Below are positions 1 through 64,000 of a stretch of DNA of 64,000 bases, piece after piece. The notes beneath the pieces were generated by a model, which was not told where the DNA came from, did no database searches, and saw only the letters and a program-made list of their open reading frames with translations. Positions within the stretch are counted from its first letter, which is position 1, and every line of letters begins with the position of its first letter. This stretch comes from Thermobaculum terrenum ATCC BAA-798 (GTDB lineage: Bacteria > Chloroflexota > Chloroflexia > Thermobaculales > Thermobaculaceae), in the NCBI RefSeq assembly GCF_000025005.1, contig NC_013525.1:496001-560000 (forward strand). The letters run 5' to 3'. Made by a program: the position numbers and the translations under genes.

Positions 1-1
1 T

Positions 2-415
2 CCTGGTGATCCCGAGTGGCATCGTGCCACTCTTCATACTGCAGCTAACCTCTTTCATGTGGCTCAGGGTTTAGGTCTACCTCCCGGCGATGTTCGCCTG
101 TACAAAGTAAGTTGGATAGGCGCCTGTGTCATGTATGACAGGAGAAAGCTCCTGGAAATAGGGGGATTTTCCTTCTGGCGCAGGCTGCCTCGTAAGCTAG
201 TAGGCGAGGATGCGCTGGTACAGAACATTCTCATGAGGCTTTGGGGTGGGTGCGGGATTGTGCCATCGGGTACTTATTTTGCTGAGGTGCCTAGTAATTT
301 TCCTGATCAATATCGCTCTCGTGACCATCATGCTCTAATGCTTCTGCCAGAGATGATCAAGACACATGCGCCCCATACCCCGATGCCAAAACCGGATGCA
401 TGGAAGTACTGGTAG
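2..415 (+). CDS. Glycosyltransferase family 2, C-terminal part (5' end cut by the window)
   Basis: The reading frame is open from base 2 without an upstream stop, so the gene begins outside the window; the GTG at 59 is only the first start-like codon inside it. About 137 residues are visible. They carry the end of a GT-A fold: a segment WIGACVMYDRRKLLEIGGF, which resembles the region after the DxD site where a family 2 enzyme checks and extends its acceptor, followed by VGEDALVQNILMRLWGG, which resembles the conserved ED motif supplying the catalytic base. Such enzymes move a sugar from a nucleotide sugar to a cell-surface acceptor. The donor cannot be told from this fragment. The gene ends at TAG 413-415, shortly before a shared hairpin terminator. 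Confidence 0.75.
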   Translation, partial: PGDPEWHRATLHTAANLFHVAQGLGLPPGDVRLYKVSWIGACVMYDRRKLLEIGGFSFWRRLPRKLVGEDALVQNILMRLWGGCGIVPSGTYFAEVPSNFPDQYRSRDHHALMLLPEMIKTHAPHTPMPKPDAWKYW

Positions 416-449
416 AGTATATGAGGTTCATGACTAAAAGCTGACAGAG

Positions 450-489
450 CAGGTGTGAGACCAAAGATCTACATTTGGTCTCACACCTG
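450..489. terminator. Bidirectional hairpin terminator
   Basis: A perfect 16-base inverted repeat (450-465 with 474-489, 8-base loop) lies between two convergent genes, the glycosyltransferase fragment and the large GNAT gene whose stop is at 493. On the minus strand the hairpin is followed by a T-rich stretch, so it probably serves both transcripts. Confidence 0.8.
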
Positions 490-492
490 GGT

Positions 493-3400
493 TTACTTTA
501 TGTCGGCTAGAGAGGTGTATAGAAGCATATCGTGACTACTCTCAGCGAGCACCAGGTAATGCCATAGGCTTATTTCCTGACCCCCTGATAGTTTCAGCTT
601 ATGATCTGCTATTAGCCTCGATTCCTCATTGCCTCCTGAATATCCGGTTATTACGCCTTCATTTCCGGTTACTAACCCTAGCACTTTATCGTTGCTGTAC
701 TGTACTCCCATGGCCCTAGTGTCGTTCATGTCTGGCATGTCTTGTAGCCCAGGTATAATCACAGGGTCCTTATATAGTCTGAGAAGAGCAGGGAAATCCG
801 GTTCGATAGCAGGATTGACCTGTAAGGAGTAACTTATGTTCCTCTCTGGCCCCGTGTTCCTTAGTACTGTATTAACGATCAGTATATTACTATCGTGTGC
901 AGTCAAGTAGCTGACCTCGAATCTCAAACCTAGAAGGCTATCGTGTTCAACAGTAGTCGTAAGCCTTATCCCATGGAGTGGGATCTGGGAGTCCAGGTGA
1001 GTATGATATTCGTCTACTACGAACTTGAGTCCTGCTAGCCTTCCCAGTTGGCTAGGATGATAGCCTCCTTGTTCCCAGAGTACAGGGTAAATACCTCCGT
1101 ATACCGGATAGGACCATCTTCTTGGTTTGGGCTCTGGGAAGTTGTGATAAAGCCATTGCTTACCATCGGCTTCTAGACTATAGATAGTGCCAAGGACTCT
1201 GGGCCATACGGAAAATGTCATCCAGTCGTTATCTATAACCCAGACTTCTTCGCCCTTATCTATGGTTTGAGTGATTCTGACTTCGTCTGTATTGCCAAGT
1301 ACTATAGCGGGCGCTTTTACCTTGCCGGTGTATACAGGAGACTCTACAAGGGCTTCTATCTCCCCCACGCCCCTGGGCTTAGTAGATGTTACGGTTATAT
1401 CAGCTGATGCGGCTTTGATGCTGCTAACGCCTTGCAGGGTGTACTCAGCTGGCAGGGTTTCAAAGCCATCACTGCCCTTGAGGCTTATCTTCGCCTGTAC
1501 CTCACGTGGGTTGAACGACCTGAAGGTTAGCTTCGCTCTACCTTTCTGGTTGTAGACCCTTATAGGCTTGGGACTAATTCTTGGCCCTACGTAAGGCTCT
1601 TCGTCCGCGGACTCTACATTCTTGTTGTTGCGGTACAGCCACTCCCTCCTTACGTCTTGCCATCTACCAGTGCTGAGGATCAAATCTATCTCTCCTGTGC
1701 TCATGGCCTGTCCTGCCTCGAGCTGGTGTTCTGGCCACTTCAGGGAGAAGTCTGACCATTCCGGACATCTAGCCTCATAATTCTCATCCCATAGCAGACC
1801 AATAGTCCACTCGACAGTCTCTATGGCTGCCCACCTGCAGTCAGGATTCATCTGGTAATGCGGTTGCCATTCGGGTAGGTATACCTCTTTCAACCTTACA
1901 CTGCGAACTCCCTCAGTGGTCTCAAAGTAGAGGTGCCTAAGAGTATTACCTGGTTGTGGCGATATAGAGGTCGTTAGCCCGACGTCCTGGTTCTCATGCT
2001 TGTTTAAAACTCTATAGCTTATCTTGAGGTGTCCATCTGGACAGAACTTGTATAGTCTATCGATGGCTACCTTAGGCTTTGCTTTGAGTGATATAGGTGC
2101 TCTTACTATTAAGCTTCTGCCCTCAAAACATATATCTTTCTCAGAATCGTGCTCGATTGATGCTTCGGGCCAATATGGAGGTCCGGGGTTGACTGAGACG
2201 TCTATTACCTTGCCTTCTGTTCTCCTGTCGAAAACCGACAGCTCATATCCCTGTAGATTTAGAGATAGCTCAAGCCTGTCCGTATATATACGTAATGTGT
2301 TGTCCTTCTCTTGGTAGTAGATGTCACCAGGCGTCACAGCTACTAGCTCGAAGCTTTCTTCTCTGCGATCACCGTCTTCTGATTGATATCTTACGATCAA
2401 TTTGTACGAACCGTTGTGATTTGCTTGCAGATCAATTGGAATATGAGCCCATTCTCCAGCATCGAGTGCAATGGAGTCCGCTTGCAATCGGGCTTCCAAG
2501 CCTGCTGTGGTATTTATCGCGAGCTGTAAGTTTGCACGTTCGGAAGAGAGATTCCCTACAGAAAGCAGGGCTCTTTTAATCCTCTGTGGCTCCAGTAGCA
2601 CATTGTTCAAATGTATGTCGATCCTGGGCTTTACTTTGATATAACCTTCCAGCTCGACCTTATGCTCACCAATGGCTACTTCCAGCTTCAACGAGCTGTC
2701 CCCACGCTTGTCTTCAGATGTCTTTATGTCTATAGGGATGCTACTCCTTTCAGCAGGCGCAAGAACTAGCGGGTGGAGCCCCTGAGCTTCCACGCCACCC
2801 TTGCCGCTTGCTGCTAGAGCTATCCTTAGCGCCTCGTGTGCTCTATTCTCAACTACCAGCATAGCTTTCTGGCTCTCTCCGGCGGTCATAAGGGCTTTAG
2901 GAATTTCAAGGGATAGATAGATCCTCGGAGTATCTAAGGTAACCAGTTTGTTGGTCTTTTGATCAAATATGGCTGTCAGGTTTCCAATTGGAGATTCCCA
3001 GCGATAGGTATAGATAAGCGTGCCGTTGCTACGCCTTTCCTCGTCTACGCCCAGCTGGAGGTCCCTTTTCATATGGTCGTACCAGTCAATCTGGTCGAAG
3101 TACCACTTGGTCAGCGGATGCGATAGCAGCAGTGGGAGGAAGTTCCTTAGCTCTCCAAATCCTGATGGTTCTGGCCCCCAGAAGAAACCAGTCTTTTTGT
3201 ACAAGGGCACGGCGCGAGTATTGCCAGGCCATGTGTGTAAGGTTACAGTCTCATAGCCGAGCTCCACACAACGCTGGATGGCACGCTTAAGAAGTTCCCT
3301 GCCCACGCCCCTACCATGATAGGCGGGGTCACTGTTGAGAAGTCCTATGTACCCGGATTTTTCCTCCTGTGGTACTTCCAATAAGTTGATGAAACCTACT

Positions 3401-3588
3401 ACCTTGCCATCTGCCCATGCCAGATAGGTGCTGTTTATCCTCTCCTCCTGACTCATTCGCCTGAGCGCGTCTTCAGGAACGATTTGGCCAAAGAAGAAGC
3501 CCCCTGGCCATGCCGGATCAGAGGCTTTGAACAGCCTTGCTATCTCTGGAATATCGGACTCCCTGAATTCCCGTATCTCAAAATCCAT
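493..3588 (-). CDS. GNAT N-acetyltransferase fused to a large beta-sandwich region
   Basis: The protein has 1031 residues. Residues 1-150 form a GNAT acetyltransferase domain, with the acetyl-CoA loop visible in AYHGRGVGRELLKRA (Q/RxxGxG/A type) and a following YKKTGFF strand typical of the fold. The remaining 880 residues have no catalytic motif I recognise. They read as a chain of beta-sandwich modules; the part around 220-420 resembles NEW3/CARDB-type domains (alternating hydrophobic strands, PAERSSIPIDI). Later segments contain many aromatic residues and resemble carbohydrate-active-enzyme accessory regions. No signal peptide is seen, consistent with a cytoplasmic GNAT head. The ATG at 3588 is followed directly by the conserved GNAT first strand (FEIREFRESDIPEIARLF). 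The combination is unusual; an acyl transfer to a large bound substrate is only a guess. Confidence 0.8.
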   Translation of the reverse strand: MDFEIREFRESDIPEIARLFKASDPAWPGGFFFGQIVPEDALRRMSQEERINSTYLAWADGKVVGFINLLEVPQEEKSGYIGLLNSDPAYHGRGVGRELLKRAIQRCVELGYETVTLHTWPGNTRAVPLYKKTGFFWGPEPSGFGELRNFLPLLLSHPLTKWYFDQIDWYDHMKRDLQLGVDEERRSNGTLIYTYRWESPIGNLTAIFDQKTNKLVTLDTPRIYLSLEIPKALMTAGESQKAMLVVENRAHEALRIALAASGKGGVEAQGLHPLVLAPAERSSIPIDIKTSEDKRGDSSLKLEVAIGEHKVELEGYIKVKPRIDIHLNNVLLEPQRIKRALLSVGNLSSERANLQLAINTTAGLEARLQADSIALDAGEWAHIPIDLQANHNGSYKLIVRYQSEDGDRREESFELVAVTPGDIYYQEKDNTLRIYTDRLELSLNLQGYELSVFDRRTEGKVIDVSVNPGPPYWPEASIEHDSEKDICFEGRSLIVRAPISLKAKPKVAIDRLYKFCPDGHLKISYRVLNKHENQDVGLTTSISPQPGNTLRHLYFETTEGVRSVRLKEVYLPEWQPHYQMNPDCRWAAIETVEWTIGLLWDENYEARCPEWSDFSLKWPEHQLEAGQAMSTGEIDLILSTGRWQDVRREWLYRNNKNVESADEEPYVGPRISPKPIRVYNQKGRAKLTFRSFNPREVQAKISLKGSDGFETLPAEYTLQGVSSIKAASADITVTSTKPRGVGEIEALVESPVYTGKVKAPAIVLGNTDEVRITQTIDKGEEVWVIDNDWMTFSVWPRVLGTIYSLEADGKQWLYHNFPEPKPRRWSYPVYGGIYPVLWEQGGYHPSQLGRLAGLKFVVDEYHTHLDSQIPLHGIRLTTTVEHDSLLGLRFEVSYLTAHDSNILIVNTVLRNTGPERNISYSLQVNPAIEPDFPALLRLYKDPVIIPGLQDMPDMNDTRAMGVQYSNDKVLGLVTGNEGVITGYSGGNEESRLIADHKLKLSGGQEISLWHYLVLAESSHDMLLYTSLADIK

Positions 3589-3624
3589 TATCTTTACCCC
3601 TAAAAGTAAGTCCCCAAGCCTTCA

Positions 3625-3651
3625 AGTATAGCATCCAGCCTCGGATTACAA
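3625..3651 (-). promoter_or_regulatory. Possible sigma-70 promoter for the GNAT fusion gene
   Basis: On the minus strand TTGTAA (3646-3651) and TATACT (3625-3630) are separated by 15 bases, about 35 bases upstream of the ATG at 3588. The spacer is shorter than the usual 17, so the call is weak. Confidence 0.3.
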
Positions 3652-3757
3652 TTCGCCCACTACATCCCTATCGCAGTCATCGCAGTATATAATTACTTGA
3701 AGTATCTACAGGCTCATCCAACTTTTATTTCGCAGCAGCCTGTTTGGTGTTAGGATC

Positions 3758-4822
3758 ATGGATGATAGGGAAAGAATCAGGCTTACATCTCTAGCTTCAT
3801 GTGCTGGTTGAGCGGCTAAGTTAGGTCCTGGTGACCTGGCGCAGGTTCTGCAGCCATTTACCGGTCGCAATACTTCTAATCTGCTAGTGGGCCTGGACGT
3901 GGCAGATGATGCTGCTGTCTATCGGCTTGACGAGGGCCAGGCTCTAGTACAGACTGTTGACTTCTTTCCCCCAATAGTCGATGATCCCTATACGTTTGGT
4001 GCTATAGCTGCCGCCAACTCCCTCAGCGACATATATGCTATGGGCGGGACTCCTATTCTCGCTCTAAACATAGCTGGATGGCCAGGCAATCTGCCTCTTG
4101 ATATGCTAGCGCAGATATTTAGAGGTGGTATGGACAAGGTTGAAGAGGCAGGTGCAGTGATAGGTGGTGGGCATACAGTTATGGATCAGGAACCTAAGTA
4201 CGGCTTGTGTGTGACCGGTTTAATACATCCTGGGAAGATAACTACCAAAGGAGCTGTCAAACCGGGAGACTTGCTGGTACTTACTAAGCCTCTTGGCACA
4301 GGAGTGATAACTACAGCTCTGAAGAGTGGTAAGGTTAGGGACGTAGACATACAAGCTGCGGTGGATAGCATGCTGAGGCTAAATAAGGTGGCGTCTGAGC
4401 TAGCAGTTGAGCTAGGTATAAGAGCTATGACGGATATTACTGGCTATGGTTTGCTTGGTCATGCATTCGAGATGTCGGAAGCCAGTAACGTCTGTCTCAA
4501 TATAGAGCTATCTAAGCTTCCAGTCCTGCCAGGTGCGTTGGATTATATCAGGCAGGACATATATCCAGGGGGACTAAACCGCAACAGAAGCTACCTTACT
4601 GGCGAGCAAGATGGCAGGAAGAAAATAAGTTACGATAACAGCATTATTGTGGACGAGAACCTCGTCAAGCTTGCTATGGATCCCCAGACATCTGGGGGGT
4701 TGCTCATCGCTGTGCCCCAAGAGCAGGCAGATGAGTTTACTGCTCGGGCTGAGCAGAGAGGCCAGTCGATATGGATTATAGGTTTCGCCAGTGAGGGCTA
4801 TGGCGTACGTTTGCTCCCCTGA
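3758..4822 (+). CDS. selD: Selenophosphate synthetase containing selenocysteine (in-frame UGA at codon 18)
   Basis: SelD makes selenophosphate from selenide and ATP, the Se donor for selenocysteine and selenouridine. A conventional reading starts only at 3887 and lacks the catalytic N-terminus. Reading from ATG 3758 through the UGA at 3809-3811 gives MDDRERIRLTSLASCAG-U-AAKLGPGDL, which lines up with the E. coli SelD N-terminus (IRLTQYSHGAG-C17-GCK20): the UGA falls on the catalytic Cys17 position and Lys21 on the essential Lys20. Downstream motifs are intact: DDAAVY, MGGTPILALNIAGWP, VIGGGHTV, TKPLGTGV, DITGYGLLGHAFEM and MDPQTSGGLL. With Sec the protein has 354 residues, close to the usual 345-350. 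A bacterial SECIS-like hairpin follows the UGA. The 3' end overlaps the convergent SDR gene by 25 bases. Sec-containing SelD proteins are known in other bacteria; SelA, SelB and tRNA-Sec must be encoded elsewhere. Confidence 0.92.
3809..3839 (+). promoter_or_regulatory. UGA-Sec codon and bacterial SECIS hairpin
   Basis: The UGA is at 3809-3811. Eleven bases later AGGTC (3823-3827) pairs with GACCT (3833-3837) around the five-base loop CTGGT; two U-G wobbles (3821-3822 with 3838-3839) can extend the stem. Bacterial SECIS elements sit directly downstream of the UGA and present G/U bases in a small apical loop to SelB; spacing and loop here (GGU in the loop, 17-21 bases after UGA) fit the E. coli fdhF arrangement. 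The fold was done by eye. Confidence 0.8.
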
Positions 4823-5820
4823 GTTGTGTTCTGCGCCAAGGAGCTAATTATCTTGGCAATGGGAGAGTTTCCCATCATCTTTAGTATCTCTTCGCCTTTG
4901 ATCTTTTCCTTTGAGTTTGGATCTTCTGGTATAAGCCTGTTGATGACTCCGAGCATATCTGTTGTTATGCCTGGTATAAGTCCATGAATCCTTACTATCA
5001 GATGTGCTGGCCAGGAAAGTATCTTCTCGCTGGTGCCTCTCCTGGTAGCCTCTACGATCTGTCGAGCTGCTACTTCCGCATCCATGGCCACTACAGGCAT
5101 TGAGGCTCCGAGTGAGAACCAAGTGAACTCGGCCTTGTGTTTACCCTTGAAGTACGCTCCCAAGTGTGAACCAGTCCTCATGAGTCCAGGTACGACCGTG
5201 ATCACGTAGATGCCATGTTTTTTCATCTCTGCTCTGAGACCCTCTGAGAAGCCTACTGCTGCGAACTTAGCAGCAGTATAAGGCAGCAGGCGGGGTACAC
5301 TTATTTTGCCTCCTACAGATGTGATATTGACTATTCTGCCTGCTCTACGCTGAATCATCTGTGGCAGCACGGCCATGGTAGTGTAGAACATGCCCCAGTA
5401 CATTACGTCCATGGCCTGCTGGAAATCTTCTGTATTCATAGTCTGTACTGGCCCGACTACCATTATGCCCGCGTTGTTGACGAGTATATCTATCCTTCCA
5501 AAGTGCCTGGTCACCGTATCGACCATGGCGCTTACCTGATCACGATCCGAAATATCGCATTTGACAGCTATTGCATCTGCTCCATGGCTCTCCAGTTGTG
5601 CTCTAGCTTGTTCGAGCTCCTCCTCGTTCCGGGCGCATATCGCTACTCTGCAGCCCTCATGAGCGAACGCTTTAGCTATCAGGAATCCAAGCCCTCTTGA
5701 GCTTCCTGTTACGAGGACCACCTGTCCCCTCAGGTCCAACTCTCTTCTACGCCTTATAGCAGTGCCTGCGACAACCCCAAGCGTGGATGCCGCCAGTAGC
5801 ATGTTCTTCCATTTCATCAC
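4798..5820 (-). CDS. SDR family oxidoreductase with N-terminal membrane anchor
   Basis: Short-chain dehydrogenase/reductase of 340 residues. A hydrophobic N-terminal segment (about residues 6-22) followed by RRRRE looks like a membrane anchor. The Rossmann motif is VTGSSRGLG, the NNAG motif is present (LVNNAGIMV), and the catalytic Ser (ITSVGG) and YTAAK tetrad residues are intact. The arginine next to the first glycines and the CARNEEE segment after beta-2 suggest NADP preference. The roughly 60-residue tail resembles SDRs acting on lipids or sterol-like substrates, but the substrate cannot be read from sequence. It is convergent with selD, overlapping its end by 25 bases, and is preceded by a second SDR gene on the same strand, 67 bases away. 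Confidence 0.85.
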   Translation of the reverse strand: MMKWKNMLLAASTLGVVAGTAIRRRRELDLRGQVVLVTGSSRGLGFLIAKAFAHEGCRVAICARNEEELEQARAQLESHGADAIAVKCDISDRDQVSAMVDTVTRHFGRIDILVNNAGIMVVGPVQTMNTEDFQQAMDVMYWGMFYTTMAVLPQMIQRRAGRIVNITSVGGKISVPRLLPYTAAKFAAVGFSEGLRAEMKKHGIYVITVVPGLMRTGSHLGAYFKGKHKAEFTWFSLGASMPVVAMDAEVAARQIVEATRRGTSEKILSWPAHLIVRIHGLIPGITTDMLGVINRLIPEDPNSKEKIKGEEILKMMGNSPIAKIISSLAQNTTQGSKRTP

Positions 5821-5887
5821 GTTTGCTCCGTTAGAAAATCTGCGCTTGATGTCAGCAATTGATGTACCAGTGTGAAATCTTATGAGC

Positions 5888-6667
5888 TTAGCGCAGAAAA
5901 CCTCCCTCAGAATGAATCACTTGCCCGGTAATCCACCTAGCGTCGTCGGATGCCAGGAACGCTACAAGCCTTGCGGCATCCTCAGGTAACCCAACCCTGC
6001 CCATGGGGAACCTCGGTAACAGCTCACACTTGAGTTCTTCGCTCATCCATCCGGTATCTGTTGGTCCGGGGTTTACAGCATTTACAGTGATTCCTAAAGG
6101 AGCAACATCTGGAGCAAGCGATCTGGTAAAGGCTTCTATTGCCCCCTTAGTGGCGATATAGGCTAGTTCCTTAGGCATCGCACCGAGTGATTGCCCTGAG
6201 GTCATATTTATGATTCTTCCGCCTTCGCCCAGGGTAAAGCGTCTTGCAAACTCCACAGAGAGGAGAATAGCTGCACGCATATTGACCGCGTAATGAGCAT
6301 CAAGAAGCTCTGCGGTTAGCTGTTCGTAACCGTCGTTTATGGAGTAAGCGGCGTTGTTGACTAGGATAGAAGGGGGGCCTAGCTCTTGCTCGACCTGGTC
6401 TAGTATCTGTTTAGGGGAGTCAGGATTAGATAAGTCTGCCTGTATGCTGAGAACTCTAACACCACAGGACTCCAACTCGGTCTTCAGCAGCCCAGGGCCA
6501 TCTTCATCTCCTCCCCAGGGCATGTTACGATCGTAGTCGTTCCAATGGGTGAAGGCAATGTCAGCTCCACGCCCGGCAAGTTCGCGACATATGGCCGCCC
6601 CTATACCCATTCTTCGGGTAGCTCCCGTCACTATGGCTATCCTGCCTGCAAGGTTTCGCTCAGCCAT
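5888..6667 (-). CDS. SDR family oxidoreductase (FabG-like)
   Basis: A 259-residue SDR. The frame is open further upstream, but ATG 6667 is chosen because it follows a strong GAGGAGGTG ribosome site; the gene then overlaps the end of the ABC-F gene by eight bases, indicating translational coupling. Cofactor motif VTGATRRMGIGAAI, NNAAYS in place of NNAG, the catalytic Ser in NMTSGQS, Tyr and Lys in YIATKGA, and the PGPTDTGWM segment are those of classical FabG-like SDRs. An insert (HWNDYDRNMPWGGDEDG) after beta-2, normally the nucleotide-selectivity region, is also seen in the FabG-like ER-KR subgroup, so substrate prediction is unsafe. Confidence 0.85.
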   Translation of the reverse strand: MAERNLAGRIAIVTGATRRMGIGAAICRELAGRGADIAFTHWNDYDRNMPWGGDEDGPGLLKTELESCGVRVLSIQADLSNPDSPKQILDQVEQELGPPSILVNNAAYSINDGYEQLTAELLDAHYAVNMRAAILLSVEFARRFTLGEGGRIINMTSGQSLGAMPKELAYIATKGAIEAFTRSLAPDVAPLGITVNAVNPGPTDTGWMSEELKCELLPRFPMGRVGLPEDAARLVAFLASDDARWITGQVIHSEGGFLR

Positions 6668-8318
6668 GGAGCACCTCCTCGTATTCCTCAAGACTGCTGT
6701 AGGTTATTAATTTACCATTACATATAACTTCGAGCCTGTTTACCCCTACTTCTTTGAGGAAGTATCTATCATGAGATACTAGTAATAGCGGGCCTGTGTA
6801 GGAAGACAGGGACTCCTCCAGAGATTCAATAGCCGGCATATCTATGTGACTGGTAGGTTCGTCGAGTACCAGGAAGTTTGCTGCTGATGCTGTTATAAGA
6901 GCTAGGGCCAGTTTGATCCTCTGCCCATAGCTTAGATGACTCGCTGGTCTAATAGCTTCGTCTCCCTGAAACAGGAACTTGTGCAGGTAATTACGCGCAT
7001 CCACCTCGTGCATGCTCACGCGTGACCGAAAGATGTCAATAACCCTCTCATCACCCGATACCTCTAGAAGGTCCTGTGATATGTATCCTATTCTTACTCC
7101 TTGTCCTATGGTTATGCGTCCTTTGTAGGGGACTAGACCTAGGATGCTTTTTAGGAGCGTGCTCTTCCCAGATCCGTTTGGACCTAGTATCGCGACGCGA
7201 TCTCTACCTCTGAGATGAAGCGACAGATTGTCGATCACTCTTTTGCCGTCGAATTCTACTGTCAGTCCTTGTATATCCAGGATTGTCCTGTTGTCATCAA
7301 TAGCCTCTTTCCCAAGATCCCTCAGGTCTAAGCTCCATTCTCTTGGGGGCCTCTCCACTTTGTTTTCTTCTAGGTACCTCTCAAGTCTTCTTTCTCGAGC
7401 CTTTGCTTTAGCTGCCACCTTCTTGGCTAGGCGGCGTGCAGTATCGCTGTTAGTTTTGCTCTCAGTGCTCTTTGCCTGTTCCTTGGTTCTCCGGATGTCC
7501 TGTTGTATACGCTCGGTCTCTGCTTTGAAGTCCTGATATCTCTCCAAGGCCTTGGCTTTCTCCATAGTGGATAGTCGATTATAAGCGGTGTAATTCCCGG
7601 GCCATGTCCTTATACTGTGGGTTCTCTTGTCCAATTCGAGGATGCTCTCTACCGTTTTATCCAGGAATCGGCGATCATGGGACACTACGATATAAGACTT
7701 TGAGCTCTTAGACAGGAACTCCTCCAACCACAACAATGAGCTAAGATCCAGATAGTTAGTGGGCTCATCGAGCAGTAGCAGGTTTGCATCTGAGAGTATT
7801 ACCTTGGCTATAGATAGCTTGGTCTTGTTTCCCCCTGAAAGATGACTTACGGGTGTATCAAGCTCTCCATCAAAGCGTAATCCTTTCAATACTGCATCTA
7901 CTTTGGCTTCAAGTTCGTATCCGCCAAGTAAATCGAACATCTCCCTGAGTTTGGTGTATTGATCCAGCAGGTCCTCTATAGATGCATGATCGGTGTAAGA
8001 GAGCTTTCTTTCTATCTCGGATATCTGCTCTTCAACGGCATATAAACCCCCTAGAGCCTTATCTATAGATTCTTTTACTGTAAGTTCCAGGTCGCTTTCT
8101 GGGTATTGTGGTAAGTAGGCAACTCTGCTATTAGGATCTATCCAAATGCTACCTGTATCAGGAGCCTCCAGACCTGCAATCAACCTTAACAAGGTAGACT
8201 TGCCTGACCCGTTAGCTCCTAGCAAGCCTATATGCTCACCGGAACTAACCACGAAAGATATATCCTGTAGCACTACGTGCCCATCGTAGGATTTGCTTAT
8301 ATTACTGACCTTCAACAA
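6660..8318 (-). CDS. ABC-F family ATPase (ribosome-associated, possible antibiotic resistance type)
   Basis: 552 residues with two ABC nucleotide-binding domains on one chain and no membrane domain, the ABC-F layout. Domain 1 has Walker A GANGSGKST, signature LSGGNKTKLSIA and Walker B LLLLDEPTNYLD; domain 2 has GPNGSGKST, LSYGQRIKLALA and FLVLDEPTSHID. A charged linker of about 70 residues (roughly 245-325, rich in K/E/R) separates them; in this family the interdomain linker reaches into the ribosome E site or peptidyl-transferase centre. Family members either rescue or tune translation (Uup, EttA) or protect ribosomes from antibiotics (Vml, Msr, Lsa). The long leader ending in an intrinsic terminator directly upstream favours the inducible resistance type, though this is inference. 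A downstream SDR gene is coupled to it. Confidence 0.9.
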   Translation of the reverse strand: MLKVSNISKSYDGHVVLQDISFVVSSGEHIGLLGANGSGKSTLLRLIAGLEAPDTGSIWIDPNSRVAYLPQYPESDLELTVKESIDKALGGLYAVEEQISEIERKLSYTDHASIEDLLDQYTKLREMFDLLGGYELEAKVDAVLKGLRFDGELDTPVSHLSGGNKTKLSIAKVILSDANLLLLDEPTNYLDLSSLLWLEEFLSKSSKSYIVVSHDRRFLDKTVESILELDKRTHSIRTWPGNYTAYNRLSTMEKAKALERYQDFKAETERIQQDIRRTKEQAKSTESKTNSDTARRLAKKVAAKAKARERRLERYLEENKVERPPREWSLDLRDLGKEAIDDNRTILDIQGLTVEFDGKRVIDNLSLHLRGRDRVAILGPNGSGKSTLLKSILGLVPYKGRITIGQGVRIGYISQDLLEVSGDERVIDIFRSRVSMHEVDARNYLHKFLFQGDEAIRPASHLSYGQRIKLALALITASAANFLVLDEPTSHIDMPAIESLEESLSSYTGPLLLVSHDRYFLKEVGVNRLEVICNGKLITYSSLEEYEEVLHG

Positions 8319-8361
8319 TATAGTCTGTCTCTCCGTTAGGGATATTCTTGTCTGCTTGAAG

Positions 8362-8398
8362 CAAAAATAATAGCCACAAGAGAGATCTCTTGTGGCTA
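8362..8398 (-). terminator. Strong intrinsic terminator just upstream of the ABC-F gene
   Basis: A 13-base perfect inverted repeat (8371-8383 with 8386-8398) is followed on the minus strand by TTATTTTTGC (8370 downward). It can end the hslV-hslU-LLM transcript, but it also lies only about 45 bases before the ABC-F start, the position expected of an attenuator. Confidence 0.85.
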
Positions 8399-8557
8399 TA
8401 GGGCGATCTAGCTTTTTATGCTTTCTGGATTGTGACTAAATTTCAACCAGGATCGGACATAAGCGCAGAGGAGAATATACCTCAGAACATAAGTAAGCTA
8501 TGATCGCCCGATCCTAGCTGAGCAAGCCTCCAACCTCCAAGATTTTTCCTAATTATA
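8399..8557 (-). promoter_or_regulatory. Probable attenuator leader of the ABC-F gene
   Basis: The minus strand has a perfect -10 box TATAAT (8552-8557) but no clear -35. Downstream, about 150 bases show mutually exclusive pairings: GGGCGATC (8502-8509) with GATCGCCC (8401-8408), and AGGATCGG (8508-8515) with CCGATCCT (8449-8456); the two 5' arms overlap. A ribosome site GGAGG precedes a TTG-CTC-AGC-TAG mini-ORF (8514-8525) that overlaps one arm. The leader then runs into the terminator at 8362-8398. Ribosome-mediated attenuation is known for ABC-F resistance genes such as vmlR; here it is inferred from structure and position. It may instead be a free-standing structured RNA. Confidence 0.45.
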
Positions 8558-8563
8558 CAGTAT

Positions 8564-9532
8564 CTATCTGGTTATTGGTTGTAGCACGGTTTCAGCAAAC
8601 GGTTGTAGCCTTTCCGGATGATCGAAATCCCACCACTGGAGCATTATCTCCTGTAGTCCAGCCTCCTCGTAAGCCTGCAGTTGCTCCAGCACTAGATCTG
8701 GAGTGCCCGCTATCCAGTTTTGCTTTTGGATCTGCCGCACTGCCTCCAAAGTACTTAGATTGCTCAGCTCGGATCTTGTGCGCTTTAGATCTGCTATCTT
8801 TTGATCCAGCTCTTTGTCGTCGGCAGCAAACAGCAGGTTCGTCATCATGGTACGTCGAACATCCTGCGGGCTTCTTCCTTCTCTTGCCAGGAGCTCATCC
8901 AGAGTTTCGGACCTGTCCTTGAAATCTTCTGGCGAAAGCCATACACCATTCCACACTCTTGCGTACTTGGCAGCGAGAGGCAGTGTCTTCTTCTTGCCAT
9001 TTCCTCCCACTAGTATGGGCGGGCCTCCGACTATGCTTGGTCTGGGTAAGAGAATTGCCTCTCTTAGCTTATAGAAGTAGCCATCAAAAGATACTGACGA
9101 ATCGCTTGTGAGAAGTAGGTGTATGACTTGCAGTGCTTCTTCAAATCTTCTAGTACGTGTGGGAACATCACCCAAATCGTAGCCGAACATCCTATGCTCT
9201 CGTTCTTGCCAGCCTGCACCAACTCCGAGTATGAAGCGTCCGCCACTAAGATCGTCAATAGCTATGGCCTGCCTGGCCATCATGATTGGGTCTCTGAAGG
9301 ATACGGGAGAGACTAGAGGGCCAAAATGTATCCTCTGCGTCTGATCAGCAAGATAGGTCAGTGAAACCCATGCCTCAAGAGAGTCCAGCTCTGGAGGCTC
9401 CGGATTGGTAAAATGATCCGATCTGAACAATCCTGCAAACCCCAGATTCTCGACCGCATCTGCAATCTTTTGCCAGCGTGTCCAGTTGAGGCCGTTCTGG
9501 CCCTCTATCATGATGGATACTGCTATGCTCAC
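8564..9532 (-). CDS. LLM-class (luciferase-like) flavin- or F420-dependent oxidoreductase
   Basis: A 322-residue TIM-barrel protein of the bacterial luciferase-like superfamily. Typical segments are present: FAGLFRSDHF near the N-terminus, the cis-peptide/cofactor region LVSPVSFRDPIMMARQAIAIDDLSGGRFILGVGAGWQ split over residues 75-110, RRFEEALQVIHLLL, PPILVGGNGKKKTLPLAAKYA, and the C-terminal AGLQEIMLQWWD. The SGGR...GVGAGW stretch is the best-conserved signature. Cofactor (FMN or F420) and substrate cannot be decided. It starts 15 bases after the hslU stop on the same strand, so it is probably the third gene of the hslVU transcript. Confidence 0.88.
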   Translation of the reverse strand: MSIAVSIMIEGQNGLNWTRWQKIADAVENLGFAGLFRSDHFTNPEPPELDSLEAWVSLTYLADQTQRIHFGPLVSPVSFRDPIMMARQAIAIDDLSGGRFILGVGAGWQEREHRMFGYDLGDVPTRTRRFEEALQVIHLLLTSDSSVSFDGYFYKLREAILLPRPSIVGGPPILVGGNGKKKTLPLAAKYARVWNGVWLSPEDFKDRSETLDELLAREGRSPQDVRRTMMTNLLFAADDKELDQKIADLKRTRSELSNLSTLEAVRQIQKQNWIAGTPDLVLEQLQAYEEAGLQEIMLQWWDFDHPERLQPFAETVLQPITR

Positions 9533-9547
9533 CCCATCCTCCTTAGC

Positions 9548-10951
9548 CTACAGTATGAATCTGCTAAGATCTTCGTTCTCTATAAGGTTCTCTAGTCGAG
9601 CTTTCACATAGGCTCGATCTATCCGTACATGCTTGTCCTCAAGGTCTGTAGCATCGAAGGCCACATCTTCCAGCACTCTTTCCATGACAGTCTGCAGCCT
9701 TCTTGCGCCTATATTCTCCATCTTGAGATTCATCTCATGCGCAAAGCGGGCTATCTCATCTATACCATCAGGCGTGAATTCAAGCTCCACACCCTCTGTC
9801 CCCAAGAGAGCCTGGTACTGCTTTATCAATGAGTTGTCCGGTTCTACCAAGATGGCTTTGAGGTCCTCTGCATCCAGGTCCTCCAGCTCTACTCTCAGTG
9901 GGAACCTTCCTTGAAGCTCTGGAATCAGATCCGAAGGCTTGCTGTCGTGAAAAGCTCCAGCGGCTATGAAAAGTATGTGATCGGTCTTGACGGTCCCGTA
10001 TCTCGTGACTACGTTAGAGCCTTCTACTATTGGCAGCAGGTCCCTCTGCACGCCCTCTCCAGAGACGTCGGCATTGGAGTCATAGCCGTTGCTGATCAAC
10101 TTGTCTATTTCGTCTATAAAGACGATGCCATCCTGTTCAGCTTTCTGAACTCCCTCATCTATCACCGCGTCAAAGTCGATCATTTTCTGTGCTTCTTCTT
10201 GCACCAATATCCTGCGAGCCTCTGCCACAGAGACTTTTCGGCTGCGCTTGCGGTTAGATTGATCTAGGCTGAACAATGGAGTGGCATCCTCAGACTCGTC
10301 AGAGTCCCCTATATCAGCAAAAATATCGACGACTGAGTAGAGGTCAGGATCTGGATCCACCTCTATTTCGACTATTTCATCGTCAAGTCTGCGTTCTGCT
10401 AGCATCTGAGCCATGCGCTTGCGTTGGCGCTTCATCTTCCTCTCGAGTACGACCTTCTTGGTAGATGCTGCAGCAGATTCCTGCTCCGAATCTGCGAGGC
10501 TCTCCAGCTCTTCCTGCAGAACCTTGTACTTGGGGGATTGCCTGACAAGGTAGTTGATCAGTCGCTCGTTGGCAGCTTTCTCTGCTTCTTCCTTGACTCT
10601 ATCCATGGCCTTCATATGGACCATGTTAACGCTGGTCTCGACGAGCTCGCGCACTATGCTCTCTACATCGTGACCTACGTATCCCACTTCGGTAAACTTA
10701 GTAGCCTCTACCTTGATGAACGGGGCATCAACTAGCTTGCTTAGTCTTCGCGCCAGCTCGGTCTTACCAACTCCTGTGGGACCTATCAGCATCAGGTTCT
10801 TTGGCATGACTTCGTCCCTGATCTCGGGTGGAAGCTGTTGCCTGCGGTAGCGGTTGCGAAGAGCTACGGCTAGAGCTCTCTTAGCTTTATCCTGTCCAAC
10901 TATGTACTTGTCAAGTTCCTTTACTATCTGTCTAGGTGTAAAATCCTGCAT
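9548..10951 (-). CDS. hslU: ATP-dependent protease ATPase subunit HslU
   Basis: HslU is the AAA+ hexamer that unfolds proteins and feeds them into HslV in the cytoplasm. The 467-residue product begins TPRQIVKELDKYIVGQDKAK, a family hallmark. Walker A is GPTGVGKTELARRL, Walker B is IVFIDEIDK, the pore loop is GYVGHDVE, sensor/Arg regions include LIPELQGRFPLRVEL, and the C-terminus ends in EDLSRFIL, the tail that inserts between HslV subunits. The I-domain (about residues 110-240) is long and charged, as in other HslU proteins. It lies 63 bases after hslV in the usual hslVU order; its ribosome site GGGAGG abuts a hairpin. Confidence 0.96.
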   Translation of the reverse strand: MQDFTPRQIVKELDKYIVGQDKAKRALAVALRNRYRRQQLPPEIRDEVMPKNLMLIGPTGVGKTELARRLSKLVDAPFIKVEATKFTEVGYVGHDVESIVRELVETSVNMVHMKAMDRVKEEAEKAANERLINYLVRQSPKYKVLQEELESLADSEQESAAASTKKVVLERKMKRQRKRMAQMLAERRLDDEIVEIEVDPDPDLYSVVDIFADIGDSDESEDATPLFSLDQSNRKRSRKVSVAEARRILVQEEAQKMIDFDAVIDEGVQKAEQDGIVFIDEIDKLISNGYDSNADVSGEGVQRDLLPIVEGSNVVTRYGTVKTDHILFIAAGAFHDSKPSDLIPELQGRFPLRVELEDLDAEDLKAILVEPDNSLIKQYQALLGTEGVELEFTPDGIDEIARFAHEMNLKMENIGARRLQTVMERVLEDVAFDATDLEDKHVRIDRAYVKARLENLIENEDLSRFIL

Positions 10952-10967
10952 TCTTTCAAAACCTCCC

Positions 10968-10986
10968 GATCGAGCTTAGCTCGATC
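10968..10986 (-). other. Intercistronic hairpin between hslV and hslU
   Basis: GATCGAGC (10968-10975) pairs perfectly with GCTCGATC (10979-10986) around a three-base loop. On the minus-strand mRNA the hairpin ends directly at the GGGAGG ribosome site of hslU; no T-run follows, so it is not a terminator. It could stabilise processed mRNA or set the HslV:HslU ratio. Confidence 0.5.
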
Positions 10987-11014
10987 CAAAAGCCTTAAAA
11001 GCAGTTGGTGTAGT

Positions 11015-11572
11015 TTAGTTCTCTGCCCTTATGGTTTCGATCGTTATATTGTCGTTAGTATAGATGCAGAGCTCGGCAGCTATCTTCATAGCTTCCAGGG
11101 TTATATGCTCTGCGTCCATATTAGTGTGCCTAAGTAGAGCCTGTGCAGCGGCAAGAGCATAAACGCTGCCAGACCCTATAGCCAGGATGCCTTCATCCGG
11201 CTCTATGACCTCCCCTTGTCCTGTAATAAGCAGCAGCTGCCCAGGATCTCCCACGATAAGCTCTGCCTCCAGTGGGCGCAGGTACCTATCGGTTCTCCAT
11301 TGTTTGGCAAGTTCCACGGCAGATCTACGTAGATCGCCGCTGTACTGCTGAAGCTGGGACTCGAACCTCTCAAATAAGGTGAGGGCATCCGCTACCGCTC
11401 CAGCGAAGCCTACCAGGACCTTGCCATCGTATAGGGTGCGAACTTTTCTAGCTTTATGTTTGAATATGGAATCGCCGAAGGTTACTTGTCCATCGCCTGC
11501 CATTGCTAGGAGGCCATCTCGAAGCACTGCAAGTATAGTTGTTGCGCGCATCATTGGTGGGTTATGTGACAT
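11015..11572 (-). CDS. hslV: ATP-dependent protease peptidase subunit HslV
   Basis: HslV is the proteasome-like threonine protease of the HslVU complex. The catalytic Thr is the first T of [11 protein letters not shown]; the segment before it ([10 protein letters not shown] from the chosen start) would be removed as a propeptide. Other family features are [63 protein letters not shown] split across the middle, and the C-terminal [15 protein letters not shown]. The frame also allows TTG at 11578, but ATG 11572 has AAGG at a better distance; the start could be as late as one of the two Met codons before RATT. Promoter-like TATAAT lies just upstream. It is first gene of the hslV-hslU-LLM unit. 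Confidence 0.95.
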
Positions 11573-11584
11573 AATCAACCTTTG

Positions 11585-11590
11585 ATTATA
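11585..11590 (-). promoter_or_regulatory. -10 element for hslVU
   Basis: Perfect TATAAT on the minus strand ending 12 bases before the chosen hslV ATG, implying a very short leader. No convincing -35 box is seen 16-18 bases upstream. Confidence 0.4.
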
Positions 11591-11680
11591 CCTTATAGCT
11601 CTGCATAAAGATTAGTTTATTTTTGGAGGTGCTTCTTTTGGATGAGTATAACAGCTGAGTGTATTAGTATGTAGCATGGG

Positions 11681-11911
11681 TTAGAGCCCGCCTTCTCTTT
11701 TAGATAGCCAGATAGCCAGTATAAGCACCAAGAGTACTCCAAATATGGGAAATGCAGCCATCACGAAGAACATCACCCCATCTGTCCTATGCATAAGCGA
11801 GGCCATTATGCCATGTCCCATAACTCCCAAGATCGTTATGTAGGTCATAAGCACCACAAAGATGGCAAGTGCTATCCCCAAAATGATAAGAACTACATCT
11901 CTTATGCTCAT
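11681..11911 (-). CDS. Small membrane protein of unknown function
   Basis: 76 residues with two hydrophobic helices (about 6-28 and 46-68), a short polar loop containing MHRTDG, and a charged end KREGGL. I do not recognise a family. Its start codon overlaps the stop of the upstream amidase gene (four-base overlap 11908-11911), a standard sign of translational coupling, which supports it as a real gene. Membrane location is predicted from hydrophobicity only. Confidence 0.7.
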   Translation of the reverse strand: MSIRDVVLIILGIALAIFVVLMTYITILGVMGHGIMASLMHRTDGVMFFVMAAFPIFGVLLVLILAIWLSKREGGL

Positions 11912-13557
11912 TGTGTGCTTTCCCTATCTCCGCTTAGGGCAAGGGGTCCTAAGGCTGCCTCAACAACGTTACTGCATACTAAGAGGAGGTCTTCCCTCCA
12001 CGGCGCGGACACAAGCTGCATGCCCACGGGGGTGCCTTCGGAAGAGACGCCAACTGGGACTGATAGCGCTGGCCAGCCGAGGAAATTGAAAGGACCTGTA
12101 TAAAGGGTATGAGAAGGAGTTCCAGCATCAGGAGCTGGATGTCTTACTACTGGCGTAGTGATCACATCAAATCTGTCCCACAAGTGATTTAGCTTGCTTC
12201 TAAGCAGGGCTCTTGCCTGCTGTATCCTCATGAATATGTTTGGACCGTATGCAAAAGCTGACATAAGCCTGTATCTGGCGAACTCGCTATAGGCTTCCTT
12301 GTTGGTCCTCAACCAATGAGTGTGGTAGGTAGCGGCCTCTACGCCTATTAGTGCTCCGTTCAGCACCCAGAGCCTCTCCAGGTCAGGTATATCTACTTCC
12401 TCGACTCGAGACCCAGCCTCTTCGAGTGCTCTTACCCCTTTCATCCAGCAGGTAACTACATCATGTGTTCCTATTGGGTCGTCGCTACCCGTGTATCCGA
12501 TCACCCCTACTCTTAGACTCCTGGTATCTTCATTGGTAACCTTGTCTCCATAGGGCCACTCGCTTGCTGGTGAAGTCCTGGGATCTCTCTTGTCTTGGCC
12601 TGAAAGCAATGCCATTACCAGTGGAAGGTCAGAGGTATATCTAACTAGCGGCCCCCCATGATCCAGGGACCAGGATAGAGGCACGGCTCCAAACAGGCTG
12701 ATTCTGCCGAAGGTGGGTTTCAGCCCGACTATCCCGCAATGTGCGGCTGGTATGCGTATGGACCCTCCTGTATCCGATCCCAATCCTACCAGCGCCATAC
12801 GGGTAGCGACTGCCACCCCGGACCCACTACTTGATCCCCCAGCGTCCTTATCGTTGTTCCAAGGATTAAGAGTATGGCCGTATATCGTATTATTGGCTCC
12901 CGGAGAGTATGCAAACTCCGACATCCTGGTCTTACCAATTACTATGCCTCCGGCACTTTTGATGCGCTCTACCACGGCGGAGTCATAGTCCGGCACCCAA
13001 TTCTGAAGTATTCGAGAGCCAGCTGTAGTAGGGTGATCTCGGAGCGCAAATAGATCCTTGACTGCTATGGGAATACCATGGATTGGCCCTTTGTACTCCC
13101 CTCTTACTATGTCTTCCTCCGCTCGCTTCGCTTGCTGCAGGGCTTCATCACCTAGTACGAGCTGGAAGGCATTCAACCTCTTGTCATACTTGTCTATGTT
13201 ATCCAGGCAGGATTGGACCAGCTCAACGGGTGATACCTTCCTGCTCCTGACCATCTCAGATAGTTCTGACAGAGGCAGATCTAGTAGCTCTCCGCTCTTG
13301 GAGAGTTTAGAAGTGGTACTGACCGGTGCCATCCGGTCGCCGCTATCCTTAGGTGACCTGTCTACTTCGAGGGGAGAAGTATGCCAGACGTACTCTGGTA
13401 TTACGTCGTAAGGCAGCCCCTGCATGATATCCTCTGTAAGGAGCACGTTCTGCAGGAATCCGTACTCCACTATCTTCTCTATATCCTGGTCTGTAAACTC
13501 TATATGTTGGGAACTGAGGTTGTTCTTGAGGCGCCCTATAATCTCTGTGACTTCCAT
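11908..13557 (-). CDS. Amidase signature family hydrolase (GatA/AmiE-type fold)
   Basis: 549 residues. The catalytic Ser-cisSer-Lys triad of amidase-signature enzymes is visible: Lys in GIPIAVKDLF, the cis-Ser in GGSSSGSGVAVA and the nucleophilic Ser in GSDTGGSIRIPAA. These enzymes hydrolyse amide bonds; GatA in the tRNA-Gln/Asn amidotransferase is one branch. This protein carries an extra N-terminal region of about 100 residues (helical, EFTDQDIEKIVEYGFL) not present in GatA, and no gatB or gatC is adjacent, so a free-standing amidase is likelier. The N-terminal part resembles small subunits fused to aspartyl-tRNA amidotransferase-like amidases, which leaves room for other substrates. A small membrane protein gene is coupled downstream. 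Confidence 0.88.
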   Translation of the reverse strand: MEVTEIIGRLKNNLSSQHIEFTDQDIEKIVEYGFLQNVLLTEDIMQGLPYDVIPEYVWHTSPLEVDRSPKDSGDRMAPVSTTSKLSKSGELLDLPLSELSEMVRSRKVSPVELVQSCLDNIDKYDKRLNAFQLVLGDEALQQAKRAEEDIVRGEYKGPIHGIPIAVKDLFALRDHPTTAGSRILQNWVPDYDSAVVERIKSAGGIVIGKTRMSEFAYSPGANNTIYGHTLNPWNNDKDAGGSSSGSGVAVATRMALVGLGSDTGGSIRIPAAHCGIVGLKPTFGRISLFGAVPLSWSLDHGGPLVRYTSDLPLVMALLSGQDKRDPRTSPASEWPYGDKVTNEDTRSLRVGVIGYTGSDDPIGTHDVVTCWMKGVRALEEAGSRVEEVDIPDLERLWVLNGALIGVEAATYHTHWLRTNKEAYSEFARYRLMSAFAYGPNIFMRIQQARALLRSKLNHLWDRFDVITTPVVRHPAPDAGTPSHTLYTGPFNFLGWPALSVPVGVSSEGTPVGMQLVSAPWREDLLLVCSNVVEAALGPLALSGDRESTQ

Positions 13558-13704
13558 CTATGTTTTCCCCATCAGGGAAGGTTTTAGCCTTCTGTAGGAA
13601 GTTTACATTAAACGAGAAACACAAGTATCTTAGTTCAGAATTGTCACATGATCTACCGGGGCTGGTGTTATATATTGTGGTAGAGGGTTTAACGGAGGTA
13701 AAAC

Positions 13705-14238
13705 TTGGCCCTTATCGATATGGCCGAAGCTAAAGAGATCCAGGTTGATGAGTTCGAGCGCATCTTCCTTTCTTACTGGGAAGAAATATATCTATATCTC
13801 TACCGTATGCTTAGAGATTCTCAAGAAGCTGAGGATGCGGCTCAGGAGACCTTCCTGAAGCTCTACTCGCGGCCTCCAGCTGCTAATTCCAACTACAGGG
13901 CATGGTTATACAAAGTGGCCTCAAGAGAAGGGCTGAACAGGATAAGGTCAAATAACAGGAGAACCAGGCTTATATCAAAGATTAAATCGTTGTGGTCTAA
14001 TGAAGTCGCACCGGATACAACTGACATAGTGTTAGCCAATGCTGAGAGCGTGGAAGTTAGGGATATTCTGGCCAGAATGCGTCCACAGTATGCGCAAGTG
14101 CTTCTGCTGCGACATCATGGGCTTAGCTACGATGAGATATCTAAGGTTACAGGTATATCCAAGAACTCAGTAGGTACTATCCTGGTACGTGCCGAGAAAC
14201 AGTTTGCTACCCTCCTGGAAAGAGGAGAAGGAAAATGA
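13705..14238 (+). CDS. ECF-type RNA polymerase sigma factor
   Basis: 177 residues with sigma region 2 (FERIFLSYWEEIYLYLYRML, then SQEAEDAAQETFLKLY) and region 4 (MRPQYAQVLLLRHHGLSYDEISKVTGISKNSVGTILVRAEK), separated by a short linker, the ECF layout. The start is a TTG at 13705 because GGAGG (13694-13698) sits six bases ahead of it; the next in-frame ATG is 15 bases further in. It overlaps the next gene by four bases (ATGA), and that gene encodes a membrane protein with an anti-sigma zinc motif, so the two form a sigma/anti-sigma pair. The regulated genes are not identified; the ABC exporter downstream is one candidate. Confidence 0.92.
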   Translation: MALIDMAEAKEIQVDEFERIFLSYWEEIYLYLYRMLRDSQEAEDAAQETFLKLYSRPPAANSNYRAWLYKVASREGLNRIRSNNRRTRLISKIKSLWSNEVAPDTTDIVLANAESVEVRDILARMRPQYAQVLLLRHHGLSYDEISKVTGISKNSVGTILVRAEKQFATLLERGEGK

Positions 14239-15350
14239 GATGTCCAAGTGAAGGCGATTTAAGGTCGATGCTCGATAATTACCGTCAGGAGCTGTGGGAG
14301 CACGTACGATCATGTAAGGCATGTTCCCGGAGGCTGGAGTCCATATCGCAGCGAAAACAGCTCTCAGCCGGCAAGCTCTTAGCTAATAACTCGGCTAATT
14401 GTTCGGCCCAGCAGTCCTACAGGAGTTTTGTCTCGAGGGTAGAAAGGAGCAAGAACATGGAATTCAGCGAATTTGGTAGACGAAATCCTAGACCAGTGCT
14501 GGCTTTGGTGGCTCTATTAGTGTTGTTGCCGGTGCTAGTACTGCTTACACCTATAAGATCTGCAGCTGAGTCGCTGCTTAACGTTATGAGGGTTGAGAAG
14601 TTCACAGCTATTACTATAGATCCCTCGCAGTTGCCGTTTAATATCCCTGCCGAGAAGTATCAGCAGAAGTGGAACCAGCAGATGGCTGCAAGATTCGGCA
14701 AGTACGACAAAGCCGACTTGCAGAAGGAGCTCAAAGAGCACAATATAAGAAGGGTTAGCTCTGTTGATGAGGCTTCCAAGGCGTATAAGGGGCCAGTAGC
14801 TACCATTCCAAAGCAGGGGTCTCCCGAGGAGATCTACGTGTCTGGTCCTGAGAGTGCCAGCTTCACAATCGATCTACAGAAGATAAGGGCCGAGCTAAAG
14901 GAGGCCGGAATCCAGGGAGTTACTCTGCCCAAGCAGCTTGATGGTAAGACCTTTACCTTGGACGTTCCCAGTGCGGTCGTTATGAGGTACGGGCAGGATG
15001 ACTCTGGGTTCGTCTTCGTGCAAGGGGAAAGCCCGACGCTAGTTATTCCTGAGGGCGTAAACATGGACTATGTCCGACAGGACATACTTATGACTCCTGG
15101 GTTGCCGCCTGATCTGGTCAAGCAGATCCAGAGCATAAAGGACTGGCAACATACCTTGGTGATACCCGTACCGCCAGGAGGAGATAGCAAGAACGTGAGG
15201 ATAGGTAGGTCCGAAGGCCTTCTGGTCTCTGACCGCACAGGAGAGCATAACCTGCTGCTGTGGAAGCATGATGACAGGCTCTATGCGATAGGTGGTAAGA
15301 TAAGTAGTGAAGATGCCATATCTATAGCAAGGTCTGTGGTATATCCTTAG
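14235..15350 (+). CDS. Membrane-anchored anti-sigma factor with large extracellular domain
   Basis: 371 residues. The N-terminus carries EHVRSCKACSRRLES, the HxxxCxxC zinc motif of ZAS-type anti-sigma factors, placed as usual about 20 residues in. A single transmembrane helix (about residues 93-115, LALVALLVLLPVLVLL) separates it from a roughly 255-residue extracytoplasmic domain beginning near SAAESLLNVMRVEKFTAI. The outer domain is Lys-rich and resembles DUF4367-like sensor regions, but I do not recognise it firmly. The gene overlaps the sigma factor gene by four bases, the standard arrangement. A hairpin terminator follows the stop. Confidence 0.8.
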   Translation: MRCPSEGDLRSMLDNYRQELWEHVRSCKACSRRLESISQRKQLSAGKLLANNSANCSAQQSYRSFVSRVERSKNMEFSEFGRRNPRPVLALVALLVLLPVLVLLTPIRSAAESLLNVMRVEKFTAITIDPSQLPFNIPAEKYQQKWNQQMAARFGKYDKADLQKELKEHNIRRVSSVDEASKAYKGPVATIPKQGSPEEIYVSGPESASFTIDLQKIRAELKEAGIQGVTLPKQLDGKTFTLDVPSAVVMRYGQDDSGFVFVQGESPTLVIPEGVNMDYVRQDILMTPGLPPDLVKQIQSIKDWQHTLVIPVPPGGDSKNVRIGRSEGLLVSDRTGEHNLLLWKHDDRLYAIGGKISSEDAISIARSVVYP

Positions 15351-15357
15351 AATTCCA

Positions 15358-15398
15358 ATCTGCCCTGCCAAAAACTTATCCCTTGGCAGGGCAGATTT
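15358..15398 (+). terminator. Hairpin terminator after the sigma/anti-sigma pair
   Basis: A perfect 14-base inverted repeat (15358-15371 with 15383-15396) starts eight bases after the anti-sigma stop. Only three T residues follow, so termination may be partial, allowing read-through into the ABC transporter genes. Confidence 0.7.
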
Positions 15399-15436
15399 AC
15401 CCACGAATCTACAAGATAACAAGAGGTGTAAAGGCT

Positions 15437-16354
15437 TTGTCCTCTCCAGCTATATATGTTGAAAACCTGCGTAAGGTTTACGGAAATAAAGTTGCGGTTG
15501 AATCTCTATCGCTGGAGGTACAGCAGGGGGAGGTCTTTGGTTTCCTTGGCCCTAACGGTGCAGGCAAGACTACTACAATCAAGATGCTCAACGGCCTGAT
15601 AACCCCTACAGCAGGCAAAGTGAGCGTGCTGGGGAAAAAGCTGGGCGATCTTGGAGCCCGTAAGCAGATAGGGTTCCTCCCTGAGCATTTCAGGTTTCAT
15701 GAATGGCTCAAGGCCTACGAGTTCCTGGACTTTCATGGCTCTCTCTATGGCATGTCCAAGTCCGAGAGAAAGAAGCGTATCCCTGAGGTTTTGAAGCTGG
15801 TAGGGCTTGAGCACAGAGCGGACAGTCGGCTGAGGACCTTTTCTAAAGGGATGCTGCAAAGGATAGGTATAGCTCAGGCCATCATAGCTAATCCCAAGCT
15901 TGTCTTCCTGGATGAGCCTACAAGTGCTTTGGATCCTATAGGCAGGAGAGACGTAAGAGATCTTATAGTTTTCCTGCGCGATAATGGTGTTACTGTGTTC
16001 CTGAACTCTCACTTGCTAAGCGAGGTTGAGAGAGTTTGTGACAGGATAGCGATCATAAAGGAAGGTAAGGTAGCAGCTATAGGACCGGTTGATGAGCTTC
16101 TCCATGCCGAGCATATAGTCGATGTTAGAGCAACTAACGTCACGCCATCGCTTCTGGAAGCTATTTCCCACAGATTCAGGTTGATGGATCATTCCAACAA
16201 TGGTTACTTCTCAGTCTCTGTTCCGGAGCAGGAAGTGCCTGCACTCGTCGAAATGCTTGTGGCAAGCGGTGCCAACCTGTATGAACTCAAGCCCAGGCAG
16301 AGGTCTCTGGAGGACATATTCGTAGATATAGTACAGGTGTCAGGTGACAGATGA
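15437..16354 (+). CDS. ABC transporter ATP-binding protein (ABC-2 exporter type)
   Basis: The frame is open from 15383, but that TTG lies inside the terminator hairpin; TTG 15437 has GAGGTG (15423-15428) eight bases ahead and begins just before the conserved IYVENLRKVYG strand, so it is preferred (305 residues). Walker A is GPNGAGKTTTIKML, the Q-loop region is GFLPEHFRF, the signature is FSKGMLQRIGIAQA, Walker B is LVFLDEPTSALDP and the switch His is in NSHLLSEVER. A C-terminal domain of about 80 residues follows, as in exporter ATPases of the CcmA/NatA type. It overlaps the permease gene by four bases. Substrate unknown. Confidence 0.92.
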   Translation: MSSPAIYVENLRKVYGNKVAVESLSLEVQQGEVFGFLGPNGAGKTTTIKMLNGLITPTAGKVSVLGKKLGDLGARKQIGFLPEHFRFHEWLKAYEFLDFHGSLYGMSKSERKKRIPEVLKLVGLEHRADSRLRTFSKGMLQRIGIAQAIIANPKLVFLDEPTSALDPIGRRDVRDLIVFLRDNGVTVFLNSHLLSEVERVCDRIAIIKEGKVAAIGPVDELLHAEHIVDVRATNVTPSLLEAISHRFRLMDHSNNGYFSVSVPEQEVPALVEMLVASGANLYELKPRQRSLEDIFVDIVQVSGDR

Positions 16355-17193
16355 GGTCGTTACTAATAGCTAAGTTCACATTCAAAGAGGCTCTGAGAAA
16401 GAAGCTTGTCATAGGCGTCATATTGCTCAGCATAGTGTTTGTCGCCCTATATGTTTGGGGTTTTTCATCTCTGAAGAACAATTTTGATGAGCGGATTGCT
16501 TCTGGTAATCCTCCACCATTTAGCTTTGAGTTCTTTGCGAACGCTCTGGTGCTCATGGGGTTCTACACAGTTAATTTCCTGTGTGGAGTGATGGCTATCT
16601 TTGCCTCTGTGGGGAGCATAGCCTCGGAGATAGATAACGGCACCCTGCACTCTATAGTCCCTAAGCCTATAAGGCGGTGGGAGATAGTGCTGGGCAAATG
16701 GCTGGGTTATGCGTTCATGCTCGCGATCTACGTTTTGCTTATGTGTGCTGCCGTGGTGATTACGGGCAAGCTCATCGGAGACTACGTACCTCCCAGGTAC
16801 ATATATGGCTCGCTTCTGGTAGTGCTTGTGGGGATCGTGTTACTGTCCATTACCGTGCTAGGCAGCACTCTTTTCTCTAGCCTGACCAACGGCATAGTGG
16901 TTTTCATGCTGTATGGGGTATCCCTTATGGGTGGGATAGTAAAGCAGGTAGGCGAGATACTCGATAGCTCGACTCTCAAGAACATTGGGCTGGCAACCAA
17001 TCTGGTGATCCCAAGTGATACTCTTTGGCGATTGGCTTCTTATGTTATACAACCCAGGTTCTCCTTACAGATGGGTCCGACTCTTCTAAGCTCTGATACC
17101 CCACCTAGCAACATGATGGTAGTCTATGCGTTTGCCTATATCACACTGGCTTTGCTGATAGCTAACTGGATTTTCGCCCGTCGTGACCTATAA
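16351..17193 (+). CDS. ABC-2 type transporter permease
   Basis: 280 residues with about six hydrophobic helices. The N-terminal LLIAKFTFKEALRKKLV and the amphipathic coupling region EIDNGTLHSIVPKPIRRWEIVLGKWLG are characteristic of ABC-2 permeases of the NatB/ABC2_membrane_2 group. It begins within the stop of the ATPase gene (ATGA overlap). Together they form one exporter; the cargo is not evident. The sigma/anti-sigma genes upstream may control it through read-through of the partial terminator. Confidence 0.85.
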   Translation: MRSLLIAKFTFKEALRKKLVIGVILLSIVFVALYVWGFSSLKNNFDERIASGNPPPFSFEFFANALVLMGFYTVNFLCGVMAIFASVGSIASEIDNGTLHSIVPKPIRRWEIVLGKWLGYAFMLAIYVLLMCAAVVITGKLIGDYVPPRYIYGSLLVVLVGIVLLSITVLGSTLFSSLTNGIVVFMLYGVSLMGGIVKQVGEILDSSTLKNIGLATNLVIPSDTLWRLASYVIQPRFSLQMGPTLLSSDTPPSNMMVVYAFAYITLALLIANWIFARRDL

Positions 17194-17211
17194 AGACCTA
17201 TAAAAAAGAAA

Positions 17212-17247
17212 AAGCTGGCGAGCCAATGAAGAATGGCTCACCAGCTT
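17212..17247 (-). terminator. Terminator of the Hsp20 gene
   Basis: A 15-base inverted repeat with one internal mismatch (17212-17226 with 17233-17247). On the minus strand it is followed by TTTCTTTTTTAT, a good U-tract for the hsp20 transcript. It may also serve the convergent permease gene. Confidence 0.8.
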
Positions 17248-17263
17248 ATATTGTGGAGGGGTT

Positions 17264-17764
17264 CTATGCCTGTGGCTGAGCGGACTCCGCTGTGCTGCTC
17301 AGCTGAGGCTGCTCGCCAACGCTTATCTTGATCTGCTTTGTCCTGACCTCCTCTACCTTGGGTAGAGTCAGAGTCAGCTCGCCATGCTCGAAGTGAGCCA
17401 CAGCCTTGTCCGCCTCAACCGGCACAGGCAGAGTGATCGTTCTGCTGAAGGAACCTAGGCACCTCTCACGGAGTACATACCTTGCGTCCTTAGGCTCCTC
17501 GGCCTTGTAGTTACCAGAGATCGTCAGGGTCTCGCCCGTAATGTTGACCTGGATGTCCTCGGGCTTGAACCCAGGCAGAGAAGCCTTGACTATGTAATCG
17601 TTGTCTGTCTCAACGATATCTATTGGCACCCAGTAACCAGTCTCACCGCCTCTGCCGAGCATCCAGCTAGTGGGTCTAACAAAGCTCTCCTCAAAGAGCC
17701 TGTCCATAGCCTCGCTCAGTCTAATCATCTCTCTGAAGGGGTCCCAGAAGTTCCTGTTCAGCAT
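17264..17764 (-). CDS. Small heat-shock protein, Hsp20/alpha-crystallin family
   Basis: 166 residues. The alpha-crystallin domain occupies about residues 40-145: it begins at WVPIDIVETDNDYIVKASLPG, continues with ITGETLTISGNYKAEE and RSITLP-type strand SFSRTITLPVPV, and ends with HFEHGELTLTLPK, the conserved GxLxxxxPK motif. The C-terminal I-x-I-like contact is KQIKIS. Such proteins form oligomers that hold unfolding proteins for refolding by ATP-dependent chaperones. The gene is a single transcription unit with a near-perfect housekeeping promoter and its own terminator; no CIRCE element was seen. GAAAGGAGGTGAG upstream is a strong ribosome site. Confidence 0.95.
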   Translation of the reverse strand: MLNRNFWDPFREMIRLSEAMDRLFEESFVRPTSWMLGRGGETGYWVPIDIVETDNDYIVKASLPGFKPEDIQVNITGETLTISGNYKAEEPKDARYVLRERCLGSFSRTITLPVPVEADKAVAHFEHGELTLTLPKVEEVRTKQIKISVGEQPQLSSTAESAQPQA

Positions 17765-17812
17765 ATCCGCTCACCTCCTTTCTGTAGACTCCCGACTCAT
17801 CCTTCACCCTTA

Positions 17813-17841
17813 TATATACAAAATCTCATAACTAATGTCAA
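17813..17841 (-). promoter_or_regulatory. Sigma-70 type promoter of the Hsp20 gene
   Basis: On the minus strand TTGACA (17836-17841), a 17-base spacer and TATATA (17813-17818) form an almost ideal vegetative promoter about 50 bases upstream of the hsp20 ATG. Confidence 0.85.
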
Positions 17842-17912
17842 GTCTAATCAGTAAAATGATACGATTTTATTACCGGTAGTACTACATATAGTTTTTGTTA
17901 TAGAATGCCGAT

Positions 17913-19643
17913 ATGAAGAAGCAGCCCATGAAGGTAACAAGAAGAAGGTTTCTAGCCTCAGTAGCGGTTGCCCCCTTAGTGTCGGCTGTGAAAATACCTG
18001 ATCTCGGAGGTGGAAAGTTGTCTGATCTACAGCAAAGAAGTCCAAAGGCAGAGGTGCCTATCTCGGATCTGCCATTTCACTCTTTTGAGAGGATTTCTAT
18101 GGGGCTTAGAGGAGTGGTATGTACCTCTAACCCATTGGCTTCAGATGCAGCTATGTGGGCTCTCAAAGACGGAGGAAATGCTTTTGATGCTGCCTTGGCT
18201 GCTGCAGCAGTGCTTACGGTAGTAGAGCCACAATCCAGTCATCTGGGGGGTGATGTCTTTCTGGTAGCTTATGTGGCGAAGGAAAATAAGGTGTATGCTC
18301 TCAACGGAAGCGGGAGAGCTCCTAGGGAGATCGATATTAGCGCCTTTGCAGGAGGGATCCCTGAGAGGGGACCTCTTGCTGCCACCATCCCCGGGGCGGT
18401 GCATGGCTGGTGTGAGGTGTCCAGGCGATGGGGTAAATTACCTCTCAAGAGGGTTTTGCAGCCAGCCATAGAATATGCTCGAGACGGTTTCCCGATTAGT
18501 GTTAGATTGGCTCGCAGTATATCCACTCTGGCCTCAATCATTAGTATGTCTCCCTATGCCAGGCAGCAATTTCTCTCTATAGACCCTAAGCCAGGCAACA
18601 TACTTCGTCAGCCTGCGTTGGCAAGGACTTTAGAATCTATAGCTGATCGAGGTGTTGATGGCTTTTATCAAGGCGAGATCGCTAAGGAGATGGTAAGAGG
18701 AATAAGGGAACAGTGTGGTGTGTTTTCCGAGGATGATTTGCGAGAGCATGATACCATTGTGGTTGTACCTATAAGTACCTCTTACAGAGGAGTAAAAGTC
18801 TTGGAGCAACCCCCGGTATCTCAGGGCCATATACTACTTGAGGAACTGAATATAGTTGAGAATTTCGATTTGAAGAGTATGGGGCTCCTTTCGGCAGATA
18901 CGCTTCATGTGCTTATTGAAGCCAAGAAGTTGGCGTTTGCTGATAAGGCTAGGTATTTAGGAGATCCTGAGTTTAGCAAGATCCCAGTAGAAGAATTGGT
19001 ATCCAAAGAGTGGGGTAGGCGCAGGGCAGAGGAAATCAACCTCAGTCGTGCCAATCCTCAGCCCGAATTTGGTCACCTGGGTAGATCTAACACGGACACT
19101 ACCTATCTAGCGGTGGCTGACTCAGAAGGTAATGCCGTAAGTTGGATACAGAGCATATTCTTTGTGTTCGGAAGCGGTGTGGTTGCTGGTAATACCGGTG
19201 TGTTACTTAACAACAGGATGAATGGGTTTACTATACAGCCTGGACATCCCAACACCTTAGAGCCTGGAAAGCGTCCCGTACATACTCTCAATGCCTACAT
19301 ACTCATGAAGGATGACAAGCCCTGGATAGTAGGGGGAACGCCTGGTGGCGATTATCAGGTACAGACTAACCTGCAGGTGATTTCAAACCTGGTGGACTTT
19401 GACCTGAACATAGCTGAGGCTAATGATGCTCCATGGTGGGCTTCTCTGGAGGGAAACAATATCCGCGTAGAGAATAGAGTTCGACAGGACATTCTTGCTG
19501 AGCTGGAGAAAAAGGGGCATAAAATAGATGTTATAGGTGCATGGGCTGGAGATAGAATAGTGCAGCTTGTGCAGTTTGGTTCCAATGGAGCTCTGCTTGG
19601 AGCTTCCGACCTGCGAGGCGAAGGTTATGCAGCTGCCTGGTGA
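17913..19643 (+). CDS. ggt: Gamma-glutamyltransferase with Tat signal peptide
   Basis: 576 residues. The N-terminus has a twin-arginine signal (TRRRFLASVAVAPLV), so the enzyme is probably exported folded. The Ntn-hydrolase core contains NPLASDAAMWALKDGGNAFDAA at its start and the autoprocessing site TDTTYLAVADSEGNAVSWIQS; Thr396 is expected to be the N-terminal nucleophile of the small subunit. Further family segments are GSGVVAGNTGVLLNNRM and a glycine-rich loop GGTPGGDYQ. Such enzymes cleave or transfer gamma-glutamyl groups from glutathione and similar compounds; the motif differs from the E. coli TTHYSVVD type, so related gamma-glutamyl hydrolases (CapD-like) are possible. No ribosome site precedes ATG 17913; TATAGA ends nine bases upstream, which would give a leaderless mRNA. 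Confidence 0.9.
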   Translation: MKKQPMKVTRRRFLASVAVAPLVSAVKIPDLGGGKLSDLQQRSPKAEVPISDLPFHSFERISMGLRGVVCTSNPLASDAAMWALKDGGNAFDAALAAAAVLTVVEPQSSHLGGDVFLVAYVAKENKVYALNGSGRAPREIDISAFAGGIPERGPLAATIPGAVHGWCEVSRRWGKLPLKRVLQPAIEYARDGFPISVRLARSISTLASIISMSPYARQQFLSIDPKPGNILRQPALARTLESIADRGVDGFYQGEIAKEMVRGIREQCGVFSEDDLREHDTIVVVPISTSYRGVKVLEQPPVSQGHILLEELNIVENFDLKSMGLLSADTLHVLIEAKKLAFADKARYLGDPEFSKIPVEELVSKEWGRRRAEEINLSRANPQPEFGHLGRSNTDTTYLAVADSEGNAVSWIQSIFFVFGSGVVAGNTGVLLNNRMNGFTIQPGHPNTLEPGKRPVHTLNAYILMKDDKPWIVGGTPGGDYQVQTNLQVISNLVDFDLNIAEANDAPWWASLEGNNIRVENRVRQDILAELEKKGHKIDVIGAWAGDRIVQLVQFGSNGALLGASDLRGEGYAAAW

Positions 19644-19672
19644 TCTAAAATTATTGGAAGAAAATTAGATCA
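19641..19672. repeat. Inverted repeat between ggt and manA
   Basis: TGATCTAA (19641-19648) and TTAGATCA (19665-19672) are perfect inverted arms overlapping the ggt stop codon and reaching the AGGAGAG ribosome site of manA. It could be an operator or a hairpin influencing manA translation. Confidence 0.4.
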
Positions 19673-19690
19673 GGAGAGAGGGGATTACAG

Positions 19691-20788
19691 ATGCCTAAGT
19701 TGTATCCACTTATTTTTGAGCCCGAGCTCAAGGAAAAGATATGGGGAGGAAGGAAGCTCGAAACCATACTTGGCAAGAAGCTACCTCCGGATGTCCCCAT
19801 AGGAGAGTCTTGGGAAGCGTATGGCGGCAACGTCGTGGCTTATGGCGATTATAGAGGGATGACAGTTGACCAGCTGGTTGACGAGCTCGGCAGTGATCTG
19901 CTTGGTGCAAGCATCTGGGAATCATACGACGGCATATTCCCTCTCCTTTTCAAATATATCGACGCCAATGAGTTCCTGTCCGTACAGGTTCACCCGGATG
20001 ATGAGTATGCTAGGACAAAAGCTGGCTATCCCAAAGGCAAGACCGAGTCTTGGTACATAGTACATGCTGAACCTGGTGCCAAACTAGTGCACGGCTGGAA
20101 GAAAGACACTTCACCAGAAGAGGTCGAGGACGCTGTCAGAAACAATAAGTTGGAGGAGCTGCTCGAGTACATAGATGTACAGGCGGGGGATGTGGTCTTT
20201 GCCCCTGCTGGTACTGTACATGCTGTCGGGGGCGGAATCCTTCTGGCCGAGATTCAGGAGAACTCCGATATAACTTATAGACTATACGACTGGGGTAGAG
20301 TAGGCTTCGATGGCAAGCCAAGGGAGCTTCATATAAAGGAGTCCCTGGAGACCCTGGACTACCATGCTACCGCTCAGCACAAGAATACGCCACTAAGCGT
20401 TGCCTGGGATGGGGTAACACGGTCTTACCTTGTGGCTTGCAGGTACTTTGTAGCCGAGCTGATGGCTGGATCTGTCGCATTCGAACTGGACTTCCAAGGC
20501 GATAGATTCGAGATCTTATCTCTGGTATCAGGTGCTGTGAAATTGGAGTGGGCTGATAATAAAATTAGTTTGCGGCCAGGCACGACGACGCTAGTCCCAG
20601 CAGCTCTAGGTAGATTACGGATAGTTCCTGAAAGCGAAGATGTAAGAATGCTGCGTATGTACGTGCCCAGAGGGTTGAAAGAGGATGTTGTGGAACCTCT
20701 GCTTTCGGCTGGTTATTCCCTGGAGCAGGTATTAGCTCTAGGGGGTGATATCAGGCATAACGATATAGCTAGCGTAGTACAGAGGTAG
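19691..20788 (+). CDS. manA: Mannose-6-phosphate isomerase, class I
   Basis: 365 residues of the cupin-type phosphomannose isomerase family, close in length to the short Bacillus-type enzymes. Metal and substrate motifs are visible: FEPELKEKIWGGRKL at the N-terminus, GESWEAYGG, LSVQVHPDDEYA (zinc-binding Gln and His), KTESWYIVHAEPGA, PAGTVHAVGGGILLAEIQENSD and the RLYDWGR signature. It interconverts fructose-6-phosphate and mannose-6-phosphate, feeding GDP-mannose synthesis with the mannose-1-phosphate guanylyltransferase at 47-48 kb. AGGAGAGAGGGG precedes the ATG. The YbaK gene follows six bases after the stop and is probably cotranscribed. Confidence 0.93.
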   Translation: MPKLYPLIFEPELKEKIWGGRKLETILGKKLPPDVPIGESWEAYGGNVVAYGDYRGMTVDQLVDELGSDLLGASIWESYDGIFPLLFKYIDANEFLSVQVHPDDEYARTKAGYPKGKTESWYIVHAEPGAKLVHGWKKDTSPEEVEDAVRNNKLEELLEYIDVQAGDVVFAPAGTVHAVGGGILLAEIQENSDITYRLYDWGRVGFDGKPRELHIKESLETLDYHATAQHKNTPLSVAWDGVTRSYLVACRYFVAELMAGSVAFELDFQGDRFEILSLVSGAVKLEWADNKISLRPGTTTLVPAALGRLRIVPESEDVRMLRMYVPRGLKEDVVEPLLSAGYSLEQVLALGGDIRHNDIASVVQR

Positions 20789-20794
20789 TCACAG

Positions 20795-21280
20795 ATGAAA
20801 CAAGCTGTTTCCAGGGTTGTGGAGGCTGCAAGATCTGCTGGAGTAGAAATAACACCCATAGAATACGAAGATAAGACGCATACAGCCCAGGCCGCAGCAG
20901 ATGCTATAGGAGTTGAGGTCGGGCAGATAGTGAAGTCGCTCATATTTCTGGCCGGAGATGGATACCTGTTGGTGTTAGTGTCAGGAAAGAACAGGGTGGA
21001 TGTAGACAAGCTGGCAAGGATAGTCGGGCAGGAGGTTAAGAGGGCCGACGCTAAGACGGTGAAAGAGTTAACTGGCTACACCATCGGAGGGGTCCCTCCT
21101 GTGGGGCATACTCAAAAGCCGCTTGCTGTCCTTATGGACCGAGATCTTCTGGACTACGAAGTGGTGTACGCAGCTGCCGGCACGGACAGGGTCAACTTTG
21201 CGATAGCTACGACCGACTTACTCAGGATAACAGGAGCCCGTCCCTGCGATATAAAGGATCAACAGGAGCAGGGCTCCTAG
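20795..21280 (+). CDS. YbaK/ProX-type aminoacyl-tRNA deacylase
   Basis: 161 residues of the YbaK/EbsC superfamily, which hydrolyse mischarged tRNAs such as Cys- or Ala-tRNA-Pro. Recognisable are HTAQAAADAIGVEVGQIVKSLIF (the Lys in IVKSLIF is the conserved catalytic residue of YbaK), LVLVSGKNRVDVDKLA and GGVPPVGHTQKPLAVLMDRDLL, ending in AAGTDRVNFAIATTDLLRITGA. It could be a free-standing editing domain. It sits directly behind manA. Confidence 0.88.
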   Translation: MKQAVSRVVEAARSAGVEITPIEYEDKTHTAQAAADAIGVEVGQIVKSLIFLAGDGYLLVLVSGKNRVDVDKLARIVGQEVKRADAKTVKELTGYTIGGVPPVGHTQKPLAVLMDRDLLDYEVVYAAAGTDRVNFAIATTDLLRITGARPCDIKDQQEQGS

Positions 21281-21340
21281 CTGATATCCTCTGCAATATT
21301 ATCTATCTCGTTCCGAATAGTAACAGGATCAACGAACAGG

Positions 21341-21994
21341 CTAATTCTGTTTCTCCACAACTGTTGTGGGATTCACTGGAGGTTCCACCTGGCCCGAAGG
21401 CGTGTGGTACTCCTTCCCTATAGGAGGGCACTTGTCGAGCGTGATAGCCTTGTCCACCTGGCGAGTGCCGGGAGGTGCTCCTGCTGGCACGTCATCTGGG
21501 AGGCTGGGATCGTGTAGGATGTGCCGGAAGCTCCCTCCGAACCTGGATGCAACCTCCAGCTTGGGACCACTACCAGGAGCTGTGCTATCGAGTATGTACA
21601 GTAGGTAGCCAAACCTGCGTGCCTCCAGAGGCTTATTAGTCTGGCCCTGTACGTCTCCCCAGTCCACATCTGCCTTAACTACTACTATTGCCAGGTGCTC
21701 ATTGGCTGGATCGATGTCTGCCGAGGGGCACATACCTAGCCCCAACAGATCGTCAAGCACCAGGTCCCTCGCCAGCAACACTTGCGGGGTACCGCTCAAC
21801 ACCTTGTGTTCCAAAGTAAAACGCAGTGCCCTTTGGGAGAGCTCCTGCTTGGTAGCCTCATCCAGCGTCGTCTCCTGAGAGGCGGCTTGTTTGTAAGTAT
21901 TACTCCTTACGCCTCCGATCGCCAGCACACCTACGGTTACGGTAAATAATGTTATCAAAGCCAATGTTAATCCTATGATCCATGAGCGCTTCAT
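21341..21994 (-). CDS. Hypothetical membrane-anchored or secreted protein
   Basis: The start at ATG 21994 is chosen because AGGAG lies seven bases ahead; an open frame continues upstream to 22030. The 217-residue product has an N-terminal hydrophobic helix (ten residues in, about 20 long: WIIGLTLALITLFTVTVGVL) and a soluble extracytoplasmic part with no family I recognise. The tail is Pro/Val-rich. A broken small secreted-protein gene ends 14 bases upstream on the same strand, its stop codon just before this ribosome site, suggesting that the two were cotranscribed. Confidence 0.65.
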   Translation of the reverse strand: MKRSWIIGLTLALITLFTVTVGVLAIGGVRSNTYKQAASQETTLDEATKQELSQRALRFTLEHKVLSGTPQVLLARDLVLDDLLGLGMCPSADIDPANEHLAIVVVKADVDWGDVQGQTNKPLEARRFGYLLYILDSTAPGSGPKLEVASRFGGSFRHILHDPSLPDDVPAGAPPGTRQVDKAITLDKCPPIGKEYHTPSGQVEPPVNPTTVVEKQN

Positions 21995-22008
21995 CTTTGG
22001 TCTCCTGC

Positions 22009-22337
22009 TTAGTACCCATAGATATACCATGTATGGGTGTCGCTGTAGCAGACGCTTATATCAGCCTTTCTTCCACCTTCTTCAAAACTTTCGTAGCAAT
22101 AGTACTTCCAGGTGCCGCTTCTGTACCCGTTATGTTCAGACTTGTGGAGCATCATTTTGATCTTCAAAAGCATAGTAGTGATGTAGCTTACAGTCGTAAT
22201 CGGATTTACAGTGCAGTCTCCAGTGGGTTCCAGGTAGCAGACTTGTGAAGGCTTACTCCGTAATTATTAGCAAATGCGGTCTGGACAAGCAGGATACCAA
22301 TAATGAGGGGCGTTATTGCCGCAATTACTTTAAACAT
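22009..22337 (-). pseudogene. Broken gene for a small secreted protein
   Basis: ATG 22337 follows GGAG and opens a frame with a clear signal peptide (hydrophobic core ITPLIIGILLVQTAFA, then NNYGVSLHKSATW). This frame stops after 43 codons, in NPLETAL-stop. Protein-like sequence continues in another frame down to TAA at 22009-22011, ending SGTWKYYCYESFEEGG and then DISVCYSDTHTWYIYGY; the middle also looks protein-like in the third frame (HYYAFEDQNDAPQV). At least one and probably two frameshifts are needed to join them. It may be a decayed gene, assembly errors, or a short peptide plus chance sequence. The layout recalls small bacteriocin-like secreted proteins such as the lactococcin 972 group, but the match is too weak to name. 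Confidence 0.45.
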
Positions 22338-22369
22338 ATTGCATACTCCGCTATTTAAGGAGTAAGGCT

Positions 22370-22394
22370 ATTATATATAAAAGGACTTTGTCAA
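22370..22394 (-). promoter_or_regulatory. Possible promoter of the broken small-protein gene
   Basis: TTGACA (22389-22394 on the minus strand) is followed by an AT-rich stretch with TATAAT or TAATAG at 13-15 bases, shorter than the standard spacer, about 35 bases upstream of the start at 22337. Confidence 0.4.
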
Positions 22395-22537
22395 GTGGTA
22401 TGGCGTTAGTCAGAGGTAATTTATTGTTGAGCGTTTCGTCGGCGCAGGCATAGCGAAGATGCAGGTTGGCCTAGCCAAGCTGCAAGAGGCAGGCGATCAA
22501 GCAAGAGTTTTGGCCTCAGCTCCAATGATGATCCGGT

Positions 22538-23035
22538 CTACAGCTCGTCATCGTCGTCAGGTGTAATCGATGGCTCGCCTACTCTAAGCCGCCTTTCCAG
22601 TTTATAAATGGGTGCTGGCATGAAGCTTAGCACTACCGTGGATATAACCGTGGTGAAGATTGCCAGCCAGTACATTCCTACCCCTACGAGCATACCTATG
22701 GATGCAACCAGCCAGATAGTGGATGCTGTGGTTAATCCTCTGATGCTGGAACCAGATCTAAATATGGTACCAGCACCCAGGAATCCTATCCCCGACACTA
22801 TCTGGGCCGCGACGCGCGCTGGATCCCTGGTTATCTGGCCACTGACCATGCTGAATCCATAGATTGAAGCGAGCGTGAAGGCTGTTGTGCCGGCCGCCAC
22901 CATCATATGGGTGCGCAGTCCTGCTGGTTTGTTTCTGGCCTCTCGCTCGAAGCCTATGACACCTCCTAACAGGAGGGACAGGAGTATCTGCCCACTCATT
23001 ATCAGGTCATGAATGGAGGGTATAAAGTCCTCCAA
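22538..23035 (-). CDS. MgtC/SapB family membrane protein
   Basis: 165 residues. The MgtC signature is clear: LLLGGVIGFEREARNKPAGLRTHMMVAAGTTAFTL (residues 20-55 region) with the conserved ER...PAGLRT, and IVSGIGFLGAGTIFR, followed by further helices. About four to five membrane helices are predicted. MgtC proteins are inner-membrane virulence and stress factors connected with low Mg2+ and acid; those lacking the C-terminal ACT-like domain, as here, are widespread and of unclear function. The start is TTG at 23035, preceded by GGAAGGAGATG; an ATG 12 codons in is an alternative. It lies 35 bases behind glpK and is probably the last gene of the c-di-AMP-controlled unit. Confidence 0.88.
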   Translation of the reverse strand: MEDFIPSIHDLIMSGQILLSLLLGGVIGFEREARNKPAGLRTHMMVAAGTTAFTLASIYGFSMVSGQITRDPARVAAQIVSGIGFLGAGTIFRSGSSIRGLTTASTIWLVASIGMLVGVGMYWLAIFTTVISTVVLSFMPAPIYKLERRLRVGEPSITPDDDDEL

Positions 23036-23070
23036 AATGGATCATCTCCTTCCAGGTCTGAGGTCTCTGA

Positions 23071-24570
23071 TTATTCAGTGGGTTTTTCCCACCTACAAGC
23101 TCTTTCTACAGCCCGCTTCCAAGTTGAGTAGAGAGATTCTCTCTGATCTGCGTTGATGGAAGGCTCAAATCTACGGTCTTCCTTCCAGTGTGCCTTCAGA
23201 TCTTGCTGGTCAGCCCATACATCGGTTGCCAATCCTGCCAGATAGGCGGCGCCCAGTGCAGTTACCTCTGTCATGGTCGGTCGTACCACTGGAACACCAA
23301 GAATATCAGCCTGTATCTGTAGGAGCAAGTCGTTCTTTACAGCACCCCCGTCAACTCTAAGCTCATGCAGGTCTATGCCGGAATCGGCGATCATAGCTTC
23401 TACCACATCCCTTGTCTGGAAGGCTATCGCTTCCAGGGTAGCTCGAGCTATATGCGCAGCTGTAGTGCTTCTTGTGATACCAATTATTGTACCACGAGCG
23501 TATTGATCCCAATATGGTGCCCCCAGTCCCACCAGCGCCGGCACGAAGAAGACACCACCACTATCTTTCACAGAGGAGGCTAACTGCTCTACCTCTTCTG
23601 AGGTCTTTATAATTCCCAAACCGTCCCTGAGCCAACCAACTGCTGCTCCGGTGACAAATATTGAGCCTTCAAGAGCATATTCGACTTTGCCATTGATACC
23701 CCAAGCTATAGTGGTAAGCAATTTATGCTTTGAATGAGTAGGCTTTTCCCCTATGTTCATGAGACAGAAGGAGCCTGTACCGTAGGTATTCTTCGCTTCC
23801 CCAGGTGAAAAACAAGTCTGCCCAAATAGGGCTGCTTGCTGATCTCCAGCCACTCCCGCTACAGGGATCTCAGCGCCGAGGATGCTGCTATCAGCATGGC
23901 AGATAATCCCGGAATTGTCGCATAAACCTGGGAGTATATGCTTAGGGATATTCAAGTCTGCCAATAGCTCATCAGACCATTCGAGCTCGTTTATATCAAA
24001 GAGCATGGTGCGAGATGCATTGGAATAATCGGTGAGATGTACTTTGCCTCCGGAAAGCTTCCATAGTAGCCAGCTATCTACCGTGCCAAAAGCCAGATCA
24101 CCTTGTTCAGCCCTCCTGCGCACTTCGGGGTCTTGCTCCAGCATCCAGAGGATCTTGGTGGCAGAGAAGTAAGCATCTGGCACAAGTCCAGTTATCTGCT
24201 GGTATCTCTCCGCCTTGCCTCGCCTGAATATATCGTCCACTAGATGGGATGTTTGCCTGCTCTGCCAGACGATCGCTGGGCCTACAGGCTTGCCTGTGGC
24301 TCTATCCCAGAGAATCGTCGTCTCTCGCTGATTGGTGATACCGATAGCAGCTATCTGAGAGATGCCCAGCTGTGATTGCTGGACTGCTTCCTTCATCACC
24401 GAGAGGGTTACTTCCCATATATGCTCAGCATCCTGATTGACCCAGCCTGGATGAGGATAGATCTGATCTATTGGTCTTTGAGCTAGAGATACTATGTTCC
24501 CCTCTTGGTCAAAGATTATAGCTCTGCTTGATGTTGTGCCCTGATCCAGGGCAAGCACATATTTGGACAT
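23071..24570 (-). CDS. glpK: Glycerol kinase
   Basis: GlpK phosphorylates glycerol to sn-glycerol-3-phosphate with ATP. The 499-residue protein, standard length, has the FGGY-family phosphate loop [13 protein letters not shown] at the N-terminus, [16 protein letters not shown], GNDAxx-type segment [12 protein letters not shown], the FGGY signature region VRRTV-like part [19 protein letters not shown] and the adenosine-binding [20 protein letters not shown]. It is between glpD (30 bases upstream) and mgtC on one strand, so glycerol is phosphorylated and oxidised by neighbouring gene products. No glpF facilitator is nearby. Confidence 0.96.
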
Positions 24571-24600
24571 CTACTCCTCCTGTCGTTACCAAGTATCAGC

Positions 24601-26244
24601 CTAGAAAGTGCCAGAAGGTATACTGAGGCGAGAATTTCGAACGAATGCCAGGTAGCTCTCTACTTCCTGGTCCTGGCGATCTTTGGTCCAGTTCAGCAGG
24701 GCTGCCATCTCAGCCCCTACGGCGCTTGCCGCCTTCTCACCTCTATCTTCTGAAAACCCTATGTCGCTTCTTCGTAGCATGTAATCCGCTAAGGTACATG
24801 CATACTCTTTGGTAACTGCGTGCTTGACATCAGCTCTGCTATCTGGGTAGTCAGGATGTAGCCTTGATGATAGATCTGGGTCCTCGATGGTCATAGCTGC
24901 CACCTCTTTGTACCTGGACCCATACAGCCTTATCATGTGCTCTATCTGCTCAGCATCCAACGGATATCTGTCGGCGGAGCCGGCTAGTTGGTTGAGGAGA
25001 TAATCTGAGAATTTACCAGTATATCCCCCGGGCAGGGGTACAGCCGCGGTCCTGCTTGGGATTTTCACACCAAGCTGCTCGCAGGCGAGGTCTACCACGT
25101 CCTTTGATATGCCCCTGTAGGCCGTCAGCTTGCCGCCTATAAGCGAGATTATGCCCTTGATGCCATCCCTTTTGTAGTGGTCCAGGATTATATGCTTTCT
25201 TGTCACCTTGGACTCGGGCACGCCCTCTATCTTCGCAAGTGATCTTACTCCGGCGGTTGTGTAGTAGATGGTGTCGAAGCTTTGCCCTGGAAAGGCTCTC
25301 TTTACCTCAGACAGCAAGTAATCTACATCTTCCTCAGTAGCTGTGACTTCATCCATGTCACCTTTATAGTCGGTATCGGTGGTACCTATATAGGAGAACT
25401 TTAGCCAGGGAACTACGAAGAACAGCCTTTGGTCGCTCCGGGCAAACAATACCGCTGCATCTTCACTGATTTTTGGAGTTACCAGATGAACCCCCTTAGT
25501 TGTTCGGATGATATCATCTCCCAGCCCGAGGTCTGATGCCACCTGGTTTAGCCAAGGCCCGGAAGCATTAATCACCAGCCTGGATGTTACCTCGTACTCC
25601 CGACCGTCGAGAAGATCCAGAACTCTAACGCCATTGATGCTACTGTTAGATCTTAGTAGGCCAACTACCTTGGCATGGTTAAGTACTACAGCACCGTTTT
25701 CTTTGGCGGAGATGACGTTTTCAACGCACAACCGCTCTGTGAGGGGTGCGGTTGCATCATAGTACATGGCTGCCCCTTGTAGCTTGTCAACAGCTATGCC
25801 AGGTAGTCGTCTAACTGTCTCAGCCCTACTTAGGAATGTGTGGTTGGGCAGACTCTTGTCGTAGCTGAGTAGGTCATAAAGGATCATGCCTATTCTAAGC
25901 TTGTTTCTGTAAATGAAGCCCCGATCATATAGAGGGAGTATGAAAGACAGAGGGAAGACCAGGTGTGGGGCTATCCTCAGGAGAATCTCTCTTTCTCTCA
26001 GGTCTTCCCTGACCAACTTGAAGTCGTACATCTCAAGGTATCTTAGCCCACCATGTATGAGCCTGGTAGCGGCGGCGGTTGTGCCGTGACCAAAATCCTC
26101 TTTCTCGAATAGTGCTACCTTCAGCCCTCTCATGGCAGCGTCACGGGCTATTCCCGTACCCATAATTCCGCCGCCTATGATTGCTAAGTCGAAGTTTCTG
26201 GAAGTTGCTGACTTCCACTCTTCCTGTCTGGAAAGCTCATCCAT
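24601..26244 (-). CDS. glpD: Aerobic glycerol-3-phosphate dehydrogenase (FAD)
   Basis: 547 residues; oxidises glycerol-3-phosphate to dihydroxyacetone phosphate at the membrane, passing electrons to quinone. The FAD Rossmann motif DLAIIGGGIMGTGIARDAAMRG is at residues 20-40, followed by LFEKEDFGHGTTAAATRLIHGGLRYLE split over 45-72, typical of GlpD, and the C-terminal DAO domain has GGKLTAYRGIS and a helical tail YACTLADYMLRRSDIGF. It precedes glpK and follows the inositol-phosphate synthase gene by 53 bases, so the unit could supply glycerol-3-phosphate metabolism under the same c-di-AMP control. Confidence 0.95.
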   Translation of the reverse strand: MDELSRQEEWKSATSRNFDLAIIGGGIMGTGIARDAAMRGLKVALFEKEDFGHGTTAAATRLIHGGLRYLEMYDFKLVREDLREREILLRIAPHLVFPLSFILPLYDRGFIYRNKLRIGMILYDLLSYDKSLPNHTFLSRAETVRRLPGIAVDKLQGAAMYYDATAPLTERLCVENVISAKENGAVVLNHAKVVGLLRSNSSINGVRVLDLLDGREYEVTSRLVINASGPWLNQVASDLGLGDDIIRTTKGVHLVTPKISEDAAVLFARSDQRLFFVVPWLKFSYIGTTDTDYKGDMDEVTATEEDVDYLLSEVKRAFPGQSFDTIYYTTAGVRSLAKIEGVPESKVTRKHIILDHYKRDGIKGIISLIGGKLTAYRGISKDVVDLACEQLGVKIPSRTAAVPLPGGYTGKFSDYLLNQLAGSADRYPLDAEQIEHMIRLYGSRYKEVAAMTIEDPDLSSRLHPDYPDSRADVKHAVTKEYACTLADYMLRRSDIGFSEDRGEKAASAVGAEMAALLNWTKDRQDQEVESYLAFVRNSRLSIPSGTF

Positions 26245-26297
26245 GAATTCACCCCGAGCAGTTTATAGATTCCCTGCAAAACAACTGGATTAGGTGG

Positions 26298-27590
26298 CTA
26301 GCTTGCTCTGGCTAGTTGTAGTAACCTGCGCAGTACTTCCAAGTTTGACAGCAGTCCTATAGAAAGCAGTGTCTCTCTTGGCTTTCTTAGTATACTACCA
26401 ATTGCCAGTAAAGCTAAACGTACATCTCTTGTCATGCCTATAGATAACATGCTCGAGGGTATCTGTCCTAGTTCAGCCTCTATCCTTGCTCGGGAGTAAG
26501 GTACTAGCAGACTACCTGAAAGGGCTAGGGAGCCTGCTACGAGAGAGGATCTAGATTCAGAGCTTAGTGCCATGCCTGTAATTACTGCGGAGTCAGCCCA
26601 TCTGTCCAATACGGAATCAAATATAGCTCCTTGATTTGACTGCTGTAGCCTGACCCTTGCTATCTCCCCATCACAACCATCTATTATCGAGGACAGTTGT
26701 ACTAGTAGTCCTCCAGGGACATAAGCTCTTCTGGCGATAAGCAAGCTACCAGCTACAGCCAGCAGCAGGCTCATGATACTTATCTGGTTGGGCGTTGTAG
26801 GTGTGTTGGCCAGTAATCGGGTTATTCGCCTGCTTATGTGCCTATTAAAGTTTCTGGAGACAAAGCCATCCTTCCCCGAGGGTGCCCAGCTCATGATCAC
26901 ATCTATGGCTTTTGCCATATCTTCTGGAGTGTCGACGTCAATCCAGGGCAAACCCTGGAGGTCACAGGCAATTATCTGCCTGCCGGAAGCCAGCCACATA
27001 CGTTTGACCGTATTCCAGCTCAAGGCTTCATCCTGTGCTGGGACTAATTCCCTGAGCGAATCCCTGTGACACAGGAAAAGACCGGTGTCTATCGCATTGA
27101 ACTCAGGTATCTTTTTACCGATGTCCAGGATCTTGTCGCCTTCCAGTCGCACTTTGGTAGCCTCTTCGACATCTGCAAAACTTGGCTTCGTATCTACAGC
27201 GGCGACGAAATCACCCTCGCATTCCAGTAATGTCTTCACAGACTGGGGTGGATGTAGGTGGTCCACCATTGCCACTACGAATCGCTCGGGCATATGATCA
27301 AGCCCTGCCATCACGGATGTACCGTTACCCCTTTGGTAATCCGGATTTGTAACTATAACCACATCCAGCTTTCTGGAAGCGGCGAACTTTGAGACTTCAT
27401 CACCCCTATGGCCTACTACGACCACGATCTTTCCATCTACCCCTCCCAATCTCAGCGTGCGGATGGTTCTTTCAAGCAGGGTCAGACCTCCGATCTTTAC
27501 CAGGGGCTTAGGACTGCCGACGCACTGCAACCTCTCACCAAGCCCTGCAGCGGGAATAATCGCTCCAAGAGCATGCTTGCTCATACCCAC
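26298..27590 (-). CDS. Bifunctional inositol-1-phosphate cytidylyltransferase / di-myo-inositol-phosphate-phosphate synthase
   Basis: 430 residues with two fused enzymes. Residues 1-235 are a nucleotidyltransferase: IIPAAGLGERLQ, SPKPLVKIGGLTLLER, VVGHRGDEV, and metal/substrate segments MVDHLHPP and AIDTGLFL. Residues 245-430 are a CDP-alcohol phosphatidyltransferase with about five helices; its signature DGCDGEIARVRLQ...GAIFDSVLDRWAD fits DGxxARx8Gx3Dx3D. This order is that of IPCT/DIPPS enzymes of hyperthermophiles (Archaeoglobus, Aquifex, Thermotoga), which make CDP-inositol and join it to inositol-1-phosphate on the way to di-myo-inositol phosphate, a thermo- and osmoprotectant. The neighbouring glycerol genes would also fit production of glycero-phospho-inositol. 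A c-di-AMP riboswitch lies directly upstream. Confidence 0.9.
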   Translation of the reverse strand: MGMSKHALGAIIPAAGLGERLQCVGSPKPLVKIGGLTLLERTIRTLRLGGVDGKIVVVVGHRGDEVSKFAASRKLDVVIVTNPDYQRGNGTSVMAGLDHMPERFVVAMVDHLHPPQSVKTLLECEGDFVAAVDTKPSFADVEEATKVRLEGDKILDIGKKIPEFNAIDTGLFLCHRDSLRELVPAQDEALSWNTVKRMWLASGRQIIACDLQGLPWIDVDTPEDMAKAIDVIMSWAPSGKDGFVSRNFNRHISRRITRLLANTPTTPNQISIMSLLLAVAGSLLIARRAYVPGGLLVQLSSIIDGCDGEIARVRLQQSNQGAIFDSVLDRWADSAVITGMALSSESRSSLVAGSLALSGSLLVPYSRARIEAELGQIPSSMLSIGMTRDVRLALLAIGSILRKPRETLLSIGLLSNLEVLRRLLQLARAS

Positions 27591-27620
27591 CTCCAGTTAA
27601 ACAGGAAAATAATGAGACAT

Positions 27621-27648
27621 AAGAAAAGCCCGGAGGCTTGCTCCGGGC
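27621..27648 (-). terminator. Riboswitch expression-platform terminator
   Basis: GCCCGGAG (27628-27635) pairs with CTCCGGGC (27641-27648); on the minus strand TTTTCTTATG follows. It lies between the c-di-AMP aptamer and the start of the inositol-phosphate synthase gene, so ligand binding probably decides termination here. Confidence 0.88.
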
Positions 27649-27666
27649 CAAGCGGTATGGTCCTGT

Positions 27667-27789
27667 GATTGCCTCCTTTCGTACGCCTACGGGGTTAGCT
27701 GACGGGTTAGGGTCGAAAGGCTACCCTGTCCAGACGGACTTCACCCCAATTACTTTTGGTTCCCCCGTTCCCTTCAAGGGATTCGGCCA
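27667..27789 (-). promoter_or_regulatory. c-di-AMP riboswitch (ydaO-yuaA type)
   Basis: The minus strand carries the consensus blocks of the ydaO class in order: GGCCGAATCCC, then GGGGGAACCAAAAG, TTGGGGTGAAGTCC, GGGTAGCC, and the highly conserved ACCCGTCAGCTAACCCCGTA followed by GGCG and the closing GGAGGC. These match the Thermoanaerobacter c-di-AMP aptamer (GCCGAAUCC, GGAGGAACC, UUUGGGGUUAAUC, ACCCGACAGCUAAC). A -10 box TATAAT (27791-27796) sits directly upstream, so the transcript begins at the aptamer. The class usually turns genes off when c-di-AMP is high, through a terminator like the one at 27621-27648. Controlled genes here: inositol-phosphate synthase, glpD, glpK and mgtC. Confidence 0.93.
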
Positions 27790-27850
27790 AATTATATATT
27801 TTGTTTCTAGAACTATAGCATACTAAGAAATTGAGAACTATGCCAAATGC

Positions 27851-27882
27851 AAACGGGAGCGACGCTGGCATCACTCCCGTTT
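27851..27882 (-). terminator. Hairpin terminator after gltD
   Basis: AAACGGGAG (27851-27859) pairs with CTCCCGTTT (27874-27882) around a 14-base loop, 22 bases downstream of the gltD stop on the minus strand. The following U-tract is short, so efficiency is uncertain. Confidence 0.65.
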
Positions 27883-27903
27883 ACATCTTCTCTAGATTTT
27901 GTT

Positions 27904-29373
27904 CTACGCAGCGTAGTTCTTTTCCTGCCCTGAGTCCCTCTGGTTCTCCGTCAGGTAGAGGTCGACATACTTTGCTACGTCTCTACCCTCCTGCAGTGCC
28001 CATACGATGAGAGACTGTCCTATGCGGGCATCACCTGCAGCGAACACTCCAGGTATCTTAGTCATCTTCTGAGCGTCTGTAGCTATGTTACCCCTCTCTG
28101 TTAGCTCAAGTCCCAGTTGCGAGACGATGCCGTCAGTTTCCGGTCCTGCATACCCCATCGCTAGTAGGACCAGGTCAGCTGGCATCTCAAACTCGGATCC
28201 TGGTATCTCCTTTGCTCGACGTCTGCCATGCTCGTCGTATTCCACTTCTATGCGAGCAGCGCGTATGGCCCTTACGTGACCATTTTCATCACCTATAAAC
28301 TCCTTGGTGGATACACAGAACTCTCTGGTGCCACCTTCTTCATGTGCCGCCGAGATTGTGAAGACATACGGCAGCTCTGGCCAGGGGTTGTTAGGAGCTC
28401 TCTCTTTAGGTGGCGGAGCCCATAGCTGGAACTGTGTTACGGACTTGGCTCTCTGCCTGTGAGCGGTTCCTAGGCAGTCAGCTCCGGTATCTCCTCCTCC
28501 GATAATAATGACGTCCTTACCTTCCGCGCTGATGAACTCAGAATCGGGTATGTAGTCACCTTCGCACCTGCGATTTTGCATGGTGAGGTATTCCATCGCA
28601 AAGTGAATGCCTTTCAGATCCCTGCCGGGAACACGTATGTCCTTGGGCTTGGTTGCACCTATTGCAAGGATTACTGCATCGAATTCCCTTAGAAGCTCAT
28701 CAGCCGTGATGTCCACACCCACGTTGACGTTTGGCTTAAAGACTATCCCCTCCTGTTCAAGCAGGTTGAGCCTGCGGTTCAGGATAGAGGTGTCCATCTT
28801 GAACTCTGGAATACCGTATCTTATAAGTCCACCTATCCTGTCATCGCGTTCGAAGACTGTTACCCAATGCCCAGCCTGATTCAGCCTTTGGGCGGCCGCC
28901 AAACCTGCTGGGCCCGATCCTACGATCGCGACCTTCTTCCCTGTCCTAATGGCAGGTGGATTGGGTTTGATCCATCCCTCCCTCCAGGCGTGGTCTATGA
29001 TTTTCCATTCCACCTGCTTGATAGTTACGGGGTCTGAATTGATAGACAGCACACAGGAATCCTCACATGGGGCTGGGCACAGCTTGCCAGTGAACTCGGG
29101 GAAAGGATTGGTAGCATGCAGTCTCTCTATAGCTTCCTTCCAGTGATTCCTGTACACAAGGTCATTCCACTCAGGTATCAAGTTCCCGAGCGGGCAACCT
29201 CGATGACAGAACGGCACGCCGCAGTCCATGCAACGTGCAGCCTGTACTTGCACGACGTCCTCAGGGAGGTCGACATAAACCTCCTTCCAGTCCTTTACGC
29301 GCTCCTCGACAGGCCTACGAGGCGGAGCGTGCCTAGCTATCTCTATGAAAGCTGTAAGTTTGTTACGAACCAT
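27904..29373 (-). CDS. gltD: Glutamate synthase, small (beta) subunit
   Basis: 489 residues; GltD takes electrons from NADPH through FAD and 4Fe-4S clusters to the large subunit. N-terminal cysteines for the clusters are visible in [23 protein letters not shown] and [17 protein letters not shown] binding is [18 protein letters not shown] with [24 protein letters not shown] binding is [20 protein letters not shown]; the final FAD contact is [23 protein letters not shown]. It overlaps the end of gltB by 11 bases on the same strand, as in many gltBD operons. The pair converts glutamine plus 2-oxoglutarate to two glutamates. Confidence 0.96.
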
Positions 29374-32300
29374 GGCTTACCTCCACAACTTCCTGAGGTT
29401 GCTGCTTCTGCTCTTGTAGCACTCGCTTGTAGTCCTTGGGCATAACCTTCACAAACATGGGCAGGTAGTAGTCCCAGTTATCGAGGATTTTCGCTGCTAC
29501 CGAGCTGTTCGTGTACTCATAGTGCTTCTGTATCATCCTGTGAATGGTCTCGATATCATCCTCTTCCAGTCCTTCTAACTCGACCATCTCCAGGTTGCAT
29601 CTTCTTTCGAAGTTACCGTCTTCATTCAGGACGTATGCTATACCTCCGCTCATACCGGCTGCGAAGTTACGCCCTGTCTTTCCGAGTACTACTACCCTGC
29701 CACCGGTCATGTACTCACAGCCATGGTCACCAACTCCCTCAACTACCGCATGGGCGCCGCTGTTGCGGACTGCAAACCTCTCTCCAGCCTTCCCCCGGAA
29801 GTAGGCCTCGCCAGATGTAGCACCATACAGGGCCACGTTACCTATCAGGATATTCTCTTCAGGAACAAACCTGGACTCGCTTGGAGGATAAGCTATGATC
29901 TTGCCTCCGGACAGTCCCTTGCCAACGTGATCGTTAGCATCTCCTTCCAGCTCCAAAGTTATGCCCTTTGGCAGGAAGGCTCCAAAGCTTTGTCCGGCAG
30001 AGCCTCTGAACTTTATATGGATAGTATCGTCCGGGAGCCCTTTACCTCCGTGCCTGCGTGTGAGCTCGCTCCCTAGCATAGTGCCCACGGTCCTGTTGAC
30101 GTTTCTTATCGGCATCTCTATCCGGATAGGTGTGCCGTTCTCGAGAGAGTCCTTACACAGCTCTATAAGCTGATTATCAAGCGCTGTTTCCAGTCCGTGA
30201 TACTGTGACTCGGTACATCTTATCGCGTAGTACTTGTATTCTTCCGGCTGATGCAGGATCGATGATAGGTCGACTCCCTTAGCCTTCCAGTGATTGACGG
30301 CAGGACGTATGTCGAGCTTGTCTATTCTGCCTATCATCTCATCCATTGTTCGGAAGCCCAACTGAGCCATGAGCTCTCTGACTTCTTGGGCGATGAAGTA
30401 GAAGAAGTTCTGCACGTACTCGGGCTTACCGGCAAACCTCTTTCGTAGTACTGGATCTTGTGTGGCTATGCCTACAGGACATGTATTCAGGTGGCAGACT
30501 CTCATCATAATGCATCCGAGTACCACCAACGGAGCTGTTGCAAAACCGAACTCCTCGGCTCCCAACAGGGCTGCGATCACCACGTCCCTACCAGTCTTGA
30601 GGTGCCCATCGACCTGTACGACGATCCTGCTCCTGAGGTTGTTCTTGACCAGGACCTGCTGTGTTTCAGCGAGACCCAGTTCCCATGGGATACCTGCATG
30701 CTTGAGGCTGGATATGGGTGAGGCTCCTGTCCCTCCGTCATGGCCGCTGATGAGCACGACATCGGCATGAGCCTTTGCCACACCAGCTGCCACAGTCCCA
30801 ACCCCAACCTCCGCCACCAGCTTGACGCTTATTCTGGCCCTTGGATTAGAGTTCTTGAGGTCATATATAAGCTGTGCCAGGTCTTCGATGGAATATATGT
30901 CGTGGTGAGGCGGAGGAGATATCAGCCCCACGCCGGGAGTCGAGTGCCTGACCTTGGCTATCCAGGGATAGACCTTGTTCCCGGGAAGTTGTCCTCCTTC
31001 ACCAGGCTTTGCTCCCTGGGCCATCTTGATCTGTATCTCGTCAGCATTTACCAGGTATTCGCTTGTGACTCCGAACCTGCCTGACGCTACCTGCTTAATG
31101 GCGCTGCGGCGCGAATCGCCGTTAGGATCCGGGATATACCTGGCTGGGTCCTCGCCACCTTCGCCCGTATTGCTCTTACCCCCGATCCTGTTCATAGCTA
31201 TGGCTAGGGTTTCGTGAGCTTCCTGGCTGATCGATCCAAAGGACATGGCTCCGGTGGCGAATCTTTTGACTATGGACTCTACGGGCTCCACTTCATCTAG
31301 GGGCACAGGTTTGTCCGAGAACTTGAGCTCGAACAAGCCACGCAGAGTAGCTAGCTTCCTGCTCTGGTCGTCTATTAGGCGAGAGTATTCTTTGAATATG
31401 TTGTACTGGCCCGAGCGAGTAGCATATTGTAACTTGGCTATAGTCTCCGGATTGTACATGTGGTACTCGCCGTCTCGACGCCACTGGTACTCTCCACCCC
31501 ATTCCAGATCTGGCTGGCCTGGAATCGGTCTTTCTGGAAAAGCCCTTCTATGGCGCGCCAGGGCCTCTTCAGCTATGACATCGAGACCAACACCCCCTAT
31601 CCTGGAAGGGGTGCCAGTGAAATATTTCTGGACTACTTCCTGATTCAGTCCTATGGCCTCGAATATCTGGGCACCTCTGTAGCTCTGCAGGGTGGAGATA
31701 CCCATCTTGGACATAACTTTAAGCACGCCCTTGTTGACCGCTTTGATGTATTTCTTGACGGCCGTAGCGTGGTCTATGCCAGTAATGTGCCCATCTCTTA
31801 TCAGGTCATCTATGGTCTCAAATGCTAGGTATGGGTTGATACAGCCAGCTCCGTAGCCTATGAGCAGGCAGTAATGATGTACCTCCCTGGCCTCTCCGGT
31901 CTCTACTATCAGTCCCACCTTGGTACGCTTGCCGTTGCGTACCAAGTGATGGTGTAGTCCTGCCGTGGCCAGAAGGCTGGGGATCGGCGCTAGATCTTTA
32001 TTTACGCCCCTGTCGGAGAGCACCAGTATCGTGTAGCCTTCATCTATGGCCTTGTCAGCTTCTTCAAAGAGCTTATCGAGCGCTCTCTCCAGTCCCTTTA
32101 CTCCATCGCGAGCTGAGAAGAGCATTGGCAGGACCTTTGTCTTGAATCCGGGAGCTTCGAAGTTTATTATCGCTGCGAGCTGTTCATTGTCTATGATGGG
32201 TGAAGGTATCTCTATCTGTCGGCAGCTATCGGGCTCAGGCTTAAGCAGGTTCTTTTCAGGACCGAGCAGGGTGTCCACTGATGTTACCAGCTCTTCTCTT

Positions 32301-33940
32301 ATGGCGTCCAGAGGAGGATTGGTAACTTGAGCGAACAGCTGCTTGAAGTAGTTGAATAGCAGCTGTGGTCGTTCGGAGAGCACAGCTATAGGGGTATCTG
32401 TGCCCATAGAACCGATAGGCTCTTCACCGTTCTTTGCCATGGGGATGATTATGATCCTGTTCTCCTCATGCGTGTAGCCAAATATCTGCTGACGCTGGAG
32501 TACGGTATTGTGATCTGGCTCAGGCACGTGAGGAGGTGCGGGCAGATCATCTATCTTGACTCGGTTCTCCGATAGCCACCTGCCATAGGGCTTCTCACTA
32601 GCTATACGAGCCTTGAGTTCGGCATCATCGACTATGCGCCCCTCGACGGTATCTATTAGAAGCATCTTGCCCGGCTCAATCCTGCCCTTATAGACCACAT
32701 CTTCTGGCGCTACGTCCAGAACACCCACTTCCGAGGCCAGTATTACCTGATCATCCTTTGTAACGTAATATCTGGCCGGTCTCAGGCCGTTGCGGTCTAG
32801 GACGGCACCCACCAGGCGGCCATCTGTAAAGGCCACCGCGGCAGGTCCGTCCCAGGGCTCCATAAGGGAGGCGTGGTAGTCATAGAAATTCTTCTTGATC
32901 TCACTCATACCCTCGTGGCCTGACCATGCCTCGGGGATGAGCATCATCATAGCATGGGGTAGAGAGCGCCCAGCTCTTACCAGCAACTCAAGGACGTTGT
33001 CTAGGGTTGCTGAGTCGCTTCCTCCCTCCTGAATTACGGGCAGGATGTCCCTTAGATCATCGTCAAACAGCTCAGATTCCATCTGCCCTTCTCGGGCACG
33101 CATCCAGTTAATGTTGCCGCGGAGCGTGTTGATCTCACCATTGTGAGCTAGCATCCTGAATGGATGCGCCAGGGACCATGTGGGAAAGGTGTTGGTGCTG
33201 AATCGTTGGTGAACCAGAGCGATAGCGCTTTCCAGTAAGGGGCTTCTCAGATCGGCGAAGTAGGCTGGTAGCTGGTCCGCCGACAGCATGCCCTTATAAA
33301 CCAAAGTCCTACATGAGAGGCTTGGTACATAGAACATGTCTTTGGAGGGTATGTTCGAGTTGTCTACCGCCTTCTCCACTCGGCGGCGTATGAGGTAGAG
33401 CACGCGCTCAAAGTGCTCCTCGTCCTCTATGGCCTCCCCTTTACCTATGAACACCTGGCGCATCAGAGGCTCGCCGCTGCGGGCTATATCGCCTATCATG
33501 CTGTTATCCTGCGGGACGTCGCGCCACCCAAGCACCTTTTGCCCGGCGCGCATTATCTCCTGCTCAAACAATTCCTGGCAGGGCTTTGCTTGTTCCTCTA
33601 CCTTGGGCAGGAAAACCATGCCAACGGCGTATTCGCCGGGCTCAGGTAGCTCGAAGCCAAGCTTCAAGCACTCAGCCTTAAGGAAATTGTGAGGGATCTG
33701 GATCAGAATGCCTGAGCCATCTCCAGTATTCTTCTCGGCACCTACTGCTCCTCTATGCAAAAGATTCTGGAGTGCAAGTAGTGCTTTCTGGACGACATCG
33801 GAGGATTTCCTTCCTTTGATGTCAACTACAAACGCTACACCACAGGCATCTTTCTCAAAGGAAGGGTCATATAGTCCCTCAGCATCGGGCATTCCATATG
33901 GACGCTTACATGTAGCTTGCAACTCTTCTCTTTTCCCCAT
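29363..33940 (-). CDS. gltB: Glutamate synthase, large (alpha) subunit
   Basis: 1525 residues, the standard length. The mature enzyme begins at Cys33 in [14 protein letters not shown], the glutamine amidotransferase nucleophile, after a short propeptide. The glutaminase domain has [19 protein letters not shown] and [10 protein letters not shown]; the central and FMN domains include [23 protein letters not shown] split over the barrel and [12 protein letters not shown]; the 3Fe-4S cysteines are in [19 protein letters not shown]; the C-terminal beta-helix has GGKIIAYPP and [23 protein letters not shown] 33940 has GAGGG upstream. The mRNA begins with a T-box element, so transcription appears to depend on an uncharged tRNA. 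Confidence 0.97.
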
Positions 33941-33995
33941 ATCCAGACCCTCTTCTCAAAGATTTTTTGAAAAACAAATTTTGTTTTATAAAGCT

Positions 33996-34022
33996 CGAAG
34001 CCTCCTGGTCTGGGAGGCTTCG
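33996..34022 (-). other. Second hairpin in the gltB leader
   Basis: CGAAGCCTCC (33996-34005) pairs with GGAGGCTTCG (34013-34022). On the minus strand it is followed by AGCTTTATAAAAC, too few U residues for a strong terminator. The stretch from 34023 to 34167 between it and the T-box holds no gene or motif that I recognise. Confidence 0.45.
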
Positions 34023-34167
34023 TCAGGTGGTTGGCAACTTTTCCGACTAACCCCTGACCATCAACCTCCCTCAATCGCTGCTAGAAGGCCAATGCTAAGG
34101 ACTTTGATGTTTAGATAGAGCTTCTGTGTTTTTACAGGAAAATCTCTAACAAGCATTGTGAGATCCT

Positions 34168-34412
34168 TAAACCACAACAGCCCTCGATCCCAGCTCAAGG
34201 GACGAGGGCTGCCTCGCGGTACCACCCTTGTTGCCGCCACCTTCGGGTGACGACCACTCATGCGCGCTAACGGGCGTAACCCGTTCGACCCTACTAAGAT
34301 TTCAGGCCGACCGCTCCAGGGCCGCGTTCGGGATAAGAAGCGTCCGAGTCACACCAGCCCTCGGCTCTCTGAGCGTCTTCGTTACCCCTACTATTCCCTT
34401 TCACAGCGTTTC
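34168..34412 (-). promoter_or_regulatory. T-box riboswitch upstream of gltB, specifier reads CGC (Arg)
   Basis: On the minus strand the element shows the specifier-loop motif AATAGTA (5' side), a helix pairing GGGGTAACGAAG with CTTCTTATCCC, the AG bulge CAGAGAGCC, a distal hairpin CCGAG/CTCGG, and on the 3' side GAA-CGC-GG (GAA 34327-34329, CGC 34324-34326). In the Oceanobacillus glyQ T-box the specifier follows the same GAA, which makes CGC (arginine) the specifier here. The T-box sequence GGGTGGTACCGCG follows (about 34216-34227), with UGGU to pair a tRNA ending ACCA. The terminator is a long stem CAGCCCTCG/CGAGGGCTG (34178-34211) with TTGTGGTTT. An alternative AGGG/CCCT antiterminator is available. 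High confidence for T-box, moderate for specifier. Confidence 0.92.
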
Positions 34413-34449
34413 TATTTGTGATTTACTTTAACAAACTTCTCTCGGGATA

Positions 34450-34478
34450 GCAATAGTTTTCGTCAAGATTTCGTGCAA
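34450..34478 (-). promoter_or_regulatory. Promoter of the T-box/gltBD transcript
   Basis: TTGCAC (34473-34478) and TATTGC (34450-34455) on the minus strand are spaced by 17 bases, about 40 bases upstream of the first T-box helix. Confidence 0.5.
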
Positions 34479-34524
34479 ATTCGCGCAAAAATCCGCAGCA
34501 GTTCTTGCAGGTTATACGTAGACA

Positions 34525-35268
34525 TCATCTTAAACGCCACCTCAGTCCCCTTGTTACACCTATGATGGATACGAGGGCGCATGTTGTCAGGACCAGGAGA
34601 TCCATCATGAGCCTTGTGTCATTTATGCCTAACACAGCCCTTCGCAATGCATCGGCAGCATATGAGGGGGGTAGCAGCCAACCAAACCATTGGAGAACTC
34701 TAGGTAGACTCTCCCAGGGAATCATCACAGGGGCTGCGAACATCACTGTAATGCCAGCCACCTGGCTGAAAATGTTAACCAATTGATAGCTCGGACTGAG
34801 CAATCCTATTGCAGCTCCTAGCCCTGAGAGAGCAAGCGCGGTTAGCGGGAGTATGATTATTACTACTGGATTAGGTTTGAAGTGTAAGTCGTACATCAGG
34901 GTGCCACCTACCAGAGCTGCGATGATCCCTGGCAGTTGTAGTACCAGCTTGCTAGCCATGACAGCTACTATGAGGCTGGACTTGGAGATAGGTAATGATG
35001 CGTAGTACAAGAAGTCGCCTCGGTCCTTCATCCAGCCCAGGGATTGTCCTACCATGGTGATGCCTACGAAAGTAAGCGAAGAGATGGTGGAGCCCGTTAT
35101 TATATAGGTTAGTCCCTCCTTAGTTTGTCCACTGCCTATGAGCCCGAGACCAAACACCAACAACAAGGGGAACACAGTAGTGAAGAATATAGTACCTGCC
35201 AGCCATCCCCTTTCCTCAAGTATTTGAATAGTGAAGAGGTAACGTACCTCCAGCCAAAATCTTCTCAT
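34525..35268 (-). CDS. ABC-2 type transporter permease
   Basis: 247 residues with six hydrophobic helices; N-terminal RRFWLEVRYLFTIQILEERGW and the segment GWMKDRGDFLYYASLPISKSSLIVAVMASKL are typical of ABC-2 permeases. It overlaps the end of the ATPase gene by four bases and forms an exporter with it. The upstream sigma-like regulator is in the same unit. Substrate unknown. Confidence 0.85.
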   Translation of the reverse strand: MRRFWLEVRYLFTIQILEERGWLAGTIFFTTVFPLLLVFGLGLIGSGQTKEGLTYIITGSTISSLTFVGITMVGQSLGWMKDRGDFLYYASLPISKSSLIVAVMASKLVLQLPGIIAALVGGTLMYDLHFKPNPVVIIILPLTALALSGLGAAIGLLSPSYQLVNIFSQVAGITVMFAAPVMIPWESLPRVLQWFGWLLPPSYAADALRRAVLGINDTRLMMDLLVLTTCALVSIIGVTRGLRWRLR

Positions 35269-36287
35269 TGTTCATCCTCCAGCTCTATCTTGCTGCCGGT
35301 AACGTGGATGTACACGTCTTCGAGGGAGGGTGGGGAAAGCCTGAAGTCATCCACGAGGCCATCAAGCGCACCAAGTATTTTGTCAGTGGCGCTGCCTACC
35401 CCCACGCGTGGGACGAATACCGCGTACTGACCTTGACGAAATGGGATGACTCTTCCGAAATCATGCAGGGTCTCTTCGACCTTAAGAGCAATCTCTTCTG
35501 TAAGGACATCGGGCTTGATAACCACCTCTAGCCTAACTTCATCACCCAACTGAGACTTAAGCTCTCCAGGGGTGCCTATGGCTGCTACTTTGCCTTTGTC
35601 TATTATGGCTACTCTCTCAACTATCCTTTCGGCCTCCAGTACGTTGTGGGTGACCAAAAGACAAGTGACCGGGTGCTTGTAATAGTCTTGGAGGCCAAGG
35701 ATAACATCCCATACCATTCTTCTCCTGACGGGATCCAGCTCGTTGGTGGGCTCATCTAGCACTACCAAATGGGGATCTCCCATTAGTGCCATACCCATAG
35801 CTGCCACCCTTAGTAGTCCACCAGATAACCTGTCAATAAACTGCTTGCGATGTTCGGTTAGGTCCAGCATCTCCAGCAAGCCCTCTGACTGCTTGCGCGC
35901 TTGCTCGTGAGATTGCCCACGCAGCCTCCCTGTGATGTATAGGGCTCTATCTACCTCCAAATTACGCATGGCTATACGGGTTTGTGGCATGTATCCAGCC
36001 AGGGGCTTGACCTTTTCAGGATTGCTTATAACGTCTATACCTTCCACATATATGCTTCCGGAAGTTGGGGCCAGCAACCCTAGTATCTGCAGGACCAGCG
36101 TGGTCTTGCCGGCTCCATTGGGCCCAAGTAGGCCGAATATGGTGCCTCTGTCCACCTGTAGTGAGAGATGGTCGTTGGCTACTTTGCCGTTCTTGTACTT
36201 CTTGGTCAGATTTCTTACGTCTATTGCCAGTGCAGACCGTTCGCTATCGGTTGTTGATGAGTAGGATGTCGTAGTTGTCAAGCGCAT
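35265..36287 (-). CDS. ABC transporter ATP-binding protein
   Basis: The frame is open from 36437, inside the upstream sigma gene. The preferred start is ATG 36287, seven bases after GAGG, giving 340 residues and a 44-base overlap with the sigma gene. Walker A is GPNGAGKTTLVLQIL, the Q-loop GYMPQTRIAM, the signature LSGGLLRVAAMGMALMG, Walker B LVVLDEPTNELDP and the switch His VTHNVLEAE. A C-terminal regulatory domain of about 80 residues follows. It pairs with the ABC-2 permease directly downstream. The signature lacks the usual Gln (SGGLL in place of SGGQ), a modest deviation. Confidence 0.9.
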   Translation of the reverse strand: MRLTTTTSYSSTTDSERSALAIDVRNLTKKYKNGKVANDHLSLQVDRGTIFGLLGPNGAGKTTLVLQILGLLAPTSGSIYVEGIDVISNPEKVKPLAGYMPQTRIAMRNLEVDRALYITGRLRGQSHEQARKQSEGLLEMLDLTEHRKQFIDRLSGGLLRVAAMGMALMGDPHLVVLDEPTNELDPVRRRMVWDVILGLQDYYKHPVTCLLVTHNVLEAERIVERVAIIDKGKVAAIGTPGELKSQLGDEVRLEVVIKPDVLTEEIALKVEETLHDFGRVIPFRQGQYAVFVPRVGVGSATDKILGALDGLVDDFRLSPPSLEDVYIHVTGSKIELEDEQ

Positions 36288-37422
36288 ATACAACCTCATA
36301 TTTTGCGGATCTGGAAACGCTCTCGAAGGCTGTGACCGCAGCTTTTCTTCCCTCTCGTTCCACGTTCTGCTCAGGCAACATACGTATCCTCTTGTTGGCC
36401 TTCCAGAACGCCCTGCCTTGGGGCAAACTGAGAGCATGGCCGGCGAGCAACGACCTGCTCTCCTCCTGGCAATGCTGGCATATAGCGGTGATGAAGTGCA
36501 TGGAGGTTTTTATTGGACACTCGCTATCTGGAGCTAGCTCGATCCACAAAGGTATCGTTGTGCCACAGCTTAGGCATTGCGTCCTACGAGTGCGTAAACC
36601 CTGCCCATAATATTCGCAAGCCTCCTTCATGAGTTTGTTGAGCGCGCCATTTAGTGTGGTATAGGATCTTGCTATACCTATATTGCTCCCGTTGATGAGC
36701 TGATCGTCGGGTGACGGGGTACATGTAGGACACTTCATCATAAACGTGTCGGTTGCCGGGTCCAGCTTGCCCTGTAGCTTGTCTAACCCGCAGAAGGGGC
36801 ACCATATATCTGTGGGTTGCCATGAGCTTGGCGAGGCACCTATGTTGTAGATCCCTACGTAATCGGGTCGGGAGAGGAGTATCTTTCTAAGAAGCAGTTT
36901 GCCTCTGTGTATTCTGACAGCTACTGCTCCTTCGGAAATCCCAAGCTTTCGAGCTATGTCGGCCTGCGGCATTCCTTCAACTACATGCTGCAGGAGGATG
37001 GATCTGGTCTCTGCCGGAAGATGGCGTAAGGCTTCGTCAAGTATTGTTGCTAGCTCCTCACGTTCAAGCTCGATCGACAGCTCCGGATCCTCCATGAGCT
37101 CTAGCCTGTTGGACAAATCTTGGCCAACAATCTCCATGCGCCTGTAGTCTCTGGCCCTATCTCTTGACCATCGCAGGTAAACCTTACGAGCTATATTGGA
37201 CAGCCACCTCCACCTGCCGGACGGGTCATGAAGCTTGTGCTTGTTGCGCCAGGCCTCGATAATGGCTTCCTGTGCCAGATCTTCAGCGGTATCTGGATCT
37301 CCAGTAAGACTCCTGTAGATCCGTACCAGCCTTTCCCTCTCTTGTACCTCAAATGATTGTGCGTTTGGTGTCATGGTGTGATTGGTAGCCTCCGAGTGCC
37401 TTTTCCATATGTATATCGCCAC
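36244..37422 (-). CDS. ECF-type sigma factor with C-terminal zinc-ribbon extension
   Basis: 392 residues. Residues 20-170 are an ECF sigma factor: region 2 (RIYRSLTGDPDTAEDLAQEAIIEAW) and region 4 (LRHLPAETRSILLQHVVEGMPQADIARKLGISEGAVAVRIHRGK, split as usual). A further 200 residues hold four CxxC pairs: CPFC, CPTC, CLSC and CQHC, which look like two zinc ribbons, followed by a basic tail. No anti-sigma gene is adjacent, so the extension may be an in-built sensor or regulator. The first codon at 37422 is a GTG without a ribosome site; ATG 37374 is an alternative. An ABC exporter gene pair overlaps its end and is the likely target. Confidence 0.85.
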   Translation of the reverse strand: MAIYIWKRHSEATNHTMTPNAQSFEVQERERLVRIYRSLTGDPDTAEDLAQEAIIEAWRNKHKLHDPSGRWRWLSNIARKVYLRWSRDRARDYRRMEIVGQDLSNRLELMEDPELSIELEREELATILDEALRHLPAETRSILLQHVVEGMPQADIARKLGISEGAVAVRIHRGKLLLRKILLSRPDYVGIYNIGASPSSWQPTDIWCPFCGLDKLQGKLDPATDTFMMKCPTCTPSPDDQLINGSNIGIARSYTTLNGALNKLMKEACEYYGQGLRTRRTQCLSCGTTIPLWIELAPDSECPIKTSMHFITAICQHCQEESRSLLAGHALSLPQGRAFWKANKRIRMLPEQNVEREGRKAAVTAFESVSRSAKYEVVYALDNYDILLINNR

Positions 37423-37569
37423 TTGGAGGAGAAATATTACACATTATAGGCTCCTTGTTAGGAATCCCGTGTGGGGCTGGCTGCTTTGCCACCGGACAGC
37501 CATTTCTGGAGGGATAGTCATGATATAGTTTGGGGCTCTCTTGTTCAAGGACTCGATTCTCGGGGCTAT

Positions 37570-40428
37570 TTACTCTATAGTGCTCTCTGGTAATGGAGAC
37601 TCTGCGATCTCTTTAGTATCGTCATCCAGGCTGAAGCCTAGTCTGTAGCTCTGCTCTATAATGCCTCTGCGTGCAAGTGCGGTCGCCTGGTCAAGTTTTG
37701 GAAGCAAGGGTGATCCAGGGTCTGCCTGCACGAGCATATCTCTGACCTGCCTGATGAGATCCAGGGTTTTGTTGAAGGTCATGACCAGATCGCCTTCGCC
37801 TATATCCACCTTGTCCAGGATCTGTGACAGGCTGGCGCCGTTGCACCACGCTCGCATCATACCGAAGAAGTATGGGTTATAGCCTTGTGAGATCTGGACT
37901 CCTGCTCTGGATTCAGCACGCAGTATCCTGGTCTCCAGATCATCTAACTGCCTCCTGAGGTTGATAAGGTGCTTGGGGAGTATGTGCATGTTGCTGAACT
38001 GACGATCTCGGTCATAAGCAAACCATGATAACACTTCTGCTATATCTGGAGGTGACAGGTTGTCAAGATAACCCCTGTATATCATCTCGCAGATGATTAA
38101 TCCGTTAGTGTCGAACAGATTGGCAAGCAGATCTGTTTTCTCGGTTTGGTATCCATCCTCTAGATATCCAAATTGGTGAAGCACCGATACTATGCCTTTG
38201 AGAACTTTTCTGATCTGGCGCTCGCTCTCGCGAGATCGCTCCTCCAGCTCTAGTTCGGCCTCTGCTCTTCTCTGCATCAGGCGAGCAGCTTCTCTAATGT
38301 TCCTTTGGTGCTGCTTACGGACTTCGCAAGCATCGCATGGATGGTTGCGTATACGCTCTAGAAGGTCGTTGAGCTCAGCCTGGGTCTGCTCCTCGTCGAA
38401 TTTCAAGGCCTCCATCTGATCAGAGATGGATAGAGCTATCTGTTCTCGGTGTCTGCGTATTAGTGCTTCGAGATCTGGTAGTTCCAGTTGCTGGATATTA
38501 GCCTGTAGCTTGCGCCATACGAGTTCATCCAGCTCAACTATCTCGCCTGAACAAACATCTTCCGAAATCTCTATCGGGAGGTCTATGCGATCTTCGGGGT
38601 TAGGTAGATAGTCTATCTCGTTGTAGGCAGCGAGCTTGTGTACTTTGCCATCGCATATAAGATGTATGGTGCCATCTGCACTCCTGCCAGCATATATACA
38701 CCATCCCTTTTGGGATAGGTGAACCATGGTCCCAGGGACAAGAGATCGAAAGAGTTTCCTCAGAGCTTCCCTGGAAGGCTTTTTCCAGGGAAGCTCTTTG
38801 AGTCTTTCCTGCAGGGCTCTTTGCTCTCTCCTTAGCTCCTCCAGTCTTTTAGCGATGGCTGTACGTGTGTGGTTGAGTTCCTGATACTCGCTAAGCAGCT
38901 CCTCGCCATCGGAATAACCTATGAGGCAGCCCCTGTCTATGGAGTCTATTTGAACCTGCCACTGCTTGATTTCTTCCGATAGCTCACGGATCTGCCTGTT
39001 GGTTTGAAACTGCATTAGGCTCTGCTGCAGAACATACAGCACCCTGTCGCCTTTGGGAGGATCCCAGAGGTTGAGAACGGTGTTATAGCGAAGTACGAAA
39101 GCGCTCTGTACGGGGTGGAGTTCTCCGGTAGCTATTTCCATGGCTTCCCTGAAGCTTACCCATGAGCTGTAGGGGACAATTACATGCCCTATTTTGTCTA
39201 TGCCTCTCCTCCCAGCTCTACCTGCCATCTGCTGAAACTCGTTGGGTATGAGGGGGCGCACTCCCTGCCCATCGAACTTGCTCATCTGTCCTATAACCAC
39301 TGATCTGGCTGGCATGTTTATTCCCAGGGCCAGAGTATCGGTGGCGAATACGACCTTCATAAGTCCTCTGGAGAAAAGCTCCTCCACGAGCTGTTTGAGG
39401 ATGGGGAGCAACCCCGCATGATGGAAGCCTATCCCTTGTCTGGCTAGGTCCAGCACTGTCTTCACTTGCGCAAGATTGCGATCCTCTGGCAGCATCCTCT
39501 GAGAGAACAAGTCTATAACCCTTTTTATCTCGTCTCTCTGCTCTTTGCTGGTTACTAGTTGCAGGCGCATAGACCTGCATAGCTCGGCTGCGATCTCGCA
39601 ATCCTTGCGGCTGAAAAGGAAATATATAGCAGGCAGCATGTCTTTGTCTCTCAGGACACGGACGATATCTGGAGGCTTGGGTTCCGTTCTCTCACTCTCC
39701 AAGCTTTCTTGGACGGACAAGTTCACACGCCTTCTGAACCTCTGCCTTGCTTCTCCGCCAAGGTTAAGGAGCTTCTTGTTGAGCTTGCCGTTCTTATCAA
39801 AGGCCGGCAGGATAGTGTTATCTATGAAGTAGTAATAGGAAAGTGGTACGGCCCTCTCGTAGTGAGCTATCAACTTTGTGGGCCGATGTACCCTGCTTAT
39901 CCAGTCGGCTATTTCCTGAGCGTTAGATACCGTGGCTGACAGGCATATCAGCTGTATGTGCTCTGGGCATAGGATTATGGCCTCTTCCCAGGTCGTACCT
40001 CGCTCTGGGTCAGATAGATAGTGCACCTCGTCGAAGACCACACATGCTACGTCTTCCAGCTCCCAGGGAGTCTGTAGCAGCATGTTACGCAGGACCTCAG
40101 TTGTCATTACCAGTATGCGCCCATGGCTATTCTCTATCACGTCTCCGGTGAGCAGTCCTACATCGTCGCCGTATCTGGCTCTGAAATCTCTGTACTTCTG
40201 GTTGCTGAGGGCCTTGATGGGCGTGGTGTACATGACGCGATGACCCCTTAGCCACGCATCATGTACTCCGAACTCGGCTATTACGGTTTTGCCTGTACCT
40301 GTGGGGGCAGCCACGAGCACGGAGCCCTCCTTAAGGTAGGCGTCTATAGCCTCCTTCTGAAAATCATCCAGTTCAAAGGGGTAGAGCGATTCGAAGCTAC
40401 TTTTTATGTGTTCGTGACTTAGAAGCAT
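37570..40428 (-). CDS. Ski2-like DEAD/DEAH-box RNA helicase (HelY/Mtr4-like)
   Basis: 952 residues. Helicase motifs in order: FQKEAIDAYLKEGSVLVAAP region with motif I APTGTGKT, Ia TTPIKALSNQK, II VVFDEVHYL (DEVH), III LSATVSNA, IV/V region GIGFHHAGLLP and VVFATDTLALGINMPA, VI QMAGRAGRRG. The C-terminal half has a long helical region (about 480-720, coiled-coil rich, with a CDACEVRKQH segment) and a DSHCT-like end. Ski2-like helicases unwind structured RNA; bacterial members are found chiefly in Actinobacteria and Chloroflexota. A 63-residue gene ends directly before its ATG (TAG-ATG), so the two are cotranslated. Confidence 0.93.
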   Translation of the reverse strand: MLLSHEHIKSSFESLYPFELDDFQKEAIDAYLKEGSVLVAAPTGTGKTVIAEFGVHDAWLRGHRVMYTTPIKALSNQKYRDFRARYGDDVGLLTGDVIENSHGRILVMTTEVLRNMLLQTPWELEDVACVVFDEVHYLSDPERGTTWEEAIILCPEHIQLICLSATVSNAQEIADWISRVHRPTKLIAHYERAVPLSYYYFIDNTILPAFDKNGKLNKKLLNLGGEARQRFRRRVNLSVQESLESERTEPKPPDIVRVLRDKDMLPAIYFLFSRKDCEIAAELCRSMRLQLVTSKEQRDEIKRVIDLFSQRMLPEDRNLAQVKTVLDLARQGIGFHHAGLLPILKQLVEELFSRGLMKVVFATDTLALGINMPARSVVIGQMSKFDGQGVRPLIPNEFQQMAGRAGRRGIDKIGHVIVPYSSWVSFREAMEIATGELHPVQSAFVLRYNTVLNLWDPPKGDRVLYVLQQSLMQFQTNRQIRELSEEIKQWQVQIDSIDRGCLIGYSDGEELLSEYQELNHTRTAIAKRLEELRREQRALQERLKELPWKKPSREALRKLFRSLVPGTMVHLSQKGWCIYAGRSADGTIHLICDGKVHKLAAYNEIDYLPNPEDRIDLPIEISEDVCSGEIVELDELVWRKLQANIQQLELPDLEALIRRHREQIALSISDQMEALKFDEEQTQAELNDLLERIRNHPCDACEVRKQHQRNIREAARLMQRRAEAELELEERSRESERQIRKVLKGIVSVLHQFGYLEDGYQTEKTDLLANLFDTNGLIICEMIYRGYLDNLSPPDIAEVLSWFAYDRDRQFSNMHILPKHLINLRRQLDDLETRILRAESRAGVQISQGYNPYFFGMMRAWCNGASLSQILDKVDIGEGDLVMTFNKTLDLIRQVRDMLVQADPGSPLLPKLDQATALARRGIIEQSYRLGFSLDDDTKEIAESPLPESTIE

Positions 40429-40620
40429 CTAAGTAATAAAAGCCTGCGGCTCTAGACGACGAGCTCGGTACGCGACTACACAAACATGGGTACCGTCAGG
40501 TTGGTGAACTTGTATAGCCTGATACTCAACTATGATCTCTTCGTTTTCATTGAGCCATGTGAGCATCTCAGCCAGGGCGGTTTCTTCATCCTGAGACATG
40601 AAAGTTTGAGCCTGCCACAT
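40429..40620 (-). CDS. Small acidic hypothetical protein coupled to the helicase gene
   Basis: 63 residues, predicted as one helix (SQDEETALAEMLTWLNENEE) followed by beta strands (IIVEYQAIQVHQPDG, VCVVAYRARR). I recognise no family; the size and layout recall small single-domain proteins of the Cse60/sporulation-protein type. Its stop codon TAG is followed at once by the helicase ATG, which supports it as a real cotranslated gene and a possible helicase partner. Confidence 0.7.
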   Translation of the reverse strand: MWQAQTFMSQDEETALAEMLTWLNENEEIIVEYQAIQVHQPDGTHVCVVAYRARRLEPQAFIT

Positions 40621-40743
40621 ACTTTATTTATTGCTCCCTCCGAAAGTAACCGCATCTATTATACATACACCTGTTCACGGCTTACAGCTTTACACTCAAG
40701 CCTGTAAAGCTCGAATTAAGGGGAAAATTAATTACTTTTTATT

Positions 40744-40866
40744 TTGGATGGAAACTTTTGGAACTATTATGCGTTATTAAAAGTAGGGACAGGAAGTTTG
40801 GAGCAGACATCCCTCCGAGGGCCAGGAATGGAAGTGGTGAGCCATTCCTGGCCACTGTCCTTTTTA
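40744..40866 (+). ncRNA. Candidate small RNA with its own terminator
   Basis: No protein gene on the plus strand precedes a strong terminator here. GGACAG near 40792 pairs with CTGTCC before TTTTTA (40861-40866); inside, GGCCAGGAATGG (40820-40831) pairs with CCATTCCTGGCC (40842-40853). A promoter-like TTTGGA (40743-40748), 16 bases, TATTAT (40765-40770) would start an RNA of about 90 bases near 40777. The hairpin could also end the minus-strand operon that stops at 40919. The short open frame over this stretch crosses the hairpin and is not convincing. Confidence 0.4.
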
Positions 40867-40918
40867 GTTAAGTCCTTCCTAGAAATGCTATATGTTAGGT
40901 TTAGATTTGCGCAAAGCT

Positions 40919-41530
40919 TTAGTTTTCGTTTCCCCAAGCGCTATTGTTCAGGATTGTCATTCGGCCCAAATAACAAGTAATTCCAACAATAAGGAGTATC
41001 GCAGCCAATACCCAAGACAGCTTGTATTCGGATCCCGCCAGTGGCCAAGCCCAGTCATAGGTTCTACCGTATTGGTCTTGTCCGAGCATAGCTACAATAA
41101 TCGCGAACCCTGTGGGTAGAACGGTAGCTGCATTTGATCCAAGAAAACTCCGTCCTAACAACATAATTCCTGCGTAGCCTAGCACGTTACGTCCGGCAGC
41201 AAGGATGACGTCAGCTTTGCTTATCGAATGCAATATGATGCATAAAATTAGGCTTAATAGTGTGATAGCTAGAGTATAGGTTGTATCAAGTAGCTGTGTT
41301 GGGCGACTGGCAACTGCCTCTAGAGGAGGGTTTCCGCTCCCTAACCCCCAACCCAGAACTATGCATATAGCTATTCCAAGTATTAGAGGCATCGGCATCT
41401 TGAGCATATCACCGCCGAGGAGGTTGGGTATTGCCAGGTATAAGTACTTGGATAGATCAATTAGAAGGACTGTCACCAAAACAGTTATTGTGCATATCCA
41501 AGCACGGCGCACTTTGAGCCATAAAGTCAT
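40919..41530 (-). CDS. Multi-pass membrane protein of unknown function
   Basis: 203 residues with about six hydrophobic helices, a charged N-terminal cap (WLKVRRAW) and a short polar tail NNSAWGNEN. I recognise no family. The ribosome site AGAGGTGA precedes ATG 41530, and it lies 18 bases after the preceding membrane-protein gene, so it is the last gene of a four-gene unit (small secreted protein, ABC ATPase, two membrane proteins). A role as membrane part of an ABC system or as immunity protein is inferred only from the setting. Confidence 0.75.
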   Translation of the reverse strand: MTLWLKVRRAWICTITVLVTVLLIDLSKYLYLAIPNLLGGDMLKMPMPLILGIAICIVLGWGLGSGNPPLEAVASRPTQLLDTTYTLAITLLSLILCIILHSISKADVILAAGRNVLGYAGIMLLGRSFLGSNAATVLPTGFAIIVAMLGQDQYGRTYDWAWPLAGSEYKLSWVLAAILLIVGITCYLGRMTILNNSAWGNEN

Positions 41531-41548
41531 TCATTCACCTCTATAAAG

Positions 41549-42778
41549 CTAGCGATGCGATATGGATGCACACCTCTGTGCCATACGGAAATTCCTTTCG
41601 TACCATGCCCTTTGCTCAGATATTGACATGTGACGCACTCGCGCTACAGTCTGCAGTACATCTGGGGAGAACACACTAGAGATTTGATTGGGAGTTAGTC
41701 CCGCCACCTCGTCTAACCAAGCATTCAGATACTCCTGGTTTTCGCCTCCTAACCAGGGCTTATCCTCAGGGCAATCAGGCGTCGGAGGTAGCATGCTATA
41801 GGCCATTGAGTTAGTGATGATGACTCTATTCGCCAGGATGCTGAAGCCAAAGCTATTTTCATTTCGTTGAAGTGAACTGTACTCAGAGAAGGTATTTGGC
41901 ACATTTATTCCGGTTGACTTCCAGGCAGTAGCAGCTCTTCTTGCGATTTCAGATACCTCATTAAGTCTGGACTTGTGCTCTGGCCACACGCATACTTTGG
42001 GCCATTGGTTTGAACAAACCAGTAATTTGGGATTCCGAGGAACTAGAGGTTCTGGACCCAATCCTCTTACCAGTGATGCTCCCAATGTGAAACCCGCAAT
42101 AGCTATTAGCAGGGAGGCGGATATGCGAATAAGCCCTATCCTCTGGGTCAAAAGGATTAGAGATGCCACTAGAAAGCTTAGTGCCAGGAGAATTGAGCCC
42201 GCTATGGCACTGGGAGCAATATCAGTGTTCAAGCTACAGCATCCAGAGAAATCGCCGGTTAAGTGCCTTACCCAAAATGTATTGAGCCCAGGAGGTAAGG
42301 TCATCCATAAGAACAATGCTATCAACGTTAGTGGGGCAGCTACTACGGTAGGCAGCCAGATACCGATCGTGAATCCTAATACGGCCTGTGCCAGGATGAC
42401 AACAAAGGCTACAGATAATATACGTAGGTCAGGTAACAAGATTTCTCCATTCAATAGTCTAAATGCTGTGGAAATTACAATGGTAATCCATCCTACACAA
42501 ATGGGAGCTACAAGTGCTGAGAGCGCAATATAAGCTAAAGAACGTACGTGTGGGAGACGCCACCAACGAGCACGCCGCAGGCGGCCTCCTTCCCATGCTG
42601 CAATTGCAGCGCAGATCGGAGCTACCAATACGATCGCGAATTCACCTGCACCAGTCAATGCGGGCGAGTAAGGCTCTGGTGGTGTAATTATAGTATTCGA
42701 AATAGCTATTGAAATGACTACTAGGGCAGGAAAGAGTCAAACAGCTGGACTAATACGTAAGATGGTACGAAATGGCAT
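41549..42778 (-). pseudogene. ABC-associated membrane protein interrupted by an in-frame UGA at codon 14
   Basis: The natural start is ATG 42776-42778, which overlaps the stop of the ATPase gene (TGATG), a classic coupled junction. The frame reads MPFRTILRISPAV, then TGA (42737-42739), then LFPALVVISIAISNTI and on through an intact protein of 409 codons. Without the stop, the first membrane helix is complete. Downstream there are about six helices and a soluble C-terminal domain (CVWPEHKSRLNEVSEIA, then a tail rich in Trp/Tyr). A TGG-to-TGA change is the simplest explanation; a TTG at 42658 could allow a shortened protein lacking helix 1. No good SECIS hairpin follows this UGA, so selenocysteine is unlikely. 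Sequencing error is possible. Confidence 0.7.
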
Positions 42779-43536
42779 CAATACTCTCCATTGATCACCT
42801 TAGAGTATGCGATCTCGGCGTTGCGACCATCAAGATTAGAGGGAGCCAGTGACATGAAGTCCTCTACAGTGCCCGTGAAGCGTAGCTTGCCAGATTCTAG
42901 CACCACGACCGTATTGAACAACTCTGATAAATCATCGACCTGATGAGTAGATACCACTACAGGGATATCTGGTGGTAACTCGTATAGTATCTCTCGAAAA
43001 CGTGCTCTTTGGGCAGGATCGAGTCCCACGCTAGGTTCATCTAGAAGCATTACTGATGGACTGTGTACCAGGACTTGTGCCAAACCTACTCTTCGCAACT
43101 GCCCGCCAGAGAGTTCAGAAGCCTTTCTATCCATTAGGTTCCTTAGCCCCACTCTGTCCAGAGCCTGAGCAGCAGATTCCCAAGCGCCTGACCTGCTCAG
43201 TCCTTTTAGCCAGCCTGCATAGGCCACTTGCTCCCTTGCAGTCAGCCCTGGAACTGCGCGTATCTGCTGAGGCATCCAGCCGACAGCTCTTCTATACTGC
43301 CCTCTCTGTGTACGTCGTCTCGGGTTGAGATTCCCCAAAAGCACCTGGCCACGTTTGGGTCGCAATAGATCAGCACCGATAGACAACAGTGTGGTCTTAC
43401 CTGCGCCATTAGGCCCTAGCAACACCGTTCTACCCATGGGCACATCCCAGGAGAACTCGTCCAAGACCGGCGATGCTGATCTCCAATAACGAAATGTAAT
43501 TCCTCTAAAAGAAATGCTCATTTTCTTTTTGCTCAA
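42778..43536 (-). CDS. ABC transporter ATP-binding protein
   Basis: 252 residues. Walker A GPNGAGKTTLLSIG, Q-loop GWMPQQIRAVPG, signature LSGGQLRRVGLAQ, Walker B VMLLDEPSVGLDP, switch His VSTHQVDDL. The start is TTG 43536 after AAGGTAGG; ATG 43521 is an alternative. It is followed by the UGA-interrupted membrane gene through a TGATG junction and preceded, 84 bases away, by the frameshifted small secreted-protein gene. The set is typical of small-peptide export or self-immunity loci. Substrate not established. Confidence 0.9.
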   Translation of the reverse strand: MSKKKMSISFRGITFRYWRSASPVLDEFSWDVPMGRTVLLGPNGAGKTTLLSIGADLLRPKRGQVLLGNLNPRRRTQRGQYRRAVGWMPQQIRAVPGLTAREQVAYAGWLKGLSRSGAWESAAQALDRVGLRNLMDRKASELSGGQLRRVGLAQVLVHSPSVMLLDEPSVGLDPAQRARFREILYELPPDIPVVVSTHQVDDLSELFNTVVVLESGKLRFTGTVEDFMSLAPSNLDGRNAEIAYSKVINGEY

Positions 43537-43620
43537 TTACCTACCTTACACCGAGATTTTATTGCTTCAGTACCAAGCAGTATTTTATTAACAAGATTTT
43601 TCAACATGCTAGTGTAGGGC

Positions 43621-44051
43621 TTAGTAAGACACCCAAACTCCGGGATTAGATGTACTTATATTGAAGCTACAATTGGTACAACCGTTTATTTCTACAACCG
43701 TAAAGTGATAATTACCAGCCTCTTGCATTTCTCCGTAATCTCCTGTCGCAGAGTTCCAACAGAAGAAATTAATTCTCCCCATGTTTTTATCTACAAAAAA
43801 CCTTCTTTCGTCAGTTGGACTGTAACATTATCGTTTGGGTCATTGGCATAGTTATTATCTCGGCATCCGGCAAATCTAATCTTTGTGTGCGCATGGTCCA
43901 TGTGCCCATCGTACCACGTACGCGAATCAAACCCTGTCAATGCACCAGTTATATATGAGGTCCAGCTACCCTCTGCTTGAGCTACAGTAGCTAAAGCTAA
44001 TATGCAAATGAAAGTTGTAGTGATCGCCATATACTTTTTTGTTATTAACAT
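43621..44051 (-). CDS. Small secreted protein requiring a -1 frameshift at U_UUU_UUG
   Basis: ATG 44051 (AAGGAAG upstream) opens an 86-codon frame with a signal peptide (core TTFICILALATVAQA) and mature start EGSWTSYITGALTGFDSRTW. The frame ends GGT-TTT-TTG-TAG (43791-43802). If the ribosome slips back one base on the heptamer T-TTT-TTG (43794-43800), translation continues GFFVDKNMGRINFFCWNS and ends EINGCTNCSFNISTSNPGVWVSY at TAA 43621-43623, giving a protein of about 143 residues that reads as one coherent beta-rich domain with cysteines in both halves. Alternatives: loss of one T from a T7 run (pseudogene or phase variant), transcriptional slippage, or a sequencing error. The ABC ATPase gene follows. 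Function unknown; a bacteriocin-like role is only a guess. Confidence 0.65.
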
Positions 44052-44382
44052 TTCATTCTTCCTTATACACTAAAATAACGAGTTATTTACATTGCGATGT
44101 ACGTATGCGTAATATTGTCAATATCTAAGTTTGTAATTATCAATTAGACTAGCGTTAATCACATAAATAAAAACAGGCACTGAGATAATCCCACTTGTTA
44201 CTTGTTGGCACCTTCAGTCAGATGTTCTAAGGTCGATTAATCCTTAGGATGGGCGTTAGGCCAAACATAGGGCTTATTTACCAGATCAATGCAGGAAGCA
44301 GGATTTGTCATAAGGGAGAGATTGTTTTATTCTTATACCATGCCTTGCTGGAAGTGCATTATCTAGTATAGAGGAGTGAGCT
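44052..44382. other. AT-rich intergenic region without a recognisable gene
   Basis: 331 bases between the divergent small secreted-protein gene and the 44383 gene. It is clearly more AT-rich than the surroundings. It contains a perfect 7-base inverted repeat at 44073-44088. A short minus-strand stretch (44309 downward) reads protein-like for about 20 codons with stops; I do not call it a gene. Confidence 0.5.
44073..44088. repeat. Palindrome upstream of the small secreted-protein gene
   Basis: AAATAAC (44073-44079) and GTTATTT (44082-44088) form a perfect inverted repeat with a two-base centre, about 20 bases upstream of the start at 44051. The position suits an operator or a 5' mRNA hairpin. 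Confidence 0.4.
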
Positions 44383-44766
44383 ATGGCTAAGATCTCCATT
44401 CCTATACCTGAAGTTGTGTGGAGAAACGAGACATTCGATATCCCTGAAGATAAGATCCAGGTGGTTATGGAAGCCCTACAATCCAGGCAGGAGGCTATTA
44501 TAAAGAGCGTTGCTCAAAGAAACGAGGAGATATTGCACAAACTGCAGTCCCTGAACTTGAGCAAGCAGGGGATCAGCACATCCCGCAGATTCTTGATGTT
44601 GGGCTCGGGGATGGCCACTGGGCTATTGCTCGTGGCACTACTTCCTAAGGCCGTTCGCAGTGTGAGGGGAAGCCAGCAAACTGTGGAACAGGGCGAGCAG
44701 GCTACATCCCAGGAAAATGCTGGGGTAAGGCTCGAGAGGGTGGAAGTGCCCGCAGACACAGCCTAA
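44383..44766 (+). CDS. Hypothetical single-span membrane protein
   Basis: 127 residues. A helical N-terminal region (about 1-70, with MEALQSRQEAIIKSVAQRNEEILHKLQSL predicted coiled-coil, quoted here in outline) precedes one transmembrane helix (FLMLGSGMATGLLLVALLPK) and a Gln/Glu-rich tail. GAGGAG lies just before ATG 44383, and a strong terminator follows, so it is a single-gene unit. No family recognised. Confidence 0.7.
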   Translation: MAKISIPIPEVVWRNETFDIPEDKIQVVMEALQSRQEAIIKSVAQRNEEILHKLQSLNLSKQGISTSRRFLMLGSGMATGLLLVALLPKAVRSVRGSQQTVEQGEQATSQENAGVRLERVEVPADTA

Positions 44767-44845
44767 TTCCCTGCATTAGGACTCTTTGGGGCTAGCTGGG
44801 TAAGTTGTACGCTGCCTACTCTCCTGATCTGGAGAGTTATTTGTA

Positions 44846-44880
44846 AAGTAATTGGAGGCCATAACGGCCTCCAATTACTT
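44846..44880. terminator. Bidirectional terminator between the 44383 gene and topA
   Basis: A perfect 15-base inverted repeat (44846-44860 with 44866-44880, five-base loop) begins 80 bases after the plus-strand gene and three bases after the topA stop. The arms end in AAGTAATT/AATTACTT, giving a U-rich 3' side on both strands. Confidence 0.85.
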
Positions 44881-44883
44881 TCT

Positions 44884-47019
44884 CTAAGCGCTTTTCTGCA
44901 GTATATTTCCCTGCCCGTCGCACCTGATGCACTTTTGCCCGTTCTTGCCATCTTCGACCTGGAGGCCACCGCAGGCCGGGCAGGGCTGTGGAAGGGGTTT
45001 GGCGCTTATCGTGAACTCACAATCTGGATACCTGTCGCATGCATAGAAGATAGATCTCCTGCCTTTGCGGGAACGCCTCTCAACCAGTTCTCCCTGCCGA
45101 CAGGCTGGGCACTGCACCCCTGTGCGGTTGACTATGGCCTTGGTCGTACGGCACTCAGGGAAACCAGAGCAGGCTATAAACTTGCCATATCTGCCCATCT
45201 TGAAGACCATGGGTCTGCCGCAGTTGGGACAGTTTTCGCCTGCCGGTTCGTCCTGAATGTCAACCTTCTGCATCTCTTCTTCCGCTATGCGCACCTTGCG
45301 CTCGAACGGCCCATAAAATTCCTTAATCACCGGCACCCATGCGCGCTCTCCGGAGGCTATATCATCTAGCTCCTCTTCCATCTGAGATGTAAAGTTTACG
45401 TCGACTATGTCCGGGAAGTGCTCGACCAGCAGGTCGTTGACGAGCATACCCAGCTCCGTTGGTACTAATGCTTTGCCGTCTTTGACCACGTAGTATCTTT
45501 CCTGCAGCGTGGAGAGGATTATGGCATAGGTGCTAGGTCTCCCTATACCCTGTTCCTCCAGAGCCTTCACCAGCGATGCCTCGGTATATCTCGGGGGAGG
45601 TTGTGTGAAGTGCTGCTCAGGCAACAGTTGTATCAGGTTCAGCACCTCTCCCTCTGTCATAGGAGGCAGAGCCTTACTGCCCAGCTCCTCTTCCTGATCG
45701 TCGTCCTTGCCTTCCTGGTACACTACCAAAAAGCCATCGAACTTTATTACCGAGCCTGTAGCTCTGAAGATATAGGGGGCTCCACCGCTCCTGGGTTCTG
45801 CTGCTATATCGACGGTGGTGCCGTCTATTATTGCGTTGGCCATCTGGCTGGCTATAAACCTCTGCCATATAAGCTTGTAGAGCTTGTACTGGTCAGATGT
45901 AAGGTACTGCTTTATGGCATCAGGATGCCTCTTGACGCTGGTGGGCCTTATGGCCTCGTGTGCTTCTTGAGCGTTCTTGGCCTTTTTGGTGTATACCGGC
46001 GGCTTTTCAGGGAGATACTTGTCCCCAAACAACTGGGCAATGACCTGCCTGGCTTCTTCCTGAGCCACAGTAGCCACGTTGGTACTGTCGGTCCTCATAT
46101 AAGTTATTAGACCGACATCACCCTCATCGCCCAGTGATACTCCTTCGTATAGACTCTGGGCCACGCTCATGGTTCGGCGGGCGTTGAAATTAAGTTTCCT
46201 GGATGCCTCCTGTTGCATGGTGCTGGTGATAAAGGGAGGCGCGGGCTTTCTTTGGATCTCCCGCTGCTTGACTTCAAGTACCTTGTACGTGGCACCTTCC
46301 AGAGCCTCGATTATCGCCCTGGCCTGCTCCTCGTTGGAGATCTCTACTTTCTCGTCGTTGATCCTTACCAGTAAGGCCCTGAACTGATCCTTCCGACTCG
46401 GCTTCCTGCCCTTCGCTGGTTGCTTGGCAAGGTCGGCAGAGATGGTCCAGTATTCTACTGGCACAAAGGACTGGATCTCTCGCTCACGATCAACTACCAG
46501 TCTCAGGGCCACTGATTGTACTCTTCCTGCCGATAGTCCTCTCTTGACCTTCTTCCATAGAAGAGGGCTGATATTGTAGCCGACAAGTCGGTCAAGGACT
46601 CTTCGAGCTTGCTGAGCATCTACGAGCCTCATGTCGATCTCGCGAGGATTAGCCATGGCGTTGCGTACTGCATCTGGTGTTATCTCGTGAAATACGACTC
46701 TTCGGGCTTTGCTAGTGTCCATACCAGTGGCCTGTATCAGATGCCAGGCGATAGCTTCCCCCTCACGATCGGGGTCAGTTGCTAGATACACCTCTCGTGC
46801 CGAGGCCACGCTCTCCTTGAGCTCTTTAACTGTCTTTGATTTATCTCTGGGTATGAGGTACTGTGGCTGGAAGTCGTGCTCGGTATCTACTCCCAGCTTG
46901 CTCTTGGGGAGGTCTCGGACGTGCCCCATAGAGGCTTTGATCGAGTAGCCTCTGCCCAAATATCTGCTGATCGTCTTGGCCTTGGTAGGCGACTCAACTA
47001 TTACTAGTTTGTTTGCCAT
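44884..47019 (-). CDS. topA: DNA topoisomerase I (type IA)
   Basis: 711 residues; relaxes negative supercoils by cutting one strand. The TOPRIM domain starts KLVIVESPTKAKTISRYLG and has the acidic DPDREGEAIAWHL triad; the catalytic Tyr is in LITYMRTDSTNVA; VGYNISPLLWKKVKRGLSAGRVQSVALRL (residues 140-170 region) is the conserved gate segment. Three C-terminal zinc motifs follow: CPNCGRPMVFK...CSGFPECRT, CPACRQ...CDRYPDCEF, and a shorter CPACGG...CIRC. The gene stands alone, with a terminator at its end. Confidence 0.96.
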   Translation of the reverse strand: MANKLVIVESPTKAKTISRYLGRGYSIKASMGHVRDLPKSKLGVDTEHDFQPQYLIPRDKSKTVKELKESVASAREVYLATDPDREGEAIAWHLIQATGMDTSKARRVVFHEITPDAVRNAMANPREIDMRLVDAQQARRVLDRLVGYNISPLLWKKVKRGLSAGRVQSVALRLVVDREREIQSFVPVEYWTISADLAKQPAKGRKPSRKDQFRALLVRINDEKVEISNEEQARAIIEALEGATYKVLEVKQREIQRKPAPPFITSTMQQEASRKLNFNARRTMSVAQSLYEGVSLGDEGDVGLITYMRTDSTNVATVAQEEARQVIAQLFGDKYLPEKPPVYTKKAKNAQEAHEAIRPTSVKRHPDAIKQYLTSDQYKLYKLIWQRFIASQMANAIIDGTTVDIAAEPRSGGAPYIFRATGSVIKFDGFLVVYQEGKDDDQEEELGSKALPPMTEGEVLNLIQLLPEQHFTQPPPRYTEASLVKALEEQGIGRPSTYAIILSTLQERYYVVKDGKALVPTELGMLVNDLLVEHFPDIVDVNFTSQMEEELDDIASGERAWVPVIKEFYGPFERKVRIAEEEMQKVDIQDEPAGENCPNCGRPMVFKMGRYGKFIACSGFPECRTTKAIVNRTGVQCPACRQGELVERRSRKGRRSIFYACDRYPDCEFTISAKPLPQPCPACGGLQVEDGKNGQKCIRCDGQGNILQKSA

Positions 47020-47178
47020 GCTCTATCAACCTCTAAGGATTACCTCTATTTATTCGAACTTAATGTTTTTCGAACTGGATCACAAGCTTAGTACTCAGGT
47101 AATCGCAATGTCAAGGATGAATATATCATCCGACTTTATAACACGCCGAGAGCAGCAATTATGCCAATAGTAGAACTC

Positions 47179-48249
47179 CTACAGGTGGGTATCTCTGCCC
47201 ATCTCCCTCAGCTTGTTAACTATCTTGCGCACCTCCTCAGCCCTGCTCTTTGGACACACTAGCACGGCATCTCCAGTCGATACCACTATCATGTCCTCCA
47301 GTCCGATTGTGGTTACCAGACATCCAGAGCTATATATTAATGAATTTCGGGTGTCGAACGTCATAACATCCCCTATTAGGGAGTTCCCATTCTCGTCCTT
47401 TTCGAGGATCTCCGCGAGTGCTCCCCAGTCACCTACGTCGCTCCAGCCTATATCTACAGGTATGGTAACCACTCTGTCAGATTTCTCAAGCACTCCATAG
47501 TCGATGCTGAGATCCTCCAGCTGTGGCCACAGTTCATTAACTACATGGCGTTCTTCTGGAGTTCCTACTACATCCTTGATCTTTTGGAGTGCCGCGTGCA
47601 GATTGGGCATGTATTTGGAGATCTCTTCGAGGATCACCGAGGCTTTCCAGATGAACATGCCGCTATTCCATACGAACCTGCCGCTGTTCACATATTCGGT
47701 GGCTGTCTGCAGGTCGGGCTTCTCAGTGAACCTGAGCACCCTGTGGACTTTATAGCCATCGACTTGCTTTATCTCTTCTCCCAGCTCCATGTAACCGTAG
47801 CCTGTATCCGGATAGCCTGGAGATATGCCCATGGTGACCAGGTAGTTATCGAGGGCTACCTGAGCAGCCGCCTTTACGGCAGAACGAAACTCTTCCTCCT
47901 TGAGTATCACGTGATCTGCTGGGCAGGTCAGAATAACTGCCTCAGGGTCAACATGGGCCACATGCAGCGCTCCGTAGCCGACGGCTGGTCCTGAGTTACG
48001 CCCGACTGGTTCTTCCAGCACGTTATCATGAGGGATCTCAGGAAGCTGCTTTCTTACCTCATCTGCGTGTTTGTGGTTAGTGACCACCAGGATCTTGTCC
48101 GGGGATGTAAGCGGCAAAATCCTTCTGACCGTTTCCTGGATCATAGTAGTATCCGACTTTACCAGCCTTAGCAGGTGCTTGGGGTTATTGGATCTGCTGT
48201 GGGGCCATAGTCGAGTCCCACCGCCACCTGCCAGCACAATTACATACAT
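47179..48249 (-). CDS. Mannose-1-phosphate guanylyltransferase
   Basis: 356 residues of the GDP-mannose pyrophosphorylase family. The nucleotide loop is VLAGGGGTRLWPHSR with the SNNPKHLLRL Lys signature; LTCPADHVILKEEEF holds the metal Asp; FTEKPDLQTA and RFVWNSGMFIWKA are conserved; the C-terminal part GWSDVGDWGALAEILEKDENGN completes the sugar site. No C-terminal phosphomannose-isomerase domain is present, so isomerase activity would come from the separate manA at 19.7 kb. A -10-like TATAAT (48289-48294, minus) lies 40 bases upstream. The product GDP-mannose would feed the divergent mannosyltransferase at 48.4 kb. Confidence 0.93.
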   Translation of the reverse strand: MYVIVLAGGGGTRLWPHSRSNNPKHLLRLVKSDTTMIQETVRRILPLTSPDKILVVTNHKHADEVRKQLPEIPHDNVLEEPVGRNSGPAVGYGALHVAHVDPEAVILTCPADHVILKEEEFRSAVKAAAQVALDNYLVTMGISPGYPDTGYGYMELGEEIKQVDGYKVHRVLRFTEKPDLQTATEYVNSGRFVWNSGMFIWKASVILEEISKYMPNLHAALQKIKDVVGTPEERHVVNELWPQLEDLSIDYGVLEKSDRVVTIPVDIGWSDVGDWGALAEILEKDENGNSLIGDVMTFDTRNSLIYSSGCLVTTIGLEDMIVVSTGDAVLVCPKSRAEEVRKIVNKLREMGRDTHL

Positions 48250-48430
48250 CTCCCTAACCTCCCAAATGAAGTCTCATGTTCGAGCCGCATTATAACCTAC
48301 AAGTAGTGCGCAAGCCCTTGACAAAGGGTTGCCTAGATGGTCAAATTGCTTCAGCCTTGAATTTGTGGTTCCATCTGTGGCTGATTTTATGCTATTAGAG
48401 GTATTGTTGTATTCTGTGATCTACTAACTC

Positions 48431-49306
48431 TTGCAAGGAGTTGCGAAGGACTTGAAAAGTATCAGGCCAGCGCTCGTTATAGTGCCATGTTACAACGAGC
48501 GTGACAACATAGGTAATCTAATAAACGAGATCCTGGCTCAAAGTGATGATTTCGATATCCTGGTAATAGATGATAACAGCCCTGATGGTACCGCCGAGGT
48601 CGTAAAGGCTCTCCAGAGAGAACACCCTCAGGTGCATCTCATGCAGAGAAGCAGAAAGCTTGGTCTAGGTACCGCATATCGGGCTGGCTTCAAGTTCGCA
48701 CTAGACAGGGATTACCGATACATAATAACCATGGACGCGGACTTCTCCCATCAGCCGTGCTATTTGCCGAAGATGCTTGAGCTCGCTGCTTCGGCAGATC
48801 TGGTCATAGGTTCTCGTTATGTGCCAGGAGGTGGTACTTCCGGTTGGCCGGTGCACCGCAGGTTTATAAGCGGCTTCGCTAACTGGCTGGCCAGGACGGT
48901 ACTGGGACTTTCTGCTCATGACTGCACCGCAGGTTTCAGGTGCTATAGAAGAGAGACTCTTATAAGGGTAGATCCTGATACCATCCTTTCCAGTGGGTAT
49001 AGCTTCCTTATAGAGATGCTCTACAAGGTAGAAACGCAGCGCATGCGGGTGGTTGAGTTGCCCATAATCTTCGTGGACAGGATAGCGGGCAAGAGCAAGA
49101 TAAGCAGATATGAGATCTATAAAGCCCTATATACTTTGGGGCGCCTGAAATTTCCTAACCTGCCATGGGGACGCATAGCTCGCATAGGGGGCAAGTACGG
49201 AGAGCCGGGAGCGGTCGCCATAAGCATATTTGCTCTTTTGAGCATGGTTTGGGCTTTGGTGAAGCGCAAGGATATAAGTGACGATTTTGACGCTAGCGAG
49301 AGATAG
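48431..49306 (+). CDS. Polyprenol-phosphate mannosyltransferase (DPM1-like, GT2)
   Basis: 291 residues at most. Family 2 GT-A motifs match dolichol/polyprenol-phosphate mannose synthases: ALVIVPCYNERDNIGNLI, LVIDDNSPDGTAEVV, MDADFSHQPCYLPKML (DxD), VIGSRYVPGGGTSGWPVHRR, SAHDCTAGFRCYRRE and FVDRIAGKSKIS. One C-terminal hydrophobic helix (AVAISIFALLSMVWALV) may anchor it. It would move mannose from GDP-mannose to polyprenol phosphate for surface glycosylation. Starts: TTG 48431 opens the frame but has no ribosome site; TTG 48452 lies downstream of AAGGAG and is a good alternative, giving 284 residues. Confidence 0.9.
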   Translation: MQGVAKDLKSIRPALVIVPCYNERDNIGNLINEILAQSDDFDILVIDDNSPDGTAEVVKALQREHPQVHLMQRSRKLGLGTAYRAGFKFALDRDYRYIITMDADFSHQPCYLPKMLELAASADLVIGSRYVPGGGTSGWPVHRRFISGFANWLARTVLGLSAHDCTAGFRCYRRETLIRVDPDTILSSGYSFLIEMLYKVETQRMRVVELPIIFVDRIAGKSKISRYEIYKALYTLGRLKFPNLPWGRIARIGGKYGEPGAVAISIFALLSMVWALVKRKDISDDFDASER

Positions 49307-49316
49307 TTGTTATAAT
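49287..49316 (+). promoter_or_regulatory. Promoter inside the end of the mannosyltransferase gene, for rplU-rpmA-rpmE
   Basis: TTGACG (49287-49292), 18 bases, TATAAT (49311-49316). A transcript would begin near 49323, directly before the hairpin at 49327. Confidence 0.6.
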
Positions 49317-49326
49317 TAGCAGTCGC

Positions 49327-49357
49327 CAGGGCAAGGCATTTTGCCCTGCTTTTTGTT
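49327..49357 (+). terminator. Intrinsic terminator after the mannosyltransferase gene
   Basis: CAGGGCAA (about 49327-49334) pairs with TTGCCCTG (49341-49348), followed by CTTTTTGTTG. It ends the upstream gene, but it also lies at the very 5' end of the transcript expected from the promoter at 49287-49316. Confidence 0.8.
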
Positions 49358-49404
49358 GTTTGCTCATTTGAAAGCTTCTTACCATCTCGACGGAGGGATA
49401 GTAA

Positions 49405-49716
49405 TTGTACGCTGTAATTCGCACCGGCGGCAAGCAGTATAAGGTAGCTGTTGGTGATCAGCTTAGTGTGGAGAAGTTGCCTGCAGAGGCTGGCCAGGCC
49501 GTTCAGTTCGATGACGTGCTTCTGGTTGCCGATGGCGAGAACGTCAAAGTTGGGACCCCTACAGTAGAGGGGGCTCTCGTAAAGGCTACCGTCCTGGATC
49601 AGGAGAGGGGACCTAAGATCAGGATTTTCAAGTTCAAGGCTAAGAAGCGTTATCGCAGGCGGGCAGGCCACAAGCAGAACTACACCAGAGTAAAGATAGA
49701 CGAAATAGTTGCCTAG
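49405..49716 (+). CDS. rplU: 50S ribosomal protein L21
   Basis: 103 residues, standard length. Family pattern YAVIRTGGKQYKVAVGDQL at the N-terminus and KAKKRYRRRAGHKQNYTRVKI at the C-terminus (the KRRKxYxxxxGHRQ signature, quoted in outline). The start is TTG 49405, since GGAGGG lies eight bases ahead and the next residues are the conserved YAVI. First gene of the rplU-rpmA-rpmE cluster. Confidence 0.97.
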   Translation: MYAVIRTGGKQYKVAVGDQLSVEKLPAEAGQAVQFDDVLLVADGENVKVGTPTVEGALVKATVLDQERGPKIRIFKFKAKKRYRRRAGHKQNYTRVKIDEIVA

Positions 49717-49735
49717 AAAGTGAGGTGAGGCACAG

Positions 49736-49996
49736 ATGGCTCATAAGAAGGGTGTTGGAAGCTCTAGAAACGGTCGAGATAGCAATCCTAAGTACCTGGG
49801 CGTCAAGAAGTTCGATGGTGAGTATGTCAAGCCTGGCATGATCATAGTTCGCCAGAGGGGTACCAAGATCAGGCCGGGTGATAACGTGGGCCTTGGTAAG
49901 GACTATACGATCTTCTCCCTGGTAGAGGGGACCGTAAAGTTCACCCCCTACTCCAAGACTCAGAAGAAGGTCAGTGTAGTACCTCTGGCTCAGTAG
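49736..49996 (+). CDS. rpmA: 50S ribosomal protein L27
   Basis: 86 residues. The N-terminus [20 protein letters not shown] is the L27 signature, with the conserved Sx[33 protein letters not shown] follows (in outline). No N-terminal cleavage extension of the Firmicutes type is present. GAGGTGAGG precedes the ATG; 19 bases separate it from rplU. Confidence 0.97.
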
Positions 49997-50024
49997 TTTA
50001 TCAAGAAGCAATAGGTGTGTAGTT

Positions 50025-50309
50025 ATGAAGCCAAACATTCATCCTCAGTACGTAGAAGCAACAGTTCACTGCTCTTGTGGAAATACCTGGAAGACCAGGT
50101 CCACCAAGCCCAATATAAGGGTTGACCTTTGCTCTAAGTGCCATCCATTCTTCACCGGCGAGCAAAGGATCGTGGATACTGCTGGTCAGGTAGACCGCTT
50201 CATGCGCAGGCTGGAGAGGCGTCAGGCTGGTAGGGGTGGTGGTACACCCGTGACGATTCCAGCTGAGGAGCGTCCTACAGTTGCGGAGGCAGAGTCCCAG
50301 GAGCAATAG
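50025..50309 (+). CDS. rpmE: 50S ribosomal protein L31 (zinc-binding type, extended C-terminus)
   Basis: 94 residues. Begins [19 protein letters not shown], with the CxC...CxxC zinc set (CSC at residues 16-18, CSKC near 37-40) and [20 protein letters not shown], the L31 hallmark. The last 25 residues (RRQAGRGGG..., ending in an acidic [10 protein letters not shown]) are longer than in most L31 proteins and look disordered. It is the third gene of the ribosomal cluster; L31 next to L21-L27 is less usual than the common rplU-rpmA-obg order. Confidence 0.95.
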
Positions 50310-50340
50310 TCTATAAAAGCCGAGTCAGTATATCTGTTAG

Positions 50341-50393
50341 CAAGAAAGTTGCTGGAGCCTATCGCTAGTGATCAGCCCAGCAACTTTCTTGTA
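50341..50393 (+). terminator. Terminator of the ribosomal protein cluster
   Basis: A perfect 15-base inverted repeat (50341-50355 with 50377-50391) with a 21-base loop and a T-rich 3' side (TTTCTTGTATTG), 31 bases after rpmE. Confidence 0.8.
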
Positions 50394-50413
50394 TTGTGGG
50401 GTCTGGATAAGTC

Positions 50414-50956
50414 ATGAGCGACAAGCCCAGGTTACGCCAGCTGAAGGCGAAGGCATTGAAGGATTTCCTGAGAGGCGTGCAGCGCCCAGAGGTAGACCTG
50501 GTTTTCCTGCTACAGGATCTGGAAGACCCGGTTAACGTGGGCGCTGCTTTTCGCATAGCTGATGGGTGCGAGGCCTCGGAGATAATACTAACTGGTAAGA
50601 CGCCGACTCCTCCTGATTCAACCATCGCTGGTGTTGGCAGAGGAGCGCACAGGCGTATCCCATGGCGGTATGTGGAGCATGCTGACGAGGCTCTAGTTGA
50701 GCTCAAAGGGATGGGATACATGGCCTGTGCTATCGAGGTGGCTGAGGGAGCAGTCCCTTATTATTCCTTGAAGTATCCGGACAGAGTATGCCTGGTTGTA
50801 GGGCATGAGTACCATGGAGTTACGACCAGGACTCTATCGGTCTGTGACAACGCTGTGTACATCCCTATGTATGGCAAGATAAAGTCCTTGAACGTTCACG
50901 TGGCGTTGGCTGTAGTCGCGTTTCACGTCCTGCATCAGCAGCTCATCTGTGGCTAG
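50414..50956 (+). CDS. SpoU/TrmH-type RNA 2'-O-methyltransferase
   Basis: 180 residues of the SPOUT class. Motif 1 is DPVNVGAAFRIADGCEASEI, motif 2 LVVGHEYHGVT and motif 3 IPMYGKIKSLNVHVALAVVAF, forming the trefoil-knot AdoMet site; Arg in AAFR and Asn in SLNV are the catalytic residues. The N-terminus is short (about 30 residues). The family methylates ribose in tRNA (G18 or position 34) or rRNA; the exact target cannot be decided. It overlaps the end of the convergent DUF4129 gene by 14 bases. Confidence 0.9.
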   Translation: MSDKPRLRQLKAKALKDFLRGVQRPEVDLVFLLQDLEDPVNVGAAFRIADGCEASEIILTGKTPTPPDSTIAGVGRGAHRRIPWRYVEHADEALVELKGMGYMACAIEVAEGAVPYYSLKYPDRVCLVVGHEYHGVTTRTLSVCDNAVYIPMYGKIKSLNVHVALAVVAFHVLHQQLICG

Positions 50957-52385
50957 AAGATGAGTTGGTTTCAACCCTTAGCTTACTTCTTATCTCCTCT
51001 GCAAGTTCTCTAGCTCTTGCAGCATCCTGTGCGGTCAATGGCTTTCGGCTGTACCTGGCCAGATCGTAGAGGTCAGCTAGCTCTACAAGCGAGGATAGCC
51101 CTTGATGAGTGCTATGTTCCAATGGGGTTTCGTAGGGCAGCCTGGGTTTGCCTATTTCCCGGTAGAGCCCTAGTACTTCCCGGTATGTTCTTCTTACCTC
51201 GGCAGTGTAACGCCATCTGGAGTCTCTGAGGAGGAACATAAGAGGATCTGTGGCCATCTTTTTACCCCGCCTGGCCAACCTTGCCAGCAGGTTACGCAGG
51301 GTCTTCCCCAGTTCCAGGTCTCCGTAAGCGTGCTCTCTTTGTACGCTTGCCTTGGTAAGTTTATCTCGGGATGGCCTGTGCCTGATCAACAGAAACAGGA
51401 CTATCAGCAGTACACCCACTATCAGCGCGATCTCGAGCGTGTGCTGGGGTAATCCCTCACCGCGTTGCCTGATGATACGTTCGAGGTCTTCCTGAGCGTT
51501 CCTGGGAGGTCGTTCGGGTAGAGGGTTCAGATTCAGCCTGTTCAACGCTGGCTCAAAGATCTTGGCTATGAGGTAGATTACTGGTACCAGGATCAATTGA
51601 ACTATCAGGCTAATGATGAGCAATATCCATCCCAAGATAGTAGAGACAATCTTCAACAGGATGTCTATCAGCGATGTCTGTGGTGAGTACAGCAGCAGGG
51701 ATAAGCCTATGCCTAGAAGTGCCAGGATGGCTATTGGGAATAGGGAGGAGATTAGCCATCTTCCTACGATCCCTTTGCCGATAAGCTCTTCGCCTTCCTG
51801 GCGGAAGGAGTTGCTTACGGCTAAGGATGCTATGCCCAAGGTATAACATCCTGCCAGGGATAGTACTATCAGCGATGTAACGCTGGGGTTATTGCCTAGT
51901 CTTCCTATCCCTATAACAGTGAGAATTGAGATGGGTATGACGGCAATGCGCAGATAGTACTCGATATCTTCGGAATCTGGAGTGTTCCTTAGTACCTGCC
52001 GTAACCAGATGATGATGCTTGCCAGGGATACGAATCCCGGATTATGAACAGACAGATTCCCCTCGCCCAGCAGCGAAAGCAGGTAGTCCCTTATCCAGTC
52101 GGCGTCGCTCCAAGCGATCTGGGGGTAGCATAGGTATTTCACTGAGAGCACACTAGTTGCCAGGAAGCAACTAATTGTCATGCCTGCATACAATTCGTGG
52201 CTACGACCCTGAAAAAGTCTAGGTATAAAGTAGGCGATCACACCCAGGAGCCACATCCATATCATAGGTGGAACAAAGCGAGGCTCAGATGAGAAGACCA
52301 GCATCGCGAGGTAAAGCAAGCAAGATTCCGATCCTGTCAACAGAACTATTACCCAGTTTTTGGGGGCTATGATCTGACTGAGCAT
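50943..52385 (-). CDS. Membrane protein with C-terminal DUF4129-like domain
   Basis: 480 residues. About nine hydrophobic helices in the first 330 residues; the C-terminal soluble part (about 385-480) has RWRYTAEVRRTYREVLGLYR, GKPRLPYETPLEH and AARARELAEEIRSKL, the pattern of DUF4129 domains found at the end of bacterial transglutaminase-like membrane proteins. Here the transglutaminase core is absent. It is downstream of MoxR and DUF58 genes, four bases from the latter, a common three-gene set thought to act in envelope assembly or stress. Confidence 0.8.
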   Translation of the reverse strand: MLSQIIAPKNWVIVLLTGSESCLLYLAMLVFSSEPRFVPPMIWMWLLGVIAYFIPRLFQGRSHELYAGMTISCFLATSVLSVKYLCYPQIAWSDADWIRDYLLSLLGEGNLSVHNPGFVSLASIIIWLRQVLRNTPDSEDIEYYLRIAVIPISILTVIGIGRLGNNPSVTSLIVLSLAGCYTLGIASLAVSNSFRQEGEELIGKGIVGRWLISSLFPIAILALLGIGLSLLLYSPQTSLIDILLKIVSTILGWILLIISLIVQLILVPVIYLIAKIFEPALNRLNLNPLPERPPRNAQEDLERIIRQRGEGLPQHTLEIALIVGVLLIVLFLLIRHRPSRDKLTKASVQREHAYGDLELGKTLRNLLARLARRGKKMATDPLMFLLRDSRWRYTAEVRRTYREVLGLYREIGKPRLPYETPLEHSTHQGLSSLVELADLYDLARYSRKPLTAQDAARARELAEEIRSKLRVETNSSSSHR

Positions 52386-52388
52386 ACT

Positions 52389-53585
52389 CTAATCCTGCCT
52401 CACGTTCTCGGTAATTGCAGAGGCTGCAGCCTGCTTGCTATTGGTGACCGCCAGCTTGGGATCTATAACTATAACCTCTCTCCCAAGCGCTCGATTGATG
52501 TGGATCTGCTCTTCAATCCCCGGAGTCATCACGCAGGTTATGACTACGATTATTGCCTCCTGTGGGAACTGGCGACGCTCGCGAGCCAGAACATCTGTAA
52601 ATTTCATGCTCTCATGTGCTGGGATTTTGGCAAGTATCTCCATCATGTTCATGAAAGCTTTCTGGTCTCGTGACGGTCTGATGTTTACGGGGTTCCATGT
52701 GCCCGGATGAAGGCTGTTGACTATCAGCCCGCATGCCCAGCGGGATTGGCTGGCCTGATTTATGAGTGTTGCAGCCACGCTTATGCCCAGCTCCACACTA
52801 TCGATATCCGGAGGTACCCATGGAACCGTCGTCCCCTCCAGATTGAGGCATATGACCATGCTGTGCGCCTGCAGTGGCCTCCAGATCTTGGATTGCAATT
52901 GGCTGCTTCTGGCCGTGGCTCTCCAGTGGATCTGCCTCCTGGTGTCTTCGGGCACGAAGGGTCTTGCACCGACCACGTTGCTAGGGTCTACTATGACACC
53001 AGGTGTGGTCTTGCTCCCTTCAAACGGCAGCCTGTACTGGGGTGCTAGCTGCTCGATAGGCACCAACCTTGGGTACACAAGTATTCTGCTAGTGGCAGGA
53101 ACGTGCGATTCACTGTCAAAGAATCCAAGAGGATCACTGGTCTTCATCAGTATGGGGCCAACTCTGTAATATCCTCTGCGAGTACACGTCACTTTGTAAC
53201 GCCACCTGACCTTTTCTAGAGGTCCTATCGATACGTGGTGCCATATATGTACGTTCGAGCCGTAGGGCCCCCTGCTGGTGGTCCCCGAGGGAATCAGTGA
53301 TCTGTCTAGGTATTCACGGATACGTAGCTCGGGTATGGGGAGTGGTTTGAGATTGGTGACCTCCATCTCTATCTCGGTGCTTTCCCCAGGGAAGATTTTG
53401 GGATTCAAGACCTTCCTGTGGAATCTTATTCCTCGGAGTGCGTACCGAGACCATAGCCAGGAGACTCCTACAGTGCCGACCAGCACCAATCCCAGTGTGG
53501 TGATCACTATGTTGCGGCCTATAGCTCCTCCAAGGAGCAAGACCAGACCGCATATTAGCCAGTAGACGTGGTGTCTTTCCTGCAT
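52389..53585 (-). CDS. DUF58 domain-containing protein
   Basis: 398 residues. Two N-terminal membrane helices (about 6-45), then a beta-rich region (PGESTEIEMEVTNLKPLPIPE) and the DUF58 domain with its signature EDTRRQIHWRATARSSQLQSKIW (in outline), resembling a von Willebrand A-like fold. DUF58 proteins are coded next to MoxR ATPases, which are proposed to remodel them; that is also the order here, with the MoxR gene six bases upstream and the DUF4129 gene downstream. Cellular function undetermined. Confidence 0.9.
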   Translation of the reverse strand: MQERHHVYWLICGLVLLLGGAIGRNIVITTLGLVLVGTVGVSWLWSRYALRGIRFHRKVLNPKIFPGESTEIEMEVTNLKPLPIPELRIREYLDRSLIPSGTTSRGPYGSNVHIWHHVSIGPLEKVRWRYKVTCTRRGYYRVGPILMKTSDPLGFFDSESHVPATSRILVYPRLVPIEQLAPQYRLPFEGSKTTPGVIVDPSNVVGARPFVPEDTRRQIHWRATARSSQLQSKIWRPLQAHSMVICLNLEGTTVPWVPPDIDSVELGISVAATLINQASQSRWACGLIVNSLHPGTWNPVNIRPSRDQKAFMNMMEILAKIPAHESMKFTDVLARERRQFPQEAIIVVITCVMTPGIEEQIHINRALGREVIVIDPKLAVTNSKQAAASAITENVRQD

Positions 53586-53591
53586 AACGAC

Positions 53592-54533
53592 CTATGCTTC
53601 CGCCTCTACGGGCACCTGTATTTGCTCGATTATCTCCTGCAGTATTTCCTCTGCGCTTCGCCCACGAAGCATCGACTCCTGAGTGAGAACTAATCTGTGT
53701 GCCAGCACTGGTACTGCTAGCTCCTTTACGTCGTCTGGGAGGACGTAATCTCTGCCTCTGAGCGCAGCTAGAGCTCGTGATGCCCGCAGGAGTGCTGTAC
53801 CGGCTCTTGGACTTCCTCCCAGTTGCACTGCTGGATGCTCTCGGGTGGCTCTTATTAGGTCTACTATATATTCAGCTATCGATTCCTCGACCGTGACTGC
53901 AGTTGCCTCTTCGGTGGCGTCCAAGATCTGTCGTGTGGATGTAACAGGCTCGATATGTCTGATGCTCTGTGGGGAATGGGTCAGCAAGACCCTTTTCTCG
54001 TCCTCTCTGGACGGATAGCCCATGGATATCCTGAGAAGGAAGCGGTCAAGTTGAGCTTCGGGAAGAGGAAATGTACCCTCCAGCTCTATAGGGTTCTGGG
54101 TGGCTATTACCAGAAAGGGAGAAGGCAAATCTCTGGTTTCCCCTTCTATGGTGACCTGTCCCTCCTGCATGGCCTCAAGCAGAGCCGACTGGGTTCTGGG
54201 TGCTGCTCGGTTGATCTCATCCGCCAGGACGATACCAGCGAAGATTGGGCCCTCGCGCAGTAACCATTGGGATTCCCTTTGGTTGTAATAGTAGGCTCCG
54301 GTGATATCTGAAGGAAGCAAGTCAGGGGTGAATTGTATACGACTAAATGAGGTATCGATGGACTTGGCCAAGGCGCGCGCCAGAGTTGTCTTCCCGACTC
54401 CAGGCACATCCTGGATCAACACGTGTCCTTGTGCAACAAGCGCTACCAGCAGCATCTCAGTAGGTTTATCGGCGCCCACAAGGACTCTTCGAACATTCTG
54501 TTTTATGACCTCTGCAAGCTCTCTGGCTGACAT
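53592..54533 (-). CDS. MoxR-family AAA+ ATPase
   Basis: 313 residues. Walker A GVGKTTLARALA, Walker B GIVLADEINRAAPRTQSALLEAMQE (in outline), sensor 1 VIATQNPIELEGTFPLPEAQLDRF, Arg finger DRFLLRISMGYP, and the lid domain HPAVQLGGSPRAGTALLRASRALAALRG. MoxR proteins are chaperone-like ATPases that help mature or activate partner complexes; DUF58 and DUF4129 partners follow directly in the same unit. It is divergent from the penicillin-binding protein gene. Confidence 0.94.
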   Translation of the reverse strand: MSARELAEVIKQNVRRVLVGADKPTEMLLVALVAQGHVLIQDVPGVGKTTLARALAKSIDTSFSRIQFTPDLLPSDITGAYYYNQRESQWLLREGPIFAGIVLADEINRAAPRTQSALLEAMQEGQVTIEGETRDLPSPFLVIATQNPIELEGTFPLPEAQLDRFLLRISMGYPSREDEKRVLLTHSPQSIRHIEPVTSTRQILDATEEATAVTVEESIAEYIVDLIRATREHPAVQLGGSPRAGTALLRASRALAALRGRDYVLPDDVKELAVPVLAHRLVLTQESMLRGRSAEEILQEIIEQIQVPVEAEA

Positions 54534-54663
54534 AATATCTCCTTATTGAATAATAGCAGGACTCAGGATAATGATACTTCGGTGCTTACGAACTGTCTAG
54601 CTGAAGTGTTGTGCCTGGTCTGTTATCATTTAGGGAACAGAACATAATTGGAGAGGAGGTCTA

Positions 54664-56991
54664 ATGTACCGATACGGTAGATATTCGGGTTATAGGCGTC
54701 GGAGGAGGGCCAGGAGGCTACGGATACTGGCGATAGCTCTGGTGGTAGTTATCCTCGTTGGCTCCTTGCTCTATACGACCAGGGCAGGAAATAATATCCT
54801 GTCCAACATAGGGCTAAGAGGCGCCTCCCCGCAGGCTACACCTACATCCAATATCGCTGCTCAACCCACATCTAGACCGACGACAGTTACAAGCCCCTCT
54901 CCTAACAATAACGTGCCACCTACTGCGGTGGTGACTCCTGAAGCCACGCCTACTTCTCAACCCAAGCCGACGGCCACATCTACCCCCTCGAAGTCTCCGG
55001 TGGAGACCGCCAAGGCGTATATCGCTAACTGGGAGGCAGGTAGCTATAGTGACATGTACAAGCTTCTGTCGGACGAATCTCAGAAGCAGTACGATCGCCA
55101 ATACTTCGTGACCCGCTATCAGCAGATAGCTGCCATGGCTACTATCCAATCTGTGGATGCGTCTCTCAATACCTCAGATGCTATAAATGCTGGCAACGGC
55201 AACATAATCAGGTTCCCATTTAACGTGACCATTCATACCCGCCTTGTGGGAGATATCAAGGAGCAGAATCTCCTCACCCTTGTCAAGGAGGATGGCGTTT
55301 GGAAGGTCCAATGGGGACCCAACATGATATTCAAGGACCTGAGCGGCGACAACCTTATAAGGATGTTCCCCTATTCAGCACCCAGAGGGAGCATCTACGA
55401 CCGCAAGGGGAGGCCGTTAGCAATAGAGGGTACTATAGCCCAGATAGGGGTGGTGCCGGGTCAGATAAAGAATGAGAAGGTGCTCCTTCAAAGGCTTAGC
55501 CAGGCGCTTGGTGTATCTGAGGATTACATAAAGTCCCGTTATCAGGGAGGACAGCCTGACTGGTTCATGCCGATCAGGGATCTCACCAAGCAACAGGCGG
55601 CGCAGCTGCAAAAGCAGGTCGGTGATATTCCTGGTGTTGCCTTCCAAGAGAGGGTAGGCAGGGAGTATCCACAAGGTCCTATATTGGCTCAAGTGATAGG
55701 TTACGTCGGAGCTATTACCGCAGAGGATCTCAAGAAGCCGGAATATAAGGACTACTCTCCTACCGATGTGGTAGGTCGAGCCGGATTGGAGGCCTGGGGC
55801 GAGCCTTACCTGCGTGGCAAACCTGGTGGCAAGCTCGCAGTCGTCACTCCTGACGGCGAGATAGTGAAGGTCATAAAGGAGGTCAGGGCAGTCCCTGGGG
55901 ATGACATCTACCTGAATATTGACTTGGACCTACAGATACAGGCTGAGCAGGAGCTCTCCAAGGGAGGATACCGAGGAGCTATCGTAGCTATGAACCCCAA
56001 CAATGGCGATATTCTTGCGCTAGTAAGTGAGCCCTCATACGATCCCAACGATTTTGTAGTAGGTATATCCCAGAAAGAATGGGAGGCTCTCAATCGTAAG
56101 AGCTCAGGCTATCCGCTGATCAACAGAGCTACAGGGTCCTCTTACCCCATGGCTTCAACTTTCAAGCCGATATCTCTGGCGGCAGCGCTTGAGGCTGGTA
56201 TATACAAGCCTACTAGCATGTTCTACGACCCTGGTTACTGGAACAAGCTGGGGGAGAACCCCCCCAGAAGGGACTGGAAGCCAGGAGGACACGGCTGGAT
56301 AAGCCTGGAAAGTGGTCTTGTGCAGAGCTGCGATATAGTCTTCTACGAGGTTGGCCTGGCGCTATACAAGAAGAGGTTTGATTACCTTTCTGAGTTTGCC
56401 AAGAAGTGGTGGTTAGGTAGATCACCAGATGTTGACGGTGTGGTGAATGCTTCGGGACAGGTGCCGGGGCCAGGTGTCCCCTACCCGGGTTGGGGGCCTG
56501 GCGATAACGTCAACCTGGCTATTGGTCAGGGTGCGCTCAACGTGTCGCCTTTACAGGTGGCGATGGTTTATTCCACCATCGCTAACGGTGGAACTATCTA
56601 TAAACCGCTTCTCATAGACAGGATAGTTGCTGGTGACGGCAGCGGCAAAATAATCAAGAAGTACAAGCCTACTGTTCTCGGGCGTGCCCCGGTCAGCCAG
56701 GAAACGATGGATGTAATCCATAGAGCCCTGAAGGATGTGACCTCTTCGCAGGTTGGTACAGCTTACTATGTGTTCAAGGACTTCCCGATCCCTGTGGCTG
56801 GCAAGACCGGTACCGGGCAGCAGGACGAGAAGCTGCCGTTTGCCTGGTTTGCTGCCTATGCTCCTGCTGATAAACCCTCGATCACGGTTGTAGCCCTTGC
56901 CGAGAACGCGGGCGAGGGATCCGTGATCGCTGCACCGGTAGTAAAGAACGTGCTTGCCGATTACTTCAACGTGAACGCAAGAACCAGGTAG
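54664..56991 (+). CDS. Class B penicillin-binding protein with MecA-like N-terminal domain
   Basis: 775 residues. An Arg-rich cytoplasmic start (YRRRRRARRLR) and one membrane helix (about 22-40) are followed by a Thr/Pro-rich linker (55-115), an NTF2-like MecA_N domain (about 115-225, VETAKAYIANWEAGSYSDMY), a dimerisation domain (PYSAPRGSIYDRKGRPLAIEG) and the transpeptidase. Catalytic motifs: STFK with Ser498, SCD in LVQSCDIVF, and KTGT in VAGKTGTGQ. Such enzymes cross-link peptidoglycan outside the membrane; the MecA_N domain recalls PBP2a and PBP3 of Gram-positives. GGAGAGGAGG precedes the ATG. A peptidoglycan-making envelope is implied. Terminator follows at 57006. Confidence 0.94.
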   Translation: MYRYGRYSGYRRRRRARRLRILAIALVVVILVGSLLYTTRAGNNILSNIGLRGASPQATPTSNIAAQPTSRPTTVTSPSPNNNVPPTAVVTPEATPTSQPKPTATSTPSKSPVETAKAYIANWEAGSYSDMYKLLSDESQKQYDRQYFVTRYQQIAAMATIQSVDASLNTSDAINAGNGNIIRFPFNVTIHTRLVGDIKEQNLLTLVKEDGVWKVQWGPNMIFKDLSGDNLIRMFPYSAPRGSIYDRKGRPLAIEGTIAQIGVVPGQIKNEKVLLQRLSQALGVSEDYIKSRYQGGQPDWFMPIRDLTKQQAAQLQKQVGDIPGVAFQERVGREYPQGPILAQVIGYVGAITAEDLKKPEYKDYSPTDVVGRAGLEAWGEPYLRGKPGGKLAVVTPDGEIVKVIKEVRAVPGDDIYLNIDLDLQIQAEQELSKGGYRGAIVAMNPNNGDILALVSEPSYDPNDFVVGISQKEWEALNRKSSGYPLINRATGSSYPMASTFKPISLAAALEAGIYKPTSMFYDPGYWNKLGENPPRRDWKPGGHGWISLESGLVQSCDIVFYEVGLALYKKRFDYLSEFAKKWWLGRSPDVDGVVNASGQVPGPGVPYPGWGPGDNVNLAIGQGALNVSPLQVAMVYSTIANGGTIYKPLLIDRIVAGDGSGKIIKKYKPTVLGRAPVSQETMDVIHRALKDVTSSQVGTAYYVFKDFPIPVAGKTGTGQQDEKLPFAWFAAYAPADKPSITVVALAENAGEGSVIAAPVVKNVLADYFNVNARTR

Positions 56992-57005
56992 AACCCTAAT
57001 TGGTT

Positions 57006-57042
57006 CACAGGCAGGTGGGAATTATCTACCCACCTGCCTGTG
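57006..57042. terminator. Bidirectional terminator between the PBP gene and the OB-fold protein gene
   Basis: A perfect 14-base inverted repeat (57006-57019 with 57029-57042, nine-base loop) between convergent genes, with TGTTTGGG following on the plus strand and only a few U residues on the minus side. Confidence 0.8.
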
Positions 57043-57050
57043 TGTTTGGG

Positions 57051-59348
57051 TTAGCTACGACTGCCCCCCTGCCCCGTAGCGGGCATTCCCTTGGGGATAG
57101 TGACGATCTGTATGTCGCTGGCTTTCCTGGGTAGCAATCTCCAGGTATCATCCCAGCGGGATACTATTCCGGTGATCTGTGCGAAGTCATGTTTGCCCCC
57201 TTCGAATCTGGGTATGCCGGTTCCTTCGTCTATTTTGACCACCACCTCTCCAGAGCCGTCGTTCATATAGAGGCTGGGCCATGAGCGTGCGGTGATAGGG
57301 GCAGCAATCGTGACCAAAGCTCCTTCGAGATCACGCCCTATCTTGCTGGTTGAGACCCTGACAGGCTGTACGGGAGCTCCTACAGATAAGCGCGTTATAT
57401 CACTGCCGCTCTCGAGCCTGACTATCCTCTCTTTATGGTAGGTGTCCAGTACGCCCTGGACCTGCACAACATCTCCCTCGATAAGCTTAGGATACTTGTC
57501 GTTTGTGAGGTGTAGAGCTATGCCAAGTCCACCGGATCCAACGTACATTCTCTCTTCTCCAAGCGATCCTGGAGGCGCTGTGACCTGGGCCGTAAACCTC
57601 ACTCTTGTGCCCATTGGCAAGGAACGCAGAGCGCCCAGCGTGGTGTCCAGCCACTGAGTGTTCTGGATGGTTTTGCTGAGTATGATGTCGGATGCAAATC
57701 TCGGCATTACTCTGTAGTTATCGTTCCATCGGCTCACTATACCAACGACTGTCAGGTAGTCGCCCGCCTCTGCCTTGGGATTTTTGATCCTGGTACCATC
57801 TGCGAAATATATCCTGGTAGCCCCACCATTCAGGTAGATTGATGGCCAGCTAGACCCTGATACCGCGCCTGACAGTCTAACCAGGAGTCCTTCGGTAGAT
57901 GGTCCTACATCGACTGGAGATATATCTCTAGGCATGACTTGCGTGTAAGTTTGAGACGGTTCTATCTTGTCTGCCTCGATTCGATGCTGCGAGTAGTATA
58001 TGGATGTTCTTCCTCTGATCGTAACCTGTTGACCTGGATGCAGCCTGGTAAGGTTGCCAGTGACCAGTATCCCTGCGCTGGTATCTTGCACATACATAGT
58101 GCCTTTGCCAAGCAAGTTAGGGGGTGTTGTGACAATACCGGTTACCTCTACTGGAATATCTGTGGACAGCGTCCTGGCGAACGCGATGTTGGTTCGCAGG
58201 TAGTTGATGGGCTTGCTTTCTGGCAGATCCGCACTCCTGGTGATCGAGATGTCGGAGTTGAACCTTGGGACCAACCTGTAGCGCCCATTTACGGAGGACA
58301 ATATACCTGTGACCTGTAGTTGGTCACCTTTTTGAGGGGACAGCCAGGACACTGTGCTTGGGCTCGATATATGTACTCTGGCGGGTATGGACGTACTGCC
58401 ATCGACGAGCATTAAGTCCGGTTTGCTGGAGGCCGAGACCTCGCCAGAGAGCCTTACCAGCCTGCTTTCAAACCTGGGGCCTATATCCCTGGCCCTTATG
58501 TCCATGGGTGAAACTTCGTAACTCTGGCCAGTAAGCTTTATACCACCATCTACGGGTCTCAGGGCTATTTCACCATAGTAAGTACCCATAGTCCCAGTAA
58601 CTATGACTTCCTGCCCTGTCGCTATGCCCGTGATACTCGAGGCTGTAAGCACCAGGACTCCACCTGTATAATCCTGGACATACATCCTCTTGTTGCCGAC
58701 AGAGTTAGGAGGGGCTGTTACCGTGCCCCTGATCTGCACTAACTTGCCTGCGGGGGACCTTCTGGCGCTATCTATGGTCATCGACTCGGGTGTCGGGGTG
58801 GGATCAGGGGTGGGAGTAGGGGGTGTTATTACGCCTCTGCTGCCATTGGGATAGAGGGGCGTAGGGACAAGGTCCACTCGTATGCTATCTGAGCCATCAG
58901 GATAACGGGATGCCGAGCTATCGTCCTGCATTTCGGGCACTTCTAATTCGTCGGACAGTGAGCCGTCGGGCTTATAGATCCGAACAACATCTCCAGCTTG
59001 GCCGAAATCTATAAGAGTCTGACTCGAGAATACGACTATATATCTCCACTCTGTGCTGAAGGAGTCGAAGCGGTAGGGTAATGACCCGCCAGGGCCATCA
59101 TCGATGATCCATCCGTCAAGGTCTACATAACTGCCACCATCTCTGTAGAGTTCCACCCATTGGTCTCCTCTGTTGACGACGCCATCATGATTCCAGTCAG
59201 TTATGGGGTTGCTCATCACCTCATTTATTATCAATCGGGCTTCGGGCTGGTCTGCCTTGACTGGGGGACTCTGCATACAGATTGCTACCGATGCCAACAA
59301 AACCAGGATTAGACAAAGACGCAAAAACAGACGGGGCTTGATGTTCAT
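57051..59348 (-). CDS. Secreted protein with lamin-tail domain and six OB-fold-like repeats
   Basis: 765 residues with a signal peptide (LRLCLILVLLASVAICMQ). Residues 35-170 match a lamin-tail domain (ARLIINEVMSNPITDWNHDG, WVELYRDGGSYVDLDGWII, DGSLSDELEVP). After a Pro/Thr linker (TPPTPTPDPTPTPES) come six units of about 85-95 residues in three A-B pairs: A units share GTVTAPPNSVGNKRMYVQD-like cores (also VTTPPNLLGKGTMYVQD and VTAPPGSLGEERMYV), B units share GxLVRLSG...ITGIVSRWDDTWRLLPRKASDI-like cores. The A units resemble extracellular OB folds fused to nucleases. No nuclease motif is present. The end MPATGQGG looks like a sortase motif but lacks a following membrane helix. Confidence 0.8.
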   Translation of the reverse strand: MNIKPRLFLRLCLILVLLASVAICMQSPPVKADQPEARLIINEVMSNPITDWNHDGVVNRGDQWVELYRDGGSYVDLDGWIIDDGPGGSLPYRFDSFSTEWRYIVVFSSQTLIDFGQAGDVVRIYKPDGSLSDELEVPEMQDDSSASRYPDGSDSIRVDLVPTPLYPNGSRGVITPPTPTPDPTPTPESMTIDSARRSPAGKLVQIRGTVTAPPNSVGNKRMYVQDYTGGVLVLTASSITGIATGQEVIVTGTMGTYYGEIALRPVDGGIKLTGQSYEVSPMDIRARDIGPRFESRLVRLSGEVSASSKPDLMLVDGSTSIPARVHISSPSTVSWLSPQKGDQLQVTGILSSVNGRYRLVPRFNSDISITRSADLPESKPINYLRTNIAFARTLSTDIPVEVTGIVTTPPNLLGKGTMYVQDTSAGILVTGNLTRLHPGQQVTIRGRTSIYYSQHRIEADKIEPSQTYTQVMPRDISPVDVGPSTEGLLVRLSGAVSGSSWPSIYLNGGATRIYFADGTRIKNPKAEAGDYLTVVGIVSRWNDNYRVMPRFASDIILSKTIQNTQWLDTTLGALRSLPMGTRVRFTAQVTAPPGSLGEERMYVGSGGLGIALHLTNDKYPKLIEGDVVQVQGVLDTYHKERIVRLESGSDITRLSVGAPVQPVRVSTSKIGRDLEGALVTIAAPITARSWPSLYMNDGSGEVVVKIDEGTGIPRFEGGKHDFAQITGIVSRWDDTWRLLPRKASDIQIVTIPKGMPATGQGGSRS

Positions 59349-59560
59349 GCATCCTCCTCTTCAAGTTTTTGTATTGTGGGCACGACCAGGGATGAGTGAG
59401 TGCGAAACTGCACAGATGATACAGGAAGTGGGCATTCTCTGTCTACGATACTATTGAAACTTCTTTGCTGCTGGGGACACTGGTATAAACCCCTGTTTAC
59501 TGGAGAGCCCTTTCTTTGCTAACTGGATGGGGTGTGTGCTATGTTGGGAGTATGAATGTC

Positions 59561-60034
59561 ATGAGATTTAACATCATAGACCCTGTTGGTACCGTAAGCT
59601 TCGTGGCTCCTTGTCATGCCATGAAGGTTTTTACAGCTGCATGCTCTCAGAACCCGCGCAGCCTGCAGGAACTGCTCGATTATTCTGAGTCCTACGATCC
59701 TGACCTGAAGCGATATGTTCTGCATGGACTGGCGGTGTTTGATGAGCACAACACCAAGGAGAATCCAGAGGCTATCAGGAACGTCCTCTCCAGCACAGCT
59801 CCTGAGGGCACTCCTCCGTTCAGGATTATAGACAACATCACGCGCGAAGTTAGCCTGATGCCCGTAAAGGCTGGGTTGGTCATATTCAACCTGATAGCCA
59901 AGAGGATAATCCAGGTGCAGAACTCCTATGCAGACATAGAGAGGAAAGATAGGGGACGAGTACGTCGCAACGGCAAACCTACCAGGATGTTGTTCCGTTA
60001 CGAACTACCTCCGGACTGGCAGCTGGTGCCTTAG
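59561..60034 (+). CDS. Hypothetical protein
   Basis: 157 residues from ATG 59561, chosen because GGGAG lies about ten bases ahead; in-frame starts also exist at 59516 and 59552. The sequence is mixed alpha/beta without membrane segments (RFNIIDPVGTVSFVAPCHA, LQELLDYSESYDPDLKRYVL, VKAGLVIFNLIAKRIIQVQN) and a basic tail KDRGRVRRNGKPTRMLFRYE. I recognise no family. It is convergent with the TyrA-like gene, whose stop is two bases away. Confidence 0.7.
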   Translation: MRFNIIDPVGTVSFVAPCHAMKVFTAACSQNPRSLQELLDYSESYDPDLKRYVLHGLAVFDEHNTKENPEAIRNVLSSTAPEGTPPFRIIDNITREVSLMPVKAGLVIFNLIAKRIIQVQNSYADIERKDRGRVRRNGKPTRMLFRYELPPDWQLVP

Positions 60035-60035
60035 G

Positions 60036-61001
60036 TTATCTGTTGCGTCTGCCCACAAACATCCTCTTTATAAAATCTTGCAGGCCGGTGGTCTCGGTGG
60101 CTTCTCTGCCTGGTTTCTCGCCCCATTCCTGCCGTACCTGGTTGGCTTGCTCCAGCAGCTGTCTTATTTCTGACTGTGTGTCCTGGTTATCCCTGTCCAG
60201 GGAGTCTATCAGGGCACCTAGCTGCTCATGATAGCGCTCCAGCCATCGCTTGAGGTCCTTGGCATGATTCTGGGCATCTGTGGCCAGCTCTTCGGGAAAC
60301 GGTCCGAGGAACTTTGCTATCTGCTCTAGATCAGTCTGCGAGAACCGGCTGATGTCCTGCCATCCTGAGTCGCTCCTGACGGTCCTTGCCAGTATGGCCA
60401 CTAGCATGGCGGGTAAAAGACTAGTGGCAGCAAACTGTGAGTCGTACTCTGTCGGGTCTGCAAAATAAGCCTTAGCGCCTATAGCATGCACGATACCTAC
60501 TATGAGGTCTATATCCTGCGCCTTGGCCCCGGAGTGAGGGAATACACCATACATCATCCCCCTGAATAGCTCTTTGCTTGGAGAACCCTCCCTTGCCAGG
60601 GATATCATCGGATGGCCAGCAACAAAGCTTATCTGCTCCTCTTTGTGGACGTAGGTGTTGAAGATCTGGAGCGTATCTGCTATGCGTGGGTTGGTGGTGG
60701 TTATCACCGTGCTCCAATTGATGAGCGGTATGATCTCCGCGATAGTTCTTGAAGCCTCCTCCAGAGGGCCCGTGACTATTATGACTGCTGCGTCCTCGAT
60801 GGCGCTGGGAAGCCCCCAGAAGCTTTTGTCTATAGCGCCAAGCTTTTCGGCTCTCTTCTGTCTGTCAGGATCGTAGTCGAAGCCGGCGATCTGCAGGGGA
60901 ATGGTGCTGCTATCTGTTTTCTGCTTGGCCAGCCAGTCTTTTAGTGCCAGGCCCAGGGATGTGCCTACTAGATCTAATCCTACTATTGCTATGCGTGACA
61001 T
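60036..61001 (-). CDS. Prephenate dehydrogenase-like NAD(P)-binding protein
   Basis: 321 residues. The Rossmann motif is IAIVGLDLVGTSLGLAL, in which the usual GxGxxG is altered to GLDLVG. The order RIAIVGL, IAGFDYDPDRQKRAEKLGAID, VIIVTGPLEEASRTI, and VAGHPMI (the His of TyrA active sites) together with a helical C-terminal part resembles prephenate/arogenate dehydrogenases. The altered glycine motif and a long tail (QNHAKDLKRWLERYHEQLGAL onward) make the enzymatic role uncertain. It is 15 bases downstream of a membrane-protein gene on the same strand. Confidence 0.78.
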   Translation of the reverse strand: MSRIAIVGLDLVGTSLGLALKDWLAKQKTDSSTIPLQIAGFDYDPDRQKRAEKLGAIDKSFWGLPSAIEDAAVIIVTGPLEEASRTIAEIIPLINWSTVITTTNPRIADTLQIFNTYVHKEEQISFVAGHPMISLAREGSPSKELFRGMMYGVFPHSGAKAQDIDLIVGIVHAIGAKAYFADPTEYDSQFAATSLLPAMLVAILARTVRSDSGWQDISRFSQTDLEQIAKFLGPFPEELATDAQNHAKDLKRWLERYHEQLGALIDSLDRDNQDTQSEIRQLLEQANQVRQEWGEKPGREATETTGLQDFIKRMFVGRRNR

Positions 61002-61016
61002 AAATCCTGCCTATTG

Positions 61017-61577
61017 TTATGCTTCAGAGCCCGATTTGTGGGCTAGTGCGAATAGTTCTATCAGTATAAGTATAAGCAAAAGCAGGACTGCGTTTATCAG
61101 GTTGAATAATCCTGCCACGTTCATTGCTGCGCTTAGCGCAAGAAACAATGCCAGCAGGTAGGCTTCTCTGCGTGCCCGGTTCACGTCTCTCTTGTGTGCT
61201 CGCAGTGTGAAGAGGCGAAAGCCGATCGCATAGCCTATAGGCATGAAGATCGTATAGCATGCGCCGAAGAACATTACCATGAAGAGGAGATAGCCAGGCA
61301 GGCCATATCTATCAGGGGGAACGAAGGTGAACATATAGAGCAGCCCTGCCCAATATATCAGGCTCTCGAACCAGAATATGCGGCTATCTGTGAGGCGGCA
61401 TATCGGTATTGCTGCCGTGATAGGGGCTATCACCAACAACCCATAGTAGAGCAGCCTTGTAACGGCAAAGATATCGCTTTCGGCGCCTATGTTGATGCTG
61501 AAGATATAGTAGGCGATACTTGCCCAGGCCAGGGCGGATATGGGCCAAAGCAGCAGGGCTGACTTCTTGAAGGACAA
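61017..61577 (-). CDS. Multi-pass membrane protein of unknown function
   Basis: 186 residues, about six hydrophobic helices (starting LLLWPISALAWASIAYYIF) and a basic loop TLRAHKRDVNRARREAYL between helices 4 and 5. No family recognised. It lies directly upstream of the TyrA-like gene, and GAGGGTGAG precedes the start. Confidence 0.75.
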   Translation of the reverse strand: MSFKKSALLLWPISALAWASIAYYIFSINIGAESDIFAVTRLLYYGLLVIAPITAAIPICRLTDSRIFWFESLIYWAGLLYMFTFVPPDRYGLPGYLLFMVMFFGACYTIFMPIGYAIGFRLFTLRAHKRDVNRARREAYLLALFLALSAAMNVAGLFNLINAVLLLLILILIELFALAHKSGSEA

Positions 61578-61734
61578 CTCACCCTCCAGATAACTGATAT
61601 ATAACCCTTAGTAAGCATAATAGATGAGCTTAGCACCCCCAACCCTATGTAAAAGAATTGCTATAGAGTTGGCTTCCTGGCCCTTATAGGAATAAGAATA
61701 TTCGAAAAAGCATTCTGCGGCGGCGTGTATCTAC

Positions 61735-61763
61735 TTTACATTGGCCTTCACGCAAGCTTACAA
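61735..61763 (+). promoter_or_regulatory. Promoter of guaB
   Basis: TTTACA (61735-61740), a 17-base spacer and TTACAA (61758-61763) lie about 25 bases upstream of the guaB start. The rest of 61578-61789 shows no other feature. Confidence 0.5.
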
Positions 61764-61771
61764 TTACATAA

Positions 61772-63262
<1,491 letters not shown>

Positions 63263-63270
63263 GGGGCAAG

Positions 63271-64000
63271 ATGTCCAGACCTAAGGGTGGACTAGGAAGA
63301 GGGCTGGATGCTCTCATACCGCAAACCAGCAGTACTTTCGATAATTTGGTCCATATAGATCAGATCATAGCTAATCCCTACCAGCCCAGGGGCTCCATGG
63401 ATGAGGGGAGGCTGCAGTCTCTGGTGGAGTCCATAAAACAAAATGGTATATTGCAGCCCCTGCTGGTGCAACGGCAGGGAGATCATTACCAGCTGATCGC
63501 CGGCCACAGGCGCCTTCATGCAGCCAAGATGGCGGGCGTCCAGCAGGTGCCTGTGGTGATCCGGGAGGCCAGGGCGAGCGACAATATGCTGCTGCTCGCC
63601 CTTATCGAGAATCTTCAGCGGGAAGATCTCAACCCTATCGACGAGGCCAAGGCGTATAGAGAGCTGCAGAGGAAGTTTGGCTTCTCCACAGATGAGATCG
63701 CGGAGCGAGTAGGCAAGAGCAGGCCTGCTGTAGCCAATGCCCTCAGGCTGCTGGAGCTTGCGCCCGAGGTCAAGGAGATGTTGATCCAGGGGCAGATCTC
63801 CGAGGGGCACGCCCGAGCCTTGTTAGGGCTTCGCGATCCTCAGAGCCAGATAAACACTGCCAGGCTGGTGGTCGAGCGTGGCCTGAGTGTCAGGCAGACC
63901 GAGCAACTGGTCAAGCGCCTCAGGGACAACTCTGGGCAGAGATCCTCCCAGGCTATAGATCCAGAGGTGACCTATCTGGAGGAACGCTTCAGGCAGGCTC
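63271..64000 (+). CDS. parB: Chromosome partitioning protein ParB (3' end outside the window)
   Basis: The frame is open from ATG 63271 to the window edge (243 codons visible), nine bases after the guaB stop. The N-terminus SRPKGGLGRGLDALIPQ is the ParA-interacting motif typical of chromosomal ParB; then IIANPYQPRGSMDEGRL, the CTP-binding GHRRLHAAKMAG, ENLQREDLNPIDEAKAYRE, and the parS-binding helix-turn-helix FSTDEIAERVGKSRPAVANALRLL (in outline). ParB loads on parS sites near the origin and slides as a CTP-dependent clamp. parA is not within the window. Confidence 0.95.
   Translation, partial: MSRPKGGLGRGLDALIPQTSSTFDNLVHIDQIIANPYQPRGSMDEGRLQSLVESIKQNGILQPLLVQRQGDHYQLIAGHRRLHAAKMAGVQQVPVVIREARASDNMLLLALIENLQREDLNPIDEAKAYRELQRKFGFSTDEIAERVGKSRPAVANALRLLELAPEVKEMLIQGQISEGHARALLGLRDPQSQINTARLVVERGLSVRQTEQLVKRLRDNSGQRSSQAIDPEVTYLEERFRQA

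What the first reader, a model, noticed from the sequence alone, without database searches (positions are those of the whole stretch)
34168..34412. Arginine-type T-box in front of glutamate synthase gltBD
Seen: specifier-loop motif, AG bulge, distal loop, GGGTGGTACCGCG and a long terminator all in the right order on the minus strand upstream of gltB. By analogy with the glyQ T-box, the triplet after GAA is CGC. Known: T-boxes normally control aminoacyl-tRNA synthetase, amino-acid biosynthesis or transport genes. Inferred: starvation for arginine, which is built from glutamate, raises glutamate synthase. I know of no described case of gltB under an arginine T-box.
Basis: partly seen in the sequence, partly recalled or inferred. 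Interest (0 to 1): 0.78.

Follow-up and report, generated by a model that had tools for sequence, protein, structure and literature searches.

The report
Alanine-type T-box before glutamate synthase
The glutamate synthase genes of this heat-loving Chloroflexia bacterium carry a real tRNA-sensing RNA switch, but the sequence says it reads alanine (not arginine) tRNA; [quoted passage not shown]

Summary
The T-box is real: RF00230, 141.5 bits, E 1.5e-31, window 34195-34413 (-), with its terminator at 34179-34210, upstream of gltBD. The arginine call does not hold. It used the triplet right after GAA. In T-boxes the specifier is counted from the 3' end of the loop; in 31 of 31 eight-nucleotide-loop T-boxes with a visible gene in this genome and six family relatives, that reading gives the right amino acid. 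Here it gives GCG (Ala). The UGGU bulge fits tRNA-Ala (A73). All five tRNA-Arg genes have G73, and the argG T-boxes with a readable bulge use UGGC. The leader is a duplicate of this genome's ilvB leucine T-box (80% identity, sister in the tree, 0.995). In four relatives gltB is still inside the ilv-leu operon behind that leucine T-box; here gltBD has moved out with a re-specified copy. Downstream (33997-34156) the copy keeps a 31-codon leader ORF and three mutually exclusive pairing segments, as in the 16 Chloroflexia ilvB leaders measured (15 of 16 with a 7-9 bp competing helix). So gltBD probably sits behind two attenuators in series. Both T-runs are weak and nothing was tested at the bench.

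The parts
34425..34453 (-). putative promoter TTGCTA-17 nt-TAAAGT just upstream of the T-box
   Evidence: Sequence; aligns with TTGACA-17-TTACAT of the ilvB leader. The generic promoter scan did not report it (8 of 12 matches); inferred.
34195..34413 (-). T-box leader (Stem I, II-type hairpins, Stem III, antiterminator)
   Evidence: Rfam RF00230 141.5 bits, E 1.5e-31; sister of the ilvB T-box in the tree
34322..34329 (-). 3' strand of the specifier loop, GAACGCGG, 8 nt
   Evidence: flanked by paired stems GGGGUAA/UUAUCCC and AGGG/CCCU
34323..34325 (-). specifier GCG (Ala), nucleotides 2-4 from the 3' end of the loop
   Evidence: position rule verified on the family's T-boxes and in TBDB
34221..34224 (-). 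T-box bulge UGGU, complementary to ACCA (discriminator A)
34179..34210 (-). T-box terminator hairpin; U-tract interrupted (GUUGUGGUUU)
   Evidence: -22 kcal/mol, z -4.4
34061..34156 (-). 31-codon leader ORF MLVRDFPVKTQKLYLNIKVLSIGLLAAIEGG*, AAGGA 7 nt upstream of ATG
   Evidence: positional counterpart of the BCAA leader peptide of ilvB
34083..34094 (-). attenuator segment 1 (codons Ile-Gly-Leu-Leu), pairs with segment 2
   Evidence: fold
34059..34070 (-). attenuator segment 2 (GGGAGGUUGAUG, overlaps the GG* end of the leader ORF)
34012..34021 (-). attenuator segment 3 (GAAGCCUCCC)
33997..34005 (-). attenuator segment 4 (GGAGGCUUC); 3:4 hairpin, no good U-run after it
   Evidence: -14.9 kcal/mol, z -3.9; this hairpin occurs only twice in the genome
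29363..33940 (-). gltB, glutamate synthase large subunit
   Evidence: NF008730, E 1.8e-132 on the first 415 aa
27904..29373 (-). gltD, glutamate synthase small subunit
   Evidence: Fer4_20 and Pyr_redox_2; position in operon

Best explanation
The leader of gltBD is a duplicate of the ilvB (branched-chain amino acid operon) leader, made when gltBD left that operon in this lineage, and its T-box was re-specified from leucine (CUC) to alanine (GCG). Uncharged tRNA-Ala(CGC) would pair its anticodon with GCG and its ACCA end with the UGGU bulge, form the antiterminator and let RNA polymerase through; charged tRNA-Ala leaves the terminator at 34179-34210. Polymerase then meets a second, ribosome-read attenuator: a ribosome that stalls on the Ile/Leu/Leu(/Ala/Ala) codons of the 31-codon leader ORF frees segment 2 to pair with segment 3 (read-through), while a ribosome that reaches the stop covers segment 2 so that 3:4 forms. 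Both stages must be passed, so glutamate synthase would rise when alanine is short, and fully only when translation of Leu/Ile/Ala codons is also slow. Shown by sequence: T-box, specifier position, discriminator fit, duplication, operon history, competing structures. Inferred: tRNA binding, termination, translation of the ORF and the serial logic.
For: T-box. Specifier rule: in 7 genomes the 3'-anchored triplet matches the gene in 31 of 31 eight-nt-loop T-boxes with a visible gene, the triplet after GAA in 1 of 31; 20 of the family's downstream genes were confirmed by NCBIfam. Exact look-alikes: valS GAAC|GUC|G in five relatives and glyS GAAC|GGC|G. TBDB uses the same rule. Discriminator: tRNA-Ala(CGC) and (GGC) A73; five tRNA-Arg all G73; argG bulges all UGGC. 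Leu to Ala needs no bulge change, Leu to Arg would. Duplication: 80% identity to the ilvB T-box, sister with 0.995 support, 42% identity to argG. Operon history: gltB (with gltD where the contig reaches it) follows ilvE in four relatives behind a Leu(CUC) T-box; in this genome ilvE is followed directly by leuB. Selection on structure: the substitutions in the A2 and terminator helices are paired, e.g. G/C/G to A/U/A keeps both antiterminator and terminator. Second attenuator: 16 of 16 measured Chloroflexia ilvB leaders show a BCAA-rich ORF and a 3:4 hairpin, 15 of 16 with a competing 2:3 helix of 7-9 bp (leaders outside the family were chosen because they had such an ORF); the hairpin occurs only twice in this genome, in the ilvB and gltB leaders; gltB fold z -3.8.
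Against: GCG is only 1% of Ala specifiers in TBDB, whereas CGC is 52% of Arg specifiers. TBDB accepts G:U wobble at the discriminator, so UGGU does not strictly exclude tRNA-Arg. No other Ala T-box was found in the family. U-tracts after both hairpins are poor. The gltB leader peptide has lost most of its Leu/Ile/Val run. In one relative (G009) the 2:3 helix found automatically was only 4 bp. Only one genome carries the gltB copy, so there is no comparative test of the copy itself.
Confidence: 0.7

Rival explanations
1. Arginine T-box: CGC is read by tRNA-Arg(GCG), and arginine starvation raises glutamate synthase.
For: CGC follows GAA; CGC is the commonest Arg specifier (52%); the genome has a tRNA-Arg with anticodon GCG; G:U wobble at the discriminator is possible.
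Against: Would put the specifier one nucleotide off the position used by the family's other T-boxes; argG T-boxes use UGGC, tRNA-Arg all G73; the leader descends from a Leu T-box, not from argG.
Confidence: 0.12
2. Drifted copy: after duplication the specifier loop changed by chance and the T-box no longer responds to any tRNA; gltBD is expressed at a fixed level.
For: Long branch of the gltB copy (0.32 against 0.07 for ilvB); rare specifier GCG; weak U-tracts; single genome.
Against: 141.5 bits, second best in the genome; changes in the antiterminator and terminator helices are compensated; antiterminator, terminator, leader ORF and hairpin all intact.
Confidence: 0.12
3. Dual specificity: the 8-nt loop offers overlapping CGC and GCG and binds both tRNA-Arg and tRNA-Ala.
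For: TBDB notes that longer specifier loops may allow more than one frame.
Against: In 31 family T-boxes with 8-nt loops only the 3'-anchored frame is meaningful; discriminator G73 fits UGGU only by wobble.
Confidence: 0.06
4. The T-box (Ala) works, but the downstream leader ORF and hairpin are an unused remnant of the ilvB leader.
For: Reduced BCAA run in the gltB peptide; no U-run after the 3:4 hairpin.
Against: Segments 1, 2, 3 and 4 all still pair; z -3.8; AAGGA in front of the ORF start.
Confidence: 0.35

Closest known systems
T-box leader, Rfam RF00230 (e.g. the B. subtilis ilv-leu Leu T-box)
   Same: Full domain order, specifier loop, UGGN bulge, mutually exclusive antiterminator and terminator
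   Different: Regulates gltBD; specifier GCG (Ala) in a copy of a Leu T-box; second attenuator downstream
T-box duplication with change of specificity (Wels et al. 2008, PMC2494555, mode iv)
   Same: Duplicate of an existing T-box placed before another gene with a new specifier
   Different: The whole leader including a leader-peptide attenuator was copied, and the gene came out of the parent operon
Ribosome-mediated attenuators of ilv operons (reviewed in PMC6123439)
   Same: Leader ORF with Leu/Ile/Val codons and competing hairpins
   Different: Placed in series behind a T-box in this family; the gltB copy has few BCAA codons; weak U-tract
B. subtilis rtpA (anti-TRAP) leader: T-box followed by a leader peptide (own knowledge, not looked up)
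   Same: tRNA-read T-box followed by ribosome-read leader peptide in one transcript
   Different: There the peptide controls translation of AT and both stages read Trp

Membership tests
T-box leader (RF00230) | covariance-model match over the whole family model | tested here: met
   141.5 bits, 1-219/219
T-box leader (RF00230) | specifier triplet complementary to a tRNA anticodon of the genome | tested here: met
   GCG / tRNA-Ala(CGC), L035
T-box leader (RF00230) | UGGN bulge complementary to the discriminator of that tRNA | tested here: met
   UGGU / A73
T-box leader (RF00230) | mutually exclusive antiterminator and terminator | tested here: met
   both helices intact; terminator U-tract weak
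T-box leader (RF00230) | binds uncharged tRNA and changes read-through | not testable with these tools
   needs experiment
Arginine T-box | Arg codon at nucleotides 2-4 from the 3' end of the specifier loop | tested here: not met
   GCG there
Arginine T-box | bulge base pairs Watson-Crick with the tRNA-Arg discriminator (G73) | tested here: not met
   U; only wobble possible
Alanine T-box | Ala codon at the specifier position and A73-complementary bulge | tested here: met
   GCG, UGGU
Ribosome-mediated (leader-peptide) attenuator | small ORF with control codons just before alternative hairpins | tested here: inconclusive
   ORF present; the ilvB leaders have clear BCAA runs, the gltB copy only Ile, Leu, Leu, Ala, Ala
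Ribosome-mediated (leader-peptide) attenuator | competing 2:3 and 3:4 helices | tested here: met
Ribosome-mediated (leader-peptide) attenuator | 3:4 hairpin is an intrinsic terminator (U-run) | tested here: inconclusive
   interrupted U-tracts in nearly all leaders
Ribosome-mediated (leader-peptide) attenuator | leader ORF is translated and stalls on starvation | not testable with these tools
   needs ribosome profiling or reporters

The most novel reading that the evidence does not exclude
Glutamate synthase under a two-stage leader that checks two separate signals in series: charging of tRNA-Ala by a T-box, then translation speed of Ile/Leu/Ala codons by a leader-peptide attenuator. It arose when gltBD left the ilv-leu operon with a copy of that operon's T-box-plus-attenuator leader and the T-box was re-aimed from Leu to Ala.
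Probability: 0.45. Interest if true: 0.62.

Novelty: new variant of a known kind. Interest (0 to 1): 0.5.

Why it matters
It links central nitrogen assimilation to an amino-acid-specific tRNA sensor, and it catches a T-box in the act of changing specificity, with the parent (ilvB leader), the ancestral gene order (ilv-leu-gltBD in four relatives) and the re-aimed copy all available. The move from Leu to Ala needed only the specifier loop, because both tRNAs have discriminator A. In this bacterial family a T-box stands in front of what looks like an older ribosome-read attenuator, a natural case for asking how two attenuators in series combine. It is also a practical warning: reading the triplet after GAA mis-assigns T-boxes with 8-nt loops.

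Tried and rejected
Arginine reading: rejected on position, discriminator and ancestry. A glutamine or other riboswitch between T-box and gltB: Rfam at E up to 5 shows only chance matches. gltB T-box as a common feature of the class: 19 gltB loci of relatives gave no Rfam match at E up to 0.01, though several contigs hold little DNA upstream. The attenuator hairpin as a generic repeat or terminator: it occurs only twice in the genome. The gaps upstream of gltB in the relatives as another copy of the element: no CCUCC segment there. The genome-contig scan with gltB returned mostly Proteobacteria and other phyla and was no help for the leader. Papers naming a T-box with gltB, or Thermobaculum with a T-box: none on topic. 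Organism name (Thermobaculum terrenum) rests on my memory of the two replicon lengths; no tool confirmed it.

Full report
1. The observation. The minus strand at 34413-34195 is a complete T-box (Rfam RF00230, 141.5 bits, gathering score 93, E 1.5e-31), not a chance match. The terminator hairpin is at 34210-34179 (-22 kcal/mol, z -4.4). A promoter-like TTGCTA-17-TAAAGT sits just upstream (34453-34425) and aligns with TTGACA-17-TTACAT of the ilvB leader, although the generic scan did not list it. gltB begins at 33940. The genome (two replicons of 2,026,947 and 1,074,634 bp, class Chloroflexia; I believe Thermobaculum terrenum, from memory) has ten T-boxes: ilvB, gltB, trpE, thrS, ileS, a homocitrate synthase, valS, proS, metS and argG.

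2. Which amino acid. The loop's 3' strand is GAACGCGG, between UUAUCCC and CCCU. I read the loop in all T-boxes of the genome and six family relatives (68 places, two not parsed by the script and one argG box, G013 C69:430-664, mis-parsed). Loops are 7 or 8 nt long. Counting back from the 3' stem, the triplet followed by exactly one nucleotide matches the gene wherever a gene is visible and the loop was read correctly; among the 8-nt loops this is 31 of 31 (thrS ACC, ileS AUC, homocitrate synthase AAG, valS GUA/GUC, tyrS UAC, proS CCC, glyS GGC, argG CGC, aspS GAC). The triplet after GAA matches in 1 of 31. Gene names were confirmed with NCBIfam for the ten boxes here and ten relatives; the rest were assigned by obvious N-terminal similarity. 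valS of the relatives has GAAC|GUC|G and one glyS has GAAC|GGC|G, the same shape as GAAC|GCG|G. TBDB gives priority to the same position (PMC7778990). So the specifier is GCG, alanine.

3. The other contact. The bulge is UGGU, complementary to ACCA. tRNA-Ala(CGC) and tRNA-Ala(GGC) have A73; all five tRNA-Arg genes have G73; tRNA-Leu(GAG) has A73. All argG T-boxes with a readable bulge have UGGC. A shift from Leu to Ala needs no bulge change; a shift to Arg would need U to C. Against this: GCG makes up only 1% of Ala specifiers in TBDB, CGC 52% of Arg specifiers, and wobble at the discriminator is tolerated. I put Ala at about 0.7.

4. Where it came from. The gltB T-box is 80% identical to the ilvB T-box of the same genome, 60-66% to the ilvB T-boxes of relatives, 42% to its own argG T-box, and is sister to ilvB with 0.995 support. 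In four relatives gltB lies directly behind ilvE in the operon headed by a Leu (CUC) T-box, with gltD, leuB and a citramalate-synthase-like gene after it where the contig is long enough. In this genome ilvE is followed directly by leuB, and gltBD stands alone at 0.53 Mb with a copy of the ilvB leader. None of the relatives' gltB loci shows a T-box just upstream. So gltBD left the operon and took a leader along. The copy is not obviously decaying: the upper stem was rebuilt to GGGGUAA/UUAUCCC, and one C/U difference is matched by G/A in both the antiterminator and the terminator strand, which keeps both structures.

5. The second element. Between T-box and ilvB the family's leaders hold a small ORF rich in Leu/Ile/Val and three segments, GGGAGGC, GCCUCCC and GGGAGGC, that can pair 2:3 or 3:4. 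Outside the family I looked at 26 further ilvB loci; a LIV-rich ORF hit turned up in part of them, and in the 12 of these that I measured, together with the four family members, the ORF, the hairpin and (15 of 16) a 7-9 bp 2:3 helix are present, with paired changes in the flanking base pairs, and without a T-box in the 12. The 12 were chosen because they had such an ORF, so 16 of 16 describes leaders with an ORF, not all Chloroflexia; 14 of the 26 were not measured and most of them gave no ORF hit. The gltB copy keeps the ORF (MLVRDFPVKTQKLYLNIKVLSIGLLAAIEGG*, AAGGA before its ATG), the 1:2, 2:3 and 3:4 pairings (z -3.8 for the region), and the hairpin pattern occurs in this genome only in these two leaders. 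The BCAA run is reduced to Ile, Leu, Leu, followed by Ala-Ala. The hairpins lack good U-runs, in ilvB leaders too.

6. How it most likely works. Uncharged tRNA-Ala opens the first terminator; slow translation of the leader ORF opens the second. Glutamate is the amino donor for Leu, Ile, Val and Ala, so putting its synthesis under these signals makes sense. Steps shown: sequence, position rule, discriminators, ancestry, alternative structures. Steps inferred: binding, termination, translation, serial logic.

7. What is new. T-boxes, their duplication with change of specifier (PMC2494555) and BCAA leader-peptide attenuators (PMC6123439) are known. I found no paper with a T-box on gltB or with this T-box-plus-attenuator pair, but the library is open access only. 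B. subtilis rtpA is a precedent for T-box plus leader peptide (own knowledge). I call it a new variant of a known kind.

Noticed in passing
window 27668-27798 (-): c-di-AMP riboswitch (RF00379, 95.6 bits) upstream of a 430-aa ORF with MobA-like NTP transferase and CDP-alcohol phosphatidyltransferase domains, perhaps for an inositol-phosphate compatible solute.
   Followed up: partly
L265-L268 (G024, G009, G021, G003), just upstream of gltB in G003, G009 and G021: A short ORF ending KPIRAFTGDS* is conserved with synonymous changes in front of gltB; found in 4 of 158 class genomes by pattern, absent from this genome and G017. The G024 hit lies by a gltB fragment. A possible separate gltB leader peptide.
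   Followed up: partly
L239-L264 (ilvB loci of other Chloroflexia): Several ilvB operons outside the family carry a LIV-rich leader ORF with a GGGAGGCT/AGCCTCCC/GGGAGGCT triple but no T-box; possibly an older class-level attenuator.
   Followed up: partly
L198 (G021 C37:111-341): A proS T-box nests inside the thrS T-box clade with specifier ACC to CCC and bulge UGGA to UGGU: apparently another re-specification, here with a bulge change.
   Followed up: no
G013 C69:122-664 (L213): Two T-boxes in a row on one strand in front of an argG-like gene.
   Followed up: no
G009 C126 and G021 C89: argG T-box and ilvB T-box lie back to back, divergently oriented; in the tree the argG and ilvB T-boxes are sister groups.
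   Followed up: no
own genome G000: No 16S rRNA match and no tRNA-Ile(GAT) or tRNA-Ala(TGC) in the tRNA list; probably withheld rRNA operons, so the tRNA-Ala set may be incomplete.
   Followed up: partly
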